Shown here in pieces: positions 1 to 64,000 of a DNA stretch of 64,000 nucleotides (position 1 is its first letter; each line of letters opens with the position of its first letter). The stretch spans positions 10,416,001-10,480,000 of the forward strand of contig CM075103.1 in the NCBI GenBank assembly GCA_037576195.1. Direction: 5' to 3'. The translations under genes were made by a program, and so were the position numbers. The notes below the pieces were generated by a model. The model had not been told where the DNA came from, ran no database searches, and saw nothing but the letters and a program-made list of their open reading frames with translations. The DNA comes from Phytoseiulus persimilis (Eukaryota; Arthropoda; Arachnida; Mesostigmata; Phytoseiidae).

Positions 1-97
1 CACTGGCGACTTCGGAGCACTCATCGGAAGGGAGCTTTATCTTCACGATGCTGGGGATTTCGTCGAAATTCACGTCATGGAGGCAGACGGATCAACA
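1..97 (+). CDS. Possible 3' end of a coding exon cut by the window edge
   Basis: From base 2 the plus strand is open for 32 codons (TGDFGALIGRELYLHDAGDF and onward) and runs in phase 0 into a strong donor, ACA|gtgagt, at 97/98. I do not recognise the protein and found no matching downstream exon. The opposite strand is also open here (CLHDVNFDEIPSIVKIKLP is readable), so the coding strand is not certain. The exon, if real, starts outside the window. Confidence 0.3.
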
Positions 98-749
98 GTG
101 AGTTCGTGGAAAGTTCGATGAGAATTGTTTCCTGAATTCCGGGAGAACGAATCCCAGATTGGTATCAGCGATTGATTGATCCACTTCGTTCAACGGTCAA
201 CTCGATTTCATGAAAGACCGATCTCCTGAGAGCACCTCCCCTCCCCGCAGACCGTCATGAAAGCTCTGCGGAGAATGGATGCAAAATTAGAGTTCGTTCC
301 AAGAGCCGGGCAAGATGCTGAACTGCAGCCGAGCACAGCCTGTTGATACGCTTCCCGTGCGGATTCCGAGTGATTCATCGTTACTCCTTGAACGTAACCG
401 CATCGTAGCTTCCTCGATTCCCCAGTGGAGAATCTCAGCGGAAACTGCGCACATTTCTTCCCAGTTATTCCAAACGAGCTCTGTTCCCGCTCACCGCCTA
501 GAGCGCTCAGCTGGGATAACCTCCCAAACATCGCGGAAACTCCTTGCCTGGAGTTGACATCGATTTCGTCGAATCGATATTCATGTCCATGGTCAGCTTT
601 TGTGAAGTCGCAATAGGGAGTACCGCATTGAGATACCGGAATTCTTCTCATTCTTACATACAATCAAGATCTCGTGGAGGGAGGCGCCCGTTCGGGCTGT
701 CATTCCAACTTGAAAAAATAGATTATTTCTGAGCTTCGACCATCCAAAA
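98..749. other. No gene recognised; 3' flank of the coiled-coil gene
   Basis: Open frames here reach at most about 150 codons on the minus strand and show no recognisable motif or convincing splice pair. The right part is the likely 3' UTR and downstream flank of the minus-strand coiled-coil gene that ends at 908. Confidence 0.5.
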
Positions 750-763
750 TTTATTCGTTTATT
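750..763 (-). promoter_or_regulatory. Two AATAAA poly(A) signals for the coiled-coil gene
   Basis: The minus strand has AATAAA at 763-758 and again at 755-750, about 145-160 bp downstream of the stop codon at 908. This is a normal place for cleavage and polyadenylation of the transcript of that gene. Confidence 0.5.
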
Positions 764-907
764 TCTTCTACCAATGGCAGCACTGTGAATTAACTTTTTG
801 CACAAATTTACAAGTCTTCAACGTGTTCGAGGGAATGAAGAAAGTTCAAGGTAATCCGTGACGCTCAGCCCTTCAGACACAGGAATTGAAACAGAGCTGT
901 ATCCCTA

Positions 908-3900
908 TCATCGATGTCTTGCCTGGAGTCTCTCGATAACTTTCTCGGCGATGAGTCCCATTGCATTCCTTAGCTCGATGTCTTTTTTTTGTCGCCTGTC
1001 AATATCTTCCTCAAGACGACCGATTGTGTCGAGGAGCATCTGTCGCTCCGCGACGTACTTCCGCCCTTGGCCCTGGAATCGAACTCGACATTTCAGCATA
1101 GGGTTGGTTGAAAAAGCTGAAGCAGCCCCATCCCTCGGCTGCGAAAACAGAGTCAAACTCGAATTTCACTTGTGTCGACTGAATAAGCATGAAAATCAAG
1201 ACAGGACTCTGGGTAAATTTCTGAATCGGCTCACCTGGAATATAGTCAAATCCTCTCTTATTTTCTCCATCACCGCCACTTTATGCCTCAGAACCGTTCG
1301 GAGACTTTCGGATTCGGAAGTCGACTCGTTCAGCTTTTGGCGGGTTTGCTCAAGGTCTGCGACAAGTTTTGCACAAGTTTCACCGAGAGCCTTGCTGTTT
1401 CTCCGCTCCTCTTCACTCTGAGCTTCGCTATTAGGCTGGAGTTGAGCTATTTTTTCATTTGCTGATTTCAATTCCTCCACGCATTTATCGAGCTTGTCTC
1501 TGAACGCCTGAAATCGGGGACAAATAAAAAAAAACATTGAAGTAGGCGAGTGTTTTGACGCCCTAGGCTCGATTTCCTCCCGGTGATCCGCTAGCGCGTC
1601 TGTTTTTACGCCCTCAATCCTTCCGGGTACCCGAGCGAACAATCTTGGGGCGTGATTCGTATTGACCATTCTGACCTTCTCGATCGACTCCTTCTCTTTA
1701 TTGGCCCGATCCACGCGAGTTTTGCCACTCTTGACGAGGTTCTCGAGCAGCCGCATTTTCTTCTCCTGCGCGGCCAACTGACCTGTCCTCGACTCTCGAT
1801 CGAGATTCAACTCTTCCAGCTGCGAACGCAGTCTGAAACCGAAACCAAACGATCGAGCTCAGCGGATAACTAGTCTAGCGGAAAGACCGTCTCGAAGCAA
1901 CCTTGGTTCCTGTTCCACTTACCTCGAGAGTTTGTCTTGCTTCCGAGAAACTTCTTCTTTGAGATTCTCCAAGTCTTCTTGAGCTTGACCGAGCTTCTCA
2001 GATATCTCCTGTTTCTCCCGGACGGCTTGCACAGTCTCTCGACGGAGCTCTTCGACTTCATCCTGAAGAACCGTGAGTCTGTTTTGGAGACGACAGGGAT
2101 GCCTCATTAGCGATGATTGGTCTCCGAGTTCGTTCCTGGTTACTTCTGGTTCACCCGGACAGAACCAGTGTCCAGCAGTGTCATCAATGGATCAATCAGA
2201 TTATTCGAGGGTGAGAGCGATAGTGACTTGAGAGACTGAAGTCATGAGCGGCGGAGAGAACCAGAGCTCCTGCATAGGACTCCACTTTGCTAGGAGCAGG
2301 GGCGCCCCGGTGAAGGAACGCTTTGTCCGGGGGCATCACGATAAAGCGTTACAGATCCAATGAAACAGAGACCGTCAGCGAACAGACAATTCAGAAGCAC
2401 ACAACGCAAATCTCGGAACTAGACGTCAGCCACCTACAGGTCATCGCTCCCTAGATCGGAGGGGGGAACGAAAGATCCGGCCAAAGGAATTATGCAGGGC
2501 AGGATTTTCGACGCTACGGTGATCAGAGAAATGATTCACCCACGATGCCTGACTGAAAAAAAAAGGAAATCGATCCATGGTCGGGGCATACCTTTCGTGC
2601 ATGGCTTCCATTTCTTCCTGCGACTTTGCAGTTAAACTAGCGATTTCAGCGTCCTTCTCTTTACAGATTTTGGCGAGTCTCTCTTCTAGCATCATCAAAC
2701 AGGCCTTACGCAGTTTATCGCCCATTTCACCTCGTTGGGAAACTTCATTCGCAAACTGCACTTCCATTCGATGAACCTCTGTGGAGCATGAAACTCATTG
2801 AACTCCTCCGAGAGAACTACCAACAGTATCCTTCCGCGTCTGTTGATGCAGATCTATATTTCGGAGAAATAAACGCGCTGCGACAGAATTTCTCTGTCTA
2901 CTCCTTTTTGATATTCGAGTCGTCCCTCACCATCCTGGAGTTTCTGATTGGCTTCCTTCTGGATCTCTCTTCGGATCGTTTCTCTTTCAACTTCGAACGA
3001 CTCGATTCTCTTGCGGAGAACTTCTTCAGCCATTTCCTGGGCGCGTCGACACGCTGAACTGAACTCCCTAGCGTTTGCCAAATCGGCCAACAGCCGCTGC
3101 TTATCCGCAAGTAGCTCTGCAGAAGATCGGGGAAATCACGATAAACCTCGGCAAGGACAAGTCGGCCAGAGGCATTGTGGAATCACCGTCCAGAGAATCG
3201 AGATTCACGGAGCATTCGACCTAACTTCGAGACAAACTCAGGTTCACCATTGATATCAGTGGAATTCTTCGAGTCCTGGTTGATTCGATTCTTAATTTCC
3301 GTCTGCAATCGATCTCTACACTCTTCCAGAGTTTGCACTTGGAGTCGAAGATGCAGGTTTTCTGATTCCAGTTTTTCAAGAGCGCCTTTCAGAGTTCCAA
3401 CTCGTGTCGTTTCGCTGTGACTTTCCGTATCCGAACTGTTGTGCTCGAGCTTCTCCTGATTTCGGAATGAAAATTCAAATAACGCCGCTGCCAACGTTGT
3501 CGGGTCCGTTCTCCCCTGTCTTCAGAAATTCGAGCCTACCTTCAGTTGCTGATTCTCTTTCTCGAGAGCTTTGGCAGCGATTCTGAGGTCCTGACACAAC
3601 CGGGCAGACGACGCGACATCAGAATCCAGCTCTGTGATCTTGCGCTTCAAATCCTGAACTTGATCGCAGCACTCCGTCACCGCGCAGGCCAATGAAGATT
3701 TCTGAAATATGAGCGTGCCTCTCAGAATGCAAGTGGCTACCATCGGAAGCAGCGCGATGAGCGGAATCCGAAAATTGATGAGTGAGACGTCTTTCACCTA
3801 CTCTTCCTCCAACTTCCAAGAGCTCGCGAAGCTTAGCGAAATTCCTATCAAACTCGTCTGTCAAGTCGTTTTCTTTGAGCATCATAGATTGCTCTTTGAC

Positions 3901-5191
3901 CGTCAGCTGGAGCTGGAGTTCCTTCTCACGGAGCTCCTCAACCAAATTTCGCAACGTCTCGATTTCCATTTCCAGTTCCTGCGTCCGACCGTCGCTCACC
4001 TGTTCCAGAAATTTCATTTGAGCAGCGATTTCGAGGGGGTCCCTTCCTGAGTACTTTCGATTTCCTCACACAAACCTGAGAAGTTGAGCAGATGTGATTC
4101 CGAGCTAGGAGAGCTTCATCCTTAAACTTGTTCAACTGGACGAGGATTTCGCCTTTCTCACGATGGAAGCCGCTCTTCAATTTCTCTGAAAGTTCCTGGT
4201 TTTCTTATAGCTGTTTTCGGAGATATCTCCATCAAGCCGCTGACATCGTCGTTCAGCGATGGCGCGCGACCATGACGAAATCGTCGCTGGCCTCTGAACT
4301 TCCGGCGATGCATTGATGACAAAAGACTGTCATTGTCGACTAGGACTCGGCGGAACTCTCGATCGGAGTCAAGAAATCCTCATACCACACTCACCTATTA
4401 TAGTCTCGTACTGGTCTTTGACTCGATGTACAGTTTGAGCATCTGAGAGCTCTCCTACCTCCTGCTCAAGCAAGTTCATGCGGACCTGAACATCAAATAA
4501 AGATATATCTTGATAAACCAGGCAACGATTTCCTTCCTCATCTGAAGATGGAGCTTCTCAGAATGATAAGTATTGTGCGAGATTCCGAATCAATGCTCAA
4601 GAGCCTCCCGATGCCGACCTCGGGAATGACCAGCTATGTGGAAAATGGAGCAACTGTACGATGATTCTTGAAGGAAAATGATAAACTCACTTCGGATTTT
4701 TCCAGTTTCTCCTCGAGCTTCGATTTATCCCGGGCCATCGCATCGAAGTTAGTTCTGAGAACGCTGTTCTCAGCTCGCAACCGATCGTAATCATTTTGTA
4801 GCTTTTCCAACTCCTTCTGACTCCGGAGGTAGAGTTCCTCATGGACGTTTCCTGTAACTCCATCTGCTATAGAATTCTCCTCCATGATTGATTATTCGCT
4901 TACAGGAAATATATGTGCACAGTCGGCAGACACCTCCAGTCACGCACAAGATGATCGGGAAGGTACAAAAACACTTGCAGCCATTGTCGCTCACCATTCT
5001 CTTGTTGGGAGGAGGGCGGTTTGTAATACGAGCTCGCTTCACTACCGGAGGCGTCCAGTAAATCATCGAATGCATGGGCCGCTTCTTGCTCTAGTTCGCG
5101 CTCCTTCAAGCGCACTTCTTCCAGAGCTTGCGCCTCGTCTTTTTCCCGGAGCGCGTCGAAGTGATGTGAGCCCAAATGCTCGTTCTCTAAC
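908..5191 (-). CDS. Long coiled-coil protein, at least 13 exons, N-terminus not found
   Basis: Exons in transcript order: 5191-4995, 4851-4691, 4485-4395, 4185-4076, 3999-3802, 3701-3540, 3455-3248, 3116-2931, 2778-2592, 2078-1923, 1832-1676, 1507-1235, 1072-908 (stop). All have GT-AG borders and all phases match, giving 749 residues with no stop. Introns are 76-513 bp. Nearly the whole product is charged heptad sequence, for example KELEKLQNDYDRLRAENSVL near the start and DKLDKCVEELKSANEKIAQL near the end, broken by a Ser-rich stretch (DASGSEASSYYKPPSSQQEN) in the first exon. The C-terminus is basic (IERLQARHR). No motor, membrane segment or signal peptide is visible. It resembles centrosomal, Golgi or endosomal tether proteins in general character only; I cannot name a family. 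The first listed exon starts in phase 2, so at least one exon lies upstream. A 61-nt candidate at 5521-5461 ends in the wrong phase. Exon structure confidence is high, function unknown. Confidence 0.8.
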
Positions 5192-6405
5192 CTATAGAAG
5201 AGTTTACTCTTTTTTCTCACATGCTCTCGTCATTTGACAGACGTTCGAAAACAGAGTAGCACTCCCGTCAGAACCTCTGATTGCAAAGAGGATTCCTTAT
5301 TTGAGAAACTCTGGACTCGTGCGGAAATACGTTGAGGTATTATTTCCCGGAATACTTGAGCGTTTGTGTCGAAGCTCACGGTAGCGACGGCATGAGATTG
5401 GGGGCTCCAAACTTCTAGTCCATTGCGAGTTTCATCTCCCATCAACGGTCTTATGCTCACCTGATCGAAGCGGACATCATCGTACACGAAATTCACCGTC
5501 AATTCACTGAAATTCACATCCCTGCTCCACAAGTATGAGCAGGAATGTGTCGGACTCTGGTCATTCGATCCCAAGATCTCTAAAAATGTCACGCACTATC
5601 ACAATTTTTAAATTGACCCGATCTGCCGCCGGATCTATCAAAGAGGCTCCGCCTGACGCTGTTTATAACGCCATCAGCGGGATGCCTTTAGCGCTTCAAG
5701 CAGTGCCGGGACGGGAAAAATCCTCCATGAGAGACTGACGCACTCATTGTCCTCCGCGATCTGAGACCAGAGAAGAGTCTCATTGAAAGGCCCACGAAAA
5801 TAGTGAACATGTTGCGGCTGCATGTTGAGAGAGTCGGTGTTCACTCATTGTCGTGCTAAAGACCCACCACAGACCTCGGATAAGACACCTTATGTTTTGA
5901 TTTAGTTCAAAGCAGAAGTGGACGGCGGAGAAGGTGGAGGATGATGATGATCATCATGAGGGTAATGACAGCTGAACTGTACCAAGCAAGACACTGGAAC
6001 GAGTTGGCTCGGACCATTTGAAGCTGGTCCACATCGAAGGCGTCTGAGTAGAGTCCGAGGGTGAGGTTTGAGCTCCGTAGTACGTTTCTGAACCCGAACT
6101 TCTGTCACTATCCCTGGATTACAACTCAAAATATTCACCCGGCGCATTTAATTCGAAGAACCCGAAAGAACCAAGTAAGTTCCGCTCATGAGGATCCAGG
6201 GAATCGGTATTTGACGCTCTCTTGGGGAAGCAGCTAGGTGCACGGTCGCTGTTATCCTCGACCCATGAGCGGGAAGCTTCGCTCGACGAGGTTACCAGCA
6301 TTCCGCTGTAACCATTTAAACTTTTCTCCATTAAACCGTCACCGTGGTTTGGAAGCACGGCTCTTCTCCTCCCGACTGCTACTGACTGTTTCCAACCACT
6401 TTCAG
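5192..6405. other. Interval between the coiled-coil gene and CDK2AP1; 5' parts of both
   Basis: This should hold the missing 5' exon(s) of the minus-strand coiled-coil gene and the promoter, first exon and 5' UTR intron of the plus-strand CDK2AP1 gene. I cannot place these exactly. The palindrome ATGATGATCATCAT lies near 5943-5956. A minus-strand open frame (6415-6119) is readable across the region but has no recognised motif. Confidence 0.4.
6401..6405 (+). other. Probable 3' splice site of a 5' UTR intron in CDK2AP1
   Basis: A pyrimidine-rich tract ending in ttcag lies nine bases before the start codon at 6415. This suggests that the coding exon is preceded by an untranslated first exon. 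The matching donor was not identified. Confidence 0.45.
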
Positions 6406-6414
6406 AAGTTGACA

Positions 6415-6690
6415 ATGGAGGAGGATGCCCGCTCTACAGATTCGCCTGCCGTGGGCGCCATGATAGACCCGATGCTCGCTGCCCAACTTCTGGCCACTCG
6501 AGAACAGTATGCGGGAAAATCTAAGTACGCCCAGCTTCTCGCCGTACTCGAAGAGATCAATCGAGAGATTCGACCGACTTACGCTGGCAGTCGGAGCGCG
6601 ATTGAACGTTTGAAACGCGGAATTGTCCACGCTCGAATCTTGGTTCGAGAATGCTTGATTGAAACTGAGCGCAATGCGAGATACAACTGA
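6415..6690 (+). CDS. CDK2AP1: CDK2-associated protein 1/2 homologue (DOC-1), NuRD subunit
   Basis: A 91-residue protein in one coding exon. Residues 37-91 match the conserved C-terminal domain of the CDK2AP/DOC-1 family: [20 protein letters not shown], then [15 protein letters not shown] and an end in ETERNARYN. From knowledge of the family, DOC-1 proteins are nuclear, dimerise through this helical domain, are subunits of the NuRD chromatin-remodelling complex, and in vertebrates were first described as CDK2 inhibitors. The N-terminal 36 residues are shorter and different from the roughly 60-residue vertebrate leader; the acidic start (MEED) and the Ala/Leu-rich stretch ([17 protein letters not shown]) are not recognised. 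The ATG at 6415 was chosen because a strong splice acceptor lies nine bases upstream, leaving no room for more protein in that exon. Identification is secure; which of the vertebrate paralogues it is closer to cannot be decided. Confidence 0.93.
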
Positions 6691-6986
6691 AAGACCCCAG
6701 CCGTTGCCTGGTCGAACCGAAGGAATCAATTAGGAATCTCGAAGTGTGAATCACACTCATCCTGCTTGTTGGTCCCACCTCGCTCACTCTCGCGAAAAAT
6801 GAGCGTCGCCACAAACTGAGTCGACTCGCTTCTCATCCTTTTTCTCCACTTCGGGGAACGATCGAAACTGGTTCCTCCTGGATCGCCGTGTGAATTCCCC
6901 GGGTCGCTCAACTGCTCTCCTCCACAGATAGCAGAGCATGTCACTTCCACCGCGAGAGTAACTCTCATCATAAATTCGTTGTGAGG

Positions 6987-6992
6987 AATAAA
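6987..6992 (+). promoter_or_regulatory. AATAAA, possible CDK2AP1 poly(A) signal
   Basis: A plus-strand AATAAA about 300 bp downstream of the CDK2AP1 stop codon, the first such hexamer after the gene. Confidence 0.35.
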
Positions 6993-7542
6993 TCCAGAGA
7001 GACAAGATAATCCAGAGATCTTTTGATTCACCTCCGTCTACTTGACGGGTTCATTCAATACTTGATTCCACCTCGGTTAGGCGATAAGACAGCGCATAAG
7101 CCGCCAAATAGCTTCGCACAATATCGGCATACTCCGACTGCGCGATTCATATGCCGACACTGGCCGCAGTTGGACCCCGTCTAACAATCTGATTTTAGCT
7201 GGATCATGACTTTGTGATCGAATTTGAAACGTCAAACTATCATGTTTGGGGTCAGATTCGTGGATGGTACCAACATCCGCGAGACAGCTGATGCCAACGA
7301 CACTGGGAGAGTGCCCGGGGTCCACGCGTTTTAGGGAACATGGAGTATGAAGCTCCCGTGATTTGTGCGCTCCGTCGCGATTGGGACTTGCTGAGCGGCA
7401 TTTTCAAACCGTAGAGTGCTTCAGTGACCCGGCAACTGTGATTGATCATCGAACCACTCATGGAACTCGCACACAGCTTGGAGGCGTTCTAGACTCATTA
7501 CCGAGTGTTTCATTATAAAGTCGTGTTCCTAACCTCTACCCC

Positions 7543-7698
7543 CTTCATCGGGTTCACATTGGCTCAACAATGCGAGCTCCAACGTCTCGTCAGCCTTCGA
7601 TGCGATCAATCTGATAGAAGAAACCCTCGCATTTGCACCGAATAATTGCGTGTGATATAAGTCACGGCGATACGAGAGGATGGCTCCAGCGTATTGAA
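7543..7698 (-). CDS. Weak candidate internal exon, unknown protein
   Basis: On the minus strand the pyrimidine-rich acceptor caatccctcag precedes an open stretch reading DSDQQLQYAGAILSYRRDLY and, further on, ASKADETLELALLSQCEPDE, before possible donors near 7543. The composition looks protein-like, with amphipathic helices, but the boundaries are approximate, no neighbouring exon was joined to it, and I do not recognise the sequence. It could be chance. Confidence 0.18.
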
Positions 7699-9189
7699 GC
7701 TGCTGATCCGAATCCCTGAGGGATTGAGATTTGAATTTTTCAATCAGGTCCAAGTCAATACAAAATCGTCGAAGTCACTTGTTCTCCACCAAACTTCACC
7801 ATGCAGAGCAGTTTCCAGCCTGGGGCCGCAAGAGACGGACGGAAACTTCCAAGGGCCATCGCCCCCTCGGGACACGCCACTGCAGGGCGAGTGCATTGGA
7901 TGCAGAGAACAGCAAATTCAGTGGATCTTGGGAAACATGTGCTGATCTTCCTCAGATGTGTGTTTTAGTAGAGATGATCTCAGATGGGTATTCCGGTCAA
8001 CGCCGATCCGAGGTTCTCGGATGATCGTTGCATATCGACAAGTGCGCAAAAAATCTGCTTCCAATTCCTCTTTGGACCGAGCTTACCCGGTCGAAGACTG
8101 AATTACCAGAGGATCTCAACACCCGAGTTGCATGTACTGAAAACGATCTCAACCGTCGAACTCGTCAGATCATCCCGCGAATCAAGGAGGGGAACACTCA
8201 AACGTCCGTCTTCCGAGAGGAAACACGGAGCTGTTTTGACCGGTCCATGTCTCCGATATCGGATCGGCACTAACGACAAGTACAGCTTTACCACAAATGT
8301 CTCTTAAATATTGAACGTGCATGTCGAGGGAGCGGTGATCGTTTGAGGACGAATTGAAATTCTGACCCGATCGGGAGAATCAAGGAGTCGTAAGTGGAGA
8401 TATGTGACGAGCATCCGATTGTCAGAGGGGTGAGACCGTTGGGGTTCTCCGACGTATCGGTTTCTGTGCACCTCTCAGCAGCGCAGGGCAGCGTTATGGT
8501 TAATCCGTGACGCGAAATTTTCTGTGGATTCAGCGCTAATGCTGAAGCGGCTGCAGAGAGCGTAGAGAAAAGTTGGAAAACACAGTGCCGTCAATCTGCT
8601 AATCCGCTCCGTGAAGAAGATTGGATTCGTAGTCTCCATGTCTCCGCGAAAATATCTCAAGTCCGTGATTCACGATACATCGTTTTCCCCGGAGCTTCTG
8701 TGATCTGAACTACGTTGGTCCGAAGCAATATCTCCATGCTCATGGCGCGCACGAGATTCTTTCATCAGTATTCTGCCGCAGCTTGGGGCCAAGGTTCCGA
8801 GATCCGCTAAACGACGGAACGACGCGCGCTTAACAGCTGGGAATCGACTTGACAGGAAAAACTCTTCAGTCCGCGCGCCGTCGACGAAATCCTCTCGAGA
8901 ACCTGCCGCAGTGCTCAACAGGCCCTCTGGAAGCTTTGGTTTGACGTGAAACGTGAGTAGTAGGATAACTGAAGGGCGCCGTATCCTCCAAGATGGCATA
9001 TAATCGTTTCCGCTGTTAGCACATTGATTGTGGGCTTGTTGAGGTTGAGCTCGTGCCTCAAGAGAGGACTCAAACTCCTATTCAAGAACCGATCCAACTG
9101 CCGATTGGATCATCAGTGCGGTGTTGAGGCTCTGCTGAGATCCGATTCCTTCGCCAGGTTGAGCAGCCGGACATCAAAATTCCTCACAG

Positions 9190-11295
9190 TAATTTGACCG
9201 AGCTGGAGCTCGAGGTCGATGTGGGACTTTATAACCACTTCTATGTGGATAAGGAAGTGCTCCGACTATGGCTAGACGGACTCACAGGTGAGCGAAGGCG
9301 GACGTCGAGTAGAATCTTCCTTAGGGAGAGCATACGTCATGTATGATATTTGAAAGTGTTCCACGGAGGCTCCAGGGAAGCTTAGCCGAATCGCTTCGAT
9401 CCCTTCCAGCGAATATCAAGGCTGCAAAACCGCATCATTCTCTGGGATGGTCTGCCTTTGAATGGGGTCTTACGCGGAGCCGGCTCTTAGTTCCATGCTC
9501 GAATATAGAGATCAATACCGAACTTGCAAGATGTAAAATGGGTTTGTTTTGCTTCGCAGTCGAAGAAGCCGCGCGGCTCATCCACCAGGACCCGTCAACG
9601 TCCGGACCATCGGCATCCTTCGCCGTCCCTCTAGACTTGTTAATCGTCGATGTCGAAGATCACTTCCGAGGTTTCTGCCACATCGAAAAATACCTCCACG
9701 CCCCCTTGAGACTTGAAGATCAGTTTCTCGTCCAAATTAATAATGGTAAGAGAGTGATTTTCGACTCCGCCATCTGATCTGGTTGCGTATCGAAGTCGTC
9801 GATGATGAGACTCTCTATTCGGGGTTACAACGTTATTATTGTAGAGGTTCTTGAAACTGAAGCGTCCAGCAACGGAGCTGTTTTCCCGCATGTTGCGCGA
9901 ATCCATAGAGTCGCTCGCGATGGATCGCGGATTCGGGGGTTCGTTGGACGCGAGACTTTGGGGTACACAACATTCTCAACCTGTTCTCTCCTCGAAGATG
10001 ACAAACGTCTCCTCATTGAATCATACTATCAATACGACGCAAGTGTTGTGCGGGAAATCTTGGGTAAGAAGCTGTCTTCAAGAAACCGTAAGGATCTCGA
10101 TGAGGTTCACGAGAAAACACTAATTGATCTGAAGTCGTGTCGACGACAGTTCGACAACATCAAACGTGTTTATAAAATGGTGAGTGAATTCATGAATCCG
10201 AATCTTTCGCTGATATCCTCTGCGATCACACGGCGACCCTGCCGGCACTCATGCCACGTTTCTCTTCTGCTCTTCTAGGTAGAGGAGAGCCAAGGTACTG
10301 CGGTCACGATAATCCGATCACGATTTCTGCTCCCGATGAGTCTCGTACAAGATTATGCAGCCATCTCTTTCATGACCCATCACCGAATGGAGGCTTCGAA
10401 GAAAAAACTGTCTTTCCTTTCCCTGAAAGACTTCATCACTTGTGCCATCTTCATGCTCGATAGCTGGACATGTCGCACGCAAAGTTAGTTGAGGGCCGCA
10501 TCTCCCGCTCACTCCACAGAGGTTTCCCAATATCTTTGCTCCGACCGGAACTCATGCTGTGCCCCATTCCAGATTGTGCTCACGAGGAATCTTGTCTTGA
10601 CCTGGATCGCGAGTTCCTCATCTACCTCCGGGACTGTAAAGTGGTCACAGAACGAGATTTCATCGACAGAGTTCGAGACCACACGGTCGCTCTGGTGCGG
10701 AGCTCACTGTCGAAACACGCGTTGATCGACCTAGAACAGAACCTGAAGAACTACCTTCGTGTGTTGGCCAACATGGCATACAACTTGAACCACTCCAAAG
10801 AGTTCAGAGATTTTTTCCTTGATTGCGTGGAGAAGGTAAGGTCCTGAGGTCCCGATCGTAGAGTTGTCCAAGAAAAAACACTCGGCTTGCACCTTGCAGG
10901 GGGGGGGGGGGGGGGGGGGGGAGGGCACTCAGGATTGGAGGTTCGATGATTTTCCGACGGTTGCCAATTCACAGATTGTGGACCCCATGAAGAATGCTCA
11001 TTGGAGTCTTAGTGACGTGTCGTCATACTTGGACGCGCTCGCTAAAGCACCGAAACAAAGCGCGTTCCTGTGGTGAGTATAAATGGCTACAAGTATCACT
11101 GGATTGATGGAGCGGGGGCCTTGATTGGTTGATTCGAAGTTGGGTCTGGAACATCTGGCCTTGCTCTCACCCTGATGCAGTGGGTTTCCTTCCAGTGAAC
11201 CCAAGCTCCACGAAAATTGGGTACGCTTCATGACGACAGTGACAAAGTGCGTTTCTCATTTGTATTCGGCCTACTCGGAAAGCAGCACTCGCTGA
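9190..11295 (+). CDS. FIBP: Acidic FGF intracellular-binding protein homologue
   Basis: Seven exons: 9190-9287, 9560-9745, 9998-10179, 10279-10483, 10573-10835, 10975-11072, 11196-11295 (stop). All are GT-AG and phase-consistent, giving 376 residues against about 357-364 in vertebrate FIBP. Conserved blocks visible in order: VLRLWLDG near the N-terminus; [18 protein letters not shown] and [20 protein letters not shown] in exon 3; QDYAAISF in exon 4; [15 protein letters not shown] in exon 5; [14 protein letters not shown] in exon 6. FIBP is an animal protein known for binding internalised acidic FGF; its molecular role is still poorly defined, and in arthropods the FGF link is inference. Only the first few residues with the ATG are missing: exon 9190 begins at an acceptor (ctcacag) in phase 2 and no upstream ATG fits. 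The fifth visible intron carries a 23-G run and a second, in-frame acceptor (see findings). Confidence 0.94.
10899..10921 (+). repeat. Homopolymer run of 23 G in a FIBP intron
   Basis: Twenty-three consecutive G begin as the last base of a ttgcag acceptor-like site. The run lies 53 bases before the exon start at 10975 that homology supports. Such a tract is prone to length change, and to sequencing or assembly error. Confidence 0.95.
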
Positions 11296-11601
11296 ACTCA
11301 CCGAGCGGTTCAGAATAGAATACTCTGAGGAAGCCCTGAAACTCGGATCAGCATCCTTTTTCGGAGAAGAAATCCTTCCAACTACCGATTTGTCGATATG
11401 CCATTGAGGAGATTCCGGGATAGCTCGTAGCCCCTACGAGTTGTGAAAGGGAATCGAGATGATTCGAACATTTCCATAATCCCAACACGTCGAGGATCCT
11501 CCGACTGGAGGAGCTGCCACGGAAATGCTTCCCCATGAGGATCGTCTCGAAGTCCGGGCAGACGGGTCACACCAAAGCAAGAATAAGTCTTCCTTGCGTG
11601 G

Positions 11602-11618
11602 AATAAATAAAATTTATT
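11602..11618. promoter_or_regulatory. Bidirectional poly(A) signal cluster after FIBP
   Basis: AATAAA occurs on the plus strand at 11602-11607 and 11606-11611, and on the minus strand at 11618-11613, inside a near-palindrome. It lies about 310 bp after the FIBP stop. The plus-strand copies suit FIBP; the minus-strand copy would suit a convergent gene, none of which was identified with confidence. Confidence 0.5.
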
Positions 11619-13393
11619 CAAACAAAAAACAAGTGGTAGTCGCCAACCTACGCTATTGCTGTATCGATCTAGCGTATTATTCTCTGACCATCCTCTCGGT
11701 TGATCAGGACCGAATTGTGGGGTTCTCGACTTGACCAGCCATTGTTTTCTTTTCATTTGTTTCTTATTATCCAGCAGGGTTTCGAATGGGAGCAACTTTG
11801 AGCATTTCGGTTCAGAAGTGACTGTTTCGCAGTTCCTGTCTTGTTGAACTCGTCCACATGATCCGATCCGCCGAATTTGGTCTGTTCACTTCACTTGCGG
11901 AATAAGTTAGAATAAATATTCAATCAGCATTTGTTTGGCGTCAGGGACAACAACTCCATCACCCTCCTTCGCAGTGAGAATAGGTGACTCGACAGCTGAG
12001 GACTCGATAAGCTCAAACTGTAGGACAGCGTCGGAGTTTGCGAAGTAGCTCGGGGGAAATTCGAAAAACCCCGTTCTTTGAAGGGCTAGCTCGCAAACGG
12101 ACGCGTTGTTCCCAGCGACTCGAGGCCCTTCTTGTGGGTGAGCTCAGCTCGAAATATTCCATCACGGTTCCGAATTCGCACCGGGTCTCCGACTTGAAAA
12201 GTTGCGACGGATCGGTAGCAGCGTAACCTAAGCTAAATCTATTTGACTAGATCGTATTTACAATCCGGCCGCTGGCGGCTCTTTGTCGATGCAATGCTCC
12301 TCAGTATTCGTTCGTCTCTGATCCTTCGTCCTCGTTATCCTTCATTTGACGCACACGGAACATTGCTCCTGAGCAGGGCAATGCAGGAGCAACGAATTCA
12401 GGTGGCCCGTCCAGCAGGGAATGCCTCTGGATGAACCTAGTCCAACCCCCCGAATCCAAAATCAGCTGCGGCTTCTCGGGGTCTGCTCGCAGATCCGGTT
12501 ACTCTTGCTGGGGGTCGAGTCCTCGTTAACGCCTTCTTGGAAAAACTTCTATCTATGGCTAGGGAGATTCCTATCATGAATTAGGTATCACAATCGCTTG
12601 GTTCCGAACAGTTCCTCTCCTCCTCCTCGTCGTTCGTTCATCGCGTCGTCCCCTCCCATTGATTTGACTCCACATTTGAGTTCCCTCGGTCCCACCGAGG
12701 AGAGCACGACGTGTTTTCGTGTAGTCATCGTACCTTCCCGGATGGAACAACTTAATCCTGTCTCATAACTTCTCCGACACTGAAACGGAAGTGTCACTGT
12801 TTAGCTTTTCGCTGGAAGACATATTTTTCATGGGAGGGAAGATAAGTTTCATCCATGGGAGGGGCATCACGAGGATCATCGCGTTAAGGAGACAGGTTTG
12901 CACAGTTAGACCCGACATTGGTTAGAGGGCGACCGAGTTAGGATCAACCAGGGTTTTTGACTCCATAAACAGGTTGTGTCAAGAGTAGCATGCGAGCAGT
13001 GTTAGCGGGGCGTGAATCCTCAGATTCAGGAGGTGAGGAAGGAGAAAAAATATGGAGGACCGGAAGAATTGTGGGATCAGATGGAGATTTGTGGAGGGTT
13101 GCGTGTTTTCACTGATCGCGCAACAAGACTCAACGCGCAGAGGACGCATTTAGGCCTGCAAGCATCCAGTGTCGAGTGAACGATGAGAATCTGGCTCAGA
13201 AGGAGTATTAGTCAGGGGATCTGGGAGTTCGAGGCTGTGAGAGGTGTCTGAGGCTGACGAGGGAAGCAAGACATGGGTAACGGGAGCGGGGACGGGAAAG
13301 GGTTCGGGAGGACGAGCGTCCTGGGGAATCGGGTTGGAAAACGAAAAAAAGCCATGCAAGAAGCAGTCACCTTAAGGGTGCGCGACCCGAGGG
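11619..13393. other. No gene recognised; one odd minus-strand stretch
   Basis: On the minus strand around 12200-12065 the translation reads FQVGDPVRIRNRDGIFRAEL and ends at a stop; in another frame GFFEFPPSYFANSD onward runs to a stop at 11907. The first phrase recalls the SH3-like C-terminal part of retroelement integrases, but the match is short. A Pro-rich minus-strand frame at 13359-13150 is readable without recognised motif. Nothing else is supported here. Confidence 0.35.
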
Positions 13394-16144
13394 TCAAACG
13401 TTTTCTTGAGGGTGACTGTCGCCACCAAGACTGTCGGTGCTCGAAAGAGACCGAGTGCTCTCGGTGCTGCTGGTCTGGTCTAGCGCTGATGGGTCGTCCC
13501 TTTGCAAAGCGTCTCGTTCAACATGGCTTTCGTTATCGGAACATTCTTTACCCGAGAGCGTGTGGCTGATCTGAATTGTTGTTGTGCCGTTGTCTTTTTG
13601 AACGAGACTCATGGACGGCTGGATATGGCTGTGGTGGAAATGAGCTGCTGCGCCCCCGTACGATTGGCGGCGGTTGACTGAGTTCCCGAACGAATTGTGC
13701 TTGGCAGCGTTCGCCATCCGGTTTGCGAACTTCCCGAAATCCTGCGAATACAGCGATCAACTTTTTAGATGCCCATCTCCACGCCAAGATCGTGCGGTCA
13801 TCGACAACGCTGTTCGTTGTGCGGCTCCGCGAGTGTGAGACGAAGCAGATAGTAAGTATTCCTCTCGCCTAGACGTCCCGGGCGTTCCGGGGTGTGGCTG
13901 GACGGAACGATTCCCTTCAGTCTGACAAGACGCATCATCGGACTTCGGTGATGCAACAAACACACCGCTAGACCTTCTGTCATAGCACTGCGACGTCGTG
14001 GACAGCGCTGTCGTTAGCACCGAATATCTCTTCATGCCATCATCTGAGGCATTGCGGAACTCCGCGCGCACAGAAGTGTCGGGATCGGTGTGGCATCACT
14101 CACTGTGGAGCAATCCTCCGCAGAAGTCCGACGTCGTAACGGTCAGCGGCTACTGACAATGAAACACCTTGAAGATCAGGTGAACTGTGAAAATTCAGCC
14201 CTCGTCTTTCTTCGAACAAGGATCGATATCCAACCTCGACCGTTCCGCACAGCGCCACAGGAAGATCTCTCCAAGTTGCAGGAAATCTCTCCAAACTCGG
14301 TTATCGCGTCGCGCGCAGTGGGCGGATCGAATTAGTTTGGATCCATCGGGAATCGCGGAGAGGGGCTCGAGTCGCGGTGACTCAGACGAAATGGTGGCTT
14401 TCTGATGCCGGAAATAACAGCAACACTGAATAGTACCATCCGAAGATTTGGTCGTCACGGAAACAATTTCCACCAGCCCGCGGATGGACGGGAAGATATA
14501 CCTTCGGAAACTAACACTGTTCTCTGCGCGACCTCCGTCCGCTCGTTGTAGCTTCGATTTCGTTCGACGAATCTTACGTCTCCCTCGTGTCGCTCTGAAC
14601 GGTCGGCATCACGTGAGCCACGCTGGAGCCAGCGCGCGGGATTTCCCGTCGACAGTGAAAGAGATTGTTCGGACGCGGAGCGAGAAGTGAACTGACTGTT
14701 CCACACCATTGTGTGTGTCCCGAGCTCCGATGGAATGGCTTGCTAGTTTCATCACAGCTCCGCGAAGAGGTACAGAGGTATGTAGCTCCGCTGATCGGCG
14801 ACCTTGCGCTGATCGCCGTCCAGAATAAAAGAATCGATCGTGGAAAACACTCTTCGAGCACCAATCGAACGTCTGTCGATGTTCATCATCGACAGGTCTT
14901 CGGACGCGAGTTTTTGAACAAGCATCATGGAGTTTTCTGGTATGTTGGCGACTCATTCGATTGCGCCACGGAAGGGGAGGTTCTCTCATTGCGTCGACGG
15001 AGCCAGAGCTACGAAAGTCGGCTCTGGATGAACGAGGCCAAAGTCCGGGCTCCCTCGACCCGAGATTCTCCTTCACGAGCTCCTTCAGATTGTGCATCAC
15101 GAGAACTTCGCAGATTGCTGTTGTCCTCTCCTTACCTGCAGCGTGATCGCCCTCTTGCCGTCGACAATCTCGAACTCTTCGTGGATCTCATCGAGCTCCT
15201 CCGCGATCTTCGCGGCCTCGATGCGCTCGGAGGATCCATCGTAAGCTGCGTTGTCGCGGCCCCCGAATTCGCTGTTGTCGTCCTCGAACTCCGACCGCGA
15301 CATCTCCGAAAGTTCATCCTCCAATTTCTGTAATGGAAAAAGCGCGCATGCCATACCGTTATTCCCAAGCAGTTATCGTGGTTCACGGGAATGACGAAGG
15401 CCCTGCTTCGATGACATTCTCTACGAAAATCGCAACTCTTCAAAGGCGCGTACTCCAAGCGGTAAGTTCTGACTGGCGGCGTTCGACGAACAACATCGAA
15501 GCATAACAGTGAGGGATTGGACGAAAATCAGAACACCATGCACAAAACAACATACCCGAGCAGCAAACGTATGCATCATCACAATCGAAACTCATGTGTA
15601 TGGTAGATGTGCTCCGATTCGAGCACATTCCAAAACAAGGCGTTGAGCAAAAAGTTTCACAAAGACAGGAATGGCACTCCGAAAACATTCATCAGTTTCC
15701 AGGCACAGATTGTTATTCACACTCAGACCGTGGATGCAATTTCAAGTATGTAGGTCAGTAGAGGTACAAACGTTTCCAGCATGCGGTTTACTTAGCACTG
15801 TGGCGGGACCAAGCATGGACAAGCACCTGCAGTACCTTGAAGAGTTGCTGTTGACCTTTAGAAGTTCTTGCCGTGATCGTGGAGTGTGGAGTCGGAACCA
15901 GCGATGGGCATCGGGAGTTCGAATATCCTTGAGCGACGAAGTACCTAGAAGGGCAGGAGACGAGTTTGCGCGTCACGAATCGTCGCGATGCTTCGCTTGC
16001 GATACGGCGAGTACAGCTCTGAGCTTCGAGCGGGAACTCACCGGTAGGGCGTATCGTAATCAACTTCGAGTATCGTGGAGAACTTCGACGGCCACAGTGT
16101 GTCCACGATAGCCATGGCGGTGCCGAGAACGAAGGCGACGCATC
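13394..16144 (-). CDS. Candidate multi-exon membrane protein, unknown family
   Basis: Four candidate exons join without a phase break: 16144-16042, 15944-15836, 15327-15136 and 13741-13394 (ending at a stop). The first encodes a hydrophobic segment, GCVAFVLGTAMAIVDTLW, followed by STILEVDYDTPYR. The third is strongly acidic and helical (SEFEDDNSEFGGRDNAAYD, then EELDEIHEEFEIVDGKRA) and has a good acceptor (ttacag) and donor (CAG|gtaagg). The last is Ser/His/Asn-rich low-complexity sequence ending in PQENV. One possible reading is a short cytoplasmic N-terminus, one membrane segment and a long cytoplasmic tail. No family was recognised, the 15944-15836 exon is weak, more exons may lie between 15136 and 13741, and the start is not placed (a frame upstream of 16198 ending in RASRES could precede it over a 50-bp intron). 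Treat as a hypothesis. Confidence 0.3.
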
Positions 16145-19100
16145 CTGCAGAAAGAAAAACATGAAGCGTTCCGCAGCGTTCCTCGTTGACCAAGACACCT
16201 GACTCCCTGGAGGCGCGATTGAGTTTTTCTCGTTTCATACCCCATGGCCGGGGGCTCTTTTGTTTGAGCGTCGCGCGTTTCTTAGTTCGTCGCCCGATTT
16301 CCCCCTCGCTGTTGTTTACGAATTCGTCACTCGTAAGCGACAATTAAGGTTTCTGTTAATCTACATGGTGATGCGGAGGAGAAGACGATGACGAAGAGGA
16401 GGTTCCAGTTACGCAACTGTCTCTTAAGGACCGGTGACTGCGCCTTGCCGCCCGCCGTAGCCGTGGCCGCCGCGAACGGATCCGGAAGTGTCGGTAGCGC
16501 CGCACACGGCACGAAGCGGAACCAGAACAGTTGGCATTTGGCGAGGGTTTTTACGATCAAGGTCGCCGGGTGGCCTTGCGCATGCTGAGGCAGCGAGCAA
16601 GACCCGCCAACCGACGAACGGACGAACCGACAGAACAGCCAACGTGGACTTGGTCGGATCTTTGCTATTTTTAGTCATTTGCCAGAAGCGGCAGCGGTTG
16701 CCGTAGCAGGTCTCAGAAGCAAACGAATTCCACAGAAACACAGAGATCCTGTCGGAAAGAAACACGACCGACGGAGCGGCCGGCGGGCATCAGAGGTGGG
16801 TCGACTCGCCGAACAAGATTGCGTCATTGCTGTCGCTCGTCATCCTGAGAGTCCGCATCTGTGTGTCCGCTCGTTCGACTCCGCGGCGATTTCACGTGGG
16901 GGTTCGAACCCTCACGGGAGAGGAACCAGCGAGCGCCGACTGGCAGTGACTGAGAGTTTCAGAAAGTGTTGCGAAATCGTCCTTCTCCCCGCGATCTCCG
17001 CATGATCGACAAGTCTTTTTCCGCCGGCAGTCCGGAATGGGAATCTGATGAAGCTGTTTCGAAACGGATCGACTCCGCGGTAACTTCTGTCTGGCCGAAC
17101 GAATCGCTCGCTCGCTTCGGTGGTTGATATTCTGTACGTTGTCGACGCGAGCATTATTGTTATTATTGTGTGACTGATGTCGGTTGGTAATGGACAACTT
17201 GGCTTGCTTTCTATTTATCAGCGGAATCGTTGACGCCTGCGTCATACCAGCATTCATCGGATGCTCGGACCCTCGAGCCGTGACAGTGCGATGCGGTCGT
17301 TGTTCGTCAAGGAGTCGCGGAGCTCCAAGGACTCTATCGAGCAGAGTGCTCCAGACGGCAAGCACGTCAATTATGTTTGTGGGATGACAGTTCACGAAAA
17401 AGAAACTAGGGAGATCCAATCATCCGATACGCGAGGGGATAATTTTTCGCACGCAGTTCATGACGATAATTCGTCCTGCTGGAACGCCTGTGCAACATTT
17501 TATGACACAATTTATGGAGACCGACGAGAATGGGAGTGCTTCGGAAAATCGTCTTGAGGATAATTCATCGGGGAACGTCCCGAAGATCCGGTCATGGAGA
17601 ACTGAACGGAATACATCGCCTCGCCGAAAACGCTCAAGTTCACTTGAAAGCGGAAAGCGAGATCGGATCGTAATTTCCACAAGAATCATCCAGTTGAAAA
17701 TTCGCGGCGGATTTGGACTCTTTCGCCATCCTGACTTTGGAAAACTCTTCGCCCTGGAAGAGGACGGTCACACCAGGCGGAGCTCCTCGACCTCCGGTGG
17801 TCTCGCACGCCCAGCTTCCAATATCAAACATTCGGTGCGTCACTTGGTCGCTTGTGGCCAAGACGGAAGGATTCGTAATGGAGAAGCGATACGCTTTCGA
17901 CAGGAAAGCCGATCCACAACTCAATAGCGCGTTTTGAACACCGATTGATCGGGAACGAAACGATTCCAGGCGATTGACGAGCGTCGCGAAACCGTCGAGC
18001 TCGTGTTCTGTTCTTCAGCAACGGCTGTTGCATGTCTAACATAACTTCAAGATGGCCGGTACTGGACGTTTTGTCGGAAGAAATCGCTCCTCGGATTCAT
18101 TGCCCGCCAGACCATTCAATCTTCACCGACCTGTGACCCCAAACTGACCGGTCCGAAGGGATTTTCGCGGGAAATTTCCCCACGTTTCGCACAAAAAACT
18201 GTGCTGCTGTGGCTTCCGCCGGTCGAGTGGCGGTTGGACTCCTCGTACTCTGCCCTTGGGCAAGGAATTCCTGTCTGTTGTTCTACGGAACGGAGTTTGC
18301 CACTATGTTTTGTTTCGGAGCTCATGAGATTCGATTTCTGTCCACCGTTGAAGCGACGGCCTTGCCATGCTCCACTTGACTGACCCGGGCGTTGGTTTTT
18401 AGCCTGCGGTGCGTTTTCGTCGCTTCCTGTTAGGTCAGAGACAACTTCCTGAGGTGTTTTTTTACCGATCGCAGATGACAGAAAACAGAAAACTTTCTTA
18501 AATCCACTTCGTGTCGTTCAGACCCGGCGCTTTTCTGCTCCGTGTCGACGATCGGTAACAGATTTCTTTGATCGCGCTGGTAGCGGAACAACGTCCGGCC
18601 GCGCTTTCAATCAAAGTTTCCGAGCGAACCCAGAGATAGGTTGCCCAGCGCTGTTATCGCGAAAGTAAGAAGAAAGCCGAATTGGGGGTGAGTGAGGCGT
18701 GTATTCTGACAGCCTGTTCGGATAAGATACCGCTCGGCTTCCTGTACGACGATCGTGACAATGCTGCCGGAGCTGGTTTCACACCGGCTGGGATGAGTTT
18801 TCCAGAAGTTCGCCGGGACGGAACGCGAGACCGAATCCTGCTCGGTATCGAAGAACCGTTTGCCCCAGTACGAGTTGGAAAGCTTTCCAGATCGGCGGTC
18901 GTTTAATCTGGAATCGAACTTCACGGTTCGCAGCCCGTCGTCTTCCGGCATCCGCCCACCCCACGTCAACCCAAATAGCCAACCCGTTATTGTCACTGCG
19001 GTCGTTCCGTCGTAGACGTTGAAAAACTTTTCGCCGCTTCCGATGTAGCTCCGCGAAGATTGTGTTTCATGTCGTTTGGATGTTTGCGAAGGGACCGGCG

Positions 19101-20785
19101 TCAATATTTATGGAGCAACCCGTGTTCGTCAACGGAAGCTTTTCAAAACTGCTGTTGGGAGCGGATCTTCGACGTCGGAGCTTGCATCAGATCGAGTCCG
19201 TTGAATCTTTCCGAAACGTAGCTCAGAACCGAAGCGACGAACGATGTGGCGAGCGGAGAGGAGAGCGAACGCTCGATTCGGATGCGGGGAAAACGCTCCG
19301 AAAGTTCAGGAGTTTTCGGAACAAGTCGACTCAAGAGCAGAGCGAACACGTCCGCAAATAGTTGCGCCGTGCCGTCATGTCGTCCAACAACGAGCGACAA
19401 TGACGAGACAGATCGAGCCCCATACAATTACCGCCAACCTTGGCCGGTTCCGTGTATTCTTTCAGCATCTTCAGTATCAGACGCCCGATTCCGAGGAAGG
19501 GTTCTTGAAGATCCGACTGGCCGGTAGGTGAGACCAACCAGGTAACCATGGTAGTGTGGCAGCATTACTCAACCCGCCCATGCCCACCGGAGCGAATCCT
19601 CGGCGAACGACTTGAGCTCCCCGCGGAGCGTTCGTTGCCACTTGCTACCTCGACGTAGCTTCCACCCGGCTCGAACAATGGATCTACGGTACAATTGTCA
19701 TAACTATACATCGAGAAACGCCCGAGGTGGTGAGCTTGGCTCAGCTTCGGTTGTCCGTCAAGTTGTCTGCCCGAAAATTTCAAAACAATGACCAGTATAC
19801 TTCTGCGACGAAAATCACGCGAGCATCCAGGTTCAAGGGAAGCGTTATTTTCAAGACGTCGGCAAGTTGAATCACCTCCTGGCATATGAAAGTGATCTCT
19901 CGCTACGCACCGCCGCTCCCGAGAGAACTCCCAGAACGAGTTTTTTTCTTGCAAGAGAAGCAGCCACACGAGCTCTTCGAAGAAGAACGGTGAAGATTTC
20001 TCCAGAGAACAAAACAAACCAAAATAGCCCTCCGAGTTCTTGCGGGTACGAATAGAGGAATAGTTGCATGGAAACGGTGCCCGGGTCTTCACGAGTGTAC
20101 CTCCTCCTTTCCAAGATCGGTAGAAACGACATCGATTCCCGCGTCGTAGCGGTTCGGAGCGAGGAGCAACTTCAGAGGCCATGCTGCGAGCACGGCAGCG
20201 ATTTTCCAGAAGGACTCGATTTCGAATCGACGGCCCCTCGTATTCGCTCGGTGATATTTTGACAGTTCAGACGACAGCAGTTCCGCGATTTCTCCGCTCG
20301 CGGACTGAAAACACGGGTGCTGACTCCTCCAGCTGAATCTTTTCTGACGCTTTTCCTCTCGCCGGCTCCCATTCTCCGGCCGTCAGTGTATAACCATCGG
20401 GAACGAGACCACCGGGCCCGGCCGGTGTCGTCCACATCACTCTGTTGAGTGATAATATTCGAGAAGCGGTGGTCGAGTCACCGCTTGCAGAAGTCGGAGC
20501 GGCCACTTAGATCGAACGCGGCAGCGACAGTGACCCAAAAAAAATAACATTTAAGTAGCCACCGACTCATTCTAGCCACGGATTCGCCTACTTCGGATTG
20601 AAGTCGGACGGCGATGGCGTATTGACCGTTCGCACCTGTGATCGAGGATCGACTGAGGCATCGTCCGGCTGAGCATAAGCCGGCCGAGGGACAGACTGGC
20701 AGAATTCAAACTCGTCCGTCAATTCAATTGTTTAGTCGCTCCTCAAAGTCAATTCCCGGTTAGGGATGAGAATCCCTTCGGCGAA
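16145..20785. other. No gene recognised; GC-rich with many open frames
   Basis: Several frames are open on both strands because this stretch is GC-rich in parts. Readable minus-strand stretches include a basic frame with an Asn run (17419-16892), one ending LDDSCGNYDPISLSAFK (near 17640) and one at 19427-19143 (FADVFALLLSRLVPKTPELS). None has recognised homology or a confirmed splice partner. It could hold 5' exons of the 13.4-16.1 kb candidate and the 3' flank of DUOXA, whose poly(A) signal I did not find. Confidence 0.35.
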
Positions 20786-23700
20786 TTAGCGAATCGACGA
20801 GTACAGTAGAGAGGTTGATCTTGAGGATCTGCTGATAGCGAAAGGCTTCGAGACAGTGTTTGAGCTCGTCGGCTTTTTTGTGTTATGTTCTTCGGATTTG
20901 ATTTTTAATAAAAAGCTCAGTCGCTCGCTCATCCACTCAGCGGCTTCAGGCTGCAATGATTTCGAGCATTTCAGTATAAAAACCACCGAGATCCCAAACG
21001 ACAATCCAGGCGCAGCTTTATTTTTCTGTGAACGTTCCTTCCGTTTCAAATCGCGACGAGCGATTCGGATATTATTGCCGGCGCCTCGTCGTTGGTATGT
21101 TGAAACTTCTCAACGGAAAGCCGACTCAGAAGGTAGACACTTGTGCGACTCTACCATGATCGACTCATTGTAAAAGGATGCAAGTCAGAAAAATACCGGT
21201 GACAATAACGACAGCCGCCAGAATCGGGATTGGGAATTGATTTGAAATCCGAAGACGTAGAATTGAAGAAGAAATTACCAATGCGCCTTAAACCCCACCC
21301 CGAGCCGAGTCCTCCGCGGCATCATTTTCTGTTCTCCTACGTCGATTACGTTCCACTCTTGGAATAAATTCACTCGAAAATGCCCGCACTTGTGACTTTA
21401 CGAGGATTCAGACGTCAAGCGGAACAATGAGCTAAGAGGGATCGGAACGAACAAGATCAACGAGATTGGGACGTGCTGGTAGCTCGCTGGGCTGGGCGAG
21501 CGGACAGACGGAAATATTTGAAGGACAGAATCAATCTCAAAACACCAGACTCAACCGCGGATCTGGGATCGCTCCTGCGAGAGATCCTTAATTCTCGATT
21601 CAGTTAACACCCAGAAGCCTCTTCTCCGAGTCGAAGGTTAAGTTCGGGGGATATCTATCGTTAAGGATGACCATCGGTCGCATGGAGCACTCCGCGCTTC
21701 GTTGTCGCTTATTTGAAAGGGATGCAAATGAGGCGTGGGATCGCTCGGCAGCTGTTTCTCTCGAGCAGTTCTACACCGGCATCGCGTTTGCGACTTCCAT
21801 GATTCAACCGAAAACGTTCCGCGGTTCCACTATATACATAGAAACTGAAGGAGTAGTGAGGAAGTGGGCAAGACCAAAAGACGAAGCTCAACAAGAACCG
21901 AAATGACATTGAACTCAAAGGTGACAGAGCCTTCACGTAAACGAAGTCGTTACTGGGCAAATGGCACGAACAGTGACATGCAAGACTTCGGCTTTGCTGC
22001 ATGCTATGGGAATTTGCCTAATTGTCCGGTTATCCATCAAAATATCAATTTCGTGGAAACTCGTCAAAATCAGGGGTGCGCTGACCTTGCTGGACTGTCG
22101 AGCCACGGTTCGCGCTACGTTCGAACGTAGAACAACGCAATACCGAACGGCTGGAACAGTCCGGCGTTGGGTTATTGTATCTCGATTGATGACCTCATAT
22201 TAAATCCATGTTCTGCGAAGCCAACAGCATCTCTGAGGGCAGCGTGCGGACTGCACGCCAGGCTCGAACCCGACTCGCAACTGAAACCCCGAGATAGGCT
22301 TTTGCGCTTCCGACTAATGTTCTTGCAAGAGCGAAAGGCTTGCGTTTGCATAATCGACCAGTGGGATCCCTTGCGACTCGCGGCACCCACAAACGCATCA
22401 AGGTCGAAAAAGCTTCGAAGCCGGCTGCCGAGCCCGTCGATGCGTCAATGTGACGTTAACAACAACTCCGTTTTTGGTTACGTCGAATAATTACTTGTAG
22501 AAGTGAACAGGGCTGCCGCGAATCGAGCCGTGCATGGGGCGACAGGGGTGTTTTGTCGAGCTCATCTTTGAGAGCAAGTGACGCTGGAGGAGCTCGGATT
22601 GACGGATGTTCTCGAATTCAGCCACGGAGAGCGAGGGAAGGGCAACTGTTCAGTGGAGAGGACTCACCGAGAATTAGCACCATGTAGAAGCACCAGCCGA
22701 GGTCGAACTTTAGGAAACTCCCGTTTTCCATGGGTATGATCAACGGAGTCGCTGGCAGAAGCACAGCGTACATCCACACAGACATGAGCATCACGAGTCC
22801 AGTCACTGAGAACAGATACGCTCCGTATCTGGGCACGGCACACAGGAGCAGATTCGACAACAACCACAACCCGAAGGACCACCACAAAAAGTAAGATGCC
22901 CAGAAACCAGCCTTTCGGTAGGCTCGTCCCCAGGTGAAGCCATCACTATCTTGACGGAGGTAGTCCAAGACTGTCAGGATGGGGTACGGCAACCCTGTAA
23001 AGAAAGTCCGATTAAATGATTCCCCCACTCACGTCTGAAGATCATGTGGATGACCACGGAGCGAGATTCCCGCTGCGATGAAATCCAGGCCGGATTTGGG
23101 AATCGCGAGACGCTGTCTGTCGACTACGAGGGACGTTCCGAGTCAGAGATCGGAGTACGTGAGCAGAATAACGCTCAACGGAAGAATCGAAATCTAGCGG
23201 GAAGTTCAGCATCACTAAGCTTGAACGCTGTTTCCACTTGGTTCGGGCCGACCACGGAGAGAATCTGTGTCAAGCGCGTGATCGTCGCATGAAACCGAAG
23301 AGGAATCACGTTTGAGCGCCAATTGTCAGGCGACATGATTCGCGCATTTTGACACGAGGAATATGAGGTGAAGAACGATTATCTGGTAAACTATGCACAA
23401 CACGCTCTCGCGGACGCGGTGCTGTCCAACCGATTTCCCGATGGGCTTCCGATCGCTGCTTCCTCGTCTTTCTTTCGAAAACAGGATAAATGCAAATAGA
23501 TATTGACTCCGACCACTTGACACGAATCTGCGAGCATGGAGCACCTTTGTTTTCCTCGGTCACGCGACTCGAGGCTATTTCGAGTCCATCTAGAACTGAA
23601 CACTAGCTCTCGCGGCTACGATGATTGTCGAGGGTGGGGTCACCGAAGATGAGGAATTGTTCCGACGGAGGCACCTAGCAATCACTATATCGCACAATTA

Positions 23701-26700
23701 TCGCCCACGAGTGGAATCGATTCCACGCAGAAGGCTCGTGGAGCGCTAGTGATCGGTGTAATGTCTCTATTCGTCCGCGGACCGTTTCTTCTCCGAACAC
23801 GCATCTCGTTTGGGATGCGTGATCATTGATCAACTACCACGTTCGAGCGGGTACTTTCATCGACAAAGAAACGGGACAGCAGTAGACATGAGAGCCAATT
23901 ATCGTTTTTCGCTGTTCTGGGGAGAATTCGGGGCTCTTCAGCTCACAACGAAATAACTTGATGAATTCGCGAAACGCTAATGAACCCGTTTCTTCAAATT
24001 TTCTCGGGGACAGGTGAGCGGTCCGAATTTCCACCGAGGTTTCGAATTCCGCGCTGGACATCAAGTGACCCTCACGTCGGATCCAAGAGAGGATCACGAT
24101 ATTCTCGAAGCTCTCTCGATATCGGTTCGGTCTGATCGCATCGGAAGGAGAATCGATGACACTCACCTTTGACGAGGCTCTCCTTGTACTCTTCCTGGAT
24201 GCTCGTGGGCTTCGTGAAGTGAAATCGCTCGTTGTAGTGTATGTCGATACTTGTGTGGTTGTGATTGTCCGGTGAGACTGCATACGTCACGTTCACAGAC
24301 ACCAACCCAATTGATACACCGATTTGTGCGGGCAGACGCTCGTCGGTGAATGCCCTGCTGAGTCAAGATTCAGTCGTTAGTAAGAGCTCTCACCGAGGAA
24401 CCATTGGAAGCCAAGATTCTCCACGGCCATCGTGAACCGGATCGCCTTCGTTCAGATTCCGTGCAGCTCGAACAGTTTCTTTTTGGTCTTCAGGAGGAAC
24501 CCCAGGGGAGTTCAATGGATTCGCGAAGAAAGGAATTTCCCATGAATCTCGATGCGGAGTTCAGTTTCAAGTAGAAACGCTCGCTGGGAACGGCTGTACA
24601 GTATCCGGTCGCTCCAACTCAACCCAGGATTCTGACGTCCTGGAATCCCTCCAATTGTCATTTATTCGACAACTCATGAGACAATTCGTTGTGTCAGACG
24701 CGCGGCATTTTACGTAGGGAGTAGTTTTGTTCATTTATGGACCGTGACGTCATCGAATTCGCTGCCGGCGATCCGGCTATCTCAACGGTGCCGCCGTGGT
24801 CGCTCTGGATCTGCCTGGAAGGCATTCTATCTCACTTGCTAGGTCAACGGGACGACCTCGAGCGGTTCTCGGGACAGAACAAGCTGTCCATGCGTGATAT
24901 GATGAGAATGCCATCTAAAGTTGGGAGCAAACCAGGAGAGGCAACATGAGTTTAGGTAGTTTTCGGCACAGGGACGTCTCAAGACTTCACACGGTGAAGA
25001 TGAGAAACCGCGGGGAAGATGAAGACGGATGGAATAGTGATTGGATCAGCCGGGAAATCGGACGACTCATTTGAGCCAGTCGAGGAAGGATGGGTGCACA
25101 TGGAGCCGCGATCGGAAAGTTAGAAACTTCTCAGAGCAGGACAGAAATTCGCGATTCGAAGCTCTTGACGCGTTTCGTCTCTTCGCTCAGCTGGCAGCGC
25201 TGGATGGAGCATTCTCCTGTTGCGCCACGCGAGTGTCGTTCTCATGTACACACACGCTCTGACGAAGACACTGCAGTGGATAGTAATGGCTTAGAAGTAT
25301 TGCAAAACTGAAATTCCTGAAGATTCCATTCGGTTCAGCGCGGAGCATCCATCAGTCATTGTCATCGAGCGCTACAACAGAATTCCAGCGGTGAAATTTC
25401 AAGTATACGCTGCGAACGGTTCCGAATTCTATGTTGCGGGCTCGTTCACGTTTTCAAAAAAGTCCGTCCCCCGGTCCGGGGTGCAATGTCGAATTGGGAA
25501 CAGGAAGGCTGCGTATTCTGCTCGGCGAGAAAATTGCTCAGTGGTCGACTTTTCCCGCGAAGACGCTCTTTGCCGGTTTGGGAGGAAAGAGTCGCTCCGA
25601 TTGTGGCACGGTCCATCACCGAGGAGGGGTGAAAGTGTCGAGCACGAGCTCATGTACGATCATTAGTCCCAATAAGCCAGATCATTCTTAATCAAGGAGT
25701 CTAAACGCAGACCCGTGGGCAGTTTCCCTTCTCTGCGTTCGCCGATAATCCACGACAGCTTCGGAAAGTTCGAATGTGCAACCTCTGACCCCGATGCTTT
25801 TCGCCGACTCGATATCTCTGATTGTTGGTGATGATTCGGTCGGCGAAAGAGTCCCTATCCAGAGAAAGTGTCGGCAAGGATTGAGGAAAACGACCGACCA
25901 GAAATAGCCAGCGGAAAGAAAGAGTGGTCTGCCCACCGTCTCGTATCGTGCCTCTCTTGATTCGTTCAGCAGTTTTGATCATTTCCTAGTTGTCGCTTGG
26001 GGACGATTGGGTACACGTACTTCCCGACGTCGCCTTGGTTTCTGGCGGCCATGCGTTCTTCTGACCGTCGGAAACAGTACCGAGAGGGCCCTTAGAGTTT
26101 GCGAAACCCTGCTAGAGCTCTCCCCGGACACGAGACGACAAGAAATCACCTCCGGATTGCACGCCTCCGAATAATAGCTCCCCGAACGGAAGACTGGCGG
26201 AAGAAACGGGAGGTGCTGTCGAATTTCGGAGAAATAGATTTCCACGGCGGCACCCAGTCCTTAGACTTGAGGAAAACAGCCGTTGGCACGTCGTTGGTAA
26301 ACTTGCCGGTTTACGTAACACGGGACATCCGCGTCGCCCACTTCTCGTCGGCGCAGCCAGCCGATAGCTGATGAATCCAGCTTTACTTTGACGCTGACGC
26401 TCGTGGCTGATCGCGTATTAATAACCGCAGAGGCGTCTCCAGGAACTTTCCAGTTTCGAAATCCTTCTCCCGGGAGACCCTTCACACGGGAGCGAGTATA
26501 CAGCAGATCTCAGGCCCGAGACCAGAATGTCGTTCGTTTGAGTTCTTGCGCGAATCTCCGATAGCAAAATGCCTTGAAGATGGTCATTGCCCTCATCGAC
26601 CGCCTATCTCCAGAATCCGCTCGACGCCTCGAGTTGAGCCGAGTCGAGTAGACTTCACGAATCATTCTCCGCCTTCGCCAACTCCATAAATTAAGATCCA

Positions 26701-29700
26701 TCGCCTCTCGAGTTCCAGATAGGTGGGGCCTCGCAGATTTATATTCCGCATATCGAACGAGTCTTGGCAGAGATTCAAACGAGAATTAGTTTGCGAATGA
26801 GTAGGACAAAAAAGATGACTACGCGAACGGCCGGAACTCTACTTCGCGTTCAAGCCCAGAGTTCAACCAGGGCTCGTATCACTTCGTCCATGCGCGCGGA
26901 TGGTAGGCAAACCCACCGCAGGGAATCTCCCCCGTTGTCGAGGTTCCTGAGTGTCGTGCCAGACCGTGCGAGTCAGCTCAGAACCATTCTTCCCAAACAT
27001 TGGTCCGCAAATCGCTTAGACGAGATGAAAAGATTCTCGTACACTTACACGATCACCTTGGCCGAACGGCCTGATACTTGTTACAGATGAACATGATCAC
27101 GAGCGGCGTACACCAGCATGCCAAGACATATCGCTTGAGGAGAATGTTCCCTTGGCAAACTGGTCGACTTCACACGATTGGGTCCGCAGAGTACATGCTC
27201 GGGTTGTTCTCATGGTGATTTTCCGTTCTGATCCTTGTATTCAAGAAAACTTACATTTCTGCGCATGGCACATACAGAGCCTCAAGCCGCACTTTCGTGA
27301 GATCTCTCCATAATACATCTCGGGACTACAAGCGCAGAGACCTCCTTTTCGTTCGAGGTCTCGAACTCTCTGGATCAATGTGAGGCAATCGTATTCGTAC
27401 CGCATTCCCTCTTGTTTCCGGGCACCCCCCAAACGACGGGCACCATTCGGTAGGTTTGGAAAAAGGCGGGCCTGCCCTCAGACCGCGAAAACCTGTGTTA
27501 AAGCGATGGTCCCTGATGGATGGTCTTCTCTCGGAGCGCCGGACAATGGACGACCATGCCTCTTGGTCAGATAGGAGGCGATAGCCATTCAGATCCTCAT
27601 CCTCAATCGTGGAAAATATTGCGTCTCGAAGAGATAGAACAATGATATAATTCTGGGCGCTCACGGACATATATATGCAGTAGCGCAGAGAAAGAACAGA
27701 GCTTCCATTAATGTCAGGATGTTGCCCGCATTTCTGATCGCTTCTCCTTCCCGGGATGAGGAGAGCAAGAGAGGGAACTATGAGGAAAAGGCGATCGGCG
27801 AGGTTGATAATCTTCGTTTTTGTGCGCTCGGAATTTATAGATGCTTGATGGAAATTTACATCATTCAACAGATCCTCAGGCCATGAGAATAATTACTGGC
27901 TCGGTGTCCGTGGGTATCAGTGGCAAACACGTCCGCCGCCCAAATACTGCATACCAGGTGATGGTTGCACGCTCGCTCTGTGATTCAATTCGGGGAAGGA
28001 GATTTCGCGGACAGTAAATTGCCTGGAACGACCTGCTCCAAACTCAGCTTAATCGATTTGTGCTCATCAAAGCCCTATTTTCGGCAAGGCGGCATATCGC
28101 AGGATTCCGGTCAAGACAACAGCAGAGCCGCGGAGAAAGATAGAGGCAAAGTCGAGAAGGGGTAACGAACTCTCAGGAAGAGCCTGAGTATCTTCGGTTC
28201 TAGGCTAGCTGTTGAGAATGGAAATCAGACCGATCCAGGGTCCGATCATTTCGAGTTTTCGCTTCATGGAGGTGTTTGCATCGTTGGTGGATATAACCAT
28301 TTGATCGAGCGGCTGAGCAATTAGGAAAATTTCCAGGTCAAATTCTTTGATATATTCACGAGACTGTCACAAAACCAGTTGTGGCACTACGCCCTCACTT
28401 CCTGATCGCGGGTGGAAGACAGCAATCCATCCAAACGTTATCCCCATCTTCATCAAATTGACTTTCCCTGTTCCAGAGAAGACGGAGTACTTGTGGTGGA
28501 AGGAGAAACGACGGCCGCAGCTCGAAGGAGGAGAGTTCCCCTCTTCTAGACGACGATGACAAATGTTTGCCGTGTCGACACAAAAAGCTGAGGAGACTTC
28601 CTTCGTTGCGGTAAAAATGCACGGCCTGAATCGGGGGAGGCAGACCGAAAGGATCGCTCCATTCTAACAGCGCCTCCAGAGGCATCGTTCCAACGGACAG
28701 ATAGAATCCGTTGACAGTTGTGGAAACCTCGTGTTTCCAGGACAGAAACACGAGAAAGAAAACCAGAAATGACCGTTCCGCGCACCTCCTGGCCCTAACT
28801 GAAAGGTTCCTTCATGAATAGAATCGTAATGACAGCCCTTATCGCAACTGCCATCATATTGATGAAGAAATCACGAGTTCATGACTCCCGAAGACTACGT
28901 GGAACCTCACGGGTTCCCCAGCGTCGGATGGGAGAGATTTCCCCCCTGGAGAATTCCATGGAGCGAATTCCTGGGAACCGCAACCCCTGGACTCAATTCT
29001 TCGACTGGTTTCATTCTCCTAGAAGGAGGTTGAGAACTCTCAATCGAGGGGATGCGCTTGGCGTTTCTGAGGGGACTCGGTTGAATATCAATGAGCTCAC
29101 TGCAACTCAATGCCACGATTGCTGGGTGCAATCGAGATAGAACGAGGGGTTCCGCCATCTTGGACTTAGGTCCTTCGATTCTGCGTCCATCTCCGATTCG
29201 TAGCCGCGGCGATGCTTAGACTGTTGGGGAGGCTGTGGAAGATTGAGGCTGACTTCCAAGCATGAGGGAGTCAGTCCAAGGCGGCTTCTGGGTCGCTTCT
29301 TTCTCTCTGGATGTCAGAGTATAAGCAATCGTGTTTCTCGAATCCGAATGGTACGTTCCAATCGTCGGATACCCTCTCCCAATAGTCTTATCTCGCAATA
29401 GGGTCAAAAGATTGACAGGCATGTCCTCACATCAGAAAAAATACGGTGTCCAGAAATGAAAAGCGTCGATCTCCCTCAACCGATATGGCGAGCAGCCCAC
29501 AGCGAGTGTAGCAGGGAAACGTTCTTAGATCAGGTTTTTCTTGAAATCTGGAACGCTCTGGACTCTGGCCAGGCGCGAACAATGATGCCGGTTTTTGATC
29601 GCCGCTTCCCTCGAGCTCGCTCCGCTTCGTCGTAACGATGGAAACAAAGCAGTCGTTTCTTCAGTGTAAATCTGCAAGTGCGTGAGAGTGCGAGCGAATG

Positions 29701-32700
29701 ATCGCTTCCGATGAATCACAATGTTCGACAGTCGAAAGCGCTCGAACACGTGCCGCCTTTCACTATCGGGCTGGCTGCTTGGCTGGCTGACTGAGAGAGT
29801 GCTAATGGTGACTACGATCTTCTATCGACGATCGGACCGAACTGAGCAGCAACAAATTGCCGCCATTAATTAAAGCATGAAATGTTTGGACTCACTGAAG
29901 TGAAATTCATGCACGATCGATGCGATCGGGTAAACAGCAATAGATGCCGAAAATTTCAGAGCGAGGACCAGAACACCGCCACTTTGAAAGATGAGAGACT
30001 CTTCTGGATTTCAGTGGAACCCGATTCAGAATTAATTGATTGAAAAAAGAAAGAAAATGGTGTTGTTACCGAGCACGATACTTCGGGTTCATCAAACTCG
30101 CAATAATTTGTCTAATCTCGGAGAAAAACTCGAGGAGATCTTCTAGGGAAAGGCAAATTACGATCAGTCATTCCACGAAGAAAATGGAACTGGGTACGAA
30201 ATTCCTGAGCTCGTATCTCGGGTCCGCGCCCTTCCAGCGTCTGGAGATTCTCAGCAAGTGGTGAAAATCTGCCGAATATCGCCAAACCACCCACGGCAAT
30301 TGGACTTTATCGGAGCGTCTAATGACTTCAAATATCAGAGGCAAATATCAATTCTGCAACCTCCGTGCGGAGAACGCATGGAAATTCACATTATCGTTCC
30401 CACTTCCCTTAATCGCATCTTCTGATAGAAATCTATGAGGGGATGTCGGCGAGTGAAATTGTCGTAGGTTTCTCACTTCTCGGATCTAGCGAAAACGACC
30501 GTAGGAACTCATCAGAAGATTCGAAGATGATATTTCGGCGCAGATTAAACGCGAATGCGAAAACGTGGAAGGAGGGTCGATCAAACCCAAGGAAGCGATG
30601 ATTGAGGGAACCAGCAGAAGCTGAAGGGCGACATTAGGTTTTGCATGTTGAACTTCCGGATCGCAACTAACTTGAAAAACGTGTTGGTGGACGCTTGCGC
30701 AACGTGCCATCCTCCTCCGTGAATCGCTGTCAAAATCGAAGCGCCGACCGCCAACGATACGGTCACGCATAGACACGTCGTGATCCTTTCTCGTCGGATT
30801 CCTGAAACGAAGCGAAGCCACAAAGGGCACATGAGACATTGGACTGCGAGCGAGTTCTTCTGCCATGGTCTATCCTGAGGCGATCTATTTTAAGAACACT
30901 TGTCCGGCCGGCAAACTAAGCAAACGAGAAAGCGACCCGTCAAGCAGGCAAGCGGGCCGTCGCGCGACGACACAGTTTGAGTGAAGGCCGGAGGAGCTGA
31001 TTCCGGGGCGATGTGCAGGGCAAGCAACCTTGTCCTCCGGATGGCCGCTGGGAGCTTTGGCCGCTGGCGCGAACCCAACAGGAAACCGCGACGACATCGT
31101 CGTCAACGACGGAATTCGGCGAAAATTTGTCACGATTATGTGTACTCCTAGATCAGATCAGATCGGAGACGACGCGAGAGGAAAATTCTCTCAAACGGGT
31201 GTCTTTGACGGTGTGATGGCGAACATGGGAGCGCTTTCAAATCTGGAGGGCGTTCTCGCTTAATTGGACTTCGGGAACTCTGCTGCAGTGCCGGAGTATT
31301 TACTTCAACGATCTTGTCGAAGTAATATTCGTGCCAAGACGCGATATAATAACGATTCGGAGACTTTGGTAAACAGTTTCGGTAGCGTTGCTCAAAAACA
31401 CTTGAGTCGAAAGTAATTGATACAATTATTGTAATTTCATGTGAAAATTATCGCGGAATATTCAAAAGGGCACTCGTTCTACAAAGAGTGAAGGCCTCTC
31501 TCCACCACTGGAAACCAAGTATATCATATGATTCACTTGGGAGCATTTCTCTGATCTACCATCTGATCTTCACATGCGATGCAATACTTATGTGATTTTT
31601 TTTCTCCGGCCGCAACGAAACTCCACCCACGGGAGGTATTGACGATAATTGCCCCCCAAAGCTCATACCACCGTTTCTCGTTTCTCGCATGGCTTTCTCC
31701 ACAGGTTACTTTCTCCAGATGCCGATATTCTCGGACGTTGAGCTGCGTGGCAGATACGACTCCAACCTTGAATTATAATCCAACATGGTTCGCAACGCTT
31801 TTTGAGGGAGTCTAGCCATCGGACAGGAAGGGTGTTTCAGAATGGCGCCACACGACTGGTTCACAATGGCCTATCGAGCAGACCGAAAGATCGACTCCGC
31901 AAGAATGGAACTACTCTTGTTGCAAGTGGGACTTCAGGCGGAGTTCTCACAAAGTTTTCCATTTAGCGGAGTTACCCAATGCAGAGTCCCGATTTTTCCA
32001 CCACTTCGAGGTCCATGAAAATCAAGCTGGAATACTACAAGTGTACTCCGAACGAATATTCGGACGTATGCAATCATCGTTCGCCCGATGGACCTTATTT
32101 TCTGCGCTGAATTGGTTGAAGACACACGACGAGCCCTTGATGAAATGGCTTTTATTTAATGCAGCCGCAGGACGCTACAATTTTTCAGCGCTGCCACTGC
32201 TCGAACAGACGTCACAAATGAACATTCCAGATTCTAGCTGGGGGCTCGGAGCTTAATGGACCTTTCGAGGAGTTTTCGCTCGACCAAGTGCATGATTTAT
32301 TGCTCGGGAAAATCTGACGGAGGAATCGAGTTGGCTCGTTGCGAGTTCCGACCGTTCAAAACGGAATGTTCGAGAGAGCTTCCCACTCGCCGTAAATTAC
32401 GGTCAGCCTTGCTCTCCTGGAACGATCGTGAGGAATGAACTGCCAGTCAAAAGATCACGAGTGAAAGAAGGAGTCGGGGAGATGTTCAGCCAGCCGGATG
32501 GTTATCCCAAATCTCGCGGCCAGTTTGTGTCAGGAGGGGGGAGGGTGGGGGCGGGGTGTCCCGCAGCCAACTATCTGTCGCTCACCGCTGCATAACCTAT
32601 CGCAATCCTTGGGTTCGGTCCCTAATACGATTTTCGATCGGTCCGCTCGTTGCGGTAGCCCGGGGTGATGTTTGATGAATCGGCAAGCAGCAGCACGAGC

Positions 32701-33648
32701 AATCGGAGGATTTGAAAATATTCAAATGCTTAGTGGGCGCCGACCCTTGCCGGAGAGGCCATGAGTACCGAATACCGAATGTATTCAGAATACAGGCCAC
32801 GACTACAACATCGACGAAAAAAAACTCCTCGAGGATTTAAAGCTCAAGGACGCGGCGATGCATCTTTGTTTTTTCTGCTTTCGGTGAATTTATACTTTGA
32901 ATTTTCAAACGGGGAACCGAGCGGGCAGACGATCCAGCCGCGGTCCAGCTCGAGAAGAGCTGCTGTGTGCCCCGTGCCAAGAAAGAGTGAGAATGAAGAG
33001 AAACCTCTTTTCCGAACGCCATTTTCAGTGTGCGACACCAACGCACAACTTTTGAGAAGCGAGCGGGGGAATCTGCATTTCAGATGAAGCCCTCACGAGT
33101 TGACAACTCTTCGATTCCGCGAGATTTCGGTGAAGAACCAGCGACGTAAGGAGAGGAACTTCGAATTCATGGAGCTGCGTTACCCGCTTACGAGGGAATC
33201 ACAGCGAGAAGCTCTCCTGTCGACCCATGACAGAGTTCTCTCTTGTCGGAACATCTCGAGATCGGTCAGGCTCTTTCCTCAAGTTATTCTACTCGCGAAG
33301 GGATCGTTCGAGAACGGAAAGGGTTTCAGTTCCTTGGATATCAAATGCAAGTGGTCGTGTACGGCTCCGACGCCGCCACGTAAACAATTCCGAATGTCAA
33401 TACAGACAGAACTGTGACTGACAATGGTATAGAGGAGGCAGGAGAAAAATCGAACGGCGATAGCGGCAGCAGCTTCGTTGAAGACACCAACCTGGCACTA
33501 TGATGAGGAAGGCCACAAATAACGTGACGAACGCTATGCAGATGAATAGCTCTGGGGTGTCCACAGTTACGTGGGTTCTGTTTGGATCCGCGTGAAGGGC
33601 TGGACCTCCATCTTCCCGCCAGGCATCGAACCACCCGGCCGTCATGCT
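20786..33648 (-). CDS. DUOXA: Dual oxidase maturation factor (DUOXA / NIP, moladietz) homologue
   Basis: Exons in transcript order: 33648-33492 (ATG at 33645), 30801-30672, 24354-24167, 22994-22668, 21015-20786 (stop). They join in phase to 342 residues; human DUOXA1 is about the same length. The start MTAGWFDAWREDGGP matches the GWFDA opening of insect NIP. Then follow a first membrane helix ending FLIIVPG, GIRRERITTCL and a second helix, the conserved QASTNTFFK, a lumenal region with NVT and NHT glycosylation sequons and HYNERFHF, the LPYPIL motif, and further helices (SYFLWWSFGLWLLSN, then GAYLFSVTGLVMLMS). The last exon gives a hydrophobic end (LSFGISVVFIL) and a charged tail; its acceptor is weak, so it is the least certain part, although total length and phase fit. 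In the family, the protein sits in the ER membrane and is needed for folding, exit and surface activity of the hydrogen-peroxide-producing dual oxidase. No DUOX gene is in this window. Confidence 0.92.
24355..30671 (-). other. 6.3-kb intron of DUOXA; no nested gene recognised
   Basis: The second intron of DUOXA, flanked by donor AA|gttagt at 30672/30671 and acceptor cag at 24355. It holds several open frames, the longest on the minus strand at 27868-27326 (180 codons), within the size expected by chance. A stretch near 28740-28650 (minus) is hydrophobic but shows no family signature I would trust. No repeats of note were seen. Confidence 0.6.
32536..32556 (+). other. G-quadruplex-type sequence in DUOXA intron 1
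   Basis: Four G runs of at least three (six, three, five and four G) are separated by single bases (A, T, C), the classic short-loop pattern for a stable G-quadruplex. The G-rich strand is the plus strand, which is the template strand for DUOXA transcription. Confidence 0.75.
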
Positions 33649-35207
33649 CTGTAAGGAAAACTCGTTTGTCAAAATCTTCACAATGAGGAATGGCATCTAT
33701 CTATCCTAGTTCGATAGGGTAGGGTATTCGAGTCGATAACGGATGCCCGGACGAGAGTACTCCGTACAAAAGGGCGGAAATTGCCACCATAGAACTGAGA
33801 TAATATTTACTCGAACGATCGAAACTGAATAACTCCTCCCAACAGTTGAAGTTGGTAGGGGTGCTTGGACCCGAAACAGCGTCGATGGAGCCAATATTCC
33901 ACCTCTTGCGAATATCGCGGGAAGGTTCGAAAAAACGTTGTATGTTTCGTGTCGAGTCCTCCTGGATTTTCTTTCGAGCGAGTCGAGCCGATGTTTGGCC
34001 GGTGGGACGGTCATAAAACTCTCGAAGAGTCCAGGAGAGACGTGTCGTACTAATGGTGGGAATCCGTAAACTCGGAATCATTAAATGCAGCACTACCATA
34101 AAAAAGAGTAACCGACTCGTTACCCCAAGGTCGTAAATGGGTCGCTCTAGCGCCCATGTGTTTGTTTACATGGAGTCAAATGCAAATGCTCGGTACAGTA
34201 GTTCCATGTTCGGATATAACCCCGACATCGGGCGGTTCTAGTCGACGACCCTAGGGACCGTTTCTTCTCGCACCGCTGCAGCTCCTGTGAACTTAATTGC
34301 GCACAAATCACAAAGATCGCGCTGGATCGAAGGGGGATAACGAAGGGAAACGCGAAAAATCACAATCGTAATTCAGCTTTTGTTCAGTAAGGGTTGTCAA
34401 GAGACAACGTTCATGTGGGCTTGGCTCCGACGTATATTCCCATGAGTCACAATGACGTCCTTCACGGCTCTGTGGGGTCACCAGTGTATCGGCGGCTAGG
34501 CCGAGAAGACCTTAAACTGTTTATCAAATTCTCTGCCCACTGTGGAATATTACAACGCGTATGTCGCTCCTGTGGAACGTTCAAAACAAAAACCGCTCAG
34601 CTTGGCCTCGCTTGCGGTCAATGCGTCTGCTTGCATATCAACAGATTCCCCACCGGAGCTGATTCGGGGGCTGAGGACTTTCTGGAGAACTCTGAGTTCT
34701 CGAGCCACGCGAATTGAGGTGTGGGACAACGGACATCCTGTGTGTAGGAGTCCAAAAGCAAGGATTCCGAGATCAAACGGAAACTTCGTAGAGTTTCGGA
34801 ATAGCTCACCACGTTCCGGGTCTGAACGGCATTCTATCATCGAGCTGTGCTCACAACGGTGCTTCACTCTAATCCCGAGGCGCACAACCCACAGAGTTCG
34901 TCATATCCGTCGATTCGGAGCACGAGAGTAGCAGCGAATGAATCCCAGTTACGGATCGAGCTTTTCAGTAAGAATGTCTGCAACACGTTTGCACTCAATG
35001 AGCACTTGGTTTTCACTGCGGAATTCCGATTAGCGTGTTGATACCACCTCCGACGGAGGGCTCACTGTCGAAGCCACAAACAAGTAGTTGCTTTCCTGCT
35101 GGACCACGGGGAGCAGCTCGCTCCGTGCCGAACCGGAAAATACCGACGACCGTCTGGGCCCGCGAGGCAGCCCTCCCCGAAGGGGCCGAACCGGGGCTCA
35201 AGGATGC

Positions 35208-35240
35208 AGAAGCCCTCGCACCAAGCAAGCGAGGGCTTCT
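35208..35240. repeat. Perfect 12-bp inverted repeat (hairpin) in a GC-rich patch
   Basis: AGAAGCCCTCGC at 35208-35219 is exactly mirrored by GCGAGGGCTTCT at 35229-35240 around a 9-base loop. The surrounding 35.09-35.28 kb is clearly GC-richer than its flanks and has other short self-complementary bits (CCCCGAAGGGG near 35175). On the plus strand the stem is followed by a short pyrimidine tract (ttctttccc), similar in form to a bacterial intrinsic terminator, though without a clean T run. Confidence 0.85.
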
Positions 35241-36207
35241 TTCCCGAAGACGTGGAAGAGTGAACGCTACGCGGAGGAGATGAGCCGCAACAATTAGCTC
35301 TGCATCATATGGAAAGCCGATCGGCTTATCCGGTCGTAGAGCTATCATTTCGGAGCCTTGCTTTCGAAGCCCAACCACGGCTTTTGATCCATTCACCTTT
35401 CTCAACTATGATGAACTTCGGAACTTGGTCTGAAGTCAGGCAGAATCCGGTCCGAGGTTGCCCGGTGTTAACGCAGTCTTCACACTGGAGTCCACAGGCG
35501 AAGTTTCTCGACAAACTTATCCCATGCAGCGGAATGCAACGGAATCCGCTTGGACGCCACGGGACGGCCCTCTCCCAATGTAGTCGTATTAACCGGACTT
35601 CACTGTATAAATCTCCCGAAAAATGTCGCATGGACGGGGAGAAATGGGGATTATGTCCGACCATCCGAAGTTCGACGACTAAAAGGTTCGCTGGTCTCAG
35701 GCTGATGAGCGAGGCTGGCTCAAGGTTGCATGAACTTCTCCTCAAACGATTTTATTGTGAGCTCCGCGGATCCTTTCCATGCAGAAACATTCGATTCCGG
35801 CGTCGATTCAGATCGTTCGATCCGAAAGAGATCAAATCCGGTCACAGACATTCATTTGAGCCCATGGTCAGTCAGAAGTGACAGGAAGGGGTTGTCACGT
35901 CATGTCGTAAAGGTCACTCTTGCAGCTCTGCCGATCATTCGAAGCTCGCCACCTCGTTCTCGTGCCGCGCCTCATTCCATCTTTTATCCTCGTTTCTCTC
36001 TTTTTTTTCGGGAGAAAGCTACGCCTTTGTCGAGCATTTACGTAACGCAACAAACTACGTGCATTGAAAGGTCTCACCGAACTTGTCAATCCATCTTGAA
36101 GTCAGTGAATGAGTGATGGGCGGTCAAGACTTGTCGGGATTGATTAGTTTTTTTTTTATCCACTTAGCGTTTGAGGGCTTGTAGAACGATTTTCTGGCTT
36201 GCTTGAA

Positions 36208-36288
36208 TGAACTCACAAGGCTCAACGAGAAGAGGTGACGATCATCTGGACACGAGCGGGCAAGTCGAACGGCTTCAGTGAGCCAGTG
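36208..36288 (-). CDS. Weak candidate internal exon, unknown protein
   Basis: On the minus strand an acceptor (aacccttcag) and a good donor (CTT|gtgagt) bracket about 27 codons reading NTHWLTEAVRLARSCPDDRH and onward. The borders are approximate. The small size and lack of a partner exon or recognised family make it only a candidate. Confidence 0.18.
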
Positions 36289-38360
36289 CGTGTTTTGCTG
36301 AAGGGTTAGCAAGGTCGTCGCGCCAGAATATTTTCGCTCCAGTAGCGATCAAAATAAGCTGAAACCGATTTAGCGTCTTCCAAATCGGATACTGATGGGT
36401 CACATGAGTGGACACACGGAAACGCGCAAGCCGTGGCCATACCGGGATATTGACAACGGCAAATTCAGCTCGGCTTCCGTGATGACACGGGATCGGCCGC
36501 GTCTGTCCTCAGACTGATTTGCTTGATTTGTTGAGCACAGATTCACAGTGAATTCTTCAGCGGACTCGTCAAGAAGAGAGCGATAAAACGAAGTGCTTCC
36601 GCGTGTCAAGCCGAAAGAATTGCAATAATTCTGCTCGTTAGCTTCGACCGTAGTCATTCACAACAATTGCCACCCGGTCCTTGAATCAGCAACGTTTCGG
36701 CGATTCGGAAGCAGAGGAGACGATTCTCCTTTATTGCTCACGGTCGGCGTTCACACTCCCAGAAACAAAGTTCGGAGTCGCAGGGGATCGGCGGTCGCAG
36801 CGTCGCATTCTGCAGCGCCTGCTGATATCGATGGACGAAGACTCACTCCCCAACCTGCGAGGTTCCCGATTTCTCAAGGAGTGAGTCATAAGCAAGGAGC
36901 TCTGCAAGCCACGTCAAGAGAGATCGGATGTGTGGAATCGATATAGTGGATCATTTCGAGATTTCGTCTGGACCCGACCCGACCTCACCCAACCCTCGAA
37001 TCAAGTAAACTTCACGCATTGAGCTATCCCACCCTCAGAGACATTTTTGAGAGCTTTCCAGCGGTTAACGAACGGAAATTTCGAGAATCGCAAAACAGAC
37101 CTTCGAATTCGGCAAATCAACGGTCACGGACCCATATGTTCCTGGTGCCTGGCGGGCTACCGGGGCGAAGACGACCTACCCCTCACGCTCTTGGTTCGAG
37201 AATGAATCCCATATTTTCGACGTATAACTGCGCATGCGTGTGTCTCCAAATCGATAGTCGAAGAGCTACCGTGGCCGAACGACTTCCGGTACCAAATATC
37301 CGCTCCGAACTAGGGAGGCTGAGAACGGCTATGCAAGGCTCTCGATTGTGACTTTCGTGTAGTTCGGACTTTTTTTGTTGCGTCCTCCTTTTTCAATGAT
37401 TCGCTCCGGCGCTAGTAGAAGAGATCCGTTCCGCGGGGAGACCAGAAACGGCTGTCCACGAGCCTTCGGTCATGAAATTCTTCCTCTATATATTTCTGTC
37501 TCTCTCTACCTGTCTCGGTCAGCGGGAACTGGGAGACAAATCGATAGCGCCATTTGCTCTTGAAAGACTAGTCACCGGTCTGAAAGTTCTGGGTTGACCT
37601 TGTGGCCTTACCAAACTATTCGTTCAACGGAAAGCGAGCGCGCAAGCAGACACAACATGGTCCAAAAATAGTTTTTTTTTGCTTTCTGCGAAATCACAAA
37701 CGGAAGCGACTACCAAAACACCAGACACGCAACACCTGTTAGGGCGCTGCAGGAAACGTTCCGAGAAGGAACTCCGCCGGACGTCCGTCCGGGCGGAAGA
37801 GCTGGCACGAGGGTTCTGGGTAACTTCGAGAGTTCGACAAAGGGTGCTCAGTATTGCGTTGCTTACTTTCGAATTGAAACGCCAGGGAAGACTCATCAGT
37901 GGGTCATCTGATTGACGTGATGATGGGCCGCTGGGACGACGGCTTCGATCGGCGTTGAATTCGGGGGACAGGTTGGATTTCCCAAGAAGAAGCAGGTTTT
38001 TCGAATTAGTGCTGCAATGTTGGCCCGTCCATGTTGCGTTGCGTATTTTCGCGTCGTCTTAGAGAATTCACCAAGTGGTACTGGTCTTGAGAGGCGGGAG
38101 AATCATTGATGAATTGAAGAGCTTCGGGTTCCTCCAGTAAATTTGGGACGGGGTCTCGGAAAATTATCTCACTCGTCCAAACTTCTGCGGAGCTTCAATT
38201 CTGCTGTTCCACTCTGGGGAGCGATCACTCCCATCGATGAGCTGGTGATGCATTCATCCAATCTCGCGTGCTTCATTGGGAGCAGCCATGAAAGCGGTTT
38301 TCTAGTTCATTGATTCCCGTTCTGGTGGAATATTTTGCGGATGGACGGCGGGATTAACAG

Positions 38361-38416
38361 ATCGATCGAATACTCGATCAAGATCACTCAAAAGACGATT
38401 GATCGAACGATTGATA
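38361..38416. repeat. Degenerate GATCGA / CGATTGAT repeats
   Basis: Within 56 bases there are repeated GATCGA units and two copies of CGATTGAT twelve bases apart, far more than expected for this length. No clear unit length can be set, so this is probably a decayed minisatellite. Confidence 0.55.
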
Positions 38417-39473
38417 GTTCGGCCGATTTCACGAGATATTGTGAGGATGGCCCATCTTCTGAACGGCTGTGTTCTCCGAAGATGCATCAGGTAACCCCTC
38501 GGCGAACGGGAATCGACACATGAGTGGGCCGTTTCTCCAGCTGGCGATTTCTTGCTTTTGAGCCTGTCGAGCATGCCTCTCGAATACTCGGGGCATCACG
38601 TCTCAGTTGCCCATCCGGCTCCCCTTGATATTGAAATCGACGAAAGTTGTTTGGTTCACACTCAACGCTTACGTGATTCTCCAGATGTCTCGCTTCTCTG
38701 TATTTGCAAGTCAGCTTTCATCTACGCGCACAGAATTCCGAGTCACTAGCCGCTGCGGTATTTATAGAGCGCTTGGCCAAAGATAAATTGAATTCCAGGC
38801 GAGTGTGAAAGACTGCGTCGCAGCTGAGAGCTTCATGAATCTCAACCGCCAATGGAACCTGATTGATGACTTTCGCCCGAGCCTGAGATTTCGGTGGCTT
38901 GCTGGAGCTTGCCGTATCGGCACGATCATTCCATTCCGAACCATAAATGACCAGGTTCGCTCGTGAACAATGAGATTCTCATATTCGACACTCTAGTAAC
39001 GTCGCTGCTTGCGTTCACGAAATAAATTGACCCGAGTTAGATATTTGCTCTACTACTCAGCACTCACGAACGGATGGAAGAGTTTTGTACGATCCGTCAC
39101 CCTCTCCGGCTTCTGCAACTTTGTCCATGCACTTGATGGTCGTTGTCGCCATCGCCTTCAACTCAAAATCTGAGACCGAGAAGAGGGATATGATGATGTT
39201 TACTTTCACTGCGGGAATCCTCATCCAAGACGAGAGCTCAAATAGCACCGTACGCTGATTCCGTGCCAACGCTCACGTCCCCGTCAAGCAACGGAACGTA
39301 GCAGTTCGACTTCAAGGGTGAACTTTACGGCCGAGCAGACAGCTAGCGTGATGGCTCCGCTGGTCATACGACACTCTGATCTCTCGACATCGCCATTCGT
39401 ATCCAACTCTCGGAGAATCTTCCTTGGTCGCGGGCCGATCCGTTTTCGCATACGGTTCCATTCATAAAGCAAA

Positions 39474-39597
39474 CGATTCATCAATCCATAAATCCGTGTT
39501 GGAACAAACCATTACTCCATCAATCCATTGAGTCATCAATCAAGAATCTCGGAATCGATGCATCAATCATTCGATTCTCTCATCGAGCTTTCAATCG
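39474..39597. repeat. Degenerate CATCAATC repeat cluster
   Basis: The octamer CATCAATC occurs four times, at 39479, 39518, 39534 and 39561, with related forms (CATCGAGC, TCAATCGT) following. Spacings are 39, 16 and 27, so it is not a regular tandem array. Confidence 0.65.
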
Positions 39598-42500
39598 TTG
39601 CCCGCCCAACAATCGGCATATCAGTTCATCCAGGTTGGGATCGAGCTACCATGCAGCAGAACTCCGATCGCAATCGATTTTTAACAGCGTTGGACATTCC
39701 CTTCTTTTTCGTTTCAGAATTCAGGGGAAGACGAACGTCAGCGCAAGAGCCCGTGATGAGTGCGGGGTCGAAGAGAACAGGCTCCATCCCGTTGAGACTG
39801 ATCGGGGAGCATTTTAACACCTTCGATGCCGAACTTCACTGCTCCATCTTGCCGCAACCTAGTTAGCGTGGTTGGGGAATCTTAGAGAACTCTGCGAGCT
39901 TCATTCATGAGCCACAATTCCAAGAGCTGACTCTCGGCTGGGGGACATTTCCATTCGATCTCGGCTTGAGGCTGTCAATGTTAATCAGATCTTGGTTCGC
40001 GCAAAGGGTGTACGATACTGTTCCGCAACCAGCTGAATCCCGAGTGCAGTCTTCAACCACTACACAGAGTTTTCCGTGAGAGAAAACCTTCATACTTGAC
40101 GCCCGGATGCGAATGCTCATGCGATAACACATTTGTAAGGCCCAGAATTCCGCCTCAAACTTGTTCCCCTAATTACCCGGGAAGCTCCGAATCTATTTCG
40201 AGCGGAAGGTCACGCTTTGGAGCTTGTCCAACGTCAAGCTACGAAGCTCAATCTTGATGAGGCTTCTACGACATCAAAGTGAGTGCGCAGAAAAAAAACT
40301 TTCCGTCGCTTCTGGAGGAGCCCGATCGGATTTTCAACACGGATGAGTCGGACTTTGCTCTCAATCCATGCGAAGGGAGTATTTGGAGGTCCGTGCCGTG
40401 CGGCTCATGGGCGATGAAGCAACCCAACGGGCAATTGTACGAGACCCTCCGACAATGTTTCACACACCCGGGTTACGGACGTCTCGACCTCTGGCTGCCC
40501 AGGCCCCTCATGAGACAGTCGTCCTGAGTTGCATCGATAATTTGCTCTCTCAGTCAGAAAGGTTTTGAGAGGTTATGAACGTTCGCACTTTGGAGCAAAG
40601 TTGGTACTGCTCGAACCAACTTGGCCTCGAGGTGTATCTAGCTGACGCAAGTACGCTGGAATTGATATCTCTCTTCATCGAGTTTCACAGTTTCCCCGTG
40701 CATTCTTGTCATCGTTCCGAGTGGAATCAACGACATTCAAGTTTTCACTCGCAGTTTGACGCGGGGAAAGATGCTTCCTGAATGCCCGATCGAATGAACT
40801 GCGGTGAAACTCTCCTCCGAGGTCGCGACGCACCGGCCCCAATCCCTTTTCACCCGCTGACCCACGGTCACGTAGATGTCAAACCCTCGACACTGACTGA
40901 TTCTCGCTCCCCTATGAGCAACGCTGTTTTTTTCACTCGGATTTCCAAGTGAAGTCGGAATGCTCTCATTATGCGCGAGCGTTCGGAATCATGAACTTCG
41001 CGCAGATCCAAGGGGAGAGAACGAGCGAATGAGGGAGAAACTCCATGACATTTTCGATATTCTAAAGGTAATCGAGTCATGCGTGTGTTGATGCTAATCG
41101 GCCGAGAGAAAAACACTTGCAAATGGTATTCCATGACGCGCACAACCTCTCGCGGCACCAGCCGTCGCTCTCGTCGCTGCACTCTCGCTTGGTACTGTGA
41201 TAGCCAATGTCTCAGTACGCCCACCGAGCGTTTCGGCGGAGAACTGGTTCGAAAGACGCTCAAAACGATAGCGATCGATAGAACAGTTATCATATGGGCT
41301 CGCGCAAATCAGCTGGTTCGAGAACGGTGTGCCGTATAGTATATCTCAGCTCTTTGCGGACCCGTTCCGCCTTCGTCACCATCGGCGCATGAGGAAAGAT
41401 CGTCGGAGTTTTATCTCGAAGGAAATGCCAGTAATCGCCTTAGAGGCGATGGCTGCCAAATGCCTCGCCGGCGGTTCTCACATGCATATCCTTGACAAAC
41501 TGACCGCATCAAATTCCTCATGCTGTCGCCAACAGGTTGTTTCAGTTTTCGAATAAACAATCTGGACGTAAATCTCCTACGTCGGTTCTCTCTCCAGTCG
41601 TTCTTCAGAAATATAGTTCCTTGCTCAGATGGAGTCAGTGACGGAAAATAATAAAAAAATGCTGATTCAAAGTAGACACAAAGCGAAAGAGCGTGCGTTC
41701 GCGCGCAGCCCCACGCCATGCCAGATAAGAAAGCGACCGACCTTATACCACTCTCCTACGTTGTTGATAGTTCAGCTGTAGAACTGTGTCGGGGGTTGGG
41801 AAGAATTAATTGAGGCCTGGATTCCAAAACATCCAGACTTCGAGTCACAGAGACTCGACACGAGTCGGGGATCCAAGATTCGAGCGAGATAGATCCGTAT
41901 ATTTCGCTGAAGAAGGAGCCGCTTCTCTCTTTCGCTCCAGAATGAAATGCCAATTGAAGTTCTGTCAAGATTCTTGAAAGACTCGAACAGCCTCGCCGCA
42001 CCTACCGGGTTCCGCACGCTCTTGGTCGTTGAAGTTCGTCGTGGATGGCCTCGAGAGGTTGGATGTGTTCGCAGCTCAACCTCCATCGAACACGAAGAGA
42101 AAGATGGGGCATGGAAAATCAACGAGTCCCAACATACTCAACGCTTGAAGAGCGTACCACGGCACGGATCCGTAACATCACTCTCAGGTTTCTTGGGCAT
42201 CTTCTTTCACCAAATTGTTCTCATGCTTCGCTGGCTGCTTGGTCGTCTGGCGGACAGACTGGCGAGCTGGCGTCGCGGCCTTGTGGGAATCTTCTTCCGG
42301 CAGAAGAAGTGTTCGACATTGGGGTAAGGCTCCACGATCAAACTTATGATGTAACGCCGTTGTTGTTGTTGCGTATCGTTCGGGAGTACTTATCGGAACG
42401 AGGTCTCATCAGAGCGATTGAAGTCTCCACGAATTCCATCTTCCTCGGCGAGGTCAGGAATGGCGCGAACGTCGTCCCTGATTCCGAGGCGGGCCTCTTA

Positions 42501-45500
42501 CTACTTTAGGATGGCAGTTCCTAATTCTCGAGGAAAACCACTCCGAAGAGGATGGAAATCGTTCTCGAAATTTGGATGGAGACATGACAACGTCCCATGC
42601 GCTCGATCTGCATTTGACGGAAACAGTTGCCGTCTCAGGTTGCGCAAACCGCCCACATCCAAACACGCAGATCTGACTATCAGAATCACGTGGTTGCCGA
42701 GGTCTCTAGGAGGTGGGTCGCGGAGATGGAGATCGTCGCAATAACGTCGATGATGATTGTTATGTTGACCATGATGACGGTTATGATATCTGGGACCGTT
42801 GATAAAATCGTCTTCCTCGTATGACCGGAGGGAATTAAATAAACATTCCGCTGATGACTCTCGTGCTCTGCGGCCTGAGCTAGATGCAGACAGAACACAG
42901 AATTATCTTCTCGATGTCTTCCTTTGTCTCTGTTGCCAATTACGTCTCTGAGCAGCCTTGCCGAACGCTCACAGCTTCCTGCGGGCAACTTCTCTCTGGA
43001 AACTTCTCAGCGAAGTTGCAAGCAGCCGTCGTGATCCCCACGGGACGGATCGGGAGTTCGATTCAGTTCCTTACAGAAGAATCGGAACGGTTGTCGAGTG
43101 TGAATCCCATCGAAGGAAGATAGATAGAGTTCCAGAGGGTTTCGAGCGCCTCGTATCATGTGCTCGCCAATGTGAGTGCACCCGGAACTTAAGAGCTTGC
43201 CGACGGTTTTGTCGACGAGAAGTGATTTCACGAAGGATTGAATCCAAATAAAGTTCGGTTTGCCGCGAGCTACGCTTCGATTCAGTTCTCGCGCTGCCCG
43301 TGAAATGGCGAAGGACTTCGGAAGTAGTTGTTGCTTTGCCTTCGGAGGGGTTCATGCCCGTCTCTAGGAATATATTTCGATCCGAGCCACGCCGCCGACC
43401 CGGGGCGCCGGTGCAAACGCATCACGATTAGCGGCGTCAACCGTCGCGTAATTAAGACACCTGTTATGATTATTCGAACGGCGAGTTTGGAACCCTGGTG
43501 CCTCCGATGCTTCGAAACATTGGAGTCGAGAGAAGGCACGGAACGCTCAACGGTTTCGGAAAATTCAGTTTCTGGAGCCTTTCGAGGTTCCTCGGGTTCG
43601 GGGAATCCGTCGTTCTCATCTCCAATTTATCAAGCGTGAGATCACGTAATGTCGACTTCCGACTTCCGAGGCAGAGAGAAAGAATCGACACAGTGGAAGT
43701 TTCTTCAATAGATTCTTCTCCTTGTGGCGTATGCGCGACTTCCGATTCTGTTCCTGCCAGAAATATGTGGAGTCGGGCAAAAACAATGCGGGGTGTCGTG
43801 ACGCATCCATTCAGGCTGGCAGACAGCGCGACCAACCGAAGTCGTAGAGAATTCAGGTACTAAGGACATCTTGATACTGTGTGCGGCAACGATCTCATTG
43901 CCGACGACAAGAAAAGCGAGGAATTCGCCCGCGAACTCGATAGCCTAGCCGGCCCCGGGCGCCAGATCCTCAACGAGGTATTGTTGCTTTTCTCTCCTCT
44001 CGGGTTTCATCCGTCTTGTTCAATGAAACTGATACTCATTCGATCCAGGAAGTCTCGATTTCGCCCATCCGTCAAAGTCGACGACGTCTGAACGTTTAAA
44101 GTCAATAATGAAGAAATGAATCTCCGCCGCCTCAGCAGGAGTACCGCGCGACCACCGAGCGGCCGCGCTTCTGCTTCGAGTATCGGATTCATTTTGTCAA
44201 CATTTCCGCCAGAAACCGCCGTCACTGTCTCCATTTCAAAAGGTATGCGAATCAACGACCGAAACCGCTAATCGTACCGCGGACTGCGAAGATAACCCTT
44301 TATCGGAAGATAATTCGCACGTAGCTTGTAGTTGGGAATTCCTTGTAGGCGAGGGAAAGCACAAAAAATGAGAAGTCACGCACAGTTTTCTCGTTGCTCC
44401 CCTTCTTCCATTCCTCTCTCAACAATCTAGGGACAACTCAACGGTGGACTTTTCAGCAGCCGACCCAGTGAGCCATGCTCTCGCAGATCCTGGTCGGATT
44501 CCGCGGGATTTCCGGCTGCATTCTCAGTTTCGGCGCTGCTGTCGGTCTCCAGCGGAACTTCCAGAGAAGCTCCTTCCAAGTCCGCGATCGAATACAACTC
44601 GATGAACCATGAAATCAAACTCTGCCGTGGTATGCAACAAGCAGAGCATTGAACAAGTATCACGATTCGAGACGACGAATGCTGCGGCGTCGTTGTTCTG
44701 TCCACCGGCTGGTTAATGAACGCTGGATGGCTGTCCGGATCTGATTCGCTGCTTATGACTTCTGGAGCCTTGAGACCAGGGCCGGCCCGGTCCAGAAAGA
44801 AATTGTTTCTTTTCGAGAATCAGAACCAGCGGTTCCGGATACATGAAGAATGAAGTGCTCAAAGAGTGAATGAGCCATGCATGAGCGAATCGTACGGCTC
44901 AGGTTTCTCGTTGCACTTCATCGCGCTCGCCTGCACAACTGAAAACGATCCGTCCCCACCGGATGTGACAGGAAACACGCCAGAGGGTAAGGAGCGCCTT
45001 CCAGCTCAGTTCTTCGACTCGAGCCCGCGTGTGAGCTCGTTCCGGGCTCGAGCCTTATCCTCAATTTCTCTCATATCCATACAAGATTCATTCAGTAGGG
45101 AAGTTTTTTCAGATATTGTGAACTCCGAGCCTCGCGAGCGCTTTGTACGAGGGTCTTCAGACGTGCCATCTGATTTCCGGTGGGAACTCGGGAGGACTGA
45201 CCGAGCTCGGCGCTCTTGGAAGGGAGGATCTGATGTCCCACATTTCGGGTTTGTGGGGGTTGACAGATTTTCAATGTCAACGATCAAGTTCAAGGGGCTC
45301 TGTCTCATGACAGTTTCAGGGAAGCCATTGTACGTGAGTTCATGAAGCCGCTGTCAGTCGGATCTCTGAGGACTCTGATCCGAGACGCCCGCACATGATT
45401 GCTGGCCCCAGAGTCCTACACTGCGTGTTCGGAAGCGTGCTGTGAGACTTCCAGGGCCCGTTATTCGAGCGACTAGATGCTCAACTCTCGCTCGTGGCTT

Positions 45501-46366
45501 CCGCTCGGAATGTTCCCGAGCAATCTGCGTCTATTGCAACTCACCTCAGAGTGGACTTTCAGAAGCGGCCGTCACCAGACACCGTAGTGTCAAAGTGTCC
45601 ACGGAAGAGAACGAGATCAGGGTAATCCTTAGATTTGTGCACTGTTCGTGAGATCTCCTTCGGTGTACTCGAATGCGCATGTGCTTAGTTTCTCTTTGCT
45701 ACCAGTGACTCCAAGTTGTCGAACGATATCCGGTCACTATCCACAACTCACCCACAAGTGAGAACTGCTGGTCACTTCACCGAATGCAGTCGTTTGACTA
45801 CCCAGTAGATTTTCTGTTCTGGCCTCTTCTTAGACAGAACCCTCTCCTGCGGCAGTCCACTGTGAAGTCGTGCTGCCGTGTGGAGAGGTGTATCACCGGT
45901 GGTAAGAGCACTTGCAGACGACCACGATGACGACAACGCCGCTGCCACCGGAGAAGACGACAGCCGCACAAGAGCCCACTGCATAGGAATTGGGAAATTC
46001 TGGAGGAAAGGGTCAGCGATGCAAGCGCCCGGCGACATGCAACCAGTCGGCCAACGATTCCCGATCAAGAGGACAATGAGGTCTTTTTCCAAGATGAGTC
46101 ACGATGGAACGGGGAATCCCTCGAGCGCTCGCATCGGAACGGATCGAAGGGGATGTCCTGGGCGTATGCGGCTCTCGGGCTCTCCAATCACCATTACGTC
46201 ATCCTATCGGCTGGCTTCCCGGTGAGATGTAGAATCCGATTCACCGGTTCTCGAGTCCCCGGAGAAGATGGTTGACGGGGGCCCTCATCGGATCACCTCG
46301 GACGCACCCCATGACCCCGGGACTGAGACTCGGTGGATCCGGATCGTCAGGGTTTCGCGCGTGATT

Positions 46367-46609
46367 TCAAAGGACGACGCAGCAAACGCATGGCATGCTC
46401 AACGAACTCCTGAACTCGGGTCGGGTGAGCCAGCTGCTTCGATCCCGATCTTGATCGGAAAAGTTGAGTTTGCGGTAAGCGAGGAATACAGAACCTGATA
46501 AGCCCATGAGGACCACAAACAGTCCTGCCGTGATCGTTCTCTGTTGTGCTCGTTTCGGATTGCCAGCTCGCTGCGAACGGGGTAGGGACGAGTCAATGTG
46601 TTCATGCAA
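46367..46609 (-). CDS. Weak candidate small membrane protein frame
   Basis: An open minus-strand frame of about 80 codons has a basic stretch followed by a single hydrophobic segment (TITAGLFVVLMGLSGSVFLA) and YRKLNF. That layout is seen in small single-pass membrane proteins, but the length is well within chance, no start context or splice evidence supports it, and I recognise no family. Confidence 0.12.
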   Translation of the reverse strand: MHEHIDSSLPRSQRAGNPKRAQQRTITAGLFVVLMGLSGSVFLAYRKLNFSDQDRDRSSWLTRPEFRSSLSMPCVCCVVL

Positions 46610-49600
46610 ATAGAAAATCGCGAGGAAACTGAACGTATCGCTGGAACCCAGACTGGACGAGCTGGGGTCAGCGAGATCTCAGTCCGTTCCAACGAGAAGT
46701 ATCCACCAAGGTTTGGGGATTATACTCGAGGCCTGTCGTAAATCAATCGGACGAGATCATCCACAATTTTTATGGATGAAACCCTGGAATCTGACTGGCG
46801 ATTCAGCCACAAAATGCTCGAACGAGCCTAAGGGAACCGCTGAATTGTGTACGGCTTCAGAATCTCCGTTGCTCTAGAACCGTACCTCTACCAAGAAGTA
46901 CGGTTACCTAGAACCAAACTCGAGTTCTTCAGTTCCCCAAGTTTTTCATGCGTTCGCTCCGTCGGCCTTCAAAATCATGCACGAAATCGTTCCGATCCAC
47001 AGAGGCCATGGGGTTTCTCCCTCATGGATCCATGATCTCCGGAGAGCGCCGGCTCCGCTCGATCCAGCCCTGCCCGCCGCTGGAACTCCGGGTCACACGA
47101 CAGAAACAGCGGCGTGTGTAGCAAACCAATCGTGCCACATACTGAATTATTCTCGCAAGCCATCATCAAATCAAAATGACACCAATCGCCTACAAAGGTC
47201 GTCAGGCTTGAATGTTTTTTCCCGTTTCCTTCGATCGTTGAGCTGTTGTTTCTGATAGTCCTGGTGGTAATCGCTCCTCGATGTTCCATGCTGCGCATTG
47301 TACGATACTACGCATATGCTCCGTGAATGGCCTACTTCGTGACCAGAGGAAGCTCGCCTCTCTTCCGTGTACACAAGTCAGCGGCTTCGGCTGGAAATTG
47401 ATATTCTCTGACGGATGATCAACACCAGCTTCGCTATCACAGGCTTCAGGGGGGTTGTCACCTCCAGGAATATCGTGTTCCGATTCGTGCAGTTAATCTG
47501 CAACCAGCCTTCCGGATTCCGGGGCTCGAAGGAGCTCTACCGACGCTCATGGACACCTGAAGTATGTGCCCAACATTTCTCGGAGGCATGGCAAAACAGA
47601 ATGAAACTCTCCTGCCCAGAGTTCGAAGGATTTTGGCTTCGTCGATGAATCAACGTAGTCGAAATTCCTTCACTTATCAGAGAATGCCGATTCCGATGCC
47701 TGCGGGACTCAGATGATCCAAAGAGTCCGATCATATTTTTCCGGACTCGATCGGCCGTTTTTCGCAACTCGAGAGCCGATTGGATCAGCCAGAAAGTTGG
47801 GAACTGTCGTTCAACTCAGAGCTTTGGGAGTGTTCTCAGAAGGGTCCGGAATCAGAGAAGTAGGGAATATTGCTCAGCTCCACAGCATTGGGACTCTTCC
47901 TCCCTCTCGAGAATCGTTCCAACTCCATCGCTAAGCCGACATCAGGTCCAACACGACGTTGAACACCCTGAAGGTGGCGTGTTCGCTGCCGCGGGCTTGG
48001 ATCAGTTTGCAGGGAACGGTTTAAGCGGACTCCTCTGGAATGGTTCCGATGTTTCCTTTTGTCACCACGAACTTACAATCGCGAACTTACAGTTCGATCC
48101 GTGGTTTTGTTCCATCAGAACTTCTTGATGCCGTCACATGACGTCACATGATGCGCGAAGAACACACATGTTACCTCTGCTTCCGAAATTCTGGCGTAAA
48201 TTGTGCCTGACGGGATAGATTACACTGAGACGGGAAGGCTGTTGCCAGCTTTCGGAACGGATAAGTTGAACGTTCCCGGCTCTACTCTAGAGATCACGGG
48301 TCCTCATGTCCGGAACCAGAGAGACGGCTGGAGACGAGCAAGGATCTGCAACTTTCCCCCTGGCAGGAATGGGTTGTCCCTACTCGATCTGCAGATAATC
48401 CGTTTGGGAGGCTTAGTACGGTTATTGGGAGACTGTTCGATCAGGATTCTGCTCATGATTTCTCCTGCAGATGCGTTGCCTCCCATCTTGAATAAACACG
48501 GACTTCAAATTTCGGTACGCGAACGGGCCAGAAGTGAGACACCTGTTTGGTCCAACCGTGGGGAGCTGCTCTCGCTGATACTGTGAAGCTCGTGACTGAT
48601 TTATTCAAATCTGAATCGTTTCCATCTTTCCGATGTTCAGGCCTTTCACTCTGTTGAATTTTTTTTTCTGCCAAAGTGTAGATGCGTACGTGGAAACGCG
48701 ATGACACGTCACGTTCCAAATACAGTGCGGGGATATTTTTTCGGTTTTCCTCGGGAAGTTCCGAGGCATCGACCACGGAATGAGCGCGTCAATCGCAGGC
48801 GCAAATCCCCTTTTCATGAGCGCCACTCAGACAGTCGAATGAACGGCAGATGAACCTGAGTAAGGAACCTCTTCGAAAGGCGTTGTCATGATAATGCGCG
48901 TCGAGCACACGACCAGCCTTTCATTCGTATACTCATTCCTCAGTCTTTCGAACAAGTGGGCTTCACTTATATAGGCATCGCTCCTTGCTTGATTCGCTCA
49001 GCGCAGGGGGAAAATACAGCGGAGCATTGCTCGGAGCTTTCCCATTCGATACCTGCTTGCTTCGCGACTCATCAGGTCAAACAAGTCCCAATCATCAGGT
49101 TTCCGAACAAGCGAAAATTGCTGGCGGGAATCATCGACGTGAGAGACTGTGGCAAAGGCCGGGATTCCACCTGGAATGATAATTTCGCAATTCTCACGCA
49201 TCGCGGGAATCCCGGGAGAGGTGCACTCCGGCTCGCGGTGGGCGGCTCATTCGCACCAACCTCGGCGAACTCCCAGACGCGCGGGAAGAGTAAGAGACCA
49301 GGAAAACCGGATCCGGAGCAGAAGCGTCGGCGGTTGGGGTTGAAAACGCCGCCTCCTTCGCGACCCCTCATCCTGGGCAGCGTCGACGATGCCGTTCCCA
49401 GTTGTCACGCGAGTCAATCGGATGGAATCTATAATGAACTTCATCATGTCTGGTCAGACTCAATGCACGGAGTGAACTCCAGCATCTCGAACCTAGACCA
49501 CGCGGCGATAGGCAGGGATCCATCTGTCCCTGAACACCATTCAACTGAAATTACCCCAATCATTGGAATCAGACGAACGACAGAGAACTTGGCAGGCAAC

Positions 49601-52600
49601 TAGAGACAGATCGCAAGTGACCGCTGATGGTGACTCTCGGCGGCGCGGAATCGACCGAGCGGTCTTCGGCCGCGAGTAGAACTAATGATGAGTACCAAAT
49701 CAGGACGGAAAAATTTCGCAACACGTACATGCTTAGTGTGAGGGTTTCGGACAGCCGTCCAACCAGAAAAAAACATGAGAGACTCATTTTCGCCCGGAGG
49801 GGATCGTGCCTCGGGGTGTAGCTGTCGCGGTTATGCAATTCTCGAGACAGAAACGCTGTTCCAGGAAATGGATCGGTTCCCTGATCAACTTTTTCTTCTG
49901 ATTTGAATTTCGCTACGATCCCATACTGCAGAGCCCGAGGCGAGGAACTCCAACAACAGTTCAGAAACGAACGATTCAGAGCGAAAGGTTACGCAACCAG
50001 TTGTTTTTTGTGGACTTTTGGCATCGGCTCACAAGCGAACGTTGGCAGATGTCGATTTTCTTCTGTCTGGTTGTTTTTCTATCCTTCCTTAGTGAAGCCG
50101 CATTGTGCAACGAGACTAGTGCTATATCGGAAACGAAAATTCGCTGTCCACCGACAACGATTTTCGTCAGCGTGCCGTGACGACTTCGCAATATCAGTCA
50201 ATGGAATCGATAATCAATCTCTTGACAGAAGTTTTTGTTCCTCTTGAGCTCGTTCGATGTTTCCTCATGATCATGCAGTCACAGGCTGAGGCTAACTCGA
50301 AGCCAAGACTTGGCAGCGTCGCTCAGCAACTCCGAACGATGGATCCTACGGTGAACGTCTTGGAAAGATCGTGCGTCCCCGATCCTGATGCGCTTATGTG
50401 ACTAGGAAACGAGTCCCCAAGGGAGCTCCCGGAGCAAATGCGGAGCTGGTTGAACGAGTTCTTGGAATACTTCAGGCGTTTCCCTGGGATCTGATGTAGG
50501 TTCAAGCGTCCTGGGTGAAATCCGGCACTTCCTTCTTAAAAACGTTGGTCTTTCATTGTGCTGTCGATCTTCGAATCGTTTGAGGGGTAACTGAAACACA
50601 GACGCCTCCAGAAAGACGGCGGTGATACGTCAGTCGTAACAGCAGTAAAAGTTTAGGTTTTGCGTTTCTTCGAGCTAGCTTTCCCCAATCTAGTCTGACC
50701 AGAAGTTTCCTTGGACCGCAGAAGTTGTAATGGTGCGGAACTGAAGAGAAAAAACATTGCCAATAACTGATGCCAACACTCGAGTGGTCATTGGAACCAC
50801 GAGATCGGAGCTGGTTCCTTTCTACCTGACGAAATTCGTGAACGATCAGAAGAATATCATGAAAAACCTGCGGAGGGCTCGTTCAGGATCAGCTGAGAGA
50901 ACCAGCCGGTGCGGGAGTACTCACTTCAGAAGATTCGAATCCGCGTCAATATCGCGACTTAGAGACCGAAAAAAGTAACTCCCCGATGTCAGGCTCACGA
51001 TAGTGGGCCGAGACGGAACTAAGCTGTCCAGTAATCACTGCCCGAAATAATCTTCGTGTCTTTCAAGTCCAAGGTCCCTTCGTGTCAATCGTTGTGCCGG
51101 CCACACACGGCTTCGTGAGCGGGATTCCTGACGCTTTCCTCAATCTCGGCCCGATCTCGTCGCATGCGGTTGGGACGAGTCATTCACCATGTGTACAGTC
51201 GAGTTTATATCGAACAAACGCGGAAGGGATCGAGTTCGATGAGAAACAAACGGTATAGGAACTGGGCTAATTGAAGCGACTGATCTTGCCACCCGTGGCG
51301 AGGTCAGGGTTCCACCAGAATATCAACGGTAGCTCTTGTGACCATCAGATTTGAATAAAAAATATGGATCAGATCGCGTCCGAGCTCGGTTCAAAGGCTG
51401 CTGACTTCTCTAACGCGGACTCACCCGCGCGGGAACCGCGGAGCCAATCTTCAAGAGTTGTGCGGGAAAGAAAACCGCTTCATCTCTCATCGGAGGGCTC
51501 GATCCAGTGAACTGGCGCTCCCGAATTGATGGGCCTGATTTCATCGACTCCTTCTTCGATGGATGGAATATTCCCCCGCTGCTCGATCGCATCCGCAACT
51601 TCGCCCCGAAAATTTCGACGGATGCGCTGAAACATGTATCCCACTGTGTCCGAGGGAAACTGTCGCTCCAAATGGTGGGGAGACAAATCGAGGAGTCTCT
51701 TCAACGGTTGTCAGCTCCTGTTGAAGCATCGTTTTTCTCCAGTCGGCCGAGCGAGAATAAAAATTCCACTGTCCGAGCAGCTGACCACCTCAGCCGAACG
51801 GCGGACTCTAGCTCACAATTAAGAGCCGCTCTCGAGAAACACGTAACGCGCTGATAATTGCAGCGGTGATGATAATGACACCGACGCTTCGGCAGCCGCG
51901 GTCTTCCAGCGGAGTCGAGGAATCATCGCCATGTACGAGTTTCACAGCTAATCCAAACATTGACTCGAACGCCGCGCTCGGAGGTAATCACGAGTGAGCA
52001 CACGAGCCGACAACGGTCAGATGAATCATCCCACAGGCAGCGGAGCATATCGTTGTCCGATATTCGGTTTCTGTGCGCTCTTGTAATTAGCCACCAGTTT
52101 GAAGTGTATGGACGGGATCAAAAATGCCCCCATACGCCGTTTTCTGTATGGACGGACGGGCGCGGTCCAGAAGCGAGCGCTTGCCGGTCGTCGCTTGCCG
52201 CAGGGCATCGGTTGCATAACGTTGTCGGCACCGGCGGGATCAGGAACAGATTAGATCTGTGCCGGGGCCCAGACTTGGCACCGACGTCTCCTAGAGCCTG
52301 TTCATCGACATTTCTAAAGGTCTTGGTTCGCTCTCTCGGCCGGTAGTTCGATCGCTCTTTCTCCTAATATTTCCGCTGATTTCTCTCCATCTATCTCTCC
52401 GGTGAGTATTTCTGCCATGGGAGCGGCGGCTGCGGCGACCAACGTACAATTAGGTCTTCAGCGTGGTGCAACGAGCTCTTGCCACACTCTGGAGACTCGG
52501 AAGCAGAAAGCACCGCCGCGGGCCCTGCTCCTCCGGCGGAACGAGTGACTGATAATTATTTATGTTCAGCGAGCTTCCGTGACTGAGCTGCAAAACTCAA

Positions 52601-55600
52601 CTCCGTATTCGGTCAATAATTCTGCTACGTGCACGCCTCCTTTCGTAGCCGTTGGAGCTACAGCACAGTTTTCGCCGCTCAAGTGTCGCGAGTTGTCGAA
52701 ACCATTCAGTCGCGCCGCCGACCGGGAGTGCGGCTCCGAGATTGGAGTTTGTAGTCAACGGCGAATGCGCAATCCAGCGCGACCAGGGTTTCTATCTATC
52801 ATTATTTCGCTTACTCACATTTGATACACCATCATTCGGGCTGTACGCTATTCGCGGCGATTCGGAATTGCCCCAGAGTCCGTATGAACTCTCAACTGAG
52901 AAAATCAGAACTTGTCAGAGCGATTTCGAATCGCCGTGAAGAACCCACAGCGCTAGCTATCACCACTGGGAATCGAGCATCCGCTGAATTAGTCAGTCAA
53001 CCGCTGTTTCCGGAAGTGTTTACGAAAACTGAGGAATGGGTTGAATGCTTCACGAATGAGTTTGATTAACCGAAGGAGCGAAGTGGTAGCCGAAAACACC
53101 ACTCTCGCTGAAGTGACAACAACTATTTCCAATGACTGAGCAAGTGTCTCTTCAAGTCAAAAGTGCGTTTGCGATACGAAGTTGCATCATCGTTTACGTA
53201 GCCCGGACACTGAATCTCGTTGACTGTGAGCATCCCTGATTTCGGGCTAACCGATCGGAATCACTTCACCCGAAGTTCTTCGAACGTGAGTTTTGTCCGC
53301 GGTCCTGCTCAGAACGCTTCGAAAGAAATGTTCGGTTCTTTCACACACACACACGAATACGGCTGGATTCCGCCAGGGACCTGAATTGGATACAAAAGCG
53401 TACTTCCACCGAGCATCGGTATCATATATGAATGAAACCGATCACAAAAATATCATTGTGAAGAGAAGCTCGGATCCCAGGCTCTTGGATCGACGATATG
53501 GCCGCGTGGACCGAGAAACTGCACAGCATTCCCGAGCTGTTTACCGCTCGACCCCAAAATCGAGAACGTTTCCATGGTTCCCATCAGGCGTTCTCTTCAG
53601 ACCAATGCCGGGAGTATCGGATACTGCAGTGGAGGCAATTCCCGTTCTTCGATTGACGAAAGATTCTGATCCACGGTGATTTGAGGCACCAACATACGTT
53701 CGACCATTGTGAAGGTTCTTCAAGGGTCCCCCTCAGTGTGGAAACCTCAGCCTCCCTCGAACGAAATCCTGACCGCGCGCGAGCGCAGACATCTGGGAAC
53801 TAATCTCCAGGCTTCGGGTACCATCTGCCGACCGTTGTGCGGATTCCGACCTCCTGTGCACTCGGCAAGAGCTGCCGCTCTCGTCCGCTTCTCAGATTCG
53901 CGGGAGAAAATAGAGAGAATTTCGGATCCAATGCGCGAAAGACATCATACGAATAGTAGACGAACTCCGCAAGCCACATTCGATTGCACGAGGGCAGCGT
54001 TCATCCTGGAAAACGAGGTTGTTTCAAGGATGATCGCGTCCGCCGTCCCTGTCATAGCCCCCAGAAACGCTCGATTCATAGCACTGTGGTCGAACATCGT
54101 CGTCACGTAACGATTCTCTGTTGATTCGTCTCGAATCCCGATGGGAGACGATGTTTTGGAACTCACATACTAGAGGGAAGAGAGAAACAAGTGGGCATTG
54201 TTCTCCTAGTCCGGAATAATCCAAACAAAGACCCGACCGCGTCGATAGATGCCAACGCACATGCGGACGTAACTCTTCTGGCGACGATCGAATTTCGCTC
54301 CAACGTTTCTGGAGATCTCGAACCGAGCTGAATTTCGAAATCTTTCGCTTGAAGTTTGCCACTCCTCTCCCTCGTCGCCTTTCGAGACTTCTCCCTTCTG
54401 GCTCGAGGAGGCAATTGTTCTCAATCGCCACGTAACCGATCCGACTGACGAGTCCCTTCCGAAGCGCGTTGCGGCTCCAACCGCGCACATTTCCTCGATT
54501 CCCCTCGTCTCCATGGCTCATCGGAGTCAAAGATCAATTCTTTTTTCTCCCATAGCACTTTAGCAACGTCGACTCCTCAAGTCACGAACGAGACGAATCC
54601 ACAGTACTCTGTTCCCATTGCTGCGTTTTTCCGTGCAATGTAGACAAGCTCCATGCTGCCTCGGATCCGAACCAACAGATAGCTCCTCCGATTCGATTCT
54701 ACGCCTTTCCCTCATGAACAATCGTGGCAGGGTTACACATACCAAGTTGAAGTGAGCTCTGTAGCAATGTTAATGCGTTCCCGGTTGGAGGCACGTTCTC
54801 AACGATCTTCTTTGTGCGAAATGGCCCCAAATAAAACGTTGCTCGAGTGGATTGTAACCGGTGATACCTGTTTCCCAATGTACCGGGGTGGAATTCCGTC
54901 GAGAAGAGTTCGCTGCAGAAGGACGTCGAACGGTATCACTCATCCTGGAGCTTCACGACTCTTAGAAGGGCAAGGGATTCCCAGAATCGGGTTCACTGGA
55001 CATTTCATGACGTGCTTGAGTTTGGAACGACTCGACTCCACCTTTTTCGATTCCGAGGTTTCTGGATCTTGCGGGCATCGGTGTCTTGCGTCTCCTGTAC
55101 GAGTATCGAACTCCGTGAGGAAGTCCTCCATGCTAGTTCTTTCGTTGTACTCCACGATGGCGTCGGAATGAAGCAGAACAATTCCAATCCCCTTCCCTCG
55201 GTTTTAACTGGAGCTAGAATTGACTGCCTCTCGGGAAACTTTGGAGTGTCACCTGCGAATGAAAGTTCGGATTCGAGCGAGCGAGAAGAAGTTCAGAGAT
55301 TGTAACTCCGAACCATACCAAACTTTCACGCGGTGGATTCTAGTGATGGACCTGCCAGCTCACAAATTCCATGAATCTGGAACGGAAATGAAGGAAAAAA
55401 ACGGAAATATGGGAAATCGATGTAACAGAAAAACAGAAACTGATCCGAGGACACGGATAACAGATTTGAAATCTAAGACCCCGGTTCACCCAAACCTAGG
55501 TAACAACTTTTCCGTTGCAGCACAATCTTTTTTTTCGGTGAGCTTGGTTATAAATGCCCACTCTTCCGAGACCTGCCAAAATACTCTGCATTCATGAGTT

Positions 55601-57201
55601 ACCTGTTCCCAGAACCCAAGTTGATTGCGTGCTTCTTCAACCCGTGGGACATCCGTAGCTCAGGTTCGCAGATGGAGAAAATTCCAACAGAAACGAGAAC
55701 CGGATGCTACGATATATTGCTCGTCGAGGCTTTCTTTTCCTCGAAGCGCTGCTCCATTCCGGAGATCTTCTTGGAGGAGAGACACGAGCGCAGAACTGGA
55801 CAATCATTCGTTACCGGAATTCTGAACTCGCTCCAGGTTTTGGACACGCCCGGGAATTTCGAGCGGGGTTTTTCTCAGTCGTTACTGAAGCGTTAAGCGC
55901 AGTTTTAGGATAATCGGTTACATAAACTTCCGGGGAGTGGAAAATGCTTTCCCGTTCCTGTAGAAGGCCACGATCCTGATTAAGCTTCTAAGCGCGGCTG
56001 CGGACGACGGCTCACTACAGTGTCGACTGACAATCATTTAATTTAGCTTGCCGCGGAGCAGCTGCCGAGGTGGCGTTCTTCCGGTTAGGAAAAAATCTTG
56101 CCGACAGACGTCGAGCGAAGTGGCTGGCGGACCGAGCGCTGGACAGGTACACAACAAACAATTCTTCTTAACGAAGGTGTCGGAGAAATTGCTTTACGGA
56201 CAATTCGTCTCATGGTCAGAAATGCTTCGGCGCATCAGAAGAACGGAAATTCTCCGCAAGTTTTCTGCCCGCACACGCCTGAATTCCTTGCCTGAAGCTC
56301 TTCACACGCTCACTGAAGGTGTTTAATACTCATACAAACTGTGAGTTCCGCGGTCTTCGCATAGAAAGTGCTCTTACCATCCCGATGAGGGAATAGTCAT
56401 GTCGTTTGCATTCACTCGGCGTGGCACTTTCTGCCTGGAGCCTGAGAGACCCAACAGCTTTGGCCGCACCAAAATGAAATGTAGAGCTCTCCGTCGCGAG
56501 GATCACGACTCGACCAACTCCGGAACACGTGAGGAACGTCTCGGTGATGGCGACGATGGGCGGAACATAATGACGTCATAACGAGTGCCCGTGGTGCGAG
56601 CAATAATTTCTTAATTCACGCGTTGGATAGGAGACCAACATGGAATCGATCATTTGCAAATCGTTTTTCCTGCTGAAGAACGAGAAAAAGAGGAGAGGGA
56701 CAGAGCAGGGTGTGGATCCGTGGAGTGCTGTCCATCCGAAATTATTCTGTGAAGTCCTCCGTGGCAATATTCGTGCCAGAGACCGTTCCGCACTTCAGTA
56801 TCGTCCGCAGCGACGCAGAACTTCTCGCGTGATGTGTCAATTTTCAATCCGTTGGCCTGTAGACACTGCGGTGCTCGGGAGAATCGAGCACATGGTAGAA
56901 CTCTCTGGAATCGGAAATGCCCCGAAACCGCGGCCCTCGCGGGCCCTCCACCATGACGGTATCATCAGATAACGAGAGAAGAAGATAACGAACTCACGCA
57001 GATAACGAACTTATACGGTTGCCTGAGTTCATCATCCGACGAGTTCGCTCTCCTTTGGAGGGTCGCCTCGAAAGAGGACGAAAGTTCGAATCAGAAGCTC
57101 CTCATCATTCTCATCAAAAATGAGAACAGTATCCGAATTGCGTCAGAGATCAGCTTCGAGTTGAGCTCCTGATTTCCTCGGATCTCCGGGAGACCTGGTC
57201 A

Positions 57202-57214
57202 GGGGGAGGGGGGG
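57202..57214 (+). repeat. Short G-rich tract beside the mariner element
   Basis: Five G, one A and seven G in a row, about 160 bp left of the mariner end. Two runs only, so a quadruplex is less likely than at 32536. Confidence 0.7.
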
Positions 57215-57371
57215 TGAACGACACATCGAGCTTTGAACTCGCGAATCGTAGGACCACACTTCACATTCTAGTGGTTAGATGAGGTGTGATCCTGAAATAG
57301 TATAATCGGGGGCCCATTTCCGTTGTCTAGCAGTGGAAGCTTAGTCCCCCGTCGCGGGTGCCAGGAATATA

Positions 57372-57402
57372 TTAGGTAAGTCAAAAAGTTCGTAGCGTTT
57401 TT
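57372..57402 (+). repeat. Mariner terminal inverted repeat (transposase 3' side)
   Basis: 31 bp, identical in reverse complement to 58625-58655; preceded by the TA duplication. Identity stops right after the T run. Confidence 0.96.
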
Positions 57403-57445
57403 TACCTATTTTTCAAGAGCCGAATTCCTGTACACAAGAGTCTTT

Positions 57446-58474
57446 TTATTGAATGATATATTGGCCGTTTTGTTCTATGACCTTCGCCCATCGGTCAGGT
57501 AAATCGAAGATTCCCTTCTCCCAGAACTTGGTTTCCTTCTTTCCAAAAAACTGATTGAGGTGATTTTTTATACCCTCCAAAGATTCGAATATTTCTCCAT
57601 CAAGAGAGTTTTGAAGAGACCGGAACAAGTGATAGTCTGACGGTGCAAGGTCGGGACTATAAGCTGGGTGTGGCAGCACATCCCAGTCAAACTCCGCCAA
57701 TTTCTGCCGAGAGCGCAAACTTACGTGGGGTCTCGCATTATCATGTTGAAAAACGACGCCCCATCTGTTCGCCAATTCTGGGCGCTTTGTTGCTACTGCG
57801 GTCTTCAAATCCTCAAGCTGCCTGCAGTAGACTTCGGTGGTGATGGTCTGACCCGGCGGGAGCAGCTCGAAAAACACAACGCCCTTGCAGTCCCACCAAC
57901 AGCTCAGCATCACTTTTTTTTGATGAATTTCGGGTTTGGGGACGGCTGCGGCCCGTGAACCTTTGGGGACCCAGCTTTTTCTTTGCGTAGCGTTCCTGTA
58001 GAGTATCCACTTTTCATCGCCGGTTATCAGTCTCTTCAGAAATGGTTCATTGGCATTCTTCCGGAGAAGAGTGTGGCTTGTATCCACACGTCTTTCGAGC
58101 TGGCGATCGGTGAGGTCATGAGGCAGCCAGATATTCCTCTTGTTTGAGAAGCCAGCTTGATGGAGGCGATTCCAAACGGTTCCATGAGAAACTCCCGTCG
58201 AGTCTTCAATTTCTTTGATGGTCAGGCCGGGGTTTGAAGTTACCAGGCTAATGATTTCATCGGGTTCCACAACTTGTGGTCGTCCTGATCTGGGCTCATC
58301 TTCAAGATTAAAGTTTTCAGCCTTGAAACGGGTAAACCACTTTCTAACCGTAGAACTTTGAAGAGCATTCTCCCCGTAAACTGCAGATATTCTTCGAGTG
58401 GTCTTCGCTGCATTCAAGCCTTCGCGGTAGCAGAACAACATTATGTGTCGAAAATGCTGCTTTTGGTCCTCCAT
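57446..58474 (-). CDS. Mariner transposase, intact, 342 residues
   Basis: A single unbroken frame of 342 codons, the usual length for mariner transposases. The N-terminal 110 residues carry the paired helix-turn-helix DNA-binding region, with the GRP linker motif at 64-66 (EPRSGRP). The linker motif WLPHDL at 116-121 corresponds to the family's WVPHEL. The catalytic DDE/D core has Asp153 (TGDEKWILY), Asp245 (QHDNARPH) and Asp280 (YSPDLAPSD), with exactly 34 residues between the last two, the DD34D signature of mariner proper. All catalytic residues are present. The protein binds the terminal repeats and performs cut-and-paste transposition into TA sites. The ATG at 58474 sits about 150 bp inside the right terminal repeat, a normal 5' UTR distance, and begins MEDQKQHFRH as in related elements. 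No stop, frameshift or intron is seen. Confidence 0.98.
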   Translation of the reverse strand: MEDQKQHFRHIMLFCYREGLNAAKTTRRISAVYGENALQSSTVRKWFTRFKAENFNLEDEPRSGRPQVVEPDEIISLVTSNPGLTIKEIEDSTGVSHGTVWNRLHQAGFSNKRNIWLPHDLTDRQLERRVDTSHTLLRKNANEPFLKRLITGDEKWILYRNATQRKSWVPKGSRAAAVPKPEIHQKKVMLSCWWDCKGVVFFELLPPGQTITTEVYCRQLEDLKTAVATKRPELANRWGVVFQHDNARPHVSLRSRQKLAEFDWDVLPHPAYSPDLAPSDYHLFRSLQNSLDGEIFESLEGIKNHLNQFFGKKETKFWEKGIFDLPDRWAKVIEQNGQYIIQ

Positions 58475-58624
58475 CGCAAATTCTTCCTGATTTTACGAAC
58501 TCGACGATAAAGTCTGAAACGATACACCGGTAGGAACTCTAGAGCCCGCCTAAGAACGTAAACGAGCAACCACTGTAGTAGGCGGCTCTTGTGCGGAGCG
58601 CGGGAATTTCAAAAATGTCGGATC

Positions 58625-58655
58625 AAAAACGCTACGAACTTTTTGACTTACCTAA
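58625..58655 (-). repeat. Mariner terminal inverted repeat (transposase 5' side)
   Basis: 31 bp, exact reverse complement of 57372-57402; followed by the TA duplication at 58656-58657. Confidence 0.96.
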
Positions 58656-58657
58656 TA

Positions 58658-60253
58658 GTTGGCATCGGAGCTCCACCCCGATTTCTCCTCGAAATTCCGC
58701 CTTCACCTAACAATATTGAAGGGCGGAAGAGTTCCAGTCTGCAATTCCAATTGAGCTTTCGCGTTAACCGGTACTCAGCTGTGCTCCAATCAGGGACTCG
58801 GGAGATAGCGCTCGGAACACAGAAAGTCTCCGTTGGCCTTGGGTCGACGCTTTGAGCGAGACGGAAGTGTCTCACGACACAGAGTTCTTACATAAGAACA
58901 GAGAAAACGAAATGCTCGACTGCTCATTCCAAACGTGAATTCAAATTCGACTGAAAGGAATGCGAAGACGAATGAGGACTTGAGGACGGATCACGAGTTG
59001 TGCTTCGCGGAGCTCGGCTTGCTTTTTTACGTCACACTTCCTTGAAGAGAAGATCCGACAATAGACGGGCGCTGTACTATCAATAGCTGTAGATACATGG
59101 AAATCCAAACTTTTTTTTGGGGCGAAAGTGTTGCACACAACTTGAGAACCCCTGGAGTGATCGAGGAACTCACACCGTGTTTGCCTCCATCTGAGATACA
59201 AGTGGAGCTCGGAAGAGAGCTGGAAATCAGAGACGAATCGAGTGTTTCCGTTCGCTTCTGACATGAAGCAACTGAAGGCATTGTGGACAATACGCGTAAC
59301 CTCTTGGCTCAAGGAGATGGGAAAACGAAGTCCTCCGAAAACAACGCGTTGTTTGCTCGAATCATCCCGCCTGCGAATGACAGAGCGGACGTGTTGGACA
59401 TTTCAGTCGATACCGAGAAGTGGCTCCCCCGTGCAGAATCAAGCTCGACTAGTCATCGTCAAAGTCCTCCCGGGGACGGGAATTCCCCCGAGACACAGAA
59501 AATCGGCAGAACAGCATCAAGAGAGCGACTGCAACCCATGGTTTCTGAGATGACGTTCCCGATTCACCCGCCGTCATTTCGTTCTGAACGAAATCCGTTG
59601 TGGGCTTCCATAGAGTTTGCCCTGTGATTCAGAGAAAACACGCCGGGTCAAAAGGATCATCGTCTGGAGCGAAAGACTTGCTCCAGTGACGGCGGCGCGA
59701 CTTGAAGATCACTCGAATCCATCTAGCGTTTCGGTCTGCCACAAATGAGAAGAGTCTAATCAACACAGGGTCTCATTGCATTCGGACGATGACAGTCTCC
59801 GCAGTGAAAACGGCAAAGTCCTCGTCCCGAGGCCATTGAGAACCAAGATTGTCCTGGGCCTATTTTATCTCCTCCGAAAACACCTCAATGTTACTCAAAG
59901 GCTGGCTATAATCAAGATCTTAGCGCCCGTGCACACATTCTTTCCTCACATCTGGAAACACGTCGAATCAAACCAGCGCTGAGCGGCTTGCGCCTGCTCG
60001 AAAATTTGAATCAGGAGGAAAAGTACAGGCCGAGAACGAACGAGCAAATCGTTAACCATTTTCTCTGGCAGAATGCCTGATACAGGGGATCAATCGTCTT
60101 AATTGACGGGCAACGAGTTCCGTCTTCCCCGGAGCTGATTAGTCGGGATTAGTGTTAACTCGAATCGCCTGATTGAAAATGGTGAGTGATCTATCCTCGA
60201 GGGTTGATTTGACTCAATCGAACGACCCTCTCATTGTGGGCCGACTGAGTCAG
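58658..60253. other. No gene recognised
   Basis: Open frames stay within chance length. A plus-strand frame at 59283-59627 (RIIPPANDRADVLDISVDTE) reads plausibly as protein but has no recognised motif or splice evidence. Confidence 0.45.
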
Positions 60254-61196
60254 TCAAGTGATCCCTTGTGAATATTTGACTGCGACCGGAAACGTCTCAG
60301 GTATCGTCTGGTCACAGATTTCCAGAGAAACGGAACGAATCGGCAGCGAGACGGACTTTTTCACCATTGTATCCCGAAGCCCCGACTGTGGAATTGTCTC
60401 GGACACCTTCTCCTCGGAATCACCAGAGAGAGAGAGGCGACGAAGCGCACGGAGGGGCTGAGTGCTCCGAAATAGTGTGCGCTGCAGATAGCATATCATT
60501 TTCTCTATCTTGCGCAACTTAGCTTCTTTCGTGCTTCGTTGGACAGACTCGGAACCTACGGCGTTACACCTGGTGGAAATCTGGGCGGAACTTGTCCATT
60601 CGGGCTGAGATGAGAAATCTGGAAGCCGAACTTCTTGGTAATTTGGGAGCAACCTTCAATTCAGCTCGAACAGCGAGCTCGTCAAAGTCTCTTAAGGCTG
60701 ACAAAGATCAACTCCCGTCGCCGAATGTGCAGAAAATCCCGATCTTGCCTATCGGGAGTTACTAACGTACTGCATAGCTGTCTCTTTCGTGAGAGACACG
60801 CATAAATCGTGCGGTCGAATCTTGCAGAAAATTCAGAATAACTCGAGCAGTGTCCAAGATACTTTCCAACTGGGGACCAGTTCCTCCGACCGTCAATGAT
60901 TTCCTTTTCAAACGAACGTAGACATCGTCTCTCATTTCCTCAAACAAATCTGAGATTGCGACGAGGCGGGGCGCAAACCTGCAATCGCTTGAGAGCCGCT
61001 TCCCGGACTGGTCTGCATCGGATGCAGGCTGAGATCCCACTTCGGAGCCGACTGAGACGCCGTCCGCAGAATGATTGAGAGCCGCAGGAATCCCGACTCC
61101 GGGAGCCGAAGAGGTGATCGCATGTTCATGGATAATCTCCTGAGAGAAACAGGAGCCGTTCATTGTGGTCGTCGTTCCGGCATAAGATTGTGGCAT
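60254..61196 (-). CDS. Candidate two-exon gene, unknown product
   Basis: On the minus strand an open frame from an ATG at 61196 runs to a possible donor (GCA|gtacgt) at 60771/60770. It contains a Ser/Gly/Ala-rich N-terminal half and a more structured end (DLFEEMRDDVYVRLKRKSL, then ESILDTARVILNFLQDSTAR). A second frame, about 60650-60254, reads EKMICYLQRTLFRSTQPLR and ends in YSQGIT at a stop. The two could be spliced, but several acceptors are possible and none is decisive. No family was recognised and both frames are within chance length, so this is a weak candidate. Confidence 0.22.
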
Positions 61197-64000
61197 TATT
61201 TCATTCCTCAATGTCCTCCGTCATCTGGAAGTTCCCGATTGTCGCGCTGATGATGATTCTGGAAATGACCCCACGACCCGTCTTGAGGTTAATCTCCGAA
61301 CTTTTCCTTCGTCAGCTCTTCGAGGGCTCTTCGGGTAGGGTCTTTCGAGACAGATGCGCATGTGCGGGGTATGCCTGCGTTCCAACGCTGATTGGATCGG
61401 GACTTGGCATCAAGTACACCGGTAAGTATCCGAATGCTTTCGAAAAACCACTTTCCCTCGAGGAGAGTAGCCCTCTGAGCTCGAGTTCGCCAATGAATGT
61501 TAGCTCACTCCAGCGAAGCGAGGGAGAAGTTGAACATCCTGATCATTCCATGTGGGACCTACTGGGCTCAAAGGGTTATCTCAGTCCGAATAAAAAAGTG
61601 GCAAGGAAACAACTCGAGACCGAGCGCCTCCGGCGGCCGCCGGCTGTCTCCGAAGTCCCTGAGCCTGGCTCGGAGACAACGATGGCTTGATCGGATGCAA
61701 TGATGGAACTATCAAGGAACGGATGATTTCTCTTGTCGGCTCGCACTGAGCCCTAGGCTCCTCGTCGCCTTCCGAGGTTTCCCCGAAATAAGTAAGGAGT
61801 AGGAGTAGTGAATTCATAGCAGACCGCCGGTTGAGGAAGTCATGGGGTTGTGATACCGAAAACCTGCTCCGACCACGATGGGTGACCTGATCCGGAGTCT
61901 GCTCCTGAGGATGCATGACCAGACGCTTACCAGTTCTCAGCAGCGCACGACGAGAAGTTTCGCCACGAATTATAACTCCGCTGATAAGAGAACGGAACAG
62001 AATTTCCGTTGACTGAACTTCCGTTACTCAGCTGAATCTGGAAACTCGTCATGGCGGAGTAGGGAATCGAAAATATTACCTTCATTGTCCGGATTTGCCT
62101 CCGAGACTTTCCTAATGGTCCCTTTCCTCCGACTGGTTCTGTGGCCGTAGATAAGCGCATTATAGATTGTAGCGTATGTTTTCATTGCCGAGAGAGAACG
62201 GTTAAAAAACTCTCGGTTATTTTTGTCGGGTGAGAATCGCCTCCTAGCCTTGCGTAAATCATTCTTCGAATTAGAAATGGGACGTTCGCGTGGGAGATAA
62301 CGAGTCCGTCGACTGGAAATTGTTTGAAGTCACAGAATAATAAGCGAATCTCTGATCGGCGTTGAGTTCGCTTTCCGGATTCGTTCGGAAACAGGCGAGA
62401 ACGAGGGAGATGAAATAGCTTCGTCCTTGAGGAATTTCTAATTGCGACTGTCAACTCTTATATCTGTCATACACTATGGCGGAGGGTTCCGCCCAATCGG
62501 TGTTGTCGAGCGGTTCATCTCAGAGCGGTGGACAGTTGTTGATAATCTAGGCGAATGATCGAGATCGAGTGGTCTATACTACATCCGAATGGATGTTTCC
62601 ATCCCTGGTATCTCAGAACGCGCGTCGTCGTTAAATCGAGTTCCCACCCGGATCGGCCGTCTCAATCTGTATTTTTAAATTAGGGTGCGTGTTTGTTTGT
62701 TTGTTTGTCCGTCTCCCGGCGCGTTCCGCGTTACTGGTTATCTGGTCGGACTGCCTTTATCTTCAAAATACACGGGCTCTTCGAAACGCTCCTCAGGTTT
62801 CCAAGAACGCTCAGATCAGGGTGTGAATCCCGAACTTCCATCTCGGATGATCGCTCGATCTCGATATCCTGGTTTGTTGACGTGTCGAGTCCGCGATTTA
62901 TTTTGAATAAAACGCCGAGCTTCGCAGACTTCTCTCACCAATTGCCATCGGAATCCTGATTCGTAGAGTGCAGATTCGTTAAGTGGAAAACGGCACATTG
63001 CATTGGACAGAGATAAGGTCCCCTAAACGTTTTGAACGAGAGCCGTGAAAGAGACAACAAACTCTATGTTTTATCTTGGCTCAGTCCGTCAGTCCAATCG
63101 TCGTTCCCGATTGGATATTCACAAATTTCAGGCGTCGATGTCCAGCACCTCCGAGATCGATAAATCATTAGTAATGCGGTGAGACTCATATTCATGGGTG
63201 ATTACAGAAAAGAGAGTATTCCTAAAGAAAAATGGACGATCGCGCCTCTCGGACAGAAATATCTCATCGCTGGCTCGCATAGCTACGCGAGGAGTTGCTT
63301 GTCGATCAATTTTGGCAAAGGATCAGAACCGATCTCGAAAACAGTAAACACGAGCTTTCTCCCAGAATGTTGACAGCGACGACAGAATCGCGGAGATAAG
63401 TCAATTGGGATGGAATGCGAGATTTCTGTCTGTCCCAGATTCCGCGTGTCAGAACCAAGAACCCACCTCTGCTTTCCGCCCACTGATTGAGAGCCCGCGA
63501 CGGCTTCATCTTTGTGATAAACGCGCCTCACCGCGAAATCGTCTCGATCATCGGATGTGCAATATCCGTTGGATTATTCGCGTTGGAGCTTCGCATATTG
63601 ACAGCAAGTCGGTTGACAGGTCCTTGAGGCATGTGTCGTGCAGCGGATGATAATTATCGAGGATATCCGCGGGGAGTTGAAACATCAACATCCCACCTAA
63701 CCAACTGCGGCCCATACGGGTACCCCTCACTCCCTCCCCACTATTCGGAGTCGGGTTCGAGATTCCTCCTGATTCGTGGATGGATTCCTCGGATTTCTCG
63801 GATATGTGATGCTATGTTATGTATTTGTCATTGTCTGATGCTCGGCCATAGTTGATATCATCTCGCTATTATATTCCTGATGGACTCCTTTCGGCTCGAA
63901 GAACGGTTCAGCGAGCAGTCGTTCGGCTCTTCGCCGACTTTTCTAGATTCTCTCGAGTTTCGATTGCTCCCAGAAGAATCGAGCTTCGAAACCGTTTCAA
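61197..64000. other. No gene recognised to the right edge
   Basis: A plus-strand frame at 61163-61690 (175 codons) overlaps the previous candidate on the opposite strand and shows no family feature. The rest has only short frames and a small GTTT repeat. Confidence 0.45.
62691..62708 (+). repeat. Short GTTT microsatellite
   Basis: Four and a half copies of GTTT in a row. Confidence 0.9.

Follow-up and report, generated by a model that had tools for sequence, protein, structure and literature searches.

Few natural mariners of the DD34D type have been documented as active, and the available part of the 2008 report on Mboumar-9 from Messor bouvieri counts this element as the third active natural mariner after Mos1 and Famar1 (PMC2581405). 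Mboumar-9 is described there as an intact DD34D mariner of ~1,287 bp that has 32-bp ends, encodes 345 aa, is flanked by TA, and is active in vitro (PMC2581405). Mariner-2_DF from Solenopsis invicta comprises 857 copies, some of them identical, with a π of 0.005 and polymorphic insertions, and the accessible portion of its report adds RNA from the germline, data on populations, and evidence from several species of horizontal transfer, and finds purifying selection on the copies unsupported (PMC6307670).

The window analysed here, a 64-kb stretch of Phytoseiulus persimilis DNA, carries a complete mariner of 1,284 bp at 57372-58655, with its transposase gene oriented on the minus strand. The rest of the genome holds another 64 copies that are nearly identical to it (together with the window copy, family A). 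Mos1 shares the length and the TA target of this element, and its terminal inverted repeat (TIR) has an unlike sequence. The Hsmar1-derived domain in SETMAR is a domesticated one. At the protein level, the Mos1 transposase of Drosophila mauritiana (PDB 3hos, 3hot, 4r79, 5hoo) is similar to the window transposase over nearly the full length, with 132 of 337 aligned columns identical (39%) and the same three catalytic aspartates, and the window element likely belongs to a different mariner subfamily. The SETMAR domain (PDB 3f2k, 3k9j) is a related catalytic domain with 94 of 225 residues identical, but its third catalytic residue is N where the window element has D280.

Going by the portions of the two reports available, Mboumar-9 resembles the window element in being a natural intact DD34D mariner, (PMC2581405), and the Mariner-2_DF burst resembles family A in its identical copies, its low π (0.005 versus 0.0030) and its copies free of detectable purifying selection (PMC6307670). 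The latter likeness is one of behaviour and not of element sequence, and it joins 857 copies to 65 with one apparently polymorphic site. A literature search with three pieces of the A TIR gave no match in a scope that leaves out most subscription journals and supplements, which says little. The mariner type is already well known, and the window element is a well-preserved further member of it, nothing new in kind.

Anatomy of the element and its transposase

The two inverted repeats, at 57372-57402 (plus strand, downstream end relative to the gene) and 58625-58655 (minus strand, upstream end), are 31 bp long and 100% complementary, as the preliminary description of this locus had reported, and they extend to 33 bp when the adjoining TAs are included. 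The TA duplications it placed on both sides lie at 57370-57371 and 58656-58657, and TA flanks all 65 copies of the family on both sides. When up to three mismatches were allowed, the 31-mer of the ends was found at just two places in the 64-kb window (shuffle mean 0.00). Ends of ~30 bp on an element of ~1.3 kb are typical of mariners, as is insertion at TA with duplication of the TA; the latter is also seen in another copy of the family, whose flanks joined at a single TA equal an empty site on contig C2 (see below).

The open reading frame at 57446-58474 on the minus strand runs through 342 codons free of lesions, which agrees with the earlier claim, made with the strand unstated, and with the one-frame transposase of ~340-350 aa, carrying a helix-turn-helix and a DDE domain, that characterises mariners. 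Pfam places an N-terminal helix-turn-helix, HTH_48, at residues 5-54 (58313-58462, minus strand; 68.8 bits) and a partial DDE domain, Transposase_1, at residues 158-236 (57767-58003, minus strand; 108.6 bits), each above its curated cut-off, and similarity to the Mos1 transposase structure 3hos_A spans residues 5-340 (E 5.6e-82). The catalytic residues D153 (codon 58016-58018), D245 (57740-57742), and D280 (57635-57637), all on the minus strand, align to Mos1 D156, D249, and D284, and 34 residues separate D245 and D280, so that the DD34D spacing proposed earlier was recovered. The linker motif, described beforehand as WVPHEL-like, actually reads WLPHDL, and the predicted YSPDLAP motif is present in the transposase.

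The window feature thus has the complete structure of a DD34D mariner and looks autonomous. In a cut-and-paste mechanism modelled on Mos1-type biochemistry, for which the required parts are found in the anatomy of family A, the N-terminal helix-turn-helix would bind the 31-bp ends, as in Mos1, the D153/D245/D280 site would excise the element, and the element would insert at a TA that is duplicated in the process. Transposase from intact copies would also mobilise copies with broken genes in trans.

Frames near the mariner at 54683-55168, 58944-59402, 60765-61220, and 61136-61687 gave no Pfam match at E 0.01. Farther away in the window, the plus-strand frames at 6238-6690 and 9325-10278 carry CDK2AP and FIBP domains (Pfam) and are ordinary animal genes.

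The young family in the genome

Copies were enumerated through pattern and similarity searches of the 181-Mb assembly (127 contigs, of which C1-C4 measure 54.7, 52.0, 38.9, and 28.1 Mb, with the window on C3), then fetched piecewise and aligned. COX1 was looked for in the same assembly, with no mitochondrial code specified, and not found, perhaps because the mitochondrial genome is missing from it. The best 40 of 116 candidates for full-length matches to the element all showed 100% identity. An internal 45-base pattern with at most three mismatches gave 67 matches, namely 64 young copies, of which L078 was matched two times, plus two relics, L066 and L088, while a second 45-base pattern from the opposite end, at the same tolerance, gave 64 matches including L077, which was absent from the first. 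Young family A was accordingly aligned as 65 copies, with the window copy counted and L066, a relic at 91%, kept out. A strand bias suggested by the best 40 matches came to 27:40 over the 67 internal-pattern matches (p 0.14) and was dropped.

Substitutions were counted on 62 of the 65 copies, leaving out L061 (deleted), L077 (indel-rich), and L078 (palindromic). The L078 palindrome (C3:34654116-34656365) has two 795-bp arms at 99.9% identity that cover some of the element together with flanking DNA, and it is either an inverted duplication or an assembly foldback artefact; as flank is included, 64 insertions were counted as independent. The 62 copies differ from their majority sequence by a mean of 1.94 substitutions (0.15%) and a maximum of five, and nine of them, at nine sites, match it exactly. 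Their π is 0.0030, the greatest pairwise difference is 0.7%, and 47 of 1,891 pairs are identical. The window copy equals the majority sequence apart from a single private A>G change (G on the plus strand) at non-coding position 58566, outside the reading frame. The preliminary description had proposed this genome-wide search for copies and their divergence, and had named many diverged copies, with the window copy no less decayed, as the outcome that would speak against it; copies turned out to be many, but not diverged.

Both terminal repeats are perfect in 58 of the 62 copies, and the full 342-aa frame is intact in 50 of the 65 and broken in 15, with 18 copies, the window copy among them, encoding an identical protein. 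The rarity of perfect copies that had been implied does not hold in this genome, where near-identical copies with intact genes, as expected of a currently active element, are the rule. The 82 distinct substitutions comprise 56 private ones, 17 common to two copies, six to three, and three to four. Distinct coding changes (14 synonymous, 38 nonsynonymous, and four stops) are close to the neutral expectation (fractions of 0.245, 0.709, and 0.046), which indicates that the copies are alike through youth and not through selection. Five of the 50 full-frame copies are altered within or adjacent to motifs that are catalytic or conserved, namely by D245E in L069 and L070, D275N in L071 and L079, and E154G in L027.

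The shortest of the 65 fetched copies is the internally deleted L061 with 821 bp, and no burst of MITEs was seen among these copies and the TIR matches listed (152 counted). About 130 of the 152 are explained by the 65 copies, and those remaining are plausibly, for the most part, right ends of a sister family, B, which lie three bases off the A end.

Evidence of movement

The copy on contig C126 (L002) provides an apparent empty allele: its joined 700-bp flanks match C2:4147347-4148046 end to end over the junction at 100%, and the next 1,500 bp reach 2,706 bits on both C126 and C2, with no third match. C126 is an unplaced contig of 30.5 kb that matches C2 near 4.147 Mb. The simplest reading is that C126 and C2 would represent the filled and the empty haplotype of a single locus, although the pair may instead be a very recent segmental duplication. 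Small contigs of the assembly may hold further polymorphic insertions. Presence/absence polymorphism had been suggested as a check at the window site, and an apparent case of it is found at this one other site only: the window insertion has no empty allele in the assembly and its flanks match only themselves, either because the insertion is fixed or because the assembly has collapsed or lost the second haplotype. A pooled search with all 65 copies (best 40 of 1,183 candidates), dominated by empty sites that belong to other repeats, revealed no clear allelic empty site beyond C126/C2, and a second one with 56 copies, which left out L001, L002, L007, L035, L065, L069, L070, L078, and L079, gave nothing above 98% among the best 40 of 414 candidates.

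Five copies (L007, L079, L035, L069, and L065) were inserted into other repeats, of which uninterrupted copies exist elsewhere. Among the best 40 matches, uninterrupted 60-bp sites numbered 14 for L007 (one at 98%) and 21 for L079, the remainder all at 100%, and the host repeats of these two copies are apparently additional young repeat families in the genome. Target choice was also biased: WWNTANWW is fitted by 50 of 64 insertion sites (all copies except L078), whereas only 5.4-5.5% of background TAs fit it (93 of 1,737 in flanking DNA close to the insertions, 100 of 1,823 in the window). This preference fits the known bias of mariner/Tc1 elements, which, according to the part of the source available, favour bendable, palindromic AT-rich sites (PMC5481204).

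Defective copies have recurred at unrelated sites. The same 5-bp deletion occurs at three sites (L073, L080, and L084) and the same stop at codon 110 at four (L041, L053, L072, and L083), and within both groups the flanks are unalike over up to 240 bp per side (60 bp for L083 and L084). This implies that transposase of intact copies would have acted on them in trans; gene conversion spreading the shared lesions is less likely. L069 (C3:10188451) and L070 (C3:21108195) are identical and share four substitutions, D245E among them. Each is inserted into a copy of a single ~45-bp-period repeat and runs against the direction of that repeat, and their insertion TAs appear a few bases apart, judged from the flanks. 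The shared host repeat means that duplication is less clearly excluded for this pair.

I am highly confident that the window holds a complete DD34D mariner whose family amplified very recently in this genome, was active, and may still be so. The recent insertion and possible activity suggested by the preliminary description are borne out by the 65 near-identical, TA-flanked copies, the apparent C126/C2 empty allele, and the recurring defects, from which I infer that the A family is putatively active at the present day. Alternatively, the burst may be over and the family, though structurally complete, now silenced or dead. All of the evidence does record past movement, and 53 of the 62 copies carry at least one substitution, so most insertions are older than the last few generations; but the nine identical copies at nine sites and the one apparently segregating insertion make such an end to the burst a minority prospect. 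It is highly improbable that repeat collapse or mis-joining put the element in the window, because, even if the L078 palindrome (C3:34654616-34655865) with its included flank illustrates that artefacts or foldbacks can occur, TA lies on both sides of 65 out of 65 copies, the flanks (up to 240 bp per side) are unalike save for the L069/L070 pair and a 54-bp match between L067 and L076, and the window copy has a private base and flanks that match nowhere else in the genome.

With few active mariners known, a segregating-looking insertion, and a majority of frames intact, family A is a good candidate for natural activity and for following a burst in progress. The amplification is otherwise an ordinary biological event.

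Relics, a sister family, and the origin of the young copies

Family A has a sister in the same genome. Family B, represented by L087, shares 81% DNA identity, 289 of 342 amino acids, and the outermost 22 bp at its ends with A; the open frame of L087 encodes 368 aa and stops within the terminal repeat. At least 21 places (L087 and 20 others) match B at 89% or more, 14 of them at 100% and seven at 89-99%, among the best 40 of 107 candidates, and L090 and L093, at ~93% to B, lie outside those 21. Family B is thus also young, with a graded series of older copies. Two related young families in one genome are useful for the question of residence versus return from outside.

The A lineage itself has left five decayed relics, three of them (L088, L066, and L089) at a divergence of 9.0-9.4% and two (L094 and L095) at ~15%. 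These same-lineage relics show that the A lineage was present in the host genome earlier, and it is therefore not new to the host or its ancestors. The recent horizontal arrival that had been put forward as one implication of a perfect copy is consequently not established, and the comparison of relic and modern changes as a clock is mixed, as set out below.

Relic comparisons were made with 11 fetched relics (five of A and six of B), using B as the outgroup for A and A for B; counts for L088, L066, and L091 vary by one to three between alignments. Nonsynonymous changes (relic:modern) were 64:6, 14:0, 53:5, 87:6, and 67:3 for the A relics L088, L066, L089, L094, and L095, and 28:1, 39:7, 64:4, 28:3, 12:0, and 15:0 for the six B comparisons. 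In each of the 11 comparisons the relic accounts for most of them, which indicates that the active A and B lineages stayed functional. The active lineages have evidently been under strong purifying selection over this longer time, and dN/dS between A and B is 0.12-0.16 by three methods.

In a resident lineage, synonymous sites are expected to change equally on both sides. Synonymous relic:modern counts were 9:7 (L088), 6:0 (L066), 13:1 (L089), 27:10 (L094), and 16:5 (L095) for A, and 6:5 (L090), 10:5 (L091), 19:9 (L092), 9:6 (L093), 4:2 (L096), and 3:0 (L097) for B. Non-coding counts in the same orders were 9:0, 5:0, 0:0, 14:4, and 8:3 for A, and 4:1, 9:7, 16:10, 6:2, 5:1, and 4:3 for B. B is near balance with some relic excess. 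In A, too few changes lie on the modern side when L066 and L089 are the relics compared, but this shortage is absent at synonymous sites against L088 (p 0.8). Counts for different relics are not independent, as the modern branch is common to all of them. A tree built from third codon positions plus non-coding sequence gave a modern A branch of ~0, with low node support inside A (39-63).

These data can be read in two ways. I consider it probable that a resident source copy stayed functional and re-amplified, i.e. that the A lineage persisted vertically and spread in repeated waves. Relics of two depths, 9% and ~15%, lie in the same genome as the young copies, the sister family has both old and young copies there, the modern lineages were under strong purifying selection throughout, and L088 shows synonymous balance. 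Vertical persistence is less at ease with how little neutral change modern A shows in the L089 and L066 comparisons, and with the gap in divergence between 0.7% and 9%.

The other reading is a recent horizontal re-introduction, which would have produced the young A copies after an earlier wave of the lineage had decayed. It draws on the same gap, since no two of the 62 analysed young copies differ by more than 0.7% while the closest relics recovered stand at 9%, and the two 45-base patterns (up to three mismatches), with every match listed, returned just young copies and the relics L066 and L088, whereas family B has places spanning 89-100%. However, these patterns are blind to copies that lack both regions or have diverged by more than ~7%. 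Pooled synonymous and non-coding counts of 13:1 (L089) and 11:0 (L066), two of the three 9% relics, and the near-zero modern A branch, with its support of 39-63, likewise favour a return from outside; the pooled count for L088 is 18:7. Against it stand the synonymous balance of L088 and the older relics L094 and L095, whose pooled 41:14 and 24:8 compare with 10:6, 19:12, 35:19, 15:8, 9:3, and 7:3 in B, so that relics outrun modern lineages in both families, and all relic counts depend on each other through the common modern branch. Searches of viral contigs and prokaryote genome contigs for relatives of A gave none. On balance, re-introduction is possible but doubtful.

A more specific version, which I hold only tentatively and think rather unlikely, is that the genome was invaded at least twice by the A lineage, with a near-ancestral form, little altered at neutral sites in the interval, returning from another host and B resident throughout. 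If true, invasion would have left an old wave as the 9-15% relics and then today's 65 copies, and A and B would form a matched pair of re-invader and resident that, with the outer 22 bp in common, might cross-mobilise.

Beyond A and B, a protein search recovered other mariners at no fewer than 20 places (pieces of L077 excluded), at 33-60% identity and with stops in 13. Two of the mariner matches, C3:23443448-23444455 at 47% and C2:5797517-5798524 at 43% identity, cover residues 7-341 with no stops and are possibly further intact mariner families.
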